From the NCBI GenBank assembly GCA_020746875.1, contig JAGTJL010000002.1, positions 558,001-622,000 of the forward strand: DNA of 64,000 bases, read 5' to 3'. The stretch's first letter is position 1, and every line of letters starts with the position of its first letter. The translations under genes were made by a program, and so were the position numbers. Positions 1-64,000 of the stretch are shown here, piece by piece. Source of the DNA: Rhexocercosporidium sp. MPI-PUGE-AT-0058. Its lineage: Eukaryota > Ascomycota > Leotiomycetes > Helotiales. The notes under the pieces are model-generated. The model did not search any database, was not told the origin of the DNA, and worked only from the letters and a program-made list of their open reading frames with translations.

Positions 1-61
1 GTTCACGTTCATCCAAGGGTAAAATTTTGGCCTTGTACTTACATTCAAACCCGTTGCATTT

Positions 62-465
62 ATCTGAGCCACCCACGCAACCATGCAGAGGAACGCAGCC
101 TGATCGTGTGGAAGTTCAGAAAATTAAACATCGAGCCTTCTATTGAGATCGTCAGCGTTCCCATACATCATCAGTACTGCATATCCAATTAAAACCGCCG
201 ATTCAGTACGAGTAAAGCCTGATTCATACATTTAGAGGCACCTACCTTCGCTTGAGCCATCTATAAAAACAGGCAGAAAGGCGCAGCCGGATCATGTGGA
301 AGTTGAGACCTCAAAATCTCGAGGCATCTATCGAGATCGTACGGCATGCATTTAAAGCAACTGACTTTCATGCGAGCCACCTGCGTGAATAGGCAGAAGG
401 GCACAGTCTGATAACGCGGAATTGAGATACGTAAAGTATACAGGCATATCCTCAGGTCGCCCGGG
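62..465. repeat. Degenerate tandem repeat, three copies
   Basis: Three diverged copies of a unit of about 95 bp lie at about 62-157, 251-345 and 371-465. Each starts with a GAGCCA(C/T)C-like block, then a (G)CAGA(A/G)GG(A/C)(A/G)C(A/G)CAG block, and ends in a GAGATCGT or CAGGTCGC block. The spacings of 189 and 120 bp are multiples of three. Read on the minus strand, copies 2 and 3 encode related peptides (for example LRSQLPHDPAAPFCLF beside LRISIPRYQTVPFCLF), so this looks like the decayed tail of a minus-strand gene with protein repeats that continues off the left edge. Copy 1 has an in-frame stop. I do not recognise the family. Confidence 0.5.
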
Positions 466-2528
466 TTTCTTGTGTGTTCGAATAATAGCATGCTATATCT
501 ATTAAGAATAAATGTCCATTTTCTGAGTAGGCCGATGTAATTGGGTTAGTCAGCTTATTACTATTTCTGCTGCCTTATTTCACACATTCTAAGTGCAGTA
601 GCCTCATCAGATTCTGGGCGATTTCCGTGCTCCTTTGGAATTTGGTGACTACTGCGGAGTCCTGCATAAAAATACTTTCTCCTACAATCAACGAGTTGGT
701 TGTACGCCAGAATTACGAGCCCGCAAACCTGGGCGAGCTAAACCAAAGATCTGGAGTGTTGTACTAACCCATGCCTGTGGCCGCACCATGCGTCAAAAAC
801 AAATTACCGTACCAGCCGATGAATAATCCGATATTACAAGCTCAGCCTTACGCACGCATCACATTCCCGCATCGACTAACGTCGGTAAGTCCGAAGGGAT
901 GCATTAAGAGCAGAGCTAATGCAAGCACGCATACCGAGTTGATACCACCCTTGAAAACAACTGCCTTGAACAGAATTTTTGTTTTTATTGGTGAATTTAA
1001 ACCTCGAGTTGCGCTATACATAGGCTTTTCCCTAGGCTTCCACTTTTCTTGAGATGTTGTCGGTATTCCCGTACAACTCGATTAGGTCACCACAACGGTG
1101 TTCGTTGATAGGATAAAATCCGCGCCGAATCAAAGGGAATTAGAGTTGATTTTGCTCTGCATTGAATAGAGATTAGGAGGATGGTTTCTTTGATTTGATG
1201 TGTATCATCTCGTATCGCATATGGGTCGACAGCAGGTGCAGGCTTTGGGTGCCGCTCTTCATGCATTTTTCGCCGTCACTGACTCGTCAATGTCGTCTAC
1301 AAGCGAAATCGACTCGTAAGTTGACCATAGTTGCTCTCCAGGCCGAGATCCCCATTCCTTCAATCACGCAAATAGAGAATACCTATTCTTCGGGTTGCTT
1401 TGTCTATATGTACAAAGGGCGCTGGGTTGATCTACTAGCCTTGATGTCTTTGATGCGCGTACATTTGTCTGTCGTCTGTATTGCTTCTGCTGATGCCAGG
1501 CCAAAAAAAAAACTTCCTGGTTATCGACTCTATCGCATATTCATTCTTTCAGCAAGTGCTGTTATATCCTAAGACCGGGTTTGCGGCCAATGGGGATAAT
1601 GCCTGGAGGAGAACAGTGAAAAGCGCCATCGATTCCACAATGCAAGATAGGAAAGTTGTGTTACCACCTATCTTTCAATATGAAGGTGCCAATTGGCTCC
1701 ACTGGATCTGTGGCAGTATAAAGAGTGGCTGAGCCAAGAGTCAAACTCGGTCAGGACCTCGGAGATCTCCTTACAGAGGTGCCAAGGGTTAATCTTTGCC
1801 ACAGCGCCTTTTATGGCAGTGCAGAGTTTTGGTGAGAGCGACTTATATGGTTGGTGGCAGAATATTATGCCCAAGACGGTGTAACAAAGGCCAGCCCTGG
1901 CACCTCCGTACACTGTACTGTAGCCTCTTTGTGCCAAGGAGTATGATCGTGAAGACAACTTGGTTATATTTATCTCTCAGTTCCCCAGAGTTGGACAGTG
2001 AATGTCAAGGCATCATCTTCGGCCCAGAGACTATATCTCCTGGAACTGTCTTATGTTTCGTCCAATTTATCAATATCTACAATCTATTACCGACACTCTT
2101 TATTTCGGCATCTTCACTAGCTCTTCAGAAACAGATCTATTGGAATGGTAAATCCGCATTCAATATAGGAAGTGCAACGATTGACTCTGTCAGGTGGACC
2201 GGAGAGATGAGAATCGATGGGATCCATCAAACTGGTAGGCCAGCACAAACAATTTATCTGCGAGTTGTAACGCGCTTATCATTTCATCGCTAGGAACCAT
2301 GAAAGTCAACAAGACGGCCAATATTACTACACGGATTACGATAACTCTCTTGCAACACAGAATCTTCCTCCTGCAGACAATCGACTTTCCCCTTGCTTTC
2401 AACAGCAGGCACTACCGAACCGCCCAGAAGAGCGAACCCAGTCTCGGGAACGCAACAAATTGAGAAAAGCCCCTCCAAAGTCGAAAGCACAATCTCCTGA
2501 CAGGCATTCGCGACCACACCCCGAGCCC
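466..2528. other. Gene-poor stretch, possible 5' part of the HET-like gene
   Basis: Several overlapping short open frames on both strands show no recognisable domain. From about 2294 the reading frame of the following gene is open, with an acceptor-like CGCTAG ending at 2293, so the last 235 bases may be an additional 5' exon segment of the HET-like gene. Nothing else can be supported. Confidence 0.4.
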
Positions 2529-5500
2529 ATGGTCGACATTCCGCTTCATAACATTCCGCCTATCCCTGATGCAGTTCGTCGTTCCACGAGGACAGCCCCC
2601 GATAGCTACGGTAGCCCAGACTTTGTGCCTCCAGCTACCTGGGTTTCTCCACAAAGGGGCAGAAATCCCAACCCAATCCCTCCACTACAACCAAACCCAC
2701 AGCGTCCTAACCGAATCCTTGGAGAGGGAAGCTATGATGGTCAAAGCAATGGTGATTCTACCTTCCTCGCTGTTCCTCCGAGATCTACTAGTCATCCGAG
2801 AACACAACGTTCCAACTCGTCCACGGCACCCACATCTCGTAACACCATCCCTCCTACCCCAGCTATTCCATCAGGCTATATTCAGAGTCGTGAAGAAAGG
2901 CGACCAGGTCAACGAATACTGCCTTCCAACGATCACTCACGTACTCCATCAAATAGTGAGGGTGATCAGATTCCTGCTCAGAGTTATGCGACCTTCTGTG
3001 CTTCAGAACCACCACTACTAAAGGATGCACTCCGTCACCCCCTTCAAATAGATTCACGACCCTTCTATTCCACCGAAAGGAGCGTGCAAAACGTGAGGGA
3101 GGTTCGGCAAGCACAAAAGTCAAGTCAAACTCCAAGCCAAACCCGGATGTCGAAGCCTCCTCCACAAATAGAGGGAACTATCAGGCCACCCCCAAATGGC
3201 ATAGGTCATCATGCCATTGATGGGCCTTGCAGACAAGAGCTTATGCACCACACTCACACTTTCAATGATGGTCAAGGCACTCGCGACTCTTCCCAGGAGC
3301 ATATATTCCGAACCTCCACAGGCCTCGGCGACTCTGCCCAGGGGTTGATCGCTAGTCCGGTAAGTACCGTAGTTGTCTTTATTAGTATACCCCAGAATAC
3401 GACTGATGTTGACTGAAGGTTATTCATCATTCGGGAGCGCATAGTCAGCCTCACTACTCCGATAGACATATCGGATACTTTGACAAGGAGGCGAAGAGCT
3501 TCCTGAACCGATTCGTTGCGAGTCTTCACATCAAAAGTGCCTTGCGGTGGAGCCACCCAAAATTCTTCCATCGTTATGCTATCTTCAGCATGCTGCCTCC
3601 ATACTCATATCAGCTACCAGGACGATATTACAAGATTGCGGCCCTTCTGCTGAATCCTCCGGAGCAATATAACACCGCTGCTCTGGACACATACATCGAT
3701 CCTTGTCTTGATGACGACGAGAAGAAAGAACGGAGTCAAGATGAAAAGGCTGAGAAACGCGCTAAAAGGGATCAATTCAAATACTTGGACGTATTTCGTC
3801 GAAAAATTAGAGAAAGAGTTGAGGATAGATACGTGGACCCCATCGACGGACGGTTAGGCATTTTAGTGGTTCAGGCTACTACTGCTGTATACAACTCCAG
3901 GAACAAAACAACATGGCGCCGAACTTATATCGAGAACATTAGTCCCTATTTTGTACGATTAGCATATTGGCCCACCGCGACTATAGAAAAGGGTTTGGAT
4001 GAATGGAACAGGGAACAATGGTTTCATGCTGGTTTGCGTTGGCTTCCTAGCTGTATTGGCATTCTGATTCTGGTAAGATCAATCTTGTTTAACTCTACTA
4101 GAATACTGTCATTAATGTATCACACAGCTATACGGTCCTACAGATGCGGAAGGGCAGATCAGAAACAACGGATACTATGATCCCTTTCCATACCGACTCT
4201 GGAGCTACCCAAAGGTTGCCAGGAACGTGCGAGAGAATCAAAAGTACGGACAAGTCAACTCGATAACCCATCTTTCCAATCGGATCACGAAACCAAGAAT
4301 GCTCTGTTTCCTCGACGCAGCAACTGATACGAATCCAAATGGTGTTTTGCACCAAAGACAGTGGGGGAGCCAGGATCCAACGTATATCTTTGTGTCGTAT
4401 ACTGGGGTCGGTCAGTTTGAAAGAAGGTGCAATGACTTCAAGAAAAGACCAAGTTGTCGCTGTAAGCATAAGTCTATCTCACCTCAAATTGCGTATTATG
4501 GTACATTACTGACACAGCGAAGGTCACAGATGCTTGACATCCCTTGCTGATGCCGAGGCATTGCACAAGATAGCCAAGATTGCAGCAGAAGAGGCCGGGG
4601 TTCCCGCTTATTGGACAGATCAGTGTTGTATGAGTGAAGATCCAGATGAGTTCAGTACCGATATTTACAGTATCAGTGACGTAGTTCGCAGTTCCCACTC
4701 CTTAGTCATTATCCTTGGAGAATCCGGAGGTGGACGAGCAAAGTCCATCCCCCAGCTTTTGAGCGAGTATGGAAATCGAATGTGGACTTTCCCAGAGGCA
4801 ATACTCGCCCCGCCAAAGAAGGATATACTTGTCTACCGACGAGGAGAAGAAAACCGGCCACGTCGACTAGCGAGACTTGACATAGCGCAACGGGAGCTGG
4901 GTCCTGACGATCTAAGGGTACGGGAATTAGTTGACCATTATGATGGTACTGTGAGTCTCAGTCGCTTGGAAATTGTGGTCATTGCACTAGAATGCCTTCT
5001 GGCACGCGATACTTCGATCTTCGCAGAAGGTGATCTAACTTATGCTCTCATGGGACTTCTACGTCAACGACCGATCACTGACCGCACCGACTCCGCCTTC
5101 CAAGCATTCGCCCGCCTGTCCCTGGCAAATGATAGCGACAAGCTTCTGGAACGTATAATCTGTCTCCTACCAAAAGACCAAGCCAGATTCAATGGCCAAA
5201 ACAGGCATTACTGGGCTGTCTTGGATGACTTCTGGGACGCGAAACTATGGGACATCGATCCAAATTGCCAGATTTCCGCAATTGGCGCAAACGACACAGT
5301 GATCATCGATGGAGCATACGCAGCAACCATTCATTGGGAATCATTCCATCGAGTGGCGATCACAACGAAAGAGACTTGGTCGCGTCTTTTGAGTCGGTCT
5401 ATGCTGAGAGGTGTTCCAGGTTTTGTATCAATGGGTGCCTTACTGTACTATCTCGGCCAGAAAGATGCCGGTATCGCATTTCTGGTATTAGGGGGAATAA

Positions 5501-6177
5501 TCATGCTCTTCTCCCCATTTCTGGTACTTCATATCTACGGCGGTAAGGTATGGAGTACCCAACCATGGCTATTTGGCTTCGAAGGCCACATGCCGATAAA
5601 AGAGATAGAAACCAAGGTATTTGGGTTCCCGCAAAATCGGTTGACATGGACACCGTACGGGAGTTCTCTCTCTGAACATCGACCGAGACAAAGTTTCCTA
5701 AATAACGAGTGTCGAGGGATCGATCCGATGAATGTCCCTGGTAGTACGCGGGTCAAAAGGTTGGTAAATGATGGTCTAACCGCCGAGTATGGAGAGTCAA
5801 GAGCTTTTACGCTTGTTGACACAAATACTATGTAGGAAGCCCTTTGGTCCCCTCGTCTACCTTTCAATGTCATACTGACCATGAATAGGACGGTCACACT
5901 TTTCGAAGCAGAAAGACCCCCAGCTGTTGCACTTCTCTGCGGTTCAGAGGGTGGGATGCAGCGCGCTGTTATGTGCTCCTATGACTGGCCTACCCAGACT
6001 TTATATCGAGAGACGGTATTGAGAATGGAGACAAGAGTCTTGGAGAAGATGTCTCGAGTGGGGAGAGTTAGACTTGGGCTGAGAAGGAATGTGAAAGGGA
6101 AGCCGGAGACTTGGCCGAGATCAATCGATCTGACCCAGGCAGTGGAAGATAATTTTGGGCATAGTGCCGACGTTTGA
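2529..6177 (+). CDS. HET-like protein with C-terminal membrane segments
   Basis: Five exons fit in phase: 2529-3359, 3419-4072, 4128-4461, 4523-5831 and 5889-6177, giving about 1138 residues. The first 280 residues are Pro/Ser/Arg-rich and disordered. The next part contains a conserved stretch (YFDKEAKSFLNRFVASLH, then PPYSYQLPGRYYK). Around residue 583 the motif PTYIFVSYTG begins a heterokaryon-incompatibility-like core; it continues through GVPAYWTDQCCM, DIYSISDVVR and RMWTFPEA near residue 693. Two hydrophobic helices lie at about residues 900-945. The C-terminus (VTLFEAERPPAVALLCGSEG) matches, from memory, a conserved end of a large ascomycete family annotated as HET-like or unknown. The function is unproven; HET domains act in non-self recognition and cell death. 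The 3' splice site of intron 3 (AAG) is the only one that keeps phase and is weak. The start is uncertain because the frame stays open upstream to about 2294. Confidence 0.7.
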
Positions 6178-6760
6178 TACTTTCTGTATTCTGTGTTAAC
6201 TATTCTTTTTTTTATGCACATTTACTTCTACGCAAATCAGTGCGGTAGCTGGTCTTCTGCCCCAAGGCTGTATTTCAGCATAGACGTAAATATCCCAGCT
6301 GTTGCGGCCAGTTTTGCCGACAAGTTTACTTTAAATTGCTAGACCCGATTGTAACTGTGAGGAAATTGCATACTCTGAACTTTATTAGAATAGAAAAGCA
6401 ATAGAAGTGATCTCTTCTATAGGGTAGTTGCTAGTACTTTGGTATTGAATATATTCGAATATTTTAGGAGTAACGCTATTATATACTTGAAGAATTTATG
6501 AAAAGAGTGATATGTTAGTATATTGAGAGAACCTTGCGCTTAATAAGATGTGTTGTTAGGATGGCTTGCTCCTCAAACAGATGCCTCAGGACTAGTTCAA
6601 CCCAGAAGCACCAAAATAGTGGTTGATTGGCTGTAACCTCGCTTACCAAAAAATCACAACATAACCCCAACCTCGCGTCAAGTTCCTCCTCAAACTTCTA
6701 AACTGCAATACCGAACACACGAAATTCCCCCTCAGGGACTCACCTTTCCCAACCACCAAT
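6178..6760. other. AT-rich intergenic region
   Basis: It separates the HET-like gene from the next plus-strand gene. The first half is AT-rich with long A/T runs, consistent with 3' untranslated sequence. The last 150 bases are pyrimidine- and CA-rich like a fungal promoter or leader. No ORF or RNA gene was seen. Confidence 0.5.
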
Positions 6761-6796
6761 ATGGGGAAACTTCAAGAGCTGATCAAGAGGGGATAG
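6761..6796 (+). other. 11-codon reading frame ending in TAG, in frame with the next ATG
   Basis: ATG at 6761 opens an 11-codon frame (MGKLQELIKRG) that ends with TAG at 6794-6796. The very next codon is the ATG at 6797 that starts the long gene in the same frame. It can be an upstream ORF abutting the main start, or the true N-terminus interrupted by a nonsense codon. The base after the stop is A, which is not a favourable readthrough context. Confidence 0.6.
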
Positions 6797-9535
6797 ATGC
6801 ATGGTGCTGCGACGCGTGCCATCTTGTCCGATGTTACCATCAAAGATGTGACTAAAGTCGAGTGTGAAATCCGGACGCTGCATCGCCACAATACCAGCCT
6901 TCTACGACACACAGTCATAACGCTTCATCTCAATGGGAACGAACTTCTAGCCACCAACAGTTCCAATGACCAGAGTGTAGCTGCGCAGAGCAATCTCGGT
7001 GACGATGTGGAGGCAGAAGTATGAGAGTTCATCCAGCATCGCTGACAACATTGACTGACCCTTGTGCCTTAGGAACAAGAACTGTTTCAAGTTAGAAAGA
7101 TGAATCCCTCACACGGCACGGCCGACCAAAGCAAAATGTCGGGCGCTACACCTAAGGAGCTGAAGGAGTTCAAGAGAACAATCGAGACCAAAGCTGAGGA
7201 GCGGCTACAAGAACGATTGGCCAAGTACGAAAAGGCCCATAAGATCAATCTTAATAACGCTCGCAACAATTTCAGAAAGCTCCTAGACGATTCGCTTTAC
7301 GCAGTTCAGATGCGCCGTGACGAGATTGCCGACCGCAAAAGCACTGTTCGTCTTCCTGTCAGAGTCTTCGCGGAGCTGGCACGACATGATTCCAGGCTCT
7401 GGAAGGAATACGAGGATCTCTGCACCAAGTCCCTACAAGATTTACAAGCTGACTTGAAGAGACAATACCGAGAGCGACTCGATGACATCGAGAGCGAGTG
7501 CCGGGAATGGCTGCAGACATATGCAGGCTCTAACCTGAATCTCGGCGCAGTCGATGGTATTACCAGCGCAATCACACGAGCACAGGAGTTTGAGGGACGT
7601 GTGCCAGATGTTTCAAGAAAAAATCGCACCATGATCACTCCTGAGGAGATCGAGGCTGCTAAAGATGAGCGGAACGGCTACTTTTGGGAGCAGGCGCAGA
7701 AGGATATCCAAGACGGTGGCATGGCGTTCAGACGAGAGCATACTCAGCTGGAACCTCTGTTCGATGAGGACCGAGAGACAGTCGCTAGTTGGAGTTCTTC
7801 GATGGTTACAGTACCAGCCGCTTCGTTGCCAATGCATGAAGTTATTCCCCAGAGATCTGCGAACCACGCTTCTGCAGATCAGAGCATCATCGACCGGAAC
7901 AATTCTACACGCGCTGTCCAGCCCACCGCGTCCTCGTCGCAAGGAGAAAGTTTTCAACACCAGGGAGCAGTTCCTCTACGAGATTTCCTGACAAACAACT
8001 TTACATCCATCAACCACTCATACGTCAGTCCCTACCCAGCACCGCCAGCATCAAATACCAGCCAGCTCGGACCTACCCTAATCCCAAGCAATGCCTGGTA
8101 CGATCCAGCGGACAGAATTCTAGCAGACCGCACGCATGCATCCTCTGTCGGTAACAGCACCTCTCTAAGCACGCCAGCCTCAGCGGCAGGGCATGGATCT
8201 GAAAAGCAGATAGGTAGTAGCAGCTTCGGTCAGAAGACTAGCTATCCACTGGCAGGGACCTTCACCATCTCTCAATCTATACCTCGCAGCAATGCCCCCA
8301 TACTTCTTGGTCCTGCCAGAGAAGGAGACAGGGGTTTACATCATGGAGAGGCAGAGATCCCATGTACACCACGACCGTTATCCGTTGTTTCCAAATCGAA
8401 CATCATATCTGGTCCTCGCAGAAGAGTACCTGCTCTCGTGGATCCGAATACTTACGACGAGAGTTGGTACGGTGAGGCCTCAGAGGATGAAGAATACCAA
8501 GTCTATGTGCCTCCACCCGCCTCACCTGACCACAAGCAGTTCCAGTCCGATCAAACAACGGGCAGTGGAATTGCACCTCGGCAGCCAGCACGATTCAATC
8601 CAAACACCTACGTCGACGAAAGCCTGTACAATGCAGACCAAATCCCTCCACCAGCCTCGATGATACCCCAGCACAGCCGATCTCAGCAATATGAGCACCT
8701 GAAGACCGAACACCCCAGCCAATCCAGAACTAACTTACTCTCTATCCCCTCACACCCCGCGGCCGTACCACCAAGTCCCTGGATGAAAGACGCTCTCCGC
8801 AGACCCTTCGAGGATGGCAGCGGTGACCTCCCAGACTACGAGCCTTCTGAAGGTGGTGATCTTCCGGACTATGAGGATGTGGATGCCGAGGCGGATACGT
8901 CGAGATTCTTGGGCACAGGTGGTGGTGAGGGAGAGAGGGAGAGGGGTGTCATTTGCATCTCTAGTGATGAGGATGGACGTGGAAATGGAAGTGGGGATGA
9001 GGGTGGTAGGGGTGGAGGTGGAGGGACAGGGACCGATGACCCTCATGGTCCAGTATCCAATTACTACGCTCCTGAACCTGAATTTGAACGTGGTGGTGGA
9101 TATCAGAATGGCCTCGGACAAGGAGGGGTAGACATCGACAACTCATACTCCACAAGAATCCATCATCCAAGCTCCGGACCCCACGTCGACCTCTACGTAT
9201 CTGAGCGCGAACCTCGACCTTTCGGATCCCAACCACAAGCTCAAAGCCAGACCCAGCACTCCAATCGCTTTACTAGAGACGCTACAATATCAGGCATCAA
9301 GACCGAGCACGAGCAAGGTCCCTCGAACAGTATTGTTCGGAACGATACGAGGAAGAATAATGCCATGAGTGAGAAGGAGAAGGCGAACTTCCGGCGAGTG
9401 GCTAAGAATAAGACTGTTAAGCAGGTTATACAGATTTTGATGGATGAGGAGAGGAAGCGGAAGAGGGGATGTGATGGTGGTGAGGATGAGTCGGCGAGGA
9501 AGAGGGTTTGGCATGGAGACGGGATGGCGTTGTGA
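6797..9535 (+). CDS. Coiled-coil, low-complexity nuclear-type protein
   Basis: Two exons, 6797-7018 and 7073-9535, joined by a 54-bp GTATGA...TTAG intron in phase, encode about 894 residues. The region from about residue 85 to 240 is rich in charged heptad-like sequence (ETKAEERLQERLAKYEKAH) and is probably a coiled coil. The middle is a long Pro/Ser/Thr-rich disordered segment. Near 8946-8975 the hydrophobic-acidic motif VICISSDED looks like a SUMO-interacting motif. It is followed by a Gly-rich tract. The C-terminus is basic (DEERKRKRG, SARKRVW), a likely nuclear localisation signal. No catalytic domain is visible and I do not recognise the family. A nuclear scaffold or regulatory role is an inference. 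An in-frame ATG lies 36 bases upstream behind a TAG. Confidence 0.75.
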
Positions 9536-9905
9536 GGTGGTGCTCTCTTGTGTGCTTCGTTAAGATTCTGCTGCGAGCATAGGTGGGTGGAAATTTGAGA
9601 CTGTTTGAGCGAATAGGTGCTTAAAATCATACACAAACAGTCGTATTGCAAATACAGAGTAGCCCTATTTTACAGTCAGAGCTTAGTCTCTCGAGCTTGC
9701 AGATGTTAGAGAAAGTACACTGCAGATATGAGAGTCTCAGAGACTTTCAACTGAAAAGTGGCATACATGTAAATTGGCATGGGAAATTGCAAGTAGAACA
9801 AATTGAAAAATGACCGAACGAGCTTGAAGTGCACCCCGCTAATGCATCTAGAGTACAACCAACGGTGTCTACCTATGTCCCCTTTATACAATTCGGACGA
9901 CCCGC
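9536..9905. other. Convergent intergenic region
   Basis: This lies between the stops of two convergent genes. It holds only 3' untranslated-type sequence; no ORF or RNA gene was seen. Confidence 0.5.
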
Positions 9906-11229
9906 CTATCCTGCCAACTCCATCTTGTCCAAGACTGCTCTTGTGAACTGGTGTGTGGAGCTGTCTCCTCCCATATCGCGTGTTCGGACTTGACTGCAAT
10001 ATATTAGCTTCTGATCACTCTTTAGGTGGGTTTTTGGCTTACCCCTCAGATATAACGTCGTATACGGCCTTGGAGATGCGGTTGGCATGCTCATCAAGAC
10101 CAAGATGTCTCAAAAGCATAGATCCAGAGAGGATCATAGCAGTGGGGTTAGCTTGATCCTTGCCCTTGATATCCAGACCAACGTGACGGCATCCAGGCTC
10201 GAAAATGGCGACATCACGACCCATGTTGCAGCCGGGAACGACACCAGGTCCTCCAACAAGAGCGGCTCCAACGTTGGACAAGATTCCTCCGTATAGGTTA
10301 GGCATAACCATGACATCGAACTGCTGTGGCCGCGAGACACACTGCATGGAAGCGTTATCGACAATCATGTCGTTGGTCTCCAGAGTGGGGTACTCCTTGG
10401 CAACAGCATTGAAGGTGTTGCGGAAGAGGCCATCTGCGAGCTTCATGATGTTGGCCTTGTGGATACAGGTGACCTTCTTGCGATTGTTGGCAAGAGCAAA
10501 GCTGAATGCAAACTTGGCAATACGTTCTGACTTGGCGCGAGTGATGATCTTGAGAGACTCAACGACACCTGGGACAGATTGGTGCTCGAGACCAGAGTAC
10601 TCTCCCTCGGTGTTTTCCCGGATAATGCAAAGGTCGACGTTGTCGTGGCGGGTCTTGTAGCCAGGAATGTTCTTGATGAGGACGATCGAGGCATAGATAT
10701 CGAGCTCTTGTCGCATAGCTACGTTGAAAGATTGGTGGCCGGATCGCTCGATCGGCGTGTGGAGGATACCCTTCAATCCAAGCTTGTTTCTCTTCAAGGA
10801 AGCAATGGACTCGCGGAAGAGATCCTCTGAAAGCTTTCCTCCAGTCTCCACGCCCGAAACATCGACTTGTTCCCACTCGACTGGCACATTGTCCGCCTTG
10901 AAGATGGTCTTCACAGACTCCGCGACCTCAGCTCCAATGCCGTCACCAGGGATTAGAGTAACCGTGTACTTTCCACCATACTTCGTGGGCTTAAAGATGT
11001 CTGATTGGACGGTCGCAAAGGTTCTTAGGGGCTATTTCGAGTATCTAATTAGCTACAGGTCGTTGCTGGAGGAGCTCAGAGGGGCTGGCATACTTGGGCG
11101 GAACGCAACGGAGCTTGGGCGGTTCGCAGAAGGCTCTGATAAGAAGAGTTAGCTTGCATTCGCTGCCATTGGGACATGTGAGATTGCGCAACATACTTGC
11201 GCCGACTTGGCAGAGCTGCGCGACAACAT
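9906..11229 (-). CDS. idh1: Isocitrate dehydrogenase [NAD] subunit 1, mitochondrial
   Basis: Four exons on the minus strand (11229-11197, 11135-11094, 11031-10043, 9993-9906) join in phase to 383 residues, the usual length for fungal IDH1. The N-terminus is Arg/Ser-rich without acidic residues, as expected for a mitochondrial presequence, and is encoded by two tiny exons of 33 and 42 bases. The mature part shows TLIPGDGIGAEV, NVDLCIIRENTEGEYSG, HKANIMKL, DNASMQ and AMILSGSMLLRHLGL. These match the isocitrate/isopropylmalate dehydrogenase fold and align closely with yeast IDH1, the AMP-responsive regulatory subunit, rather than IDH2. It works with IDH2 in the TCA cycle, oxidising isocitrate to 2-oxoglutarate with NAD+. 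The last intron splits the conserved C-terminus (VISEG/QVRTRDMGG). Confidence 0.95.
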
Positions 11230-12782
11230 TATTGAATGGTTGCGAAGGAGAGAATGTAGGTTATTGTCGCACAAGAGCAGGAGCAAGAGTTTGGTGGTTG
11301 CAAAACGAGGCCGTCGGGATAACTTGGAGTGCCCAGCCGCCTTTCCCTTTGCACTCTAGCCCACTCGGGATCTCACGGCCCACGGCTCTGAAATTTTCCA
11401 ACACAGCCGACGCCAGTTGGATGGAAACAACAGTTATCGAGACTCAAAATCCATGGATATTGGACCTAGCATAACCTGGATTACACTTATGAGGAACCAA
11501 TGATCTTGGATCTGAGCTTATTACGACACCAAAGCCAGACTTTGCATAAATTTGCAGAACTCATGATGAAGAGTCACCACCTCACGGGCCATCTGTCCTC
11601 CTTCTTTCCGGACATGTATCTGAAGCCAACCCAAAGTCCCTAGGAAATATTCAGAGGATCCAAAGCCCTAGATGGTGTTCTCTCTCCCTCTTGAATGCTT
11701 CGATCCCGTATTAAGTCCTTCTGCAAGTTGCATTTGCGAGTCTCGCTTTCTCACTTCCTCTTCCCGTCAGTTCCTCCGGCAAAGGATAGAGAAAGGTTGT
11801 CTGTCTATATCTCAATCCGAGTTACGATTTGATTTCTAAACGAGCCTCGATTTCCGAATGTATTTTCACATACCGCATCTACTTTCCTTCCTGTAGCTTA
11901 TAGCTCAAGACTTCTAGTACTTAGAGTTCAATCGATATACCAAGATCTGACCAAATTTACCGCAGCCGGGGAAGCGATTCGGGGCAGACTTCTCAGGATT
12001 CTCTGGTCTCAAGTTGGGTAGGGAATTACTCGTTCGGGAATCTGTTACTTGCCACTCGCGTTGAAGTGATTTCTTCGATACACTCAGATGCGAGCCGTGA
12101 GGAGCAGCTGGTGCTCAAAATGTCCCCATACAAGGAATTCACCCAGGTGTTGCGGCTCCCAAGAATTTACCGCTGCGTGGATATCACTTAGACATATTGT
12201 TCTTTCAATTTCGGGGCGCCTTTGATTTTAAGACCACGGATTTGGGAATTACGGCGTCTTTCGGTGACTTGGCCATAGTCAGGACCAGCTCCTCGACACT
12301 AGTACTCGTATGCCAGCCAATCGTCTCCATGCCATATTGCTCCGTATGGCTTGCTTTTACTCGGTTCTGACTGTCTGATTGTGGTGGTTTAAGCGACTTT
12401 GTTGATGCTCAAAGGGACTTTAACGAAACAGGGGCTGAATAAGAATTGCCTAATCGGGCTTTGAATCAAATGCAGTAGCAAGGTCAACATAGCACGGAAG
12501 CTCTGCTTCTAGTTCTTTCTTTCTCTATTGAACACTCCGTAAATATTATCAGAGCGGGTCCAGGCTTTTGCAATCGAACCTAGAGCGGACAAATCAAACA
12601 TTCCCTTCCTATGGAATAAATGATGAAGACTCCGCACGCTCCCTAGTGCAAAATCAACTTGCCAAATGGTTCTTTCAATTGTTTGCTGATTTCAATTTCT
12701 GTCTGTATTTTCGCGACACCGGCCCCGGGTTGTGGATCCAACCTCATCCACGTGGTGAATTTTCTGGGTTCTCAATATGAAC
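11230..12782. other. Long divergent intergenic region
   Basis: This 5' region is shared between IDH1 (minus) and the pheromone precursor (plus). No convincing ORF is present. The part next to 11230 should hold the IDH1 promoter. Confidence 0.5.
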
Positions 12783-13050
12783 CTCAATAGGATCGGACTC
12801 ACTCATGTGCCCCCCCCGGAGAACCGCCACAACTGGAATCCTTTGATCGGAGTATGGAGACAGTTGCTTCAATTCCAATTGCCTTAGTATCAATTAGTTT
12901 CCTGTAAGCCCTCCGATCTCCCTTTGTCGCGTCATATTTTGATGTCCCTTTTCGGTTCTCAATAGGTGTGACCGGGCCCAATAGTAAGCCTCGCTTCGCT
13001 ACTGTTCTTGTTGACGATGGATATTCCTATTGAGCCTTTTTTCTCAATAG
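12783..13050. promoter_or_regulatory. Cluster of four CTATTGAG sites upstream of the pheromone gene
   Basis: The octamer CTATTGAG occurs exactly four times: minus orientation at 12783-12790, 12958-12965 and 13043-13050, plus orientation at 13027-13034. The last two form an inverted repeat with an 8-base pyrimidine spacer. A fifth near-match (CTCAATAT) is at 12771-12778. They lie about 190-460 bases before the ATG of the pheromone gene. By chance one would expect about two copies in the whole 64 kb. The octamer is, from memory, the binding motif reported for the mating-type alpha-domain factor MAT1-1-1 of Penicillium chrysogenum, which controls alpha-pheromone genes. Confidence 0.7.
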
Positions 13051-13242
13051 GAAGGATAAATATGACCTTGAATTCCTACACTGTTCTGCTTCTTCCTCCT
13101 TCCTTACCCAAACACGAACACACATTCAATCTCCTCTTACACATACACATACACAAGTACAGCTTGTATACTACTCTACAAGGATACTCTCCTCCCTTAC
13201 TCAACACCACCGCCACTCAAATACCACCCCCAACCTTTCAAC

Positions 13243-13782
13243 ATGAAGTTGACAAGCGCAATCTGTGCCTTGATCTTTGCTGCTACCGTCAGCTCCAGCG
13301 CCATCCCGTGGGCTGCTGCTGAGGCAAGATGTGGCCACCCAGGTCAACCATGCGGCAAATTCAAGAGAGTCGCTCTCCCAGAGCCGGAGGCTCGATGTGG
13401 ACATCCAGGGCAGCCATGCGGTAAGCGCGACGCCATCCCAGAGCCTGCTCCTGAAGCAAGATGCGGACATCCCGGCCAGCCTTGCGGCAAACGTGACGCC
13501 ATTCCCGAACCTGCTCCAGAACCAGAGGCACGATGCGGACATCCAGGACAACCTTGTGGCAAACGTGACGCCATCCCAGAGCCCGCAGCCAATCCAGAAG
13601 CAAGATGCGGCCACCCAGGTCAGCCATGTGGCAAGCGTGATGCTATGCCTGAACCAGAGCCAGAGCCAGAGGCACGATGTGGCCACCCAGGGCAACCTTG
13701 TGGCAAGCGTGACGCTATGCCCGAGCCAGAGCCAGAGGCAAGATGCGGCCACCCAGGTCAGCCATGCGGAAAGAAGTTGTAA
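13243..13782 (+). CDS. ppg1: Alpha-type (peptide) mating pheromone precursor
   Basis: One 179-residue ORF begins with a signal peptide (MKLTSAICALIFAATVSSSA) and then carries seven copies of RCGHPGQPCG. Copies 2-6 end in KR, the Kex2 cleavage site; copy 1 is followed by KFKR and copy 7 by KKL at the end of the protein. Between the Kex2 sites and the next peptide every spacer is a run of X-Ala or X-Pro dipeptides (for example DA-IP-EP-AP-EA), the substrate of the Ste13-type dipeptidyl aminopeptidase. This is the architecture of yeast MF-alpha and filamentous ascomycete ppg1 precursors. The peptide would be secreted and sensed by a Ste2/PRE2-type receptor on the opposite mating partner. Unusually, the residue before the first Cys is Arg in all copies, where Trp is typical of known ascomycete peptides. 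The promoter carries four putative alpha-domain factor sites. Confidence 0.92.
   Translation: MKLTSAICALIFAATVSSSAIPWAAAEARCGHPGQPCGKFKRVALPEPEARCGHPGQPCGKRDAIPEPAPEARCGHPGQPCGKRDAIPEPAPEPEARCGHPGQPCGKRDAIPEPAANPEARCGHPGQPCGKRDAMPEPEPEPEARCGHPGQPCGKRDAMPEPEPEARCGHPGQPCGKKL
13321..13779 (+). repeat. Seven tandem pheromone-peptide units
   Basis: Seven coding units of about 51-72 bases each encode RCGHPGQPCG plus a spacer of variable length (9 to 14 residues including KR or its variants). The core is invariant at the protein level, but synonymous positions vary (GGACATCC, GGCCACCC, GGACATCCC), so the copies are kept by selection or gene conversion at the protein level rather than being very recent duplicates. 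Confidence 0.9.
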
Positions 13783-14674
13783 ACATCTCAACTCCTCACG
13801 CATATCCTTCTGTCTTCGACCATTCGATTGCTACCTTTGCAAGAGCATACGCATACACAACACATTTCCTTGATCTCTTCGGACTACGCCATCTGATTTA
13901 CCTACCATCTGATCGCCATCTCCTTTGCAAAATCTCCTACCTACACAACAATACACTACTCTTCTGTCTTGATTTCACTCAAACAACATCAAGCACTCCT
14001 CACCTATCAATCTCGCAGGACTCTTTACACGACAACAACGAGATGGGATATAACCGGACTGTGGATGAACACCTTTACACAGGATAGCTAGCAGTCCTGA
14101 TGGGCTTGACTGGCTTTGGAACTACACTTTCATCTACCTAGGCTCTGAGGAACAGAGCTCTTTGAATTGGGACAGGATTAGGAATGGAATATTTCGGAAA
14201 TTATAGGGCTTTTTGGGATGGTACTTCTTTTTCGAAATATAATGTCATTCCGCCCTCATCTTCTCGTTTTCTGCTTTTAACTTATGACTTTGTGATAGAT
14301 GTTTGGTTTGTCCATTCAATGTTGTGAAAAGGAGTCAGACAATAAGATTATGAGACAGCTCATTATATCCTTACTTGGGCAAATGGTACCAGAAACGGGG
14401 CCGTTGACTTAAACATCACTTTCAAATGTCCCAAGTTTGAGTTGTAACATCCATCAAGGAAAACCCCGTATTACCCCATTGCCTCGCGGCTTCCTAATTT
14501 ACAAATTCGTGCCTTTCTTGCTTCGTAATATCATTTCACATCATTCATTGTCCCTTCCCTGTAAAAGCAGAAACTCCAAGCATACGACCTTTAACCCCCA
14601 AATACCAATCCTTTCCTCCCTCAAAAATCACCACATACGCTCTCCAACAAGCCTCGTTCTTTCCCCACAATCAT
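13783..14674. other. Intergenic region between convergent genes
   Basis: It contains the 3' region of the pheromone gene and the 3' end of the minus-strand phosphatase gene. The small open frames are CT-rich or low-complexity and give no recognisable product. Confidence 0.5.
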
Positions 14675-16118
14675 TCACTCGCGAGTATCCTCGTCAGCAC
14701 CAATATTCTTCATCAATTCACCGAAAGCCTGAGCTTTACGCATACGAACTTTGCGAGCACAAGCCTCAACGTGGGTATTGTACTCTTGGATCTCGTCCAG
14801 ACGGTCCTGGGTGGTGTTGTCGATGACGGCGTTGTATGTTGGGGCTGTTTGCTTGATGGGAATGTGTTCCTTGGCGTAGCTGGCCTTGGTCTGGATGAAA
14901 TGGAGTGGCGGACAGCCGGCGGCGATCTTCTCGTCAGATGGGAATTTGAAGGTGCGGTATTCGGCATTGGACCAGTTTTGACCTGGAGCTGAGGTAAGTA
15001 AGTGAAGCTCTGGGTGATTGGGCCAGGATTGACGTGGCTGAGGAGAGAAGGGACGGCTGGAGGGAGGGTAAGGATGAAGATGAATGAGATGAGACTTACT
15101 GGGGTAGTTCATCAACTTGGCCATGAAAGCGCCGTGGCTGACGACCAAGATACCGATATCATCCTCACCATAGTGTGGCATGAAGACCATACCCTTCCAA
15201 GTACCACCGTGAATCGCGACCTGTTCGAATTCCTTCATATCCTTCTTGACTCTCTCGACACGCTCCTTTCTCTCGGCGGCACCCGTTTCATGCTGCCACT
15301 CCCAACCACCATACAAGAGTTCGGTATTGACAACGCCGGTTCTGATCTCTCGTATATTTTCGTGAAGCCTATGAAGGCTGCTACCGGTGTTGCATTGAGC
15401 TCCACCAAACTCACGGAGTTCGTCCCAGAGGATGAGCTTGACTCCACGGGCGTTAACTATGGGGAAGGCAATCAGGGCAGTGTTGATAGCACGTCTGAGA
15501 GCGGAGGCGAATTCATATTTGATATTGTCAGCGAAGGGGAAGGACAATCCAAGAGCGCGAGCTTGGTCCCGGCCATGTTCGGTCAAGTCTGTATCACGGA
15601 ATGTGGTGTAGTCATAATCCTTGTTACGCACATTGTGGACAGCCTAGAATAAGAGAGAAGAAGTCAGTAAATGGAATTTGAGGACCAAAGCGATTGGATA
15701 GTGAATATATTCAAACGCGAAGTGATTAAAAAGACGTGACCCTCGAATTTGCGAGGCAGAAAGGACCAGACGGCTCGAGATAGTTCACCGTTCGAAAACT
15801 AGGACTGCTTACTTGTGCGTGTCTCACAAAGTGCCATCTGACCTTAGGGATCCGGACAAAGGGGCTGAACAGACGAGGACGAGGAAGTGTTACACCAAGA
15901 CCAGGAGCAGGGCCAGACCGAGGCTTGTTGGTAACATCACTTAGACACAGGCGTCCCATGATATCCTCCAACTCCTTGCAGTCAACCTCGGGAGAGTGGA
16001 CAGCACAGTTCTCCTTGGGACAGGTGTTAGAACACTTGCTGGGAGAGACACTCATGGTGACAACACTGGCCAGTAGTCCCTTGGAAGGGATCTTGAGGGG
16101 TGCGACGCTCGAAGACAT
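14675..16118 (-). CDS. Phosphoglycerate mutase-like (histidine phosphatase) protein
   Basis: Three exons (16118-15813, 15643-15100, 14988-14675) join in phase to 387 residues. The catalytic RHAQ motif (WHFVRHAQ) ends exon 1 near residue 99-102 and runs on to AVHNVRNKDYDYTTFRD, which with DTDLTEHGRDQA is typical of the branch. The conserved region continues with LILWDELREFGGAQCNTGS, and the second catalytic histidine is in LVVSHGAFMAKLMNYP near residue 272. After the last intron comes the family's NWSNAEYRTF motif. The N-terminal 90 residues are extra to the catalytic domain, Cys/Pro-containing and of unknown role. The substrate is unknown: fungal members of this clade are phosphatases of small phosphorylated molecules rather than glycolytic mutases. 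The first intron (169 bp) is long for this genome. A decayed paralogue lies 1 kb away in the same orientation. Confidence 0.88.
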
Positions 16119-17049
16119 CTTTGTTGATGTCGCGTTGTTCGAGGTGGGAGGAAAAGTAAACAAGAAGTCAATTGACAATTCAAAGGCGTAGATCTCAAAG
16201 ATTGGAAGACAATACGCCCCGAGAAAGAAGAATGCGATGGTGGTGCCGACGCGTGGTTGTTGTCGTTGGGGTGGGGAATTTGGAGAAGAATTCGAAAATT
16301 TATAGTGAGGTTGTGGTCGTGTCTCGCTTAGCGGTTTTGTTGACAATGGTGAACTCCAACGTTCTTGAGCGACGATAACACGACAGGAAGCGATTACGGG
16401 GATAAGATTGAAGGTAACCAGTGGAAGATGATTGTGGATAATCATCGGATCATTAGGAGATAAAATCATCATTTTGGAGCAGGTAACTTTCTAGTCATAA
16501 CACACTTCCACTGAAGCGTCTCTTGGATAAGAGGTATTAATTTATATCACGGATATATCGTTAAGATACGCACGATAAGAAGGGATTCACTGACAACAGA
16601 ATGTGTCAATCAACAGGATTCACTTGCCGAGATGGTTCTCTCTAAGCCATGGATGCAAGGCCATCGAAAAAGCCGAGCAAATACAAGAAGACCTTGTGAA
16701 TAGTAGCTAGAATCAAGCACGAGTGCGGGTCGCTCCGTTTAGGGGGAAGCGATATTACTAGAGTTAGATTGTCAGCGGCTTTTCCAATTATGTGACAGAG
16801 GTTGCCCAAAATGCAATAGTCAACAGGAAGCAGCTTTTCTGATAAGGGAAGGGGAGATCCTGGCCATGAGATAGAATGTCTGCTGAAGAACTCCAGAACT
16901 TTTTATACTACTAATCCCAAACGCCACAAAATGCATCTCATCCAAGAAACTCCAAGATCTAAAACTCCAAACTCCAACGCTCAAATGAACAAAACCAGCA
17001 CACCTACTCAGTACCCCCCAAAAGTCCCAAATCGCTTCTACCACCTCTT
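16119..17049. other. Intergenic region upstream of the phosphatase gene
   Basis: This holds the promoter region of the minus-strand phosphatase gene and the 3' side of its pseudogene paralogue. Small frames on both strands have no recognisable features. Confidence 0.4.
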
Positions 17050-18743
17050 CTTCACCCCCTCACTCGCAGCATCGCTAAGACTAACCCTCCTTCTCGAGCC
17101 AACACAACACGTCAGAACCCGACTTTGGAAATGACAGCTCAGTATTTTCGGTTTTGATGCTTTTTTGTTTTCTATCTTGAATTTGAATTTGTGGCTTGTG
17201 GTTGTACGGATCTCTTCGGTGTAACGATACAAGAAGATCCTCGTTTTAAGAATGAGAGCTCTCGCGTCTTCCAGCCGACGGCTCGGAGGGTTTTGAGGGA
17301 GGAGGGCTGGAGGGGGAATGTAGGTATTATGAGGACTGCGGGTTAGTTTGAGATTGGGAGAAAGGTGTAGTGGTTTTGGGGGGTGGTGAAGACGGTGGTG
17401 AGGAAGGTGGTGATGGTGGGTTGGACGGATTGATGGAGCGGTATTCGGCGTTGTGATACCTGTTGCCTGTTGGCCATTAGCTAACGCATATACTTGGTTT
17501 CGCAGGATGGGGTAAGATCCCATGGGCTTCAGTCTCGAGGCTACTCAGTAGAAGACATCCGGGGCTGTGAGAGGTATTGTTGGGCAGCGGTAGGGCGGAC
17601 TGAGAAGCAGGGAGTAATGAGTGAAATACGAATAGAAAACGTACCATCTCGTCAAAGCAGCTAGTAGCACACCATGTAATATAAGCAAGATCTCTACGTT
17701 TCCATCTTCATTCACCCGTTTCTCCTGGAGTGCTATGATGTCGATGTCATACAATATTGCCTGTATTTTCTGGCAGGAATTGCAGTTAGGACTGCTAATT
17801 ATCAAGAACTTAGACATCCACTTATGATTCTTGGATCCGGGAAATGTAAAGTAGTATTACGAAGTAAATTTACCGAAACCAACTTCTCCCTCCCCCCACA
17901 CTCAGAAGACGCACTTCTATCTTGCCAGCCCTCATCCAACATCCCAAAGTCAATATCCAGATGTGGGAATTCCTTCTTCAAGAGCTTTGATAGGACTACC
18001 ACTATTACAAAACTTCCGACTTAGTTCTTTCAGATCGTTCCAAAGGACGATTTGATGCTTTTGATCCTGGTTCTGCGTTTGGTCCAGGTCATCAGTTCAA
18101 CTGGCATCGTTTGAGTCAGTGTTTATATTTGTTGAAGATGGAGACTTGAACAAATCCCGGAATCCAAGCGAAGCAGTCTTAATACAGCGTCTCAAAGGCG
18201 ATGAAGAGACATTTCTGATGTTTGAGCGTCCAAAGGGTGGTGAAAGTGACAGGAGAGCACATTGTCGGTAGCCTGCTGGTGTAAGACCTGGGCCGTGGAG
18301 TGCGGCTCTGGCTGTTCTGGATAGGTGACCGATGTTGTAGAATGCTTTTTGGTGCGCGTTTTATCAGTGAATTACAATAAAAGATGTTATTCATATTGCT
18401 TGAGTTTTTGGAGGTTGAATTAGAGGGGGAGGGAAGGGAGGTAACAGATCTCTGCATGCCTCACGCAGTGGATTATAATCTTTCCTTCGTACCCTTGCTC
18501 TTGCTCTGCTCTTGCCTGTGAGGCGGATGCGGTTATACTGCCGAAACCTTGCTTATTGTCAAGCCCCCTTCCGTCTGTTTTGTTCAAGCTGCGTGTGCTC
18601 ATCGAGGCAGAAAGAAGAGGTGTTCGATCTGTGATGATACTAGTATTTGAAGCAGCTTCGTGAAGTGAAGTACCACATCCATTCGTGGGTGTAAAGCCCA
18701 AGCAATCTTGAAACCAAGAGAAAGCTAACATGTTTGCAACCAT
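17050..18743 (-). pseudogene. Decayed phosphoglycerate mutase-like paralogue
   Basis: Fragments of one histidine-phosphatase gene are readable in order on the minus strand but not in a single frame. Segment 1 (18743 to about 18460) ends in IIIHCVRHAE, the first catalytic motif. Segment 2 carries LTPAGYRQCALLSLSPPFG and SSPLRRCIKTASLGF, followed by an in-frame TGA at 18097-18099. It continues in the same frame with HQIVLWNDLKELSRKFCNSG. A one-base shift at about 17971-17987 is needed to reach KKEFPHLDIDFGMLDEGW. Segment 4 has EILLILHGVLLAALTR with the second catalytic-type HG (about 17640-17700). A remnant YHNAEYRSI lies near 17440. The same order of motifs is present in the intact gene at 14675-16118. 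With one stop and at least one shift it is probably a pseudogene, although unrecognised introns could remove the stop. Confidence 0.65.
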
Positions 18744-19482
18744 GGATTATTTTAAAGTGTATAGGATATTGTTTCGGAAGTGAATAGCTGATCGGGTGGA
18801 GGCAAAAAGTGTGATTTGGGATTAAACTGTTGTGAAGATGGGAGAACGGAATAAATGGGCTGTGTTGCGAGAATGGGAAAGGGGAGTTTGAGTTATGAAG
18901 AGGGGTGGATCATAAGGAAGAGGGAAGGTTAGAGTTTGAGTGCACAAAAGTTCAGACTAATTGTAATATTGGACGGAAACTCAAGTGGGGGAACACGATG
19001 CTAGTTGTTTTTTCGGTATCGAACTAGTTGCTACCTCTGGGGACCTTACACTTGTATCTGGAGAATGGAGCTAAAATGTGGTGAGAGAGGTAGTGCTGCT
19101 GTCATGTCCGACTAGTTGCGGACTAGAGTCGGTGTACCAACGTTTGCAGAAGCTAGTTGCTCCACTAAAGCTGTTCTGATATGACCAAGTTGCTAGATCT
19201 AGTCGCTCCACTGGAGGTAGATTTCGCCAGGTCCCACTTGTAGAATGCAGATGTAGAGGGGTGCAGGAGATCGAGGGAAAGAATGTGTTTAGGAATACGA
19301 GCCATGGTGTAAGGAAATTACAAAGCAGAGGTTTGCATTGAAGCTTCAGGAGCTTCTCTCGATCCGGGTCCACGGGACATTTTGTATCAAGCCGTGATGC
19401 TGCAAGGACCATTCATTTATTCTCCCAGCGCCCAGCAAAACAAGGTATGTGTTAATACAGAGTGGTTTTGGCACCTACACGT
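18744..19482. other. Intergenic region
   Basis: This lies between the upstream side of the phosphatase pseudogene and the 3' end of PRE10. There is no supported gene. The short frames at 19071-19412 and 19382-19646 are antisense or low-complexity (the latter is Ser-rich because it mirrors the Asp/Glu tail of PRE10). Confidence 0.5.
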
Positions 19483-20513
19483 CTATTCCTCCATCTTGTC
19501 TTCATCAGCTGGCTTATCATCCTCCTTCGTCTCTTCCTCATCATCTTCATCCTCCAACGACTTCTTCGCTAATCTCTCTGCCTCATCTAGCAACTCCTTT
19601 GGAACCTCTTGATGTCTTCCCTTGGTTGGGCCATCAAGATTGCTGATCCAGGTCATCTCCAACTCAAACTCCTTATCCTTGTTATCGGCATGCGCGATGT
19701 AAATAATCTTTGCAGCCTCCTTGACACCATCCAACAAGCTTAACTTTCCAGCTGCCAGATCTAGCTTCTCCATCTCGGCCTTGGCGGTCTGACGTCCCTT
19801 TCCAGTAGCAGCACCATAGTATCCCCAGTATTGTCCACTGGGCTCAATCATGTAGAGACCTGGTCCGCCGTATGTCTTCCCCTCAACCTTGCCGCCTGAA
19901 CCGATTGAAGGACCATTGCCTACTTGTCCATCGACGGGTAGCTCGAGCTCCGAATCCCAGCCTGCAACAATCGCAGTGACACCGAAAGGTCGAACGGAGG
20001 AGTAGAGTGTATAGGCTTGGAGGTATCCGCCCATCCGGCTTGCGAGGTCCTTAGTTGTGATTGGTGTCTTGTAGGTTTTACGCCAGCTTCCAGCTTCATC
20101 GCGGGCGCGGGAGACAAAGTGTCGGCCATCTGGTACGAGTCCTGAAGATACCTGGCATCTGCATTAGCTGTATTCCGGAGCCAGAAGCTGAGGTTTTTGG
20201 CCAAGGATACATACTGCGCCCATATGTCTGTCGATTGTAGCAATGCGTTTGTTGGCTCCAGCCTTCAGCAGCTTGCTGGTGATGACCTTCTCAACTGCAA
20301 GCACAACACCATCTTTGCACCGAATACCGATTGATGTTCCACCGTTCTCTACTGCCTTGACTGCATATTCAACCTGGAAATTCCGTCCGTCGGGGGAGAA
20401 GACCGAATTCGTGAGATCGTACCCCGTACCAATGGAAGTCTAAAGAGGTCGGTTAGCTTGAGGAGGTTCTCTTAGGAGGCAGGTAAAAGTGTTGGAAGTT
20501 TGAAGCTTACCAT
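19483..20513 (-). CDS. PRE10: 20S proteasome subunit alpha type-7 (PSMA3 homologue)
   Basis: Three exons (20513-20511, 20439-20215, 20151-19483) give 298 residues in perfect phase. Exon 1 is only the ATG. The protein then starts TSIGTGYDL with SVFSPDGR, the alpha-subunit signature, and continues with [56 protein letters not shown] and [24 protein letters not shown]. These are diagnostic of yeast PRE10 / human PSMA3. The C-terminus is a long acidic tail ([12 protein letters not shown]), typical of alpha7 and extended here. The subunit forms part of the outer gating ring of the 20S core; it has no catalytic Thr. It is a housekeeping single-copy gene in fungi. Confidence 0.95.
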
Positions 20514-21719
20514 GATGATTTATGTATGGTGAGAAATACCAAAGATGTGAGAAGAGGGAATGGAGTTGGGTTTGGGTGGGTTGGTGAAGCTCTGGAATTA
20601 CTGTGCTTCGTCAACATGGTCAAGCTCCAGGCACGACGAAGCGCGCGTTTGAATGCCGCTAGCTTGGATGTTAAAGTAAGGCAGACACGCTTCCAAAGTT
20701 AGGCATCAACCGTAGGTAAGTTCACGTGATGCGTCACACGTGGTATCAGAATAAAGTGGATTTCCATTCAGAACTACAGGATTGATCTTCTACCCCTGTG
20801 TAAATGCACTGTTTACATGGCAGAGCTAGTAGGCTGCAGATCTCCCTAGTCCTAGTTCACGCAGTATTTCGTGATAACTGCACGTAGCTTTGCATTTGGG
20901 CACGCAAGGATTGGGTATCATTTGCAACAAATTTGTCTGTTGACGGTGAGGTTTACGAAGACGCAGAAAAAGCTGTGTGAACGGCTCAAATGGGTCGGAT
21001 GGTCCTCGTGTCTGGAATCTATTGGTGATAGAGAGTTGTTGGTTCTGCGCTAACAGGGCCTTATGTTTCATTGTGATTTCACACGCACTCACCGTGATCC
21101 CCATCATCGCTTGTTTGATTAAGGAGGGGTATCGGATTCGTCAACCCTCCTTTCTATTATATTTAACTCAACGACGCTTCGCTTCCTGCCTTTCTTCCTT
21201 TATTCTTCCTCCCGCAACTCACAATGAAATTCGACTTTGCTACAAGACCATTCTGAATATCGACTTCAATACATTTGCCACTCTCCACATCCAACGTCCT
21301 TTCGCTCTTGCCATCCTTCCATCCACACCTCTCTCCACCTCCATCGAACCTCCCTCCCATTCTCCCACTAGGACCTCCGGTTTCGTTTCTCGCATCCTCC
21401 TACCTACCTCAAGTAAATAGCATAGTGAATATAAAGCAAACTAGCAAACTATCTTGCACCTGTCCAAGTCTGCTCAGCTCTCTTCTCGAGTCATCACTTG
21501 CTCTGCCGCACACTCTGACTCTAGGTCTTTCCTATACTTCAGACGACCTCATTCCTCGTTCCCCTTGTGGAACTTCTCAGACAGACTGGCTCTTTGCAAA
21601 GCAACCCTTGCTCACCTCGAGTTCATTCGCAGCAAGGTATGCTGCATCTCCTGGGAATGCACAGCAAGCTGACATGTCTACAATAGCCTTTCGCCCCTCA
21701 TATCCAAGACACCTCCATC
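20514..21719. other. Intergenic region and 5' leader
   Basis: This contains the divergent promoter of PRE10 (minus) and the long CT-rich leader of the plus-strand gene at 21720. The tract 21150-21620 is pyrimidine-rich, usual for fungal 5' untranslated regions. A putative leader intron runs from a GTATGC donor at 21637 to an AATAG acceptor at 21686, with a GCTGAC branch-like site. Overlapping frames at 21275-21940 are shadows. Confidence 0.45.
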
Positions 21720-22613
21720 ATGACCACCCAAGAAGACCTAGCAGCTCTCTTCCAGCGAAACCTCTCCCTCCAGCCTATCCCTCAACCCGCATACGTTGCT
21801 CCTCAAGAGGAGCCCAAGCAAGTCGAAGAACCCTACGTCTACTCCATCTCCCAGCACTATCACCACTCCTCCCACATCGTTGCCCAACAACCCTCCAGAC
21901 CAGCCTCCGAACCCCCACAGACCGACCAACTCACAACTGAGATTATACTAGGCAGACATGGCGTTGATGTTGCAACCCTCTTTCCCTCCCAGATCGACCT
22001 CTTCAAGACAGCAGATGCCTCTCAGCAAATGCGGCTCATTGAGCTCTGGCGGATTTGCCCACCCAACTATGGCGGACACGCTCTAGCACAAGACCTTGGA
22101 AACTGGCCTGCTACTTCCTTCCAACAAGAAGAAGCTATGGCAAAGTTGAGGTATGAACGACAGATGTTGGAGGAGCGTATGGCACGATCTGGTGGGGATG
22201 GACAGGGGATGGATAGCGATACCATGAGCGATGCTAGCACCACTGCCCCTCTAACACCCATTCAAGCTGGTGACGGTCGATGGCAGACAATCGAGCACGC
22301 CGAGCCTTACATGCAGACTGGCTATGAGGCTCTTGCCCAACGTGAGTATGAAAACTCCACTGGACAATCCAAAGACATCTACTCTCACTACGGCTCGGCA
22401 GTTGGAGGCTACAAGCACGCTACCGATCCCGTATACAACAACGTATCCGAGATTCACAAGTATCCGAACGTTGGTGGCGATTGGTCAGCACTTCTCGAGC
22501 AACGACAGCAAGCCATGGAAAACCAGTACGGCGCTTACGACCAACATTTTCACCACAACAGTGGCGGAGTCACAGTAGCAGGATATCAAGGCGAGGACGA
22601 CGAGATGTTGTAA
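21720..22613 (+). CDS. Uncharacterised ascomycete protein
   Basis: A single-exon frame of 297 residues without a recognised domain. The N-terminal 85 residues are Pro/Gln/His-rich. Residues about 75-125 are the most ordered-looking part (RHGVDVATLFPSQIDLFKTA, then RLIELWRICPPNYGG), with a possible amphipathic helix. A short charged helix follows (AMAKLRYERQMLEERMAR). The C-terminal half is rich in Tyr, His, Gly and Gln. There is no signal peptide or membrane segment, so it is probably cytosolic or nuclear. Codon-like composition and the long CT-rich leader support a real gene. The function is unknown. Confidence 0.75.
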   Translation: MTTQEDLAALFQRNLSLQPIPQPAYVAPQEEPKQVEEPYVYSISQHYHHSSHIVAQQPSRPASEPPQTDQLTTEIILGRHGVDVATLFPSQIDLFKTADASQQMRLIELWRICPPNYGGHALAQDLGNWPATSFQQEEAMAKLRYERQMLEERMARSGGDGQGMDSDTMSDASTTAPLTPIQAGDGRWQTIEHAEPYMQTGYEALAQREYENSTGQSKDIYSHYGSAVGGYKHATDPVYNNVSEIHKYPNVGGDWSALLEQRQQAMENQYGAYDQHFHHNSGGVTVAGYQGEDDEML

Positions 22614-25467
22614 ATAGACACCTCGTATCTTACATAGGCAGTCAGATTGTCAATTAGAGCTAGCTAGCTTTTTCTTTTGTTATTATGACAGCATGATGGG
22701 CAGGAGGATGGCATGGCATATTCTGTTCATTGGCGCGAGGGGGTATATTGTTGTTTTCTCTGGCATTGGTATTCATTCACGATCACAGGGCGTGACAGTC
22801 ATCGACGAATTTGATTTCATTCTTCTGATATTTGGGGCTGGGGTAATGGATCATTGGAATTGAAGGAAGGGTGGCAGGGCTCATTAGGCATCTACTCTCT
22901 GTCTTCCTTCTCATGTTTCCGTTTCAGTATCCTTTGATATAGCTGGCTGCTGGCATGGGAAATCCAGCATCTTGTATAATACTCTCCGGATTGTGAGGTA
23001 CGTACTCTATCGACCCCTGAATCCTCCCCAGCATTCCCAGCATTCCCTACATCCTTTAGGCTCGGTTACTAGTTCAAGATGGTGGACAATTGGTATCGTA
23101 CGTATGACCCCACCCCCATCACTCCTCCCCAAGCCGAGATGGTTCTCTCACTACTCATCTGAAAGCATCCTGGATGGACAACCACAGCATGGCTTTCTGG
23201 ACCTTGACTATGGATCTCTGGACCTGGATTTTTCTGGATACTGGACCCTCATCCCTTCCCCCTTTCCCTTTCCCTCTTCCTTCCTTCCCCCTCCCCTTTC
23301 CCTCTTACTGCTTTTTATTCTTGGTAGCTTTTGAGTCAATACGATACTTTATAAACAATATCTTCTTAATGCCTGAATGTGACTGTTATCTGCTTGTCCC
23401 TGCTAGTTTCCATTCAGCAACTGATGTGAGAGTATTATACGAGGGCAACGTGAGTTTCGGCCGGGTTTTTTTGGCTTCAATACGGAATTGCCTTTCAGCT
23501 CAACTAAATTATCAAATCGCTGCAATTGCGTGCAAAACCATGTTCCTCTCCGTCAGAGCAGCCACGAACTCTGACTATCACTAATCCAGGATCAAGTACG
23601 CTGCGGAACGCATGGGTCAAGTCTTTGCATATTGAAGCGCATATTTACAGCCTCAGTTTAATCAATAAACTCAGCAAAATAGTCTTACATAGTCGTCATC
23701 GCTTACCCTACTGTCACAGAAACCTGCTTCATTTCATCCTTGTCTTTTGAATATATTTGATCTACTCTTAGGAGATCTGGCTATGCCGCAAGCAATGTCG
23801 GCACAACTCAGCGAGACCTAAACTCCTGGATTGCAGAAGTGGGAAGGCTGTGTCGTCTGTCTCTTCATGACGGAGGAGTGCGGGAACTCAAGACGCTCTA
23901 CACTTCGAACAGTATTATGGATCAGTTGAAAACAGAACTCAAGACTGCCAGTCTGCAATCGGTAAGGACCTGTGGAGTAAAGATCTCATTGGGGGGACTA
24001 GCACTGAAGGGTAAGTAATCCAGCTCTAGAGCGAGCTTCATTCTTGCTGACCCTATTTTAATGCTAATAGTGGTTATGCTCAGTCGACTCGGGCTGGCCT
24101 CGGGTGAGTATAATATAGCACATACTAAACTTGCTTGAGCGGCATTGTCGCAGAAGAAGTCCCGCTAGCTATTTAACTTAATGGGGAGGCTGAAGGCGCA
24201 ATTCGACGCTTCGAGCTTCGAGACGGCGATCTGACAAACAATCAAGGGGCCAGGTATCTCCGAGACAGATCCGTTCAATTTCGGCGTCGAGCAAGGGTAC
24301 AGGACCTAAGTGTTTTGTCGTTAGATCTCGGAGCCGCACTGTTGTTATATCATTAAGTCCCGACAGGACCTGCTTGTCACCAAGTGAAAATACCACAGAC
24401 CAGACGCCAACATCAGCCTAGTCTAAGGAAGCAAAGAACACATTTTCTGTGGAGCTGAGTTACTTGGGGCATGATTTCCCTTCGAGCAGCCTAGTCAGGA
24501 GATGAGGCTGTGACCCTACACATCTGCTTTCGAGAGCCGACCTGCGTTTATGACCATTTATGCTTGTAGCTAGACTAGAGGACAAAAATCAAGCTCTGAT
24601 CCAGTTCATTTTTAGCCACAACGAGCAAAAGCAATACCAGAAGTATGCCACTCATAGGTCCAGGTGCTTCCGTCTACGATTTGGCTCCGAATCAGATCGT
24701 ATAGACATTGATCGAGCAATCACTTCCTGTAGGAGTGGTCCGAAGCTTGAGAATACGACATTCGAGAACTTGGACATCAATTTGCGGGTTACACTATCAC
24801 AAGTTACTACTTAGCTGCCCGAGAGGCTCAATCTCGTATATGCACCCGACTTCGAAGTAGGTTCTGTTGAAACATTAGATGAGGCTTTCATCCAAGATCA
24901 ACGCGAAGAGGAAAGCTCAAAGATGATGATGTCTCCGGTATCTATTTACTTCTTCAAAAGTACCAGACCTGATTTGTTGTATCACGCTCTCCCTTTAGTT
25001 TTTTACGCAGTTTTGCAGAACAAGGGCTGTTGTGCATGCCACGTTGGCTTCTGTACACGTGCTTGTTCTATACATAGATCTCTTCTTGGTGCTCAAATAA
25101 AATGGGAAAGAAAACTGCTGCACCAACAGGAGTAGGTAGTGGCTTGACGCCATCCTCAATATAGCTTAGCTCGTGTCCACATTCGAAAGCCAGCTGGACC
25201 TCCCGCAAGCAGCGCCCGCGGTTGGTGCCTAACTATCCAGCCTTATCTCATGTTGTTGACCTCACAACTTTGAAGTCCACCTTTGCCTTGGTGTCGATAT
25301 CTGTGAGCAGACAAGTATTTGGCCCTTCTGAGTTCACTGAAACAATCACCAGAACCCAGCCAAACAAACATTTGGAGCAGGAAAGCAAATCTTAAGCACC
25401 ATTCGCGTATCGCTTGCCTGACAACTCAATTTTGGCGGCCGCTTGTCCGAACATCTTAGTTCTCGAA
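22614..25467. other. Long gene-poor region with possible coding relics
   Basis: No complete gene is supported. A plus-strand frame at about 23782-24012 reads like real protein (TTQRDLNSWIAEVGRLCRL, then ELKTLYTSNSIMDQLKTEL) and ends at a GTAAGT donor, with two more small exon-like pieces to about 24165. A minus-strand 72-residue frame lies at 24178-24396. Both could be remnants of an accessory gene upstream of the NLR. The 22614-23300 part is 3' region of the preceding gene, with CT-rich low complexity at about 23250-23320. Confidence 0.35.
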
Positions 25468-28400
25468 ATGGATGGTCTTAGTGGAGCCGCAAGTATCATT
25501 GCCGTGATTGACATCTCTGCAAAGATCTTCGAATTGTGTCAGACATATGTTTCGGCCGTAAAGGAAGCCAGGAAGGATATTCAGCGCCTCCGAAATGGGG
25601 TAACATCTCTCCAAGATGTCCTGACTGATGTGAATGACCTAGCTGAAGACCCGAGCTCATCTAGAAGGTCAATTTTCAGCCATCTCAATCAGCATGACGG
25701 CCCTTTGCAGCAGTGCGAGAGAGACTTGAGAAGACTATTGGCACAGCTGGAACCTGGCGATGGAGAGACCAGGATGAGGCTTTTCGGTTTACGAGCGTTG
25801 AAGTGGCCCTTCTCAAGCAAGGATATTGACAAACGCCTTCAAGTCATCAATGAGCATAAAGCAACATTCACTCTGGCGTTGACATCTGACAATTTGTAAG
25901 CTTTGTATCATGGTGATCCTGTGATTGAAGTTAATAATTATTAGTGTTCTTACTCGCTCTATCAAAGATGATATATCAAGTTTGGGAGATGGTCTAGCGA
26001 ACTTACAAATCGAACAGAAGGCACAGGCGATGGTTGAAAACCAACAGAAAATCCGTCGTTGGCTGTCGTCGCCAGATCCGTCTTCCAACCACAACGCTGC
26101 TTGCAAAGCACGTCAAGCAACTACAGGGGAATGGTTTCTGAAGAGCGATGAGTTTGAGAGATGGAAAATGGCTTCAAGATCTTTTCTCTGGCTTTACGGT
26201 ATCCGTAAGTAATCGATCAAACTACGCTATGAATCGCTAATCAAGATTTTTTCTTTTTAGCTGGCTGTGGGAAAAGTGTCCTTTGGTAATGACTTGACAC
26301 AAATAATTACTTGGAACTTTACTAATGATATTCGCAGCTCTACAGCTATTGAAGCAGTCAAGTCTCAAAATAAGTCTGAGCCTAGCGTGGCAATTGCCTA
26401 CTTTTACTTCGACTTCAACGATACCGAGAAGCAGAAGCACGACAAATTTATGCATTCGCTAATCGAGCAGTTAGCCTGGCAGTCGGCGAAGGCTTTTGCT
26501 TGTCTAGAATCGCTCTTTGCTCGCTGTCAGGATGGGATGCAGCAGCCTTCCCAAGATGCCCTTGAGGTTACATTGCAGAAAATGTTGATTGAATTTGGGG
26601 AGACATTCCTTATTTTTGATGCTTTGGACGAATGCAAAGAAAGAGAAGGACTCCTACATCTGCTCGGAAACTTTAAATCCTGGGAGGCAGTAAATCTGCA
26701 TATTCTTGTCACAAGCCGGAAAGAGCGAGATATCGAAGAATCTCTCGAATCAGTAGCCACCAACAAAATCTGCCTTCAGAGTGCTCTCGTTGATGTTGAT
26801 ATCAGTACCTACATTTCCGAAGGGCTTCAGAACGACTCGAGACTGAAGCGGTGGCCTACTAATGTACGAGGAGAGATTGAAAGCACTCTAATGAAAGGAG
26901 CACAAGGAATGTACGTCGAAATTCCTGCTATTGGATATACTCTGAAATATCTAACATGATTTTCCAGGTTTCGTTGGGTTGTATGTCAACTAGACGTATT
27001 ACGGAAATGTTTGAATATAGGCACTCTTCGGAGAGCGCTAAATTCTCTACCGAAAACCCTGGATGATACATATGCTCGTATACTACTCAGCATTGATGAG
27101 GACTACAGTCAAGATGCATTCCGAATCCTCCAATGGCTGGTATACTCGGCTCGTCCACTTCGTATGGAAGAGATGGTGGAAGTTCTCGCTATCGATACCA
27201 AACAGTCACAATTCAATCCCGAAAACCGACTCCCTGATCCAAGAGATTTGTTAACCATATGCTCCAGCTTGGTAACAACTATAGCAACGACGACTGTAGG
27301 TCGTAATGGAGTTTCTCAGGAGATAATAGAGCTCAGGCTAGCTCATTTCTCTGTCAAAGAATACTTGATCTCTGATCGCATTCGTACTGGAGAAGCTTTC
27401 CGGTATGATATACAATCAGGAGGAGAGGAAGAAATTGCACAATCTTGTCTCCAGTACCTTCTTCATTTTGAAAGGGTTGTACTCAGGTCAGGGAACTTAG
27501 CCACATTTCCGCTAGCACCATACGCAGCGCAATATTGGTGTCGTCATTTCCGAGCGACAAAAGATTCCGATCAAGCGAGCAAACGCGTTATGCAACTCTT
27601 ACAAGGAAAGGCTTTTCAGAACTGGATTCGGCTCTATGACCCAGACTCGCCATTGGGTAGAATACAAAGGACTAGAAATATCGCCACAATTGCTCCTCCA
27701 TTATATTATGCATCAAAAGAAGGTTTATTTAGGCCAGTTTCGATTTTAATTGAGAAAGGGGCTAATATGAATACTCGCGGCGGCGTCTATGGACATGCAC
27801 TTACAGCAGCTTCAGCTTCAGGTCACGAGGCAGTCGTAGCACTTCTAATCGAGAAAGGAGCTAATGTAAATGCTCGCGACGACGGCAATTACGGGACTGC
27901 ACTTACAGCAGCTTCAGCTTCAGGTCACGAGGCAATTGTAGCACTTCTAATCGAGAAAGGGGCCGATATAAATACTCATAACGGCCGCTACTACGGGATT
28001 GCACTTCAAGCAGCTTCAGTTGAAGGTCACGAGGCAATCGTAGCACTTCTAATCGAGAAAGGAGCTGATGTAAATGCTCGCGGCGGCAGCGATTACGGGA
28101 CTGCACTTACAGCAGCTTCAGATAAAGGTCACGAAGCAATCGTAGCACTTCTAATCGAGAAAGGAGCTGATGTAAATGCTCGCGGCGGCAGCAATTACGA
28201 GAATGCACTTCAAGCAGCTTCAGCTTCAGGTCACGAGGCAATCGTAGCACTTCTAATCGAAAAGGGGGCTAATGTGAATGCTCACGGCGGCGACCATTAC
28301 GGGACTGCACTTACAGCAGCTTCAGCTTCAGCTTCAAGTCACGAGGCAATCGTAGCACTTCTAATCGAGAAAGGAGCTGATGTAAATGCTCGCGGCGGCG

Positions 28401-29044
28401 ACCATTACGGGACTGCACTTACAGCAGCTTCAGCTTCATGTCACGAAGCAATTGTAGCACTTCTAATCGAGAAAGGAGCTGATGTGAATGCTCGCGGCGG
28501 CAGTTACGAGACTGCACTTCAAATAGCTTCAGCTACAGGTGACGGGGCAGTTATAACACTTCTAATCGAAAAGGGGGCGAATGTGAATGCTTGTGGTGGC
28601 TATTACGGGACTGCACTTCAAGCAGCTTCATTTGAAGGTCACGAGGCAGTCGTAGCACTTCTAATCGAGGAAGGAGCTGATATAAATGCTCGCGGCGGCA
28701 AGTACGAGACTGCACTTCAAGCAGCTTCATTTGAAGGTCACGAGGCAGTCGTAGCACTTCTAATCGAGAAAGGAGCTGATGTAAATGCTCGCGGCGGCGG
28801 CGGCGATTACGGGACTGCACTTACAGCAGCTTCAGCTAAAGGTCGCAAAGCAATTGTAGCACTTCTAATCGAGAAAGGAGCTGATGTAAATGCTCGCGGC
28901 GGCGGCGGCTATTACGGGACTGCACTTACAGCAGCTTCAGCTTCAGGTCACGAGGCAGTCGTAGCACTTCTAATCGAGAAAGGAGCTGATGTAATGCTCG
29001 CGGCGGCAAGTACGAGACTGCACTTCAAAAGCAGGTTTAGTTGA
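25468..29044 (+). CDS. NACHT-ankyrin NOD-like receptor (STAND protein)
   Basis: Five exons (25468-25895, 25945-26204, 26261-26285, 26338-26910, 26968-29044) are all in phase and encode 1120 residues. Residues 1-140 form the helical N-terminal domain found in many fungal NLRs (MDGLSGAASIIAVIDISAKI). The P-loop GIPGCGKSVL (about 229-238) is assembled across the 25-base third exon. The Walker B motif is LIFDALDECKE near residue 330. Then come the NACHT-associated segments (FRWVVCQLDVLRKCL, SLPKTLDDTYARIL, LAHFSVKEYLIS). From residue 673 thirteen ankyrin repeats follow. Such STAND proteins sense ligands through their repeats and oligomerise to trigger incompatibility or defence responses. The reading frame ends early in repeat 13 through loss of one base (about 28991), and a further homologous stretch lies beyond the stop. 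Whether this truncation is natural or a sequencing slip is open. Confidence 0.88.
27701..29044 (+). repeat. Ankyrin repeat array, 13 units, highly homogenised
   Basis: Units of 33-36 codons follow the pattern LxAASxxGHEAxVALLIEKGADVNARGGxxYGTA. The nucleotide core encoding HEA(I/V)VALLIEKGA is almost invariant, whereas the positions after LTAAS or LQAAS (ASG, VEG, DKG, FEG, AKG, ASC) and the residues after NARGG (SD, SN, DH, S, GGD, GGY) vary. One unit has an extra Ser-Ala pair in its first helix. The pattern of a near-identical backbone with variable surface positions is that of fungal NLR repeats under concerted evolution. Confidence 0.9.
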
Positions 29045-29140
29045 AGGCCACGAGGCAGTCGTAGCACTTTTAATCGAGAAAGGGGCTATGGAAGTAGCTT
29101 CAGCTGAAAGCCACGAGGCGGTCGTATCGCTATAATAAAA
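29045..29140 (+). repeat. Ankyrin repeat remnant beyond the NLR stop
   Basis: The sequence just after the NLR stop is still clearly homologous to the array (GGCCACGAGGCAGTCGTAGC at about 29045, then a second degenerate GAGGCGGTCGTATC at about 29115) but is out of frame with the ORF and ends in stops. It represents at least one and a half further repeats removed from the protein by the frameshift at about 28991. Confidence 0.75.
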
Positions 29141-30831
29141 GAGGGGAAATGGCGAGGTTTATGCTGGAAGTGAGATTGGTGATGGGACGTGGGAGGGCAG
29201 AGGACTTACTTGTATGAGAAAGCTTAGGCCTTCCGTTTCTTCTTCTTCTGTCAGTTGAGGAGATGGTTGTCTTCGGTAGGATTACACCGCGAAAAACAGA
29301 TTCGATTTTGGAGCTCGTTGTATATGGACTCAGTGTATCTACGTATGTTTGTTCGCGGAAAATGAGGAAGTTAATTCTTGTTCTGGACTTGTACTTTGTG
29401 CTCTAAGCTCGTGCGAGCCGTGATTGGAGAAGTGGTCATATATCGCTGCTGTGGAGGTTGAATAAAGAAGATGAAGGAGGGATATCTAGGCCAGGACTTG
29501 AGTACGGTGTAGTAGCTATTAGACTTCTTGATTCGAAACATGGTCTGTTTGTTGAAATTCTGGGGGATGGAGGAAAAAGCTGATGCAGGGGAATCTGATT
29601 CTGGACTTGAACTTGGAGATTTGTATGGATGTATATTGGAAGAGAGCGATCGCTTGCGATACTTTCCGGTGGGAAGTGATGAGTACACTGTGCTCAGCGG
29701 TGTTCTCGGGGCTTGTTTTTCTGCTTGCTCGGAAATTCGACTTGGTATTCGGTAGGTTTACCGGCATGATATCAGGAATGAGACTAAGGATTGTACGGTT
29801 GTGGAGATGAGAATATATGTGAGTGAAAGAGAATAAAATAAAGGTACTAATTCTCTTTTCAACTTGATGTGATTAGTGGGCTACTTCCTGATACAGTCTG
29901 TGTCGTGACACTGCTAAGGGAGCGACGGAGATAGCGACCTTGGGACCGTCAACAGTCGAGGACTCGTTAAGCGAGATTTGCTAGTTTGATCTAGGCTGCT
30001 TTTCATTCACGGCCAGCCTACCGTGGGAAGTTAATCACACAAGATCATACAGTATACACACTACCTGGGGTTATTTTGGTTCTGAGTAGTCGTTGTATGT
30101 GAATAGGATGGAATTACTGCTTTAAGGTGATATACATTACGCTGCTCGGGCATCTAAACCCCCGGAGAAGACCCATAAATTCAGGATCAATTTTCCTTTC
30201 GCTGTTTCCATTTTAGTTTACGGACTGACAAACTGCTGCTTTAATTCGAGCCGGGGGTGAGCATAACGGATCAGAGCCTAAGCAGAGTCAAACAACCTGA
30301 GGTCGCATCATCTCGCCTGAGCGCGCACTTAGTCCGCCTGTACACTATTAATGTGAAATCTAATCTGGCTTGTTGTGTGCTCGGCTGTAGCTTTCTTATC
30401 AGATTTTGGCGGGGCATCAGTTTCAGCTCTCTTACAGGATTTTTTTCTAGAGGTTTTTGGATCCCTTCTTCAAATAGCACGTAACTCGAAGTACAGAAGG
30501 GAGGGTGACTTTACAACAATTTTCTAGTTTTGGGACGCTTATAACACAGATACATTTCAGGGATTTGTATATGTTGTTTCTGTAAGGAGCTTACGGAGGC
30601 GATGACCGCACAGCGAGCTTGCAACTTGTCTTGAATCGGCTGATGGATTATGAGGATGTAACTTGTAACATATTCCGCGCCTGGTCCCTTCTCTTCCCCA
30701 CCCCATTCGATTGCCTTTCTGTGTCTCCCAAACCCGCTGTTCCAATTTTGTTATCTTCTGCTTGTGGTCTCTTTCCTGTCTTCTGCCGATCCTCCTTTCT
30801 ACCGAAGCAAAGGTCTCTATTGAATCCTAAC
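29141..30831. other. Intergenic region
   Basis: Short open frames exist on both strands (for example 29519-29767 and 29528-29755) but overlap each other and show no domain or splice structure. No gene is supported. Confidence 0.45.
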
Positions 30832-31347
30832 TCAAGAGCCTCCCCGCTTCTTCGCTTTCTTGCATCGAAGCTTCCCTTGAGAACGGCCACCCGGCTGCCT
30901 AAGTGCAGACTTAGACCATACTTCTCCAATACCATTGAACGGTCCCTCCACAGGTTCCTGGTTTTCCCACATTGCAAAAGGAATGTGGTTCTGAGTACTG
31001 TAATGTCCTGGATGAACGTGGGATTGTTGGTCGCAGGACCACCCAATGGTGGCAGACGAGTACTGCATCTGATCTTCGTGACTGAGATGCATTTGATCTT
31101 GTCCAATTATTTGAGTGGTATTCTCTGGAGCTGTGCCGAGCATGTCTTCGGAATCTGAGATCTCGAGTTCCGAGATGTAGGTTGCAGTGAACGGGAAGCT
31201 GAATAGTGGTGCGACCAGTTCTTTGATTACTTTTGCCTTTTCGATAGCGTCCACTCTTTTATTCCTTGTAGTTGGTTCTTGTTGGGCAAAGCAGTGATCT
31301 CCCATCTGACCAAGTACTTGGTATTCGTTCTTGGACTGCTGAGCCAT
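30832..31347 (-). CDS. Hypothetical small protein
   Basis: A minus-strand frame from an ATG at 31347 encodes 171 hydrophilic residues (MAQQSKNEYQVLGQMGDHCF...). It has an acidic middle (ISELEISDSEDML), His/Gln-rich stretches and a basic C-terminus (LRCKKAKKRGGS). The composition is more protein-like than the overlapping plus-strand frame at 30619-31158. There is no domain, and no homologue is recognised. It may be lineage-specific or spurious. The frame continues 40 codons upstream without another ATG except a GTG-type start. Confidence 0.35.
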   Translation of the reverse strand: MAQQSKNEYQVLGQMGDHCFAQQEPTTRNKRVDAIEKAKVIKELVAPLFSFPFTATYISELEISDSEDMLGTAPENTTQIIGQDQMHLSHEDQMQYSSATIGWSCDQQSHVHPGHYSTQNHIPFAMWENQEPVEGPFNGIGEVWSKSALRQPGGRSQGKLRCKKAKKRGGS

Positions 31348-32868
31348 GAGGTTGGGAGTACGCGAGACGTAGCTTGGCAGATGGTTTGACTGTAAATTCC
31401 TACTACCTGGATATGACAAGTAGAGTATTGCTCTGAGAAATACAGAATTAGAAGGGAAATATACCATTCATATATGGTTTGTTCATCAACCCCACCTGTT
31501 AGCGTTGTAAAGTTAGACTTTCAACTTGCATGTCTTCTAATCCTTGGAGTTCATGAACATGTCAAACTTGTGACTACTTATCAACTAAGCAATACTGAGA
31601 ATTTGTGAAGGCAGTCTCACGAAAGTCCATTGTGGTTTTGACGATTCATGACGGAAGCTGTACAAAAAGCACTGTACTGTAAATTTCGGCATTGCAGAAT
31701 TAGCAGAAGCACGCCGTAGCGAAATCCTTGAAATTTACAAGGTTCTTTCAGGAAACACCACTTCGCCCCCATTCCTGCATTGAGCCCTCATGGATTTTGA
31801 TTTTTGAGGATGTATCTTCTCCCCTTAGCAGTGAACAAGTTTGGCTGGACATTAATTTAACAAAAAACATTTAGTCCAGCCCGAAAAGACTCCTTGCTGA
31901 AAGTTTCGTCGTGAACTTTAAGAACCCTCTCAGATGTATGCTATTCCCTTTCAATGACCGCACTTATGCGCATTGAATACACGTTTATGGGGAACTCGGG
32001 TATGAAGAGGACCATAGAGTTGCAGGTAAGACATTTCGGTAATCACGAGAGTATGCGAGACCTAGTCCGCATATTTGCAGGCCATATGAAAAGAGCGATA
32101 TGTTGGCACATCGAGAGGAACCTGCGCTCAATAGGATACATTGCCAGGTCAGGCTGACGCGGTATTCGGTTCAAGGATCGAGCAAAGCCTCGCATTGTTA
32201 AAGGGCAGGAAGGAGCAAGCTACCGGCGTGAAACAGGGCAACTTTGCTTTCAAAGGGGTGACTTTTCGTGCGACACTCTTTCTTTAGTGCCATGTGCCTT
32301 GGAGGTAGCTCCGAGGGACTTAAGACTTCAGCTCTGTGAACCAAAGGCGGAAGTTTCTATTTTGTGCCTAAAAATGGTAAACCAACCAATAGTAGGTGGG
32401 ATTTCAAACCATCACCTTGACGTTCGTGGTAGGACGACTTTTCGGCAAACTAGTCCCTGCTATGACGAACACCCTCCAGGACTAGGACGAATTGTTTTTC
32501 AAGATGAACTACTCCCAAGGGCGGTGGCTGAAAGGACGCCCTTCCATGATACGACGATAAACTGCCACGTCTGCCCTGACAGATTCGGGCGTGGTTGATT
32601 GCCAATCAGGGTATGTTTCCTCCTCGCGGTTACACAAGGGGCGTGTTAAGCGAAAGGTCGCAGCGAACATACGATCCTTCGGTGCATCTCAGCGTCTATT
32701 ATTCTGTGCCCTCTACCGGGTCCCAGGTACAAATGTTACCAGCTCCGCGTTGAATTATTCGTTGTTTCTGAGCAAGGAATTTGTGTGCACTTCACTACTG
32801 CGTTACTGCCCGATCTCTCTTGATTGTGTACTCTGTTCACAGAATCTTTGATCCCAAGCTCGAACATG
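31348..32868. other. Intergenic region
   Basis: This is gene-poor DNA upstream of the Clr5-domain gene. The short frames (31954-32157, 32287-32598, 32591-32851) lack domains and splice context. An isolated CTCAATAG octamer at about 32129 is at background frequency. Confidence 0.45.
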
Positions 32869-35336
32869 GACCCAACCGATCAACAAGGAGCCGGAGGTCA
32901 TGAGGACATCTCCTGGATGCACACAGACACGTATCTCCTGGATCATGAGGATGAAAGCTTCATGCAATCAGAAAATGATGAGTGGAATTTCGGCTCTTAT
33001 TTCAACTGCAATGACCTTTCCCCCAACATGGCGATGAATCAACCTGCAGCTAGGACGGACTGGACCGCTCAAGCTTCCTCGAACTACTTCAACAATCTTA
33101 CAGCTAATGAAGCTGATCCCAGAAGGTACACGCCCAGATATAATCCTCCCTTCCCGGTACTTGATAGGAATATCGAAATTGAAAATCCCCCGAATATGGC
33201 CCTCCCCGAAAGAGTTCAAGAAGAGCCAGAATACACTCATGCGGCATTTCCGGTACTTGATAGGAATATCGAAATTGAAAATCCTCCGAATATGACCCTC
33301 CCGGAAAAAGTTCAAGAGCCAGAATACACTCATGCGGGAACCTCACATGCAAGAAATAGTGCTCGCATGAATTCTGGTCTCAACTCACAGGAGTGGCAGA
33401 AGTGGAAACCGGAGTTAGAAAGCTTGTATTTTCAGCCTGGCTCCACTCTGGAGTACACGAGAGCAAAAATGGCCAATAAAGGTTTTCATGCTGGGTTAGT
33501 TACTCCCCGTTCACCTTCCTTCATAATATTATGCTAATATTGCGTGAATCCATAGAGCGACAAGTTACAAACGGAAGTTTAAAGAATGGGGTTGGGAGAC
33601 ATATGGGCGCGATAAAGAAAGTGGCAACTCGGGTGGGAAACCTTCCACTTCTAAACCACCCAAGAGGATCAGAGGAAAAGCCATAGGCCATCCTGCCACA
33701 TCGCGAGACGAAAATTCCCAAACGGATAGGTTACGGAGTACCACGGTTGCCTCTACCCTTCCACAGCCTGCGCCTACAAACTTCCAGCCCACACACTCCA
33801 ACAATACACACTTCCCCTCTTCGCACCCCTACCCTACACAGTTTACCTCTACACACTTCAATCCAAGCACGGTGTATGACGAAATCCCTCAAGCAAATAG
33901 TTCAAGTTGTACCACCGTGGCGGCCTTTTCCCCTCCGCGGCCCCCTCCCACGCCCATCGATCCTACATACGCCTCTTTGGGAGTCCCAGCTCCCATAAGA
34001 GACACCGATTTCGACGAACTCATGAAAACTATTCTCAACAACGTTAAGGACCTATATATCAGCTACCCAGCTCAGAATAAATGGAAAGTCCAAAAGCATC
34101 GCGAAGTTGAGGAAGACATTCACGATGAACTCCTAGTCGGCGTCGCAACCAGCCTTAGAAATTCAAGGTCACTAAGTCTCGCAATCGGAAACAAAGGCTT
34201 CCAAAATGTTCTCCAGATGGTGGGGATGGTTGTCGGGGAAGGAGAAGGCGCCGACTGCGGACTGCGGACTGTTCTCCTTACCAGCAATATGGATATCCTT
34301 CCTGCGTCTTGTTCGAGAAAATCGACCGGCCTGGGCTCGTCAATTCCTTTCATTGGCATTGAAACTTGCAAGACAAAAGTTCGGCCGCAAACATCAATTT
34401 GTGCAGGTGCTTTTTAACCTTCAAAAAATATGGAAGAAGGATCCAGACCAGATCACGGAAGTCGTTTTGGCGGCCTATGGCAGATGTATTGAAGATGTGA
34501 AGAAGAGCCTTGGCGCCTTCCATCTCACTTACCTTTCACTATGGGGCGACTTTGTCGTATACCTCGACGGCAGATCGGTTGACGATACCCAAGCATTGGT
34601 GGAAGATATCCGAAGTGTGATCAAAATAGTGGAAGAGGAGAAGGGGCCGGATGGTGGACCCAACAGCGATTACGCACTTGAGCTTCTCGGGTTGACGCTC
34701 TATGTCTTACAATCTGCTCCAAGGTCCCTAACGATGGCAGATCAGGCAGAGAAGGTAGCAAAGGAGTTGCACCGCAGACTCGAAGAAAGGAAGGCAGAAG
34801 ACGGAGGACAATTAGAGGGAAACCCGTTTACCACATGGAAGGATTTGAGGCAGCTCCTGGGCCAATTCTGTCAAGACAAAGAGAACTATCACGATGCGAT
34901 AGGCTATTTGGAAGAATTCCTGAGATTCGAAATCGAGGATGAGAGGGATGCCTGCGCGCTGGAAAAGCTGGAGAGGTGCTATGAAGCCGTTGGGAGGAAT
35001 GATGCCGCTAAGGATGTTTGGCAACGGCGATTGAAGATTTCCGAGATACTGCTGCGGAAAAGCAAAAAAGACCCAGCTGAATGCGAGAAAGGTGCGGATG
35101 GCCATGAACAGCTACACGAGGAAGACGGCGGGGATGCGGATGGAGCAGCAGAAAGTAGTGAGGGAACGGTAGGGAACCAGGTTGAGGAACCGAGCAAGGG
35201 GAATCTGGAAGAGGATATTGGCGACAAATATGGAGACTCGGGGGTGGAAATACAGCTCTTGGAGGAGCAGATAGCAGGATTGCAGCAGAGGGTGAAGGAT
35301 TTGAAGCGAGAGAGAGGAAGCGAGAAAACATTGTGA
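32869..35336 (+). CDS. Clr5-domain protein with C-terminal repeat-like helices, apparent frameshift
   Basis: Exon 1 (32869-33494) and the following exon from 33556 are joined by a 61-bp intron in phase. Residues 1-140 are acidic and disordered and contain a 31-residue tandem duplication. At about residues 174-225 lies a Clr5 domain (WQKWKPELESLYF...STLEYTRAKMANKGFHAG, then SYKRKFKEWGW), a small helical domain near the N-terminus of many fungal proteins, named after fission yeast Clr5 and presumed DNA-associated. A Pro/Thr/Ser linker follows, then helical sequence (ALKLARQKFGRKHQFVQVLF, YLEEFLRFEIEDE) resembling the TPR-like tails of such proteins, and an acidic, coiled-coil C-terminus. The first frame closes at 34417 and the helical part is read in the next frame from about 34206. 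The switch coincides with a 7-base tandem duplication at 34253-34271. As drawn the gene is broken, unless an unseen intron repairs it. Confidence 0.65.
33151..33336 (+). repeat. Tandem coding duplication in the Clr5-domain gene
   Basis: Two consecutive units (33151-33243 and 33247-33336) encode FPVLDRNIEIENPPNM(A/T)LPE followed by (R/K)VQ(E)EPEYTHA. They differ at only two residues plus one deleted Glu codon, so the duplication is recent. It lies in the disordered acidic N-terminus. Confidence 0.9.
34253..34271 (+). repeat. 7-bp tandem duplication at the frame switch
   Basis: GACTGCG is present twice in tandem followed by a partial third copy (GACTG). Seven bases is one modulo three, which is exactly the offset between the upstream Clr5 frame and the downstream helical frame. 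Confidence 0.85.
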
Positions 35337-35992
35337 CTTGAAGGCTAGAAATTGGGCGCGAATGGACACAGAAGGATGGAGATAACGGCAGGCAAACACG
35401 TGTGGATTTCGTCTCCTCTTATTTATTCTTATTTATTCTAGGCGCAATGGATAAGGTAGAGAATCCTCAGGATGGCTTTGCAGAGTTTATTAGCAGATGT
35501 CTAGTATGGGAGAGATTAATTAACCTATCATGCTTGAACTCGTATTCCGAGGTGATTTTAAGGATGTGACTTTGAGTAGGCGGAGTTGAATAGATTCGAG
35601 CAGATCAAAGTAGAGCCTCGGCCGACGTGGGGTTTTGGCTCCAACCACACGGTGTCTTGGCACGGTTTGTACCCTTAACTCTTGGGAGCTGCACGCCTTG
35701 GAATCCGCAGGTTACACTCCCTGCAACGACAAGAAGATAAGCTTCTGACAAGCTTGTGAATAGGTACCGTAATGTTCGAGCCTCCAGTGAATCTACACTA
35801 GCCCTATATTCTCCGAAGCGTAGAATTCTGTTCGTGGATATCACGTTTGTATGCCTGAGGTTGAGATCACTTCGCAGCTGCTGACTTTGTGGCGCTTTAG
35901 ATGTGTTGTTCACTTTTGTACTCCCTTCAATAATACGCAGCCCACTACCTTCAAACCCCCTTTGCGCCAAGTTCCTACAGTATTACGACGAG
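35337..35992. other. Intergenic region
   Basis: This contains the 3' region of the Clr5-domain gene and the promoter of the next plus-strand gene. No further ORF is supported. Confidence 0.5.
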
Positions 35993-37347
35993 ATGGATAC
36001 ACCTTTGCATCGAACCTGGCCGGAGATGACTTGGCCAGAGATAGCGCGGCTACACGTCTTTGACCCGGAAGGCGATGTGATTTTGATACTCGAACGAACT
36101 CTGGAGGATGACTTGGAGGTACCGGCTCCAGCATCTCCACTATCGCTAGATATCCCAGATTGGCCTGAGCCTGAGCCTGACCTGGATCCACCTGAGGCGT
36201 CACAACCAGTAGTTGTTTCAGATTGGCCTGAGGCTGAACCGGAGTCTCTACGCTACGAGTCTCAACCAGAGACAACCGGAGTCTCGGGTGGTCTGACGAA
36301 ACCAGAAACTTCCACATCTACTTACTCGGTCAGGCAGGAGTCGAAACCGAACGTTGAAAAGGTTCAAATGCGAGTCTCATCAAAGCACCTTATCCTTGCA
36401 TCGCCGACTTTTCGAACTTCTCTAGGCTCTGGAACATACCCAGAAGGTCGAACTCTTCAAAGTGAAGGTCACCTTGTTATTCCGCTGCCTGATGACGATC
36501 CAGATGTAATGATTATCCTCATGAACATTATCCATGGACATTCAAGTGAAGTCCCTCGTCGACTCGACTTGAGTATGTTGTCCAAAATTGCTATCGCTGT
36601 CAACCACCGGCGTATGCACGAGGCTGTTGGAATTTGGTCGGAAACTTGGATAGAAAACTTAAAGAGAGACGAGGGGTTGCCAAGTAGCTATACGCCAGAT
36701 GCAGTTCTCTCATGGCTGTTCATCTTCTGGGTGTTCCGGGAAGCAGAAGGCTTCAGAAATATGTCTGGAATACTAGTACGAGAAAGTGATGGAAGCCTGG
36801 AGAATGAAGTGGAGGCCGCCTATATTGGACCTCACGTTCCAGTTTCTATTATAAGTGAGTTCGCAATATGGACACTATACCGATGGAAACTGCTGAATAC
36901 GCGATAGAAAATATTCAAAAAGATCGCATAGATCTCATTGAGAGCATGATAGCTGTCATCCATGACCTTATCACCAAATACTCTGGGCGAGATATTCTTT
37001 GCAAACAGGGCAATGCGTTTTCTTGTGATGCGAATTTGCTTGGCTCACTCATGAAGGCGTCAGCTATCATTGGAATCTGGCCGCGACCGGAGGATCCTTA
37101 CCCAGGGATAAGTGCAAAGATGCTTGCAAGCCAGATTCGAGAAATGGACGTACTAGATGATTGTATAAGGATTGGTAGGGGACACTATCGGTCTGGTAGT
37201 AATCACGGAATCAGAGCCTTGATTGAGGCGTCAATAGATTCTTTAGAAGTTCGCGTACCAGGACTTCCCCTGAAATCTTTCCTACTCAAAGCGAGTGGGG
37301 AGGGGGAAAAGGTAAGAAAAGCAAACGAAGCAAGCCAGATAAGATAA
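35993..37347 (+). CDS. Fungal BTB/POZ-like protein
   Basis: Two exons (35993-36854, 36908-37347) joined by a 53-bp GTGAGT...ATAG intron give 433 residues. The N-terminal motif VFDPEGDVILILE is followed, after an 80-residue Pro/Glu insertion containing two DWPE(P/A)EP repeats, by MRVSSKHLILASPTFRTSL, IPLPDDDPDVMIILMNIIHG and LSKIAIAVNHRRMHEAV. This order is that of the large ascomycete BTB-domain family often annotated as BTB/POZ nuclear protein. The C-terminal half (IAVIHDLITKYSG, CDANLLGSLMKA) is the family's conserved tail. BTB domains mediate protein-protein contacts, often with Cul3 ligases, but the partner here is unknown. The start at 35993 is preferred because MDTPLHRTWPEM leads directly into the conserved motif. 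Confidence 0.8.
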
Positions 37348-38859
37348 GATGTTTAACGCAGCCGGAGAAACCAGGGATACATGGGTGAGGACTATTCTGA
37401 ATGGGAATAAGGGCAGGTAGAGAAGGGTTAACTGCAAAGTAGGAGAAAATGAATTAAAACGGCGACGGCGGGTAGGAGGGGTAGAAGTTAGTTGGGTAGG
37501 CGATTTATCATGTCTCGGGGCTTTTATGATTGAATAAAATTGGCTTTGATAGGAATAGGTTCGTCGAGCATTGTGTGAAATACAATGAACTAAATAGCTA
37601 CCATCCTGAATTATCAGAGGAGCTATGTGCTTAGCATTGATTAGAAGCAAGAGGTAGGCTGTCATATGGATGGAGCTAAATGAGTGACGTATATTAATTC
37701 GCTTTTCTTCACTCATCATCCCCACACAATCACAACACAATCATGGACTCAATGTTCCAAGCAGTCATTGCAACTTTCAGAAGGCGTTCATACTGGCTAC
37801 ATGCTTGATAAGAGCCAACTGCATCATTCCATTGTGTTACCAGTCCTTCAATTCTTGTCATGGGATATCACCCATACTCCAATAGCCATCAAGAACTCTC
37901 TCGGAACAGTGCCTTTCCATGTTGGGTTGCAAATTTTTGAATCCGTCACAAATAAGGATTTGGTCTGCTACGCTTCTCTAGTTCTCAAGGTAGCATTTAA
38001 TTCTCTGTTCAGAGAAGGATCGAGTCAAGTTTTCGAAATCTCCTACACCACCCGGCTCGCTACCACTAGCGAGGTACTTTGGCGAACCCCATTGGGTAAA
38101 AAGTAAACGATGCGCGATGCGCCAGGGAATTTTAAGCCAAAACGCCATATTGACTGTGTTTATATTCTTGGATTTTTGTGTAATAAAATCAAATACTTGG
38201 GAAGTTTTCAATGGCGCACCGGAGGGCCCCAAATCCTCAGCCTGATCCCGGCGAATTGATGATTCGCTATGGATGCTTCGACAGGGTTCATTATTTGTGA
38301 AGCATCGGGAGTCTTGCAAGGAAATCTTATCTTAGGATACAACCGACTCTACGGTCTAGACATTTTCATCTGAAAACGATTTACAAGGTCACGATCAATC
38401 ATGAAATGCAGGTTGACACTCTGGAAGATTGCTGGGCAAATTCAATTCATGCAATGTACAGTACAACGGCTAGCTTCCATGTTTACAAGGGAACCACAAA
38501 AGCTCAACCCCAAAATCAAAGTAATATCCATCTACCGACCTAATGCGACCCCTTTCAGACCAATAGACTACAATCCGGTATAAACAACTGAAGATCCAGG
38601 CTTATTTACCGTGCGAAGACCCAACCAGGGAAAATGACCACGCTACGGAACAATCGCTGGAAGTGAACTTAAACGAACTTATTCTCGTTCTCATTCTCGT
38701 CCTCGACCTGAACATGGAAGTTAGCCGTATTGAAAGATCCTGCAACGAACGGGAACTGCAGCATCATTCAGGAGAACAAGGCTAGCTCAAGCAAGAAATC
38801 CAATGGAAAATCCTATGCTCTGGTAACGAAGCAGTTATGGTCGACTATGAGGCCAACAG
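37348..38859. other. Intergenic region
   Basis: No gene is supported. Short frames at 37684-38106 (+) and 37978-38319 (-) overlap and lack recognisable domains. Confidence 0.45.
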
Positions 38860-39190
38860 TTCGGACGAAGTAGTCTCGGAGAGGACGCTACCGGCTGCGG
38901 TGTTCTCGTAGATGTAGCTCATGGATGGGATCTCGATAGTGCTGCGACTGTATTTGACTGAGTCGATGAGATCAATGGCTGCATTTTGTAGGCGAGGACT
39001 GACGAACGTCTGACCCAGAATCTAAAATCGGGGAAAGATGCTGGCATTAAGCTTGCTGTCGGCATCGGCGTATCCCTGAATCTTCTGTGTCTAAATCCAC
39101 TCCATAAATAGCTCAAACGTTTCGATATCGACGTCCTCTCGCTAATAGGAATTTTTTGGGCTCTTAATGAAGAAGCTCTCGAATGCAACC
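38860..39190 (-). pseudogene. BTB/POZ relic, copy 1 of 5
   Basis: A minus-strand translation gives, in order, AFESFFIKSPKNSY-stop, REDVDIETFELFMEWI-stop, TQKIQGYADAD, RF-stop, ILGQTFVSPRLQNAAIDLI and IPSMSYIYENTAAGSVLSE. This matches the BTB middle (FELFxxWxxTQKI) and the tail (LQNAAxxxI, YIYENTxxGS) of the copies at 40-46 kb. At least three in-frame stops are present; one (MEWI-stop-TQ) sits where Trp-Leu-Tyr-like codons stand in other copies. This is a clear relic without coding capacity. Confidence 0.7.
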
Positions 39191-40156
39191 TTCAGGACTA
39201 GTGAGAATTAGGTAATGACTTTCTTGTAGATTGGGTTTTCGATTTCCTAGGGATTAACCAGGAAGGTGACAATTTCGTTAGCACCACAATCGATATCGTT
39301 AGCTGATTATACATCCGAGAAGCGGAGATTAATCTCCTCAAGCTCAACGGTCTCTTGTCAACTTCTCTGGAGGTTCTAGCAGTACTGGAACCGTCGCTGT
39401 CCGTATTAGACGAGGATTATGATATCATAGACCTGTTAGCATTAGTTGCTGTGGGCCTCGAGATAACAAAGGGCAGTAATAGAATTCCCTTGCATTGAGA
39501 TTCTTTGATTTGGTTCGAGATTTTTTTTGGTTCCGTTGGTGCATGCCGTCGAAATTTACAAAAGGGAGTGGGGTGGTTAGTTAAGTAGGCAAGTCGCGTC
39601 GGGAGAGTAGCAAAGCTAGCCAAACAGCACCTTTATGCGAGCAGGTGACTTTAACGACGTCTCTACATGAATCTCTTTGAATATCTCTTTTGGTGTGATA
39701 TATGCTGAGTTAAGAGATGAATGCCGCAATAAAATTGTTAATAGCACACCATTAGGCCATTTTTATATGAAGTTCCTGTTTCACTCAGGCTTGAAAACTG
39801 CAACTCGATGGGAGGAAGGAAAGAATACATTACCATCTGATCTTGGCTTCTTCTGTACTGAGAAAGCATAATTGACATAACTCATCATTCTCCAGATCCT
39901 CTGATGTATTTAGCCGACCAAGAAAAGTCCCTCTTCGGCGATTCTATTCCCATCCAGAGTCCACAAAGATTCCCTTCGTTCTTCACTTCGCATAAACAAC
40001 TTACCCAAAAATTCCATACTTGCGGCGTTTAGTTGTGACGGATTGCCGGTGACAATATGTTACCCTGAATAGGATTTAGTCGTCAACTTTACACGCACGC
40101 TTACGAATTTCATTCAACTTACTTCATGTTCATGTCTTTTCGGCTCGGATAGAGGC
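39191..40156. other. Intergenic region between BTB copies
   Basis: No intact ORF. The small frames at 39417-39623 (-) and 39677-39871 (+) have no recognisable features. Confidence 0.45.
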
Positions 40157-41060
40157 TTAAGAGACAAAGTAGTCCTTGCTTTGAATTGCACCGGAATTAT
40201 TCTGTCGAATTCGATCCGGCAAGGCCTTTCGATAGACTTGAATCATATCACTGAATAGATCCTGTGGCGCTCGCTGCATTTCACTGTAGTCGATTGCTGC
40301 GGACCATGTGCATTGTTCAGCAACCAGCGCGCAAAGAGGACTCTCCGGAGATGTGTTGTCGTAGACGTAGTCCCAGCATTCAGAGAGCATTCCCGCACAG
40401 AGTCTTCGAATACGCTCTATGTGCACCACAACCTAGTTTTGAAGATTGCGAACCATGAATCGATCTGCCAAGACCCACAATTGTACTAAAGCGAGGTCTT
40501 GAGCCATACAGTCGACCGAGTGGTTGGCTTCGTCTCCATGATCATCCGTTGGGTCCACGTTATGATATCGAAGAGTTATCTTTCCAGAGTAAAGGTACTC
40601 GGCAAAGAGTCGGAAGGTAGTAGGGTCAACATCTTTGAGATTGTGAACTCCAGTTTTGCCGTCAATGAACGCACCTTCGAAGGCAGCTTTCAGAACCTCG
40701 GAGTGTTTGCAAGCAAATTCCATATGGACAATGAACTTTTGCTGCAGATCGCCCACCAGGAAGGCGATCATCTAATCAGGAGAGCTGCATATGGTCAGCC
40801 TGTCATTGCCAGTATGTAATTATTACTCTCTGAAGAAATTAAACTTACGAGAGATACGGTGTCTTCTTGTTCTCTTCGCATCGAGTGAGAGACATGCTCG
40901 CGAGACTTGTCGTGGTTTCATCAGTGCTCGTGATAATCATCGATGAATTGCCACTTCCCGCCTGATAGCCATTTCCGAGCATTGAGGATGGACCAGATGA
41001 TAAACCACCGCGACCGGGAGGCAGTCCGTGGCCACTTCCTCTGCGAGACGCAGCTTCCAT
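40157..41060 (-). pseudogene. BTB/POZ copy 2 of 5, interrupted by a stop
   Basis: An N-terminal Gly/Ser-rich exon (41060-40849) ends in ENKKTPYLS before a GTAAGT donor. The BTB part (from 40771) reads MIAFLVGDLQQKFIVHMEFACKHSEVL..., then FRLFAEYLYSGKITL and LVQLWVLADRFMVRNLQN. It is followed by an in-frame TAG at 40433-40435, and the same frame goes on with VVVHIERIRRLCAGMLSECW and YVYDNTSPESPL to 40157. The exon 1 frame also does not join exon 2 in phase with the obvious splice sites. The continuing homology past the stop argues for a recent nonsense mutation. A shorter protein ending at the stop could still be made. Confidence 0.65.
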
Positions 41061-41321
41061 CGTTGAGGTGGTGCCGAGCCTGGTTTTATTTTTTGTTGGT
41101 GTTTTGACGCGTCAACGATATTCAACGCTGTCTAGTGAGGTTGGGTTGAGGTTGAATTTGAAGGTGAAGTAAACAAGCAACCTCTAGCGTGGAAGGCAGG
41201 CTCCGCTCCACTACTCCCCAACCACCGATTTAGGTCACGAGTTTGCAACGATGATATGGTGAACTTATATGCATGGGGACCGGGGCGTTATGGCTAAATC
41301 AGAAAAGATTTCAAGTATTCA

Positions 41322-41642
41322 ATGTCATATTTTGACCGAAATATTCAGGAGAGTTATCGAAGCATCATCGTGTTACAATTCTATGCACTTCTATTTGAGA
41401 GGTACGAATTGAAAGAGAACTCGGTGTCTGTTGCACTGAGGAGGAGAATAGTGCAAGAATACATAACATCAGAGTCTTTCTCCCGCGAAGAAGTAAGCAT
41501 CGATCCTCTAGATATCTCGCTGCTTCAGCTTTCGATGGATCTACTCATTGAGCTCAATCTCCAAGTCAATGTTCGTGGAGAGAAGGCCGAACCTGAGCAA
41601 AATTCTGGGAGCCAATATCAACGAGACTGTGTAGATATGTGA
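41322..41642 (+). CDS. Hypothetical short ORF
   Basis: This 106-residue frame has a plausible helical composition (IIVLQFYALLFERYELKEN, ISLLQLSMDLLIELNLQV) and no stop-rich neighbours. Another protein-like stretch (EFDLELVETLLVRAGLCN) follows at about 41768 in a different frame. It may be the remnant of a larger plus-strand gene rather than a functional unit. No family is recognised. Confidence 0.25.
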   Translation: MSYFDRNIQESYRSIIVLQFYALLFERYELKENSVSVALRRRIVQEYITSESFSREEVSIDPLDISLLQLSMDLLIELNLQVNVRGEKAEPEQNSGSQYQRDCVDM

Positions 41643-42425
41643 CATAAAATTAGATTTAGCAGTGGTTGCGCAAAGGCTTCGTTTGTGTCTACAGCAGCAA
41701 ATTGTGGATCTGGAAATGACGCGGGGTCTCCGCGTGCGAAGAGGTACTGTGTGTTCATGAGATGTCTGAATTCGATCTGGAACTAGTGGAGACGCTGCTG
41801 GTCAGGGCCGGTCTTTGCAACCGTCGTTACCTGAAGAAGCTTCCTTCCTGTGCTAGCATATTCAAAGGAGCGTTCATGTTTTAAAAAAAGCCACCTTGGG
41901 GATAAAGGCAGGAAAGAAGGAGGTGATGCAAATTCATATGCGGTGGCTTCATGAGGCGTCTATTCCTTCGGGCAGATTGAAAGAATGCACTTCGAGGGCA
42001 CGGTTGATGGTTACCAGTTTGTCCAGGGCACAATCAAACATCCATAAGTTACTTGAAGAATCTATTCCATAGGTAGATAGATCAATGAGACTGCAGATAT
42101 CAAGAGTTAGAATTCGAAGATGGCTTGCTGAATTATTTAGATTAGTTCGGGCCTGAAGGAGAGTGCTCTTGATCGTAAGATCGACTGATAGATAAGTTAC
42201 CGAATTCTCATCATCTCAAAAGCTGTGTTACATGAAGCCACTTCTGTCGAATTTCAGCCCCCGAAAAGACATAGAACTCTTAGTTGGGGTAGTCGTCCAT
42301 CCTGCTAGTCGTCAGATCTGTTGAGGGAGGTGGAGTTGCTAACAGGATGACTAAAATTATGGAGTTGTTGTTTTATTCTTCTTATACAAGGACTTCGGAG
42401 GCCTACATTAGAATGGTAACCGGTC
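41643..42425. other. Intergenic region between BTB copies
   Basis: It contains scattered short frames only, including the small protein-like stretch near 41768. No supported gene or RNA. Confidence 0.4.
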
Positions 42426-43125
42426 CTACTGTATTCTGTCAGCTTCTGGTAAAGATATAATTTCATGACATAGATAATATCTATGCAAATATTTTGGAAA
42501 GTCACGCTCCTCCCCAAAGACATCTTTATTCAGCCCAAAGACGCAGATGTAGACAGTTTGCTTGCGAAACATACTGCCTGTAGAAGTCAAGCTGTAGACG
42601 TCATCGAACCACTCAAAAATTATCATCTTGACTTGCATAGTGATGTTTTTGATGGTAGTCAAGGTAAGGCTTTGCAACTTGTAGATGTCATGCAGATCTA
42701 CTAAGGCCCAGAGCTCAACAAGGAGACCTTGTTCTTTGAGAATTTCAGAGCTACGATCGGGTGTCTTCTCTATTGGAAATCCGTCGCGAAGTACAGTGGT
42801 CTCGATCTTTTAGTTATACAAGCACTGCATGAGGAATATCACCGCGCGCTTGGTCGATTCTCGAGGTCGATATGTCTGCGTCTGACCTCGATGAACTGGC
42901 TCTCGAAAGTAGCCTTGAAGAGCTGTAGAGCTGAAGTGAGTCACCACTTCACAAAATAAGAGTATGAGCCTGAGAGATAAAGATTTTTGAACCTGACGCT
43001 GAAGCCGTGTGGATGTTTCAACACATACCTTCGAATGATGACACGCAACCTCGTGTACGAGAAACCTGGTATTCATCTAGTCTTTACCGGCAATGAGAAC
43101 CACAAGGGTACCAGGATCGGTCTAG
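42426..43125 (-). pseudogene. BTB/POZ copy 3 of 5, decayed
   Basis: On the minus strand the copy starts near 43115 with TLVVLIAGKD, is cut by TAG at 43077-43079, and resumes in frame with MNTRFLVHEVACHHSK before an intron-like GTATGT...CTACAG. It then reads LFKATFESQFIE, needs a one-base shift to reach GQTQTYRPRESTKRAV, and meets TAA at 42810-42812. It continues with VELWALVDLHDIYKLQSLTLTTI and EWFDDVYSLTSTGSM to 42426. The TAA stands where the intact copy at 43.5-44.4 kb has a Gln codon (LYCQKLEI), consistent with C-to-T change. Two stops and one shift make this a pseudogene. Confidence 0.7.
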
Positions 43126-43517
43126 AGTGTCAACGGTCAGCATGTGCAGGATATAGTTGCCGTTGCAGCATTTCAAAGCGTAGAACAGAGCAGATCGAGA
43201 GTTGCAATTGTATCTGTACCGCTCATCTTGACGAAATACTTGGGGATAAGGTGCCGGTTTGTGAGTTGGCGCCTGGTGGGATTGGGGTTCGAAGTGCTTC
43301 CGCAGTAGCAGCTGTCGATGTTGTCGAGGACCTGATGCTACGAATGAAGAAGAAATAGCTATATTTATGATATGCGATAGCGATCACTATCGTCACTCGC
43401 GAAACAAGACATTGAGAGCTATATAGGCTTCCCAATGAACTTATTCGGTGAGTGCTCCCTGGGCCAATGTACAAATGCCAGATACCTCCGCACAGAAAGT
43501 AGACCCAATCCTACCAG

Positions 43518-44423
43518 CTACTCCTCCAGAACAAAGTAATCCTCAACACTAAACCGCGGGAGACGCTCCCCAGTCTCCATCAAAGTCTTCTCAACGTCAT
43601 CAACCCGATCCGTCAAGAACTCAGCCAGCTCCCGTAACATCTCAACCAGGAACTTCTCCGGCATCTCCCTGTAAATCGACCCATCCGCATACACCCCACA
43701 ATTCTCAACATAGAAGCGGTGTAGCATACTCCCGAACGAGGTGCGATCGTAGAAGGCATTGATGCAATGATACGCAATGACATGCCTCTTACCCTCTCCG
43801 GTCTCGAGAATCTTCAATGAGGTCAGTGCGAGATTCTGAAGCTTCGGAATCCGCAGCATATCGGCCAAGGCCCAGAGCTCAACCAGAGCGAAGTCTTCTT
43901 GCATTTCGGGCCCATTCTTGAGTACCTAGTGACTGGCAAGTCGCACCTTTGGTCCTGGAGACGGACAATCTCGAGTTTCTGACAGTAGAGATATTGAACG
44001 AAGAAAGATCTAGCGAGCTTTGTCGTGTCTTCGAGGTGGTAAGTTTGAGTCTTCCCTTCGACGAATCGGCTATTAAATGCAGCTCTGAAAACCTATCAAC
44101 ACTCTCATTAGATGCTACACAGAACATAAGTGATGAAGGTGACAACCGTACCGGAGCATGGAGACATGCGACCTCCCTATTGACCTTGAATTCCGTTGTG
44201 TCGGGGCCTCTGTAGGCCATGATGGTCACCATGACTGCAAGATCTCTGAGAAATGCGATTCAGCATCATACACAGCATAGTAACAGAAGCGCCTTTGTGG
44301 GGTAACTTACGAGGTAAATGTGGCAGGATCCAACTTCGGTCTCTTTCTACCATTCCCAGTTTCGGGGGCTCGACGCGACTTCTGGGAGTCTTTCGTGGAG
44401 CTTGAGCATCTTGCATCTGCCAT
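43518..44423 (-). CDS. BTB/POZ domain protein, copy 4 of 5 (only intact one)
   Basis: Four exons fit in phase: 44423-44311, 44245-44152, 44092-43967 and 43925-43518, for 246 residues. Exon 1 gives a basic leader (MADARCSSSTKDSQKSRR). The BTB fold follows: VMVTIMAYRGPDTTEFKV, NREVACLHAPVFRAAFNSRF, VEGKTQTYHLEDTTKLA and VQYLYCQKLEI, then LVELWALADMLRIPKLQNLAL. The tail ends VEDYFVLEE. The third intron would be only 41 bases (43926-43966, GTCCGT...CACTAG). Without it the frame is shifted by two, so the alternative is a small deletion and loss of function. BTB proteins of this type are expanded in Leotiomycetes and Dothideomycetes; partners are unknown. Confidence 0.7.
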
Positions 44424-45184
44424 TGTGACGGGATTGACATGAACTGTGATGAGGATGTGTAATGGTGATACAAATTTTCGGTGGGAAGCGAGGAACAGAT
44501 GATGTCAAGTCTTCGGAGCCGACGTCCAAAGTACAAAATATCGGGGATAGCGTCGAGGAGATGGATCTAGTGGCGCGTGATTAATATACGGCATAGGATT
44601 TCGCTTCAAAGGCATCGCCGTTCACCTCGATGACTTTGGCAGTGAGTGCACCACTTAGCGGGGCCGACATTGTACGACTTTTGGAACAATAAATGGTTTA
44701 TCCGCAAGGACTCGTCGGCATAATCTAATTTGGGGAGGTCTTCCAAAGAAAAAAATGCGGGCATATGAAACTGCACGATCTCGCATGGGGAAAGCCAGAG
44801 GACGCACTATATAAGTGAAGCAAACTTGTTGATGAGTTGGTCACAATATCTTACGCTGTTGAGCAACGGAATAAGAAGAGCAGAAGATGGGATCATGCCT
44901 CAGAATTGTGTTTGTATATCTTCATTTTGCTACTGAGGAAGTTAGACTCTCTGTGGTCAAGCCCTGGTGATGTATCTACTGTAGCTTTGCTCTTAGACTC
45001 GAGATCTGCTCGGACGCAGCTAACGAAATAGCAGAGCTTGCAGTATGTGCTTGCGACTGCTTTTGCACTTAAGGAAGGACTAGGGAATACCATTTTATGA
45101 TCCACCTTACTTGGCATGGAAATCAGAGGCTTCAAATGCTATTGCGCACTCATCGTCATTGTCTTTCAACACTTTCATTGCATG
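44424..45184. other. Intergenic region between BTB copies
   Basis: This holds the promoter of the intact BTB copy. Short overlapping frames (44837-45031, 44893-45135) show no domain. Confidence 0.45.
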
Positions 45185-45910
45185 TCAAACAACAAATCGC
45201 GAGGGTAATCCGAGTTGCAAAAAATCCACGGTACTTGCAGGTACATATTGCAGGGAGACTTTGGTCGTGTACTCGCGTAGAAGAAGACTGCCCACACAGG
45301 TGTTCTCGTAGATGTAATAAAAAGTGTGTGATGGAATGCCGCTTCCGGGAGATGTGAGTTTGAAGTGGATAGCACCAACAGCGGCATTTTGTAGCACCGG
45401 CATGCGGAATTTGTCTACCAGAACGCACAACTCCACTAGGCTCAAATCATCTTCGTATCCCATCCAGTATTCTTCCTCTTGACCATCGATAACGTCATGG
45501 CGAGCAAGACCTCCCGTGAGGATGAGCTTGTGAGAGTAAAGCCACTGCGTGAACAGCTTGAAGGCACGCTCGGTGGTATCCTCGAGTCGCTATGTTTGAG
45601 TCTTACCCGCAACAAAAGTGCTATTGAAGGCGGCCGTAAGGACTTCAGAGTGATGACACACAAACTCCTTATGGATCAGAAATTCCGTTGGCTTTGGACC
45701 TGGGCCGATGAGGAAAGTAGCAACAGACTACGAATCTCTTGTCAAGTCAGCATCTAAATTCCTCGAAATAAAGTCCTCGATTTCCAATGGTAAAAGAATA
45801 TTTAAGTGAGGAGATATCTGGATGCTTACGAGAAAGCAGCCAACTCTGTTTTCTGCTTCTTGCCAGGCTGCTCATCTCTTGGGGGGAGCGGCGCGACTTA
45901 GTCGCATCCG
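45185..45910 (-). pseudogene. BTB/POZ copy 5 of 5, interrupted by a stop
   Basis: The minus strand reads FLIGPGPKPTEFLIHKEFVC, HHSEVLTAAFNSTFVAGKTQT, then TAG at 45590-45592. In the same frame it continues RLEDTTERAFKLFTQWLYSH, ARHDVIDGQEEEYWMGYEDD and LSLVELCVLVDKFRMPVLQNA, through YYIYENTCVGSLL to a stop at 45185. The TAG replaces the Tyr found in the other copies (KTQTY). An exon 1 remnant with KKQKTELAAFS before a GTAAGC donor lies at about 45828-45910, but its upstream part is out of frame. Otherwise the copy is well preserved, so the inactivation is probably recent. Confidence 0.65.
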
Positions 45911-46682
45911 CAGAAGCTGACCTGTATTAGTCTGCCATGACGATCTGTTGTACAGGGAATCTGTACGAGATTATCTGTCAGGTTTCTAAGGCGCCATTTG
46001 GGGCAAAGAGTACTTACACGCACAGTATCGCGTGTTGTTGCAATGGTGCTGAGGAATTGTTGAGATGGCAATGGGGAAAAGTTGGAAAACGTCAAGTTGA
46101 AGTTGAAGTCGAATCTAGAAATGCAGTTTCGCTACTCGATTCAGCCCTCATCATTCACCCATGATGCTCTCTTAAGGGAGCTTCTCAATTCAGATTTACC
46201 GTGAAATTCTGTACGATTGCAAGAGCTCTAAAGAAATATTCTACGGCAAGCCCTGATGCTTAAAGAAGAGCATCAGGAAGCCTCAGCATTATACACTATA
46301 TGCCATTTCTGCGCCTCTCTGATTACCTCGGCAGGTCGTTTTTGAACTTCTTGAATACCTACCTGAAGACATTCCCAATATTCTCAACACTTTAAAGAGC
46401 GTAATGAAGTGAATCAAATGAGGGAGAAAATAGCAGATGCATAATTTAAATTGAGTAGATGAAACTCAGGAGACGCTGTCTATGAACACGCTCATGAAAA
46501 TCGCGAGCAGAGACAAAAATGCAGTAAATACACCCAAACATCCCAATCCGCTCATGAAAATCGTGGAAACTCAAAAATGCAATAAATATACCCAATTATG
46601 GCATCACTCACCAAAATACACACCTCAAAACTCCCCCTTCCCCAGCAAAAACTCCCAGTCTCACTCAGGTTCCTCCACCCTA
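45911..46682. other. Intergenic region
   Basis: No supported gene. A locally repeated phrase (CTCATGAAAATCG at about 46490 and 46551, with AAAATGCA(A/G)TAAATA after each) forms a small imperfect direct repeat of about 60 bp. Confidence 0.45.
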
Positions 46683-47391
46683 TCACGGTCTGCGATAATA
46701 CTCCTTCCTCCTCCCGCCATCCTCAATAACGACCCTCTCCCTCTCCGTAACCCTCCCGCTACTCCTTGGATTCGTCTCATACGTAATACTCCTACTTCTC
46801 CTCCTCTGTATCTCCTCCTGCATCGGAGGCGGAGATTCCATATGCCCACTCCCATGCACATATCTAAACGTCTCCAACTCCTCCCTCGGCTTCTCTACCG
46901 GCGGCAACCGCACCCTCTCCCTCTCCCGCTCGATATACACCTCCTCCCCGCCACGGCTCCCATGACGGCTCTTCCTCTGCGTGCTAACGCTGATTCGGCT
47001 TCCGCGCGGGCTGGCCCGCCGAATATCTTCTTCTACGCTGACGAGCTCGATGCGCGCGGGTGAGGGGGGTGAGGGGACAGGTGCGAGCGGTGGTGGAGAG
47101 GGTGATGGCGCGGGTTTGATCACGACGGGTGGTGGTGTGGGAGGTGCGGAGATGTATTGTTGGGTTGGGCGGGAGGTTATGATTGTTTCACTCACAACGC
47201 GGCTGCGGCGGCGGCGGTGCCTGCGGTTGGCGAAGACGACGTCTTCTTCCCAGTCGGGGCGGCGTGCTGAGGGGAGAAGAAGTCAGTATAGAATTAGAGA
47301 AAACCATTTGTTCTGTACTCCGTCTGAGGCTGTCGCGGCCAATTGATAGAAGGAATGATTGGGGATCGAGGTACTTACAAAAAAGACACAT
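46683..47391 (-). CDS. Small Arg/Pro-rich protein, conserved-looking, function unknown
   Basis: Exon 1 is only 13 bases (47391-47379, encoding MCLF plus one base) and joins exon 2 (47221-46683) across a 157-bp intron to give 183 residues. The N-terminus becomes MCLFWHRRRRSRVVSETIIT. The middle is a Pro-rich run with RIELVSVEEDIRRASPRGSR, and the C-terminus is basic and Tyr-containing (TYETNPRSSGRVTERERVVI, then RRKEYYRRP). From memory similar C-termini occur in uncharacterised ascomycete proteins. An alternative acceptor at 47268 gives a nicer-looking acidic start (RRPDWEEDVVFANR) but runs out of frame, so the 47222 acceptor is preferred. No domain or localisation signal beyond high charge. 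Confidence 0.6.
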
Positions 47392-48513
47392 TTCTGCAAT
47401 CGCTGTATAGTATAATCGCAGGTGTGTTTCGCTGAAAGTTCTTTTGACGACACTCAATCGCAAGAGGTGTATTATCGTTGGTGTGATGGTTGTACAGATG
47501 CCAAAGTACCATGGAACAGCGAGTACTGGCACACAGTAATCAAGCAAATCAATTCAAATGAAATGAAATGAGTGAGCACACAAGCAAGCAGAAGAAGCGC
47601 AAAGAATCAAACTGCGAGAGGAAAGGCAGCGCTATAATATAAGAAGAACGCGTGCAATGCAATGCAATAATACTACGGCTCAACGTGATACGATACAAGC
47701 CCGGCAACGCCGTCAAGAAAAGAAAGAAGCAGAAAGTATCGCAGGGCGAACCACGCGTTGCAAGTGGTGGAGGGGGAGGTGGAGGGGGGTTGGGCTCACA
47801 TGCCCGCCCGCCGACAACCCACCCTGCGCTGCGACCCTGCCACGATGACGATTAGGTGATGGCGGGGGTTTTCCTTGGTGTTGTGATTGAGGAAAATCAA
47901 GGCCAGGGATTTGACAATTGCCAACTTCTTTTGTCTCCGGCAGATGCAGGGTTGCAGGCTGATCGTTGGGCGATTGGGCACAGCCGGCTGGAACTGGCTG
48001 GAATTGGAACTGGGCATGGAACTGGGACCGAGCTGGGTGAGGCGGGGGGCAAGGGTCCAAGGATGCGCTGATGTCCTGGTCAATACAACCTTGGCGATAT
48101 ACACGTGATACTGTAGACAAAATAGGGGGGACTAGCGAGATTTCGGTAAGGTGTTTGGACTGGGATAAGGCGAGAGTGAGGCGAGCGTGGAAGATTGGTG
48201 GACAGACATCACGCAGGAGTGCGTGGGATATGGCGAGAAGAAGCATTTATCAAGCAGACGAACCACTCGTATTGGGAATGGGATCTACTTGTCCTCTCCT
48301 CCCCTCATCAATCCAACTCTCTTTCCATCCTTATTCCTCTGATCATTCTCTACTTCCGCCGCCTGCAGCCTCAAATTCAAGATGATGATCCCTTCTGAAG
48401 ATCAGTCCATCCGACGATCTCAGCCTTGCAACAGTCTATTTATCCACCTGCCTTCCCGAAGACAATCTCCGTGGCGATCTCAGCCTTGCAACTATCTGTT
48501 CACCCGCCTCTTA
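47392..48513. other. Intergenic region
   Basis: This is the upstream region of the Arg/Pro-rich gene and the 3' side of the F-box gene. It is locally G-rich (47760-47800) with overlapping low-complexity frames only. Confidence 0.5.
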
Positions 48514-51500
48514 TCACTGTATCTCCAGATCTATCCGAGCAATGCCAGTCAGTTCCCCCACAAAGTCTCTATATGACCGCCTCGTCCAAGTCTCCGTGTG
48601 ATATCGTATCTCACTGCCCTGTGGATCCAAGATCACAGCCTCGACTGTCTCCTTCTCTGGCGCCCTGCATCTCTTTGTGGAACGCCGAGGCGGTAAATTC
48701 GCCATCAAGACGTCCCCTTCAGAATCATAATGGGTCGGTCGCTTTTGAGAACTTTGGACTGAACCTGAGCCGTCAAACTGACCAGGCTGGAAAGAGGGTT
48801 GCGAAGTCTCTGGGGCATCAGTCATTTCAATGTCCCCACCAGACTCGTCGCTTTCAATTTCACGAATTGTGCCATCCCGAACAACCATAAGTCTTTGTAC
48901 CCCCTGGATCTGGCCATCGTCAAGCTTCCAAACGGTAGCAGTTCCCGACTTACTGAATGCCCAGACCGTTATATGTGGCCCAGAATCGATGGCCAGATCG
49001 ACGAGACCCTTACAAGTGCCGATCATCTGGCCTCGGATTTTGACAGGCCACGCGCTTCTGGGGAGGATACCAGGGGCAGGGGCTGGGGAATGGTCAAGCC
49101 ATTGCTGCAGCCCATCTTCAGGCCACCAGTTCATCCACTCTTCGCTGGGCTTTGCCTCGCTGGAGGAGGATGCGTTCAGCCAGCTGGCAGTGGATGAAGC
49201 TTGTTTGGTTTGACTCGCCCCAAAGATATCGGTGGGGACGGAAAAAAACCAAATACTTTGCTCGGGTCCAGTGCCAAAGGCTGCACAGACCCTCACTCCA
49301 TGACTGAGATCCGATCCAGCGGCATATGCAACGGGACTCGATGATTCCGTAGTCGATGACCCAGTTACTGATTCGGATTCCGGACAATGGAACCATATTT
49401 TTCGTAGTAACTTAGTTGGACCACCTACCGGCGCATCACTGCCCAGGCAGAGTAGCCCAGACGCTGGATCAGTAAACAATATGTGGTAACCCTATGGTAT
49501 AAATAAGCCTTCAAATGCAAAGAAGCACACAGGACCTCGAATTGGCCACTTACGTCGCTCAAAGGTATAGCTCGATAATGATCGGAGCAATCCATCCGCC
49601 CGATTAGCGAACTTCGACTTGCGTCGATCCGAAGTCGTGTCAAGATTCCTTGGGCAGTTCCAGGCACATGGCCAGTAACATCTTCTGGATAATCAAAGTG
49701 GCTCAAACCCCACCCAAATCTCTCCCAGAATGGACTGGTCCTAGCTCGATGACCGAAAGCTTTTGAAGACATTGATGGTCGCTCGTTTGGGCGGCCAGCG
49801 CTACTAATAAGACGAAGTTTCTTAGCCGAATCAACACTCTTTCGGGGTGGCAAGAAAAACAAATAGTCGCTGGGTGCTGTAAGCGGAAACCATCTATTCA
49901 AATCCTGACCGGTAAGAGCATCTACCCAGTGCAATTCGAGTCCCGAAGAACATCCGAAAGCAACACATCGTCTCTGAGGGCAAACGGCGACAGATCTGGG
50001 TGGATCGTCCTCGGAACAGAGGTTTCGGTATATGGAGCGAGGACCATTCTCTACTGGCATAGAGTTATTGCTATGTTCTGGGCTCATTTGAGGACTTTGC
50101 TGCCCAAGATAATATCTGTTGGGTATATCACCCTGGAAAACATCTTGACAGGCCGGCTCATCCCACTTGAATAGTAAGTAAATATCCCAACAGAATACTA
50201 GAACATTGAACTCACTTTGTATAACAACGAAGAATCGGAATCTCGATGTCTAAATTTTCTCTGTTCGTTCGTTGTGGTTTTCGAAGGAGATGGTGGCGTA
50301 GAATATTGATTCAGAACAGTACTTTCACATACTAAGCCCATTCGCCCATCAAGCAAAATGGCTATGGCATAACGCTGAGATGAAGTATTCATGCTGCAAG
50401 CTAAGACTCTTCTGGGGCAAATAATGCTTGTTACAGGGCGTAGAAAACCTGGGCACCCAGTGGAGCCACCAGAATGGTGAGAACGGTTCAGCTCATATAC
50501 GTAGACCATACAACCGTTTGCCGCCATGAGGAACCTACCACAAGTGCTGACCGTAAATGTAGTGCTGGACAGATCCGGGCAGGGGTAATGCACCTCGACT
50601 TCTGTGAAATCGATTGAGGAGATGTGGCAAAGCGCTGGGTTGGTTCTGGACAATTGCGAGACGTCGGGTCCTAAGGCACATTCTCGGGCGATCCGTTTGC
50701 TCATATGCCATTCTGGACTCATGGTTCGGAACCCGCTGGGAACATTGGTACTATCCTGTATTCCGTCCGAATATCCCATCCGGCGGAGCATTGTGACGAG
50801 TAATTGACAGTTTAGAGAGCTGCTGAACCACAAACGGCAGGTATGTCGAGCTGAGTTGAAATCGGCTGGTGCGAGGCGGCTATAGATTTGCTGTATGATC
50901 TCGGTAGGTAATCGTGCTATACTTGTCAATCCCATCCCTTCACGCTTATCTGCGGACATTCCTAACTTACATGCGGCAACTGGGCGGGGTATGGAATCCC
51001 AATGAGGAGGATCTGACCATGGGGAAGATGATTTGACAGCCATATACTCCAGGTGATCGATTTTGAGGTTCGGTTGAGTACTTTTGTCGGATGGAAATGT
51101 CGGCGCAGGAAACAGTGGTCGACAATCGCTGAAAGCTGTAGCGATCGCATGTTCTGGCTGAATCTCAGAACTTCCCGGTGCCATGTCCAATGACCTTCTG
51201 ACCGCCGTGTGAACCTGCGCAGATATGTTCCTCTCTCCACCAAGGACTTCCGAAACAGAGCTACATATTGGAGCATGAGGGCAAGGTTCGAGAAACTCAT
51301 CGTCTAGGGCTGCACGAGGGTCGTTGGGGTTTTCGAAGAGGGTACTGCTGCGGCTAAGAGTCCGCTTCTGCATGCGTGCCTCACTGTTGATGACAGAATG
51401 TGATAATGGCCTGCATTTTACGCTTGTGAGACGGGCTTGCTTGCCTTTTCCCATTTCGGCTTCTACACCATCAAGCCCAGCAACCTCCCCAACAGCGGCG

Positions 51501-51634
51501 TTTCCAAGAGTCATGAAATGGCTCGAGGCTGGCTCGAAAATCGAAGTGACCAATGCCGGGCATTCGGGACCAGTAGACAAAGTAGCCTTATCTGGGTCGG
51601 CGATTTCTCTTGAGAGGAGAATCTGTGAAGACAT
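48514..51634 (-). CDS. F-box domain protein
   Basis: Three exons (51634-50216, 50165-49554, 49491-48514) are all in phase and encode 1002 residues. An F-box lies at about residues 239-275 ([35 protein letters not shown]). The preceding 235 residues are Ser/Pro-rich and disordered. The long C-terminal part contains beta-propeller-like pieces ([60 protein letters not shown]), suggesting a degenerate WD-type substrate-binding region. F-box proteins connect substrates to SCF ubiquitin ligases through Skp1. The architecture matches, from memory, a conserved ascomycete F-box family without a characterised substrate. The start at 51634 is the first ATG of the open frame. Confidence 0.82.
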
Positions 51635-51917
51635 CACTGGATGGAAGGATGTCTCATTGTCCTGAAAAACGGCTCAGGACATTTGAGGGGCTAAAATGGA
51701 TGTGTTAGGAGGATCGGATGTAAAAAAGGATACTGGTAGTGAATGATGTTTTGGGCAGAATGGAATGAAGCGGTCGAGAAGTGATAGAACAAGAAAAGGC
51801 TTGCAATTTCAAGAAGGGGCTATGGGTATATGTGCTAGTACAGAAACAATACAGGAAGGTGTTACCCTTATCGTCCCCTTCGAAACGCCGTCAATGCCGC
51901 GACCCCAAATAATAGAA

Positions 51918-54606
51918 TTATACATTTGCGTCTCCATTATCTCGCCAGATATGTGTGTCTCCAAGACTCACAGAGCTTGCTGCGCTGTCTTCTCTGGCGA
52001 TCTCAGCTTCAGGAACCTCTCCATTTGATTGATTCGAATCGGATCCATTGTCGACCCAAAGTTTCTCCAATCTGCGAATTATCAAGTCAGTAAAGGACTC
52101 GGAAAGATAGTACTGCGAAAACTTACGGCCCCACCAAACTTGGATTTATGAATTTCAATCCCTGTTCTCTTTGTTCATCGATGGTCGTGCTCGCTCGCCG
52201 AGCAAATCCTGGCGGGCGATTGATGCCAATATTTTCGCCTGCAATATTAACCTCAACACTGCTGTCTCTTCGAATAGACCTGAGAGCGATAAACTTCATC
52301 AAAGGTTCGTAAGTCCGCCCAAAATAATAGCTGTACCATATCGTAAATGGAATTAATGGAACAACGAGTGCCGCTGGCGTCAAGGCCGATTTCAAGGCGA
52401 TGATTCCAGCCATGACGACCTGGAATACCCCTAGGCCGAGCATGATTCGATAGCAGATCATGGGCCATGCCCCGCCGGTGGCGTGCTGTGGATGATCCAT
52501 TGCGTAGAGCAATTGGTACTTGTAGGTGTAATATCCAAAGACGAAATAAATGAAGCCGAAGAAAAGAACCATGTACCCGGCAGGCTGTACGCTATATACC
52601 ATGCACAGGATATAAACAAGAATAGCGGTAGGAAGATAGAAGCCATACTTGAATATCGGAGGCTCAACCAGCTCTGCAAAATCTCGTGGTGTTTTCGACC
52701 CCATTCGCATGATTGGGTAGAGTGTGACACTGCCGAACTCCAGCAATCTGAAAGGGAGGAGCCCCACAGCCTGGAGGAGAATGAAGTTCACGTAGAAAAT
52801 TGCGAACGCTTGAACTGACGCTGCCAGCTTGTACGCAATCTTTGTTGTGTCCTTCAGGGACTCTTGAAGCATAGGCCAGAATTTGCTTGCAGTCCCGAAA
52901 GCTGTAAATACCAGGAAGACGTTGAAGAATGTGAAGAAGAAATTCTTCGATATGACGGAAAGTTCAACATCGCCTTGGGATATCATCCCTTGGTAATTCG
53001 CCAGATAATCGTATAAGAACGGGACCGCAATATTGAGCAGGGAGACAACCAAGGTCGGTAAACCCGTCTGAACCAATGCTTTGATAATTTCATGACGTTC
53101 GAGTAAGCCCGCAAGTTGTGGCCAAACCTGTTGAATGGAACAAAGATCTACCAGACCAGCAAGAGCAACGACCGGAACAAGCCAGAAGATTGTCAGAACA
53201 ATAATGAAAGCTGTGATTGTCCACGACCGAATCATACGGCGCGAGCGTGGTAAGTAAGTGTTTGGCCAGACAACATCTGTTGGAGCCGGGGCCAGTTTGG
53301 CCAACAGTTGCATCGGTGAAGGGTCCAAAAGGGCTTGGACGGCCATTTGACAAGCTGGTATCGAGTCCATAGTAACAAAGGCAAGAGGTGTCGGTGTGTA
53401 AAACTTCTTTCTTGCGGCGGCAATTTTGTCATCCATCTTGCGCAGTTGCTCTTCGTAGTAATCAATAGCGTCAATCTTCCTACTCTGCATGTTCAGGAAC
53501 CCATACCAGATCCTAGTTGTTGGGCGAGGTTTCTCATAGGCAGTCACATGGCTGGCTCCCATCAGATTGTCACCCTCGTTGCTATTGGTTTCTTCGCCGT
53601 CATTGGCGGTACTTGAGCTTAACGGTTCTGGGGCCCGAATGGTTTTGGTCCGGCTCCTTCCTAGGTGCACTGCCCATGCTTCCTCCAGCCTTCGTAGGAT
53701 GTAGGCTCTATCTTCCACCATTTTGTCTAATTTCTTCCAGTCACGACAGAGTGTCACACTCTCAACCTTGCCAATCTCCAGCTTCTCCAGGAACTCCTTG
53801 ATTTCGTTCTCTGATCGCAACTCAGGTGGAATGCCCGATAGCTTGATTGTTCGGTCGGTAATTGTGGACTGGCTCCCGAGATAGTCCTGGCGAACCTGTA
53901 TTATTCTCCGAGTTTCAGTGGTCATGAAGTAGATAGCAAGAGCCGTGAAGAAGTAGGTGAAGAACAGGTATGCCCATAAGTAGCTAGCGTCGAGGGGCGT
54001 CTTCTTATCGCCCTTCCCCATCGCCATAGTATCCTGATCATAGCTCCAATTATCCGTCGCAAAAATGGTCTGAAACATCGCATTCGGTCCATTCGGATTG
54101 TCAGAATTGCCTGGAGTGGGAAGGTAATCGAAATGGTAGTTGATGGGGGCGAGTACGATGCATGCGATGAGGAACATCGTTCCGAACAGTCTTATCGACA
54201 TCTTGAAGAATGCAAGAAACTTCGAAGGTTAGCAGAGCTTTCGAACATCAACAGAGTGCTCGCAGACGTACCACATAAGCATCAAGACCCGCTGAAGCAA
54301 GCACTTCTTGTTCCGTCACTTTGTACAACACAGGCATCCATCCAAAGAAGCTGTCTGGGAGCTCGGGCAGATCTGCAGCAGCATCGGCTTGCCTCTTGCG
54401 TGCAGCATAGAGGCTCTTCCATCTTGGACGAAGAAACTACAACTGTCAGTACGTTGTAGAAAGCTGCTTTCATTCTGGGAAGAGCTCACGCAGAAGCCTA
54501 AGAAGGCTGATGAGCCCAAAGCGAGAGAGAGGACGAGTTGCACATAGATTTGTTTCTGGCCGTTACTCGGGTCTGTAGGGTCCTTCACAGTGCATATTTT
54601 TGCCAT
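51918..54606 (-). CDS. CSC1/OSCA-family stress-gated cation channel (RSN1-like)
   Basis: Four exons (54606-54490, 54436-54272, 54219-52127, 52071-51918) in phase give 842 residues. The first transmembrane helix is in exon 1 (IYVQLVLSLALGSSAFLGF), followed by the family's LPDSFFGWMPVLYKV motif and GLDAYV before the second helix (FLAFFKMSIRLFGTMFLIA). The cytosolic part has the RNA-recognition-like motif TIKLSGIPPELRSENEIKEF and the AFVTMDS strand. The core pore domain follows with many helices (LVVSLLNIAVPFLYDYL, FFFTFFNVFLVFTAFG, IYFVFGYYTYKYQLLYAMD). These are the anoctamin-like proteins of plants and fungi that pass cations on osmotic or mechanical stress. The C-terminal exon adds a Ser/Asp-rich tail. 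The start is 711 bp from the divergent Pch2 gene. Confidence 0.92.
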
Positions 54607-55317
54607 CGTTGACGGTGCTCGAGGATAATGGATGGCGGAGTGTTGTTTACGGCTTGAAGCTTCATGAGATACTCCTTCTGACGCTCGATGACGCTGTGCC
54701 TATTCACGCGGTGCCACCAAAGCCTTGATGCCCGTCTTGGCAAACAGGGGTGCAGATCGTAAAAGTGTGACTTTCAGCCCAGCGAAGATGCAAGAGTTCA
54801 GCAACGAGAAGTACGTCCAAAGCATTGTCAAACACTCGGCATATTTGACTCGTAAGGCATGGATAGATCAAAAATATTGATCTTGGCTGAATACATCTCC
54901 TCCGGACCCGACCAAGAACCTCCAAGTCGAAGTGAGATTGATAATCTTTGACTGATCACGTGATAATATGCAGCAGTCTTAGATACTTCAACAGGGACTT
55001 TCACTCAAGCCGTGTTTCTTTCCAAAAATCCTATCGAAAGAGGAAGAGATTGCAACAATATAAACATTATGTCAGCCTCACCCACCTGGACAAACTTCCC
55101 AGTATTTCAGCAGCTTCATAGGTAGGTAACAACTTGCTGGCAAACGTTCTCGCAGTTCCATTGTCAACACCTCGCTTAACGGTTCCCCTAGCGGCTTCCG
55201 CCCAGTCCAGTCCATTGCTCTTTCCTTTCCTAGTGGACCTTGGGGGCTCAACTGCATTACCCAAAAGTTTCTTCCATCCTTCTTTGATGTCATTCTCATC
55301 GCCATCGCCATCCATCA
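54607..55317. promoter_or_regulatory. Divergent promoter region, CSC1-like / Pch2-like
   Basis: This 711-bp stretch separates the starts of two divergent genes and must contain both promoters. No defined factor site could be assigned. The open frames inside it (for example 55067-55318 minus) are antisense and featureless. Confidence 0.5.
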
Positions 55318-57354
55318 ATGGTCAGGAACATGTCTCGCGCAGCCTCACCATCCGAATGGAGCCTCCTCGATGGAGAATTCTTCGACATTCCACCTACAAT
55401 GGAGTCACGCAAAGGCACGCTCTTCATCGAAGCCAGACTAAAAGATGGAATGTTAGAGAGCGGCATCATGACTTCTGAAAGGTGCGACTCGGTGAGCCTC
55501 TACTTACCACCGTGAAAGGCCATTGTTGACAAATCTGCAGTTTGCGAAAGCTCTTGAGGCCCAGTTAGCGAAGAGTGGATGTACTTTCGATATGCTGGAG
55601 GATGTACTTGCAGATAAAGATGGTGAGTTGACTTATGGTTCGGGCGTGCAAGAGCTAATGTGTGAGACTAGATGCCATTTGCAAGCTAGGGGCTGAGTAT
55701 GAGAAAGCCAACAACACTTTGCAGAGTCTAAAGGTGGTTGAGCACGTTGGGCCGACAACGCTCGAAACATGCTTCAAATCATCAAATGTAAACTTGAAAG
55801 TTCAAATCTTCCAGCTGTACACCGACGATTCACCTGGTAATAAGACAAAGGAGGATGGAGACCTTGGAGAACTTATTACAATGCCACATGCGAGGTTCGA
55901 GGGGGTATGGGACGAGTAAGTTGCGCAATACTCGAACCCTAGTGAGGTACTGATCTCCTCAAGGCTTGTGTTTGCCCATGACCTGAAAGCGGATCTTATC
56001 TGGATGATGACCAACATTCGTGCGTTCGCCCCTGCCCAAATTTGATGCCTCACATAGGCACATACTAATCTGAGTAGTCCGGTTTTCGAAATCTTTCGCA
56101 GCAAATAAGATACGACGCAAGCTCAACCCTCTGATTCTTCTTCACGGTCCACCTGGAACCGGAAAGACAAGTCTTTGCCTCGGTCTCGCACAAAAGATTT
56201 CGATTCGCCTGAGCGGTACCTACACATCTACCAAGCTGGTCCAAATTAAGACCGCCAATCTCCTATCCAAATATTACAGCGAGAGCGCTAAGCATGTCGA
56301 TGACATATTCAATCGTATAAGTGCCATGTGCGAGGAGGACTCAACAGGTTTCATTTGTGTGCTGATCGATGAGGTGGAATCCATTGCCTGCTCAAGAGAG
56401 TACAGCACCAAAGAAGGAGAAAGCCATGATTCGCTGAGAGCTACAAATGCATTACTCACCGGCTTAGATCGAACTGCACGACATTCTAACGTCGTGTTCT
56501 TATTCACATCTAATATGTGCGATGCATTAGAGCCCGCGTTCATTGACAGATGTGGTTTGCAGGAGTTCGTTGGCCCGCCAAACATGGAGGCACAATATGA
56601 GATCCTGCGGAGTTCTTTGGAGAAGTTGATCACCTGCAATGTTATTGAATCTGCTGTCAACATACCAACGTACGACGATGCTACAATGCAAGCGACTGCC
56701 GGTGCGGAGAAGATCGACCGTCCCGGTCCAAAGCTCCTCGAGATTATCAAACTCATCCACGCCTCTACCGAAGGTACAGAATTACCCATAAGTGGACGCA
56801 GTCTAGGTCAACTGCCCGAGAAGGCTCTCATGAGATATATCAGAGGAGAGGATTGTAGTCTAGATGCAGCATTTGGGTTCTTGCAGAGATGTGTCTTCGA
56901 AACTCTGAAGGTAGGAAATACTGATTCGAGTAGCACCAAAGCTGCATTGAGGAAGACAGTACGGGCTGAGGCGAAGAAGTGGGATTGGGGAGACGAGATC
57001 GAAGTTCCTCACGAGACAGAATCAGAACCCTCTGATGAAGTAACCCAGCTTTGGGATCTCCAAAATCAATCTGCTAGCACTGCCGTCATTGAGACCAAAG
57101 AGAAGAGACGGGTCACATTTGCTGGGGTTGAGACACTTGACGAGACAGAAGCAGATCTTGTCGTGGAAGAATCTCATGTAGTCGAGCTAGACAACCTAGA
57201 GAACCAGCTTGATGATACACCTGTTATTGAGGCAGGGGAGAAGAAACGGGTCTTTGCAGAATTTCGAGACGATTCCAAAGAATCTTCTACCACATCCGAC
57301 AAGGTGTACGTTGAAGACTCTGACCACAAGCCTGGAAAGAAGACCAAGATATGA
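55318..57354 (+). CDS. pch2: AAA+ ATPase, Pch2/TRIP13 homologue
   Basis: Five exons (55318-55491, 55541-55622, 55672-55915, 55964-56019, 56078-57354) in phase give about 610 residues. The single AAA+ module has the P-loop LLHGPPGTGKTSLC at about residues 206-219, Walker B with FICVLIDEVESI at about 276-287, and the family's SLRATNALLTGLDRTARHSN and LFTSNMCDALEPAFIDRCGL (sensor/arginine finger region). The spacing SREYSTKEGESHDS before the Arg-Ala-Thr helix is diagnostic of Pch2/TRIP13. The enzyme remodels HORMA proteins such as Hop1 in the meiotic checkpoint and Mad2 in mitosis. The N-terminal domain (ARLKDGMLESGIM, LEDVLADKDA) matches the TRIP13 N-terminal region weakly. The C-terminal 200 residues are an acidic, low-complexity extension not found in animal TRIP13. 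Moving the last acceptor by three bases (exon from 56075) adds one residue. Confidence 0.88.
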
Positions 57355-57844
57355 GGAACCAAAATATGAGGAAGGTTTCGTATGAATGGGTTTGCTTGGA
57401 CTTGCTTGAATTTGCTTCTGGCGGAGGAGTCGAGGAGCTGGAAAAATACCACGTGTTTCGCATACTTCTGTATCTTGCTTGAAAGCTGGCTGAATGATGC
57501 TAAGGGGTACATGGCTAGACTTGTCAAAAGAGCGATAATTACTCAAGGACATCTCAACTGATGCTCTGGCGATGCTGTATCGTGCAGTGCACATTTTAGA
57601 ACCAAGTAGTCAAGTTATGAGAAATCTAACAATCTGAACCTCAAAGCTTTTGAATGTACTGTACTGCTGAAGGAAAGACTTCCGAAAGACTTCCGAATCA
57701 ACGTCGTTGATTCAACGACTCAGAATCTAGCACAGCGAAGCCCACTTGATTACTCACGCACAGCTCTGATGCCTTGATGCTGAAGCCACAGCCGTATATA
57801 CAGATGGGCAGACAGGTAGGTACATAGCTAGGAAGATAGAGAGA

Positions 57845-57904
57845 TAGGTAGGTAGGTAGGTAGGTAGGTAGGTAGGTAGGTAGGTAGGTAAGTAAGTAAG
57901 TAAG
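57845..57904. repeat. GGTA/AGTA tetranucleotide microsatellite
   Basis: About eleven GGTA units are followed by about four AGTA units, with a GATA-like edge on the left. This is a likely slippage-prone marker. Confidence 0.9.
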
Positions 57905-60900
57905 AAGGGAGATACTCCCAGAGAAGAATACATCATATCACCTAAGATACCAAACCAAGATCCGATCCCTCCCACTCCCACTCCCACTACAAGCTCCTTC
58001 TGCACCGGCGCAAGAGAAGAGAAGAGAAGACGGTAAGGTAGTGAGTGAGTGGTGAAGAGGGTGGGAATTTGTATTTAACAATTAGCGAACACTATCTCTT
58101 CTCATCTGCATAGATATTTCTAAATTCCAGAAAATTTTAATGAGACTATAGATGTGAGTGGGGTCATGTGAGATGCATGGATTAAAGGTATCGTATTGCT
58201 CGTGGTCGAGGTTCGATTCTAGGTAGTAAGTGGGTAGTAAGTATGGGAGGTATAGGTTAAACCACATGCACATCTTCCAAATCACTTGTATCGTGTTTCG
58301 TGAAAAGAAAAACGTACATGCACACCTCTTACTTAACGTACAGTACAAGTAAACTAAACCAAACTAAACCAATAATCATCGAAAGTAAACTCATTATCGT
58401 TCTATAGTTTCTTTGAGCACGGATTACATTACCTACTTACAGCCTTACGGGAGGAGGGGTGGAGGGAAGGAAAGCCGGGCCTCCGTCCCTCCCTTGAAGT
58501 GCAGAATCTAGAAAAATAGACCACCAGAAAAATAAAAATGGAATGGGGAAAAAAAACTTGGATTTCAAAGCTGCGCATGGGTATGGTATGATATGATATG
58601 ATGGTCTTCCATATGTCCGATTAGGTATACTAGGTAGAGTAGGTAGAGTAGAGTACAGTATATCGAAATCCCGCACCGAGAAAACCATCTGATTGTCAGC
58701 TCGGCACTAGGCTCAGACGTGATCTCATCGGATGTGATCTGATCTGATTAAAAAAAAAACACCCGGGGGGATGAGATTTTCCCTGCTGAGATTGTGAGAT
58801 AAGGAGAGCGTTCATCTTCATCATCATCTTCTTCTTCCTCGGCCAGGATTAGAGTTTCGTGCTGGCATCGCATCGCATCGCAGTGCAGCGCATGGCATGG
58901 AATGGCTTGCTCGGCAATTTCTCCGCGTTGCATCTGCATCTGCATCAGCATCTGCATGTAGATTTCTGCATGTTTTTTTCCTGCATCTGCGTCTTGCGTC
59001 TGTGGATGGGGTGAGGAGGAGGAGGGACGAGGAGGACGGGAAGCTCGGTAAATATTTACGGGAAGCGGGTTACCGCTTGTGGTTCTGGAATGTAATGTCA
59101 CGTAAGGTAATGTCATACCATGCCATGCCAGGCCATGGCACGGTTATGGTCAGCTTGCTTCCTTCTCAGCTTGACATTGCCAGCCCCGTGTAAGATAGGT
59201 AGGATGGTATGTGGGTTGGGCAGCAAGCAAGCAATTTCATTCGAGAATCCGCATGTAGGTTGGTAGGGAAGGGAGGGAGCCACGATCCTGCACAGACGGG
59301 GTGCTCGCGTGATTTCAGATCACGTTGCACTGCATGTTTACTTTTGCCCTTTGTGGAAGCGCTGAGAGTTTGTTTGGTTCGCTCGGTTGTGCGGATTTGT
59401 GCGTTTGGCCCCCCTATTTTACCTTTGGGTTTCCTGGTTGGGAAGATTTGATAGAGGGGGCGTAATGTATACTTTGTGTAAGAAACTGATAGGCGAGGCG
59501 AGGAGAGGAGAGTTGAGTGGGTGTATGAAGATGTGGGAATACGGGGTGGCCACGACAGCAAACCTCTGCTTCCCTTAGAAGCCCCGCGAGTTCTCAACGG
59601 ACGGTTTTGGATGGAGGAGAACAGAGATTACAGCATCTCATGGCTGTGAGATAAGTGAGATAAGTGGACAGGAAATGTGAGATATGATTAGAAGAGGCAC
59701 TGGTACCCAACGTGATGAAGGTAGGTCCGAAAGTAAGATTGTGTAGGTAGTGTAGGTTTGGTGAGGGATTACAGAGTGGTTGATAATGGGATGGGTGCAG
59801 GCGAGGAGGAGAGGGAGGTCTTGTTGACGTCGTCGTCTTTGGCACCATTCAAAGGACCGAGATGCTAAACGTGTTGTTGAAGGGACGAAAGAGGGAGGAA
59901 TCGGTAAGGAGGGGGTAGGCTGGGCTGGGTTGGCACATGCAAAGCAAGCAGGGTCGTCGTAAGCAATCTATCAAACATCTAGCTTGGCGATGTGGCGATA
60001 TGTCGACATGGCTGGCAGGTATCTTGACATGGAAGCCGGAGAGTTTGTTCCTGGTGTGAATGTGGGTTTACACGGAAACGGTCGGCTCAAAGGCTCGTTG
60101 TTCCCTGGCACGGTGATTTTGGTTGGTGGTTGCTTGTGAGGTAAGAGGGTTACAAGAATTTCCGCTTGGTGTGGGATGAGTGAGGTGGTGTTGTGGAACT
60201 GGTTTTGTGTTTGTGTTCGCGGTTGTGGTAGGGGTTGTCGTTGGGTTGGACGAAGAGCATGGATGGAAGGATGGAAGTGGTTTTCCCGAGGATGAGGAAG
60301 TCGTTGTGGTCAAGTCGGTGCTGTAGGCTGATATCAAAGTTAAATTTGGATATCGATACCTTCCGCGAGAGTTTATGGCTGGTGTACTGTATCGTCCTCT
60401 GTTCTAGGGCGGTAGATTGTGCTGTCCCATCCCTTGGAACGGCTGGCTGTATCCAGTCAAGTGCCACACGGGTTCAAGAGCGACAATTGACTGGAACGGA
60501 CGGGAGCGGCGTGTGGTGATGGGGTGGGTGACGGAATGTTGGGCCTCTGTAGCGTGGGAACTTGGGAAATGTGATGGAAGCCGTGATGTCGTTGGTGGAG
60601 ATCGACGGACGGCGGGAACTACTGTACAGTATTTAGAGGAAACTAGACTCGATCAGGCACCCCTGCAAAGGCGGTGAAGCTGTGGCTGGAGAGGAGAGGG
60701 AGAAAGATACGGAGTACGTAGGAGAGAATGGCTGGAATGATTACGTAGGGAGGTCGATTCGATGCGAAGAAAAGCAAACTCTCTGCTGGGTATCTAGATG
60801 TACTGTACTGGAAAACGGTAAATACGGATGTAATGAATCCCCCTTGGCTGCGCTGCCACTTGTATTTTGGCAAGTAAATTGATTATTGCATGGGTTAGGC

Positions 60901-61693
60901 TGGACTACTGTACCTACGCAGTATGTAGATACTACTGAAACACGACCTCTTCGCCCAGATAGGCAATATGAGCGATATACTTCCATGAACTATGCGCTCC
61001 TGTCCTGGATGTGGCTATGACATGGCAAGGGGGGGGGTGAGAGCAGAGCAGAGCAGAGCAGAGTAGAGTAGACTAGAATGCTATGCAGGTGCTTCACGCC
61101 GCCAACTCCAAACTTAGACTTTGGGCAGCATGCATTCCGTCCCAATCCCTCTCTTCCTTTTGCCTCCTTCCCTACCTTTGCTTGTCTCTTCGTACCTTGC
61201 CGAGTTTGATGATATCCCACCCTCAAACAACAACGACCCTCGGACAGTCTTCCCTTCTATCCTATCAGTCCGGCGAATCTCTTCATCTCTTTCTCTAATT
61301 CCCTTGTCCCTTGCTCCCCGTCTCAGTCTCCATCCATAGCCCGAGAACTTCCGAGTGACTTGCCTCATCTCGTCTCGTCTCATCTCACCCTCGAGGTGTT
61401 TGCTCCTTGCCAAATTCGTAGTCGCAGTTGTCCTCCCTCAACTTAAGTCATCTCAACTCAACTCAACTCACCTCAATTCCGACAGCTGCAGGGCTCTTGC
61501 GTGCTGAAAATGCCTCGTGCTGGCTCTTCTTGCCCTCCTCCCTTTAGCCAGGAGGAGTGAGCGGCGAATATCCTGCCAGTAAGAGATGGCAGCGAGTCCA
61601 GCCAGTCCAGCCAATTCCTCCTCCTGAAGCGTCTTGGGTTGGTCTGGCCACTCTTTCTTTGCCATCCATGCCTTGCCTTGCCTTGCTCACCCT

Positions 61694-61720
61694 TACATAC
61701 TCGTACAGTACGAGTATGTA
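61694..61720. repeat. Perfect 13-bp inverted repeat with one central base
   Basis: The arm TACATACTCGTAC is followed by A and by its exact reverse complement. The centre contains GTACAGTAC. It may be a dimeric factor site or a hairpin in a transcript. It lies 813 bases before the TPS3-like start codon. Confidence 0.8.
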
Positions 61721-62532
61721 CTCTGTAAGACGTGCATCCATCCTCAACTTGCCAGGATGCCCGTCTCTTTTCTGCCACATGTGCTTTGGCCCGCCCGCAC
61801 TCTCCCTCCCTCCCTGTCTTTTCTGCTTTCCGCCCACCCAAAACCTGCATCTGATCCCCGTCGCATTTTTTCATGTGCCTGACGTATGGGCAAATAAGGG
61901 AAAATACCTCTGCCCTGTCCCGGTGGTGCTCTCCCTGCCCTGTCCACCCACTCGGGAAGGAAGATGCAACTGCGACGACGTCGACGACGACGACGACCAC
62001 TGATAATTTTTGTTACCTCACTTTGTCCCCATCAAGGAATCCGTGAAGCCGTGCTGAACACCACAGACACAGGACTATCTATGTGTAACCTCCTCATCCG
62101 CGACCCATCTTCTACATCAATCCAGTCGCATCCGCCTGCCCTCGAGTTCGAGATCTAAAAATTCGAGCTGCTTCGAACGCTCTCGGCCCTTCCAGCAGCT
62201 TCTAAAAATTCTCCTTCTACGGAATTCAGATTGCTTCTTCGATAGAAACCTTCAACCGGTATTGTCGTCGCCAGCTTACCCGACCGACAAGCTTGACAAG
62301 TCGCTATCCTTCTCTGTACCACAGTCGTGAACACAGCTATCCTCAGCCAATCTCAGCCCACCTCTTCCTGGCAGTGTCAGCGCTGTTCCCCTCCCTCCCT
62401 TCGACAACCCCTCCTACCCGCACCACGAAGTACAAAGTCCATGATTGCGCAATTTCGACCTTCCAATCCAATTTGCTCTGTTCTACCCTTCATACTACAA
62501 CCTGACCTCGAGCTTCCGCGCAAGCTGTTAAA

Positions 62533-64000
62533 ATGACTGTCTTTGTGGTATCCTTGTAAGTTCAATCCATAGCTTCCATAAAAGAGCTCCCGAAGCTTGG
62601 TCTACTCGCACCTTTGCCCCTGTTTCTGCCAGTATGCGGGGAGAGCTTGTCATATTTCGATATCCCTATGGAGCTTCGATGCATAACTTGTCTCCGCCTA
62701 TTTTGTCCCGCCATTGCTTCTGCAAAGCTCTAACATATCTTTCTCAGGTTCCTCCCCAATACCATCAACTTCACACTCCCTACCAATTCCTCAAGAGGTC
62801 GACCATCCCCTCCAAGACGAACCACTACCCGAATCGATACCTCTGGCAAGCCAAGTCTCTTCGCTCAACAACGAGATCTTACTCCTCCACAAACACCAAC
62901 TGTGGACGTGGACAACGACGGCTTCTTTGCCTCGAATGAAAACCAAGATCTGCGAGGGCACTTCCCCAAGCAAGAAAACCACCGTTCTATAATCGCCCCA
63001 AGCGATCCACATTCGCCTGCATGGGGCTCTGGACGTCTCTTCACCCAACCTCGATCAAGAGCTAGCTCTCCTCCTCCAGCGGATATCTTGAAACACAACA
63101 AGACTGTCGCGAAGGCGAGTGTTTTGGGACGGGCAGGCGTTAAGCAACCACAACTTGGGAGAAGTGATAGCCATGACCGTGTCTTCGCCCACGCGGACTG
63201 GACTGTGGTACCCGCAGACCAGGGTAACGGTGGACTGCGAAATGCTGTTCAGGCCGCTGTAAGGAATGGGAAGTTGCAGGACAAGATCTGGGTTGGCACT
63301 CTCGGAATGCCTACGGATGCTCTCGAGGATACTCAGCAGAAGCAAGATATCGAGGACCGACTGGCTACCGAGTACGACTCTTTGACTGTATTTTGCAAGG
63401 ACAGCGATTTTGATGGACACTACACGCACTACTGCAAGCAAATCCTCTGGCCAGTCTTCCATTATCAGATCCCTGATAACCCAAAGAGCAAGGCATATGA
63501 AGACCACTCATGGATCTACTACGTTGCTGTCAACCAGGCCTTTGCCGACAAGATTGTCAAAAACTGGAAGCGTGGAGACATTATCTGGGTACATGACTAC
63601 CATCTTCTCCTGGTACCATCCATGGTACGAAAGAAGCTTCCAGATGCTAAAATTGGGTTCTTCCTCCACGTTGCGTTTCCCTCATCCGAGGTGTTTCGAT
63701 GCTTGGCCGTACGCAAGGAGCTTTTGGAAGGTATGCTTGGAGCCAACCTCATCGGTTTCCAAATTCACGAGTATGCTCGCCATTTCCTCCAAACTTGCAG
63801 CAGACTGCTTTGTGTAGAGGCAACGAATGATGGTGTTCAACTGGAGGACCGCTTTGTCGATGTCATCAACCTTGCAATCGGTATCGACCCAGTCGCATTG
63901 GACATGAACCGTGCCGACCCAGATGTCGCCGAATGGCTTCAGACCATGCAAGAACGATACCGTGGTAAGAAGTTGATCGTTGCAAGAGACAAACTGGACC
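62533..64000 (+). CDS. tps3: Trehalose-phosphate synthase regulatory subunit (TPS3/TSL1-like), partial
   Basis: Exon 1 (62533-62555) encodes only MTVFVVS plus two bases. After a 192-bp intron, exon 2 starts at 62748 with LFLPNTINFTLP and stays open to the right edge, so the gene is truncated by the window. The first 150 residues are the Pro/Ser-rich regulatory leader of TPS3/TSL1-type subunits (RDLTPPQTPTVD, DNDGFFASNE). The glycosyltransferase-20 domain then begins: GGLRNAVQAAV, KIWVGTLGMPTDAL, WPVFHYQIPD, YYVAVNQAFADKI, IIWVHDYHLLLVPSMVRKKL, IGFFLHVAFPSSEVFRCL and GANLIGFQIHEYARHFL. In yeast the TPS3/TSL1 subunits lack their own catalysis and hold TPS1 and TPS2 together for stress-induced trehalose synthesis. 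The MTVFVVSLFLP start is, from memory, shared with fungal TPS3-type proteins. Confidence 0.88.

What the first reader, a model, noticed from the sequence alone, without database searches (positions are those of the whole stretch)
12783..13050. Four MAT alpha-domain-type CTATTGAG sites in the pheromone promoter
Seen: the octamer CTATTGAG occurs four times within 268 bases directly upstream of the alpha-pheromone precursor, two of them as an inverted repeat with an 8-base spacer (13027-13050). About two copies would be expected by chance in 64 kb on both strands. Known (from memory): this octamer was reported as the DNA motif of the Penicillium chrysogenum MAT1-1-1 alpha-domain factor. Inference: the pheromone gene here is a direct alpha-domain target, and the paired arrangement may bind a dimer.
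Basis: partly seen in the sequence, partly recalled or inferred. Interest (0 to 1): 0.75.

Follow-up and report, generated by a model that had tools for sequence, protein, structure and literature searches.

The report
Mating-type switch sites before pheromone gene
The promoter of this fungus's alpha-pheromone gene carries a dense group of a short DNA word that a mating-type protein binds in another mould, and a second such group stands before the matching pheromone receptor gene, so the two genes are probably switched on together in one sex.

Summary
In detail: four CTATTGAG octamers lie at 12783-13050, upstream of an alpha-pheromone precursor. This is far beyond chance (5.4e-5 such groups expected in the 62.7-Mb genome). 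New here: the STE3-type receptor gene, the other classical alpha-specific gene, has five octamers in 189 bp upstream; the STE2-type receptor has none. Of 135 genomic (A/T)CCTATTGAG words, all listed, the only neighbours closer than 8.6 kb lie in these two promoters. The promoters share a 21-bp element, CCCYTTTCGGTTCTCAATAGG, with no other genomic match at two or fewer mismatches; its left half resembles an Mcm1 box. The genome is a Leotiomycete's, with a MAT1-2-1-type gene and no detected alpha-domain gene, so the sites would be read in the opposite mating type. Best explanation: a homotypic MAT1-1-1 response array on the alpha-specific genes, probably helped by Mcm1. Motif and targets are known from Penicillium, so the kind is known; I found this lineage, the two-gene pattern and the 21-bp element described in none of the papers I opened. 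The proposed dimer site is not supported: close pairs in the receptor promoter are direct repeats. Conservation in other species could not be tested.

The parts
12783..12790 (-). CTATTGAG site 1 (CCTATTGAGG context)
12958..12965 (-). CTATTGAG site 2, inside the shared 21-bp element
13027..13034 (+). CTATTGAG site 3, left arm of the inverted pair
13043..13050 (-). CTATTGAG site 4, right arm of the inverted pair, 8-base spacer
12946..12966 (+). 21-bp element CCCTTTTCGGTTCTCAATAGG, matching the STE3-type receptor promoter at 20 of 21 bases; left half fits the Mcm1 consensus CCNNNWWRGG on the reverse strand
12771..12778 (-). one-mismatch site ATATTGAG (GGTTCTCAATA context, as in the 21-bp element)
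12525..12532 (+). one-mismatch site CTATTGAA
12977..12984 (-). one-mismatch site CTATTGGG
13055..13062 (+). A/T-rich TATA-like stretch (GATAAATA) just downstream of the last site; inferred core promoter
   Evidence: sequence; inference
13243..13782 (+). alpha-pheromone precursor gene (ppg1 type), 179 aa, RCGHPGQPCGK repeats

Best explanation
The sites form a homotypic array for the alpha-domain mating-type factor MAT1-1-1 in a probably heterothallic Leotiomycete. In MAT1-1 cells several MAT1-1-1 molecules, probably with the MADS protein Mcm1 at the 21-bp element, bind upstream of the alpha-pheromone gene and of the STE3-type receptor gene and switch both on, so one mating type makes alpha-pheromone and senses a-pheromone. 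In MAT1-2 cells, such as the sequenced strain, the array is idle or repressed. Shown here: the array, a second array on the STE3-type gene, no other cluster among the words screened, the shared element, and a MAT1-2-1-type gene in this genome. Inferred: binding by MAT1-1-1, the Mcm1 partnership, activation and mating-type-dependent expression.
For: 4 octamers starting at -460 to -200 of ppg1 and 5 at -587 to -406 of the STE3-type gene, 0 in 1 kb before the STE2-type gene. Poisson expectations 5.4e-5 and 1.9e-8 genome-wide. Of 135 listed (A/T)CCTATTGAG words, the six neighbour distances under 8.6 kb are all in these two promoters. 8 of 9 sites are preceded by C against 256 of 1465 genome-wide, P 6.6e-6. 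The 21-bp element has exact matches at these two places only. In P. chrysogenum the motif is that of MAT1-1-1, and pre1 and ppg1 are named among its targets; the verified motif alone did not activate the tom1 promoter, which fits a need for more than one site (PMC10512297 passages). By the table of PMC6562746 pre1 is the a-factor, STE3-type, receptor; I did not check this for Penicillium. F. graminearum Mat1-1-1 interacts with FgMcm1 in yeast two-hybrid (PMC3691137 passages), and its GzPRE1 is expressed MAT1-1-specifically (PMC4559316 passages). The STE2-type promoter instead has 4 ATTGTT (0.49 expected, P 0.0016), a F. graminearum MAT1-2-1 motif, against 1 in ppg1 and 0 in STE3.
Against: No binding or expression data for this species, and no orthologous promoters could be fetched, so conservation is untested. 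kex2, a P. chrysogenum target by PMC10512297, has no octamer in the 10 kb fetched around it. PMC10569646 reports no mating-type-exclusive pheromone expression in three other Leotiomycetes, with MAT genes barely expressed, and cites altered alpha-factor expression in all four MAT mutants of S. sclerotiorum. In F. graminearum, pheromone and receptor genes rose 7- to 14-fold in the mat1-1-1 mutant in vegetative hyphae, and PPG1 appears activated by MAT1-2-1 with MAT1-2-1 sites in its promoter (PMC11708053 passages). In V. dahliae ATTGA was assigned to Ppg1 and Pre2 and AACAAT to Ppg2 and Pre1, the opposite receptor assignment if Pre1 is STE3-type. P. chrysogenum MAT1-2-1 also binds a probe with this motif. 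The other F. graminearum MAT1-2-1 motif, ATTAAT, is in none of the three promoters.
Confidence: 0.8

Rival explanations
1. The array is read by the HMG protein MAT1-2-1, the mating-type factor this strain does encode, as a repressor or activator of the alpha-specific genes, alone or as a heterodimer with MAT1-1-1.
For: P. chrysogenum MAT1-2-1 binds the tom1-2 probe with the same motif at higher protein amounts and interacts with MAT1-1-1 (PMC10512297 passages). Both V. dahliae MAT proteins bind ATTGA in yeast one-hybrid (PMC11077750 passages). F. graminearum PPG1 appears activated by MAT1-2-1 (PMC11708053 passages). A MAT1-2-1-type gene is in this genome.
Against: The F. graminearum MAT1-2-1 motifs are ATTGTT and ATTAAT. 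ATTGTT is absent or single in the two alpha-specific promoters but present 4 times in the STE2-type promoter, which has no octamer; ATTAAT is in none. The array marks the genes expected to be on in the other mating type.
Confidence: 0.12
2. The sites are MADS-box (Mcm1) sites rather than alpha-domain sites.
For: CCTCAATAGG fits the consensus CCNNNWWRGG quoted in PMC3691137 at 4 of 9 sites; the 21-bp element fits it in ppg1, and ppg1 has one further match at -794 (3 matches in ppg1, 3 in STE3, 0 in STE2). An Mcm1-like gene is encoded (L032).
Against: The closing G is present at only 4 of 9 octamers, while the octamer with preceding C is kept at 8 of 9. The consensus is loose, about one chance match per kb (my arithmetic). 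Mcm1 alone would not be expected to separate STE3 from STE2 (inference).
Confidence: 0.06
3. Chance or a local duplication produced the repeats and they have no regulatory role.
For: CTATTGAG is not rare (1465 in the genome), and the extra C was noted after looking at the sites.
Against: Poisson expectations of 5.4e-5 and 1.9e-8, in two promoters on different contigs of the same pathway. Flanks differ between the sites of a promoter, so they are not one duplicated unit.
Confidence: 0.02

Closest known systems
Penicillium chrysogenum MAT1-1-1 regulon (Becker et al. 2015, not held; seen through passages of PMC10512297)
   Same: Same octamer CTATTGAG; pre1 and ppg1 are named among the targets; clustering of sites is noted.
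   Different: 254 target genes there, including kex1 and kex2; here clusters were found in two promoters and the kex2 region has no octamer. Different class (Leotiomycete). The 21-bp element is not described in the passages I saw.
Saccharomyces cerevisiae alpha-specific gene control by MATalpha1 with Mcm1
   Different: Here four to five octamers per promoter, mostly without an adjacent Mcm1 box; the core differs from the yeast sequence after TCAAT (recalled).
Verticillium dahliae VdMAT1-1-1/VdMAT1-2-1 pheromone gene control (PMC11077750, passages)
   Same: MAT proteins bind pheromone and receptor promoters; an ATTGA motif is reported upstream of VdPpg1.
   Different: There both MAT proteins bind all four promoters, and ATTGA is placed in Ppg1 and Pre2; here the octamer array separates STE3 from STE2.

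Membership tests
MAT1-1-1 (alpha-domain) target promoter | CTATTGAG motif present upstream of the gene | tested here: met
   4 in ppg1, 5 in STE3-type
MAT1-1-1 (alpha-domain) target promoter | enriched over genome background and selective for alpha-specific genes | tested here: met
   limit: only 135 of 1465 octamers were listed exhaustively for clustering
MAT1-1-1 (alpha-domain) target promoter | an alpha-domain protein in the species | tested here: inconclusive
   no PF04769 match in this genome (no positive control rang) nor in 14 of 60 open frames of 75 aa or more of L026; a MAT1-2-1-type gene is present, so the alpha-domain gene is expected in the other mating type
MAT1-1-1 (alpha-domain) target promoter | binding in vitro or by ChIP, and MAT1-1-dependent expression | not testable with these tools
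   needs experiment
MAT1-1-1 (alpha-domain) target promoter | conservation in orthologous promoters of related species | not testable with these tools
   The genome search says this genome has no relatives there; genome contigs, viral, phage, plasmid and E. coli collections are not fungal by their descriptions, and metagenome scans are capped at 0 here
Yeast-type alpha-specific UAS (Mcm1 box next to alpha1 site) | Mcm1 consensus adjacent to the alpha-domain core | tested here: inconclusive
   the 21-bp element fits CCNNNWWRGG in ppg1 exactly and in STE3 with one mismatch (my reading of the sequence); one such element per promoter, the other octamers lack it at that spacing
Yeast-type alpha-specific UAS (Mcm1 box next to alpha1 site) | Mcm1 gene in the genome | tested here: met
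   L032: PF00319 in two pieces; my reading of the translated frame as the Mcm1 type
Palindromic dimer operator | inverted spacing kept across target promoters | tested here: not met
   STE3 close pairs are direct repeats; only 2 inverted pairs with gap 0-30 in the genome, 0.27 expected

The most novel reading that the evidence does not exclude
In this Leotiomycete the alpha-specific regulon has a dense two-gene core. It is encoded by a homotypic CCTATTGAG array plus one 21-bp composite Mcm1/alpha-domain element per promoter, a filamentous-fungus counterpart of the yeast alpha-specific UAS. The STE2-type gene carries the opposite code (ATTGTT for MAT1-2-1). This would mean that mating-type control of pheromones exists in at least some Leotiomycetes, against the published suggestion drawn from three species.
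Probability: 0.35. Interest if true: 0.65.

Novelty: new member of a known kind. Interest (0 to 1): 0.5.

Why it matters
A 2023 survey of 124 Leotiomycetes argued, from RNA-seq of three species, that their pheromones may not be under mating-type control, and described Lachnellula species in which no intact MAT1-1-1 was found (PMC10569646; section 23 and part 1 of 2 of the Discussion read; passages). Arrays of the alpha-domain motif on the two alpha-specific genes give DNA evidence for such control in one lineage and a marker to test in the rest. Lachnellula is a natural experiment: if MAT1-1-1 reads the array, it should have decayed there. The 21-bp element gives a concrete candidate for an Mcm1 partnership in filamentous fungi.

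Tried and rejected
Rejected: chance; a dedicated inverted-repeat dimer site; a pure Mcm1 site (closing G in 4 of 9); L014/L017 as the mating-type HMG gene (by my reading of the sequence it is an NHP6-like gene). The 3-mismatch copy of the 21-bp element on C1 (L024) lies in a 450-base stretch with one fully open frame, so probably in coding sequence.

Led nowhere: Becker et al. 2015 and an alpha1-specificity paper are not held. Three paper searches for the yeast alpha-specific site gave nothing usable. Six-frame Pfam scans of the MAT locus failed because of stops. The kex2 region carries no octamer. The 50 kb around MAT1-2-1 hold none. SLA2 was not identified: 10 open frames of L025-L027 were scanned, those of L036 and L037 were not. 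The a-factor gene was not searched for.

Limits: clusters of octamers with flanks other than A/T-C were not listed genome-wide. Of 256 CCTATTGAG places only the first 100 were listed, and by eye the closest two are 1.6 kb apart. The flanking C, the 21-bp element and the ATTGTT count were noted after looking at the promoters; of the two F. graminearum MAT1-2-1 motifs only ATTGTT shows a pattern.

Full report
The observation. CTATTGAG occurs at 12783 (-), 12958 (-), 13027 (+) and 13043 (-), and the last two are an inverted repeat with an 8-base spacer. The window has 6 copies where dinucleotide shuffles average 2.74 (3 of 100 shuffles reach 6), so the clustering, not the total, is the signal. 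The whole genome (62.7 Mb, 60 contigs) holds 1465 octamers against 1154 for the octamer read backwards. Under a Poisson model four octamers starting within 261 bp are expected 5.4e-5 times in the genome. A local order-2 model of the promoter gives 0.074 per kb and never more than 3 in 3000 runs. As a guard against picking the word after the fact I asked which octamers occur at least four times within 268 bp anywhere in the window: seven, of which two are this word and its shift, four are one simple repeat, and one is CAGCTTCA at 28113-28336.

The gene. The ORF at 13243-13782 encodes a 179-aa alpha-pheromone precursor with repeats of RCGHPGQPCGK. The organism is therefore most likely a Leotiomycete; the species was not determined. 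The octamers start at -460, -285, -216 and -200 from the ATG, just upstream of a TATA-like stretch (sequence; inference).

The second array. I looked up both pheromone receptors in the same genome. The STE3-type gene (PF02076, E 7.0e-47, contig C23, L020) has five octamers starting at -587, -564, -489, -472 and -406; five or more starting within 182 bp is expected 1.9e-8 times genome-wide. The STE2-type gene (PF02116, E 3.7e-75, L018) has none in 1 kb or in the 10 kb fetched around it (L029). In yeast the alpha-factor gene and STE3 are alpha-specific and STE2 is a-specific (established knowledge), so the array follows the expected sex. Each cluster also contains one-mismatch copies: 3 in 526 bp (P 0.007) and 2 in 189 bp (P 0.009), on an equal-base model.

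Genome-wide screen. Eight of nine octamers are preceded by C, against 256 of 1465 in the genome (P 6.6e-6). I listed every TCCTATTGAG (85 places) and ACCTATTGAG (50 places). Among these 135 the six neighbour distances below 8.6 kb are all inside the ppg1 and STE3 promoters. The screen covers 135 of 1465 octamers. For the broader word CCTATTGAG only the first 100 of 256 places were listed, and by eye the closest two are 1.6 kb apart.

The 21-bp element. Aligning the two promoters gave one outstanding stretch (BLAST E 4.4e-5). It is CCCTTTTCGGTTCTCAATAGG in ppg1 (12946-12966) and CCCCTTTCGGTTCTCAATAGG before STE3. Searched through the genome with up to three mismatches the pattern has three matches: these two with none and one with three on contig C1, in a stretch with a fully open frame. 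The chance that any of the 4 x 5 site pairs shares at least 11 of the 12 upstream bases is about 4e-5. On the reverse strand the ppg1 left half fits the Mcm1 consensus CCNNNWWRGG quoted in PMC3691137; the STE3 copy misses by one base (my reading). That consensus is loose: in 1 kb it matches 3 times in ppg1 (one of them, at -794, away from any octamer), 3 in STE3 and 0 in STE2, and four of these six matches are octamers themselves. F. graminearum Mat1-1-1 interacts with FgMcm1 in yeast two-hybrid (PMC3691137 passages), and yeast MATalpha1 binds with Mcm1 (PMC2999568 passages). An Mcm1-like gene is present here (L032). The comparison with the yeast site sequence rests on recall.

Who reads the sites. 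The genome has a MAT1-2-1-type HMG gene (L026, PF00505 on its first half, with the PGIHNNEICK stretch that I read as the MAT1-2-1 type) about 2 kb from an APN2-like gene (Exo_endo_phos plus a GRF zinc finger just under its cut-off). No PF04769 alpha-domain match was found in the genome (without a positive control), nor in 14 of the 60 open frames of 75 aa or more in that 10-kb stretch. So the strain is probably MAT1-2, and the array would work in its MAT1-1 partners. P. chrysogenum MAT1-1-1 binds CTATTGAG, and its targets include pre1 and ppg1, with site clustering noted; the verified motif alone was not sufficient in the tom1 promoter (PMC10512297 passages). P. chrysogenum MAT1-2-1 also binds a probe with the motif, and F. 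graminearum PPG1 appears to be activated by MAT1-2-1 (PMC11708053 passages), so a MAT1-2-1 role is a live rival. Against it, the F. graminearum MAT1-2-1 motifs are ATTGTT and ATTAAT (PMC4559316 passages). ATTGTT occurs 4 times in the STE2-type promoter (0.49 expected, P 0.0016), once in ppg1 and not in STE3; ATTAAT occurs in none. This reciprocal pattern is suggestive, but it was counted after the fact on three promoters. In V. dahliae the reported assignment of ATTGA and AACAAT to the two receptors is the other way round if Pre1 is STE3-type (PMC11077750 passages).

The dimer idea. The genome has two inverted octamer pairs with a gap of 0-30 (0.27 expected): this one and one on contig C20. 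In the STE3 promoter the close pairs are direct repeats with gaps of 9 and 15. A fixed dimer geometry is therefore not shared and the array reads as a homotypic cluster.

Results against. kex2, a P. chrysogenum target, has no octamer in the 10 kb fetched. The 50 kb around MAT1-2-1 have none. Three other Leotiomycetes showed no mating-type-exclusive pheromone expression, but with MAT genes barely expressed (PMC10569646 section 23); its Discussion (part 1 of 2) cites altered alpha-factor expression in all four MAT mutants of S. sclerotiorum. F. graminearum pheromone and receptor genes rise 7- to 14-fold in a mat1-1-1 mutant in vegetative hyphae.

Relation to the literature. A full-text search for CTATTGAG found 16 papers, of which PMC10512297 concerns this factor; a Neurospora paper with two occurrences (PMC5905970) was not opened. 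In eight further searches (two searches listed 12 of 72 and 12 of 29) I saw no title or opening abstract that describes this array or a 21-bp element in a Leotiomycete. I opened nine papers, mostly as passages: PMC10512297, PMC2999568, PMC10569646, PMC11077750, PMC6562746, PMC3691137, PMC13152902, PMC11708053 and PMC4559316. Becker et al. 2015 is not held, so its motif logo and promoter data were not seen. The kind of system is therefore known, and this is a new, unusually clean member of it with a possible new composite element.

Noticed in passing
L032:1786-1793 (C2, upstream of the Mcm1-like gene): A single CTATTGAG lies 27 bases before the likely ATG of the MCM1-like MADS gene. About 0.02 are expected in any given kb, so it may be chance or feedback on the presumed partner.
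   Followed up: partly
L018 promoter (C56, STE2-type receptor): ATTGTT, a F. graminearum MAT1-2-1 motif, occurs 4 times in 1 kb upstream of the STE2-type gene, against 1 in ppg1 and 0 in STE3.
   Followed up: partly
13243-13782: The pheromone precursor here is shorter (179 aa) than four named relatives (251-300 aa) and, by eye, lacks the internal non-repeat spacer seen in Diplocarpon and Mollisia.
   Followed up: no
C1:2760543 and C19:599280: Two MADS-box matches with identical score and frame length on different contigs, possibly a repeat or a duplicated segment.
   Followed up: no
28113-28336: The octamer CAGCTTCA occurs at least four times in 224 bases, the only other non-simple octamer cluster of this density in the window.
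   Followed up: no
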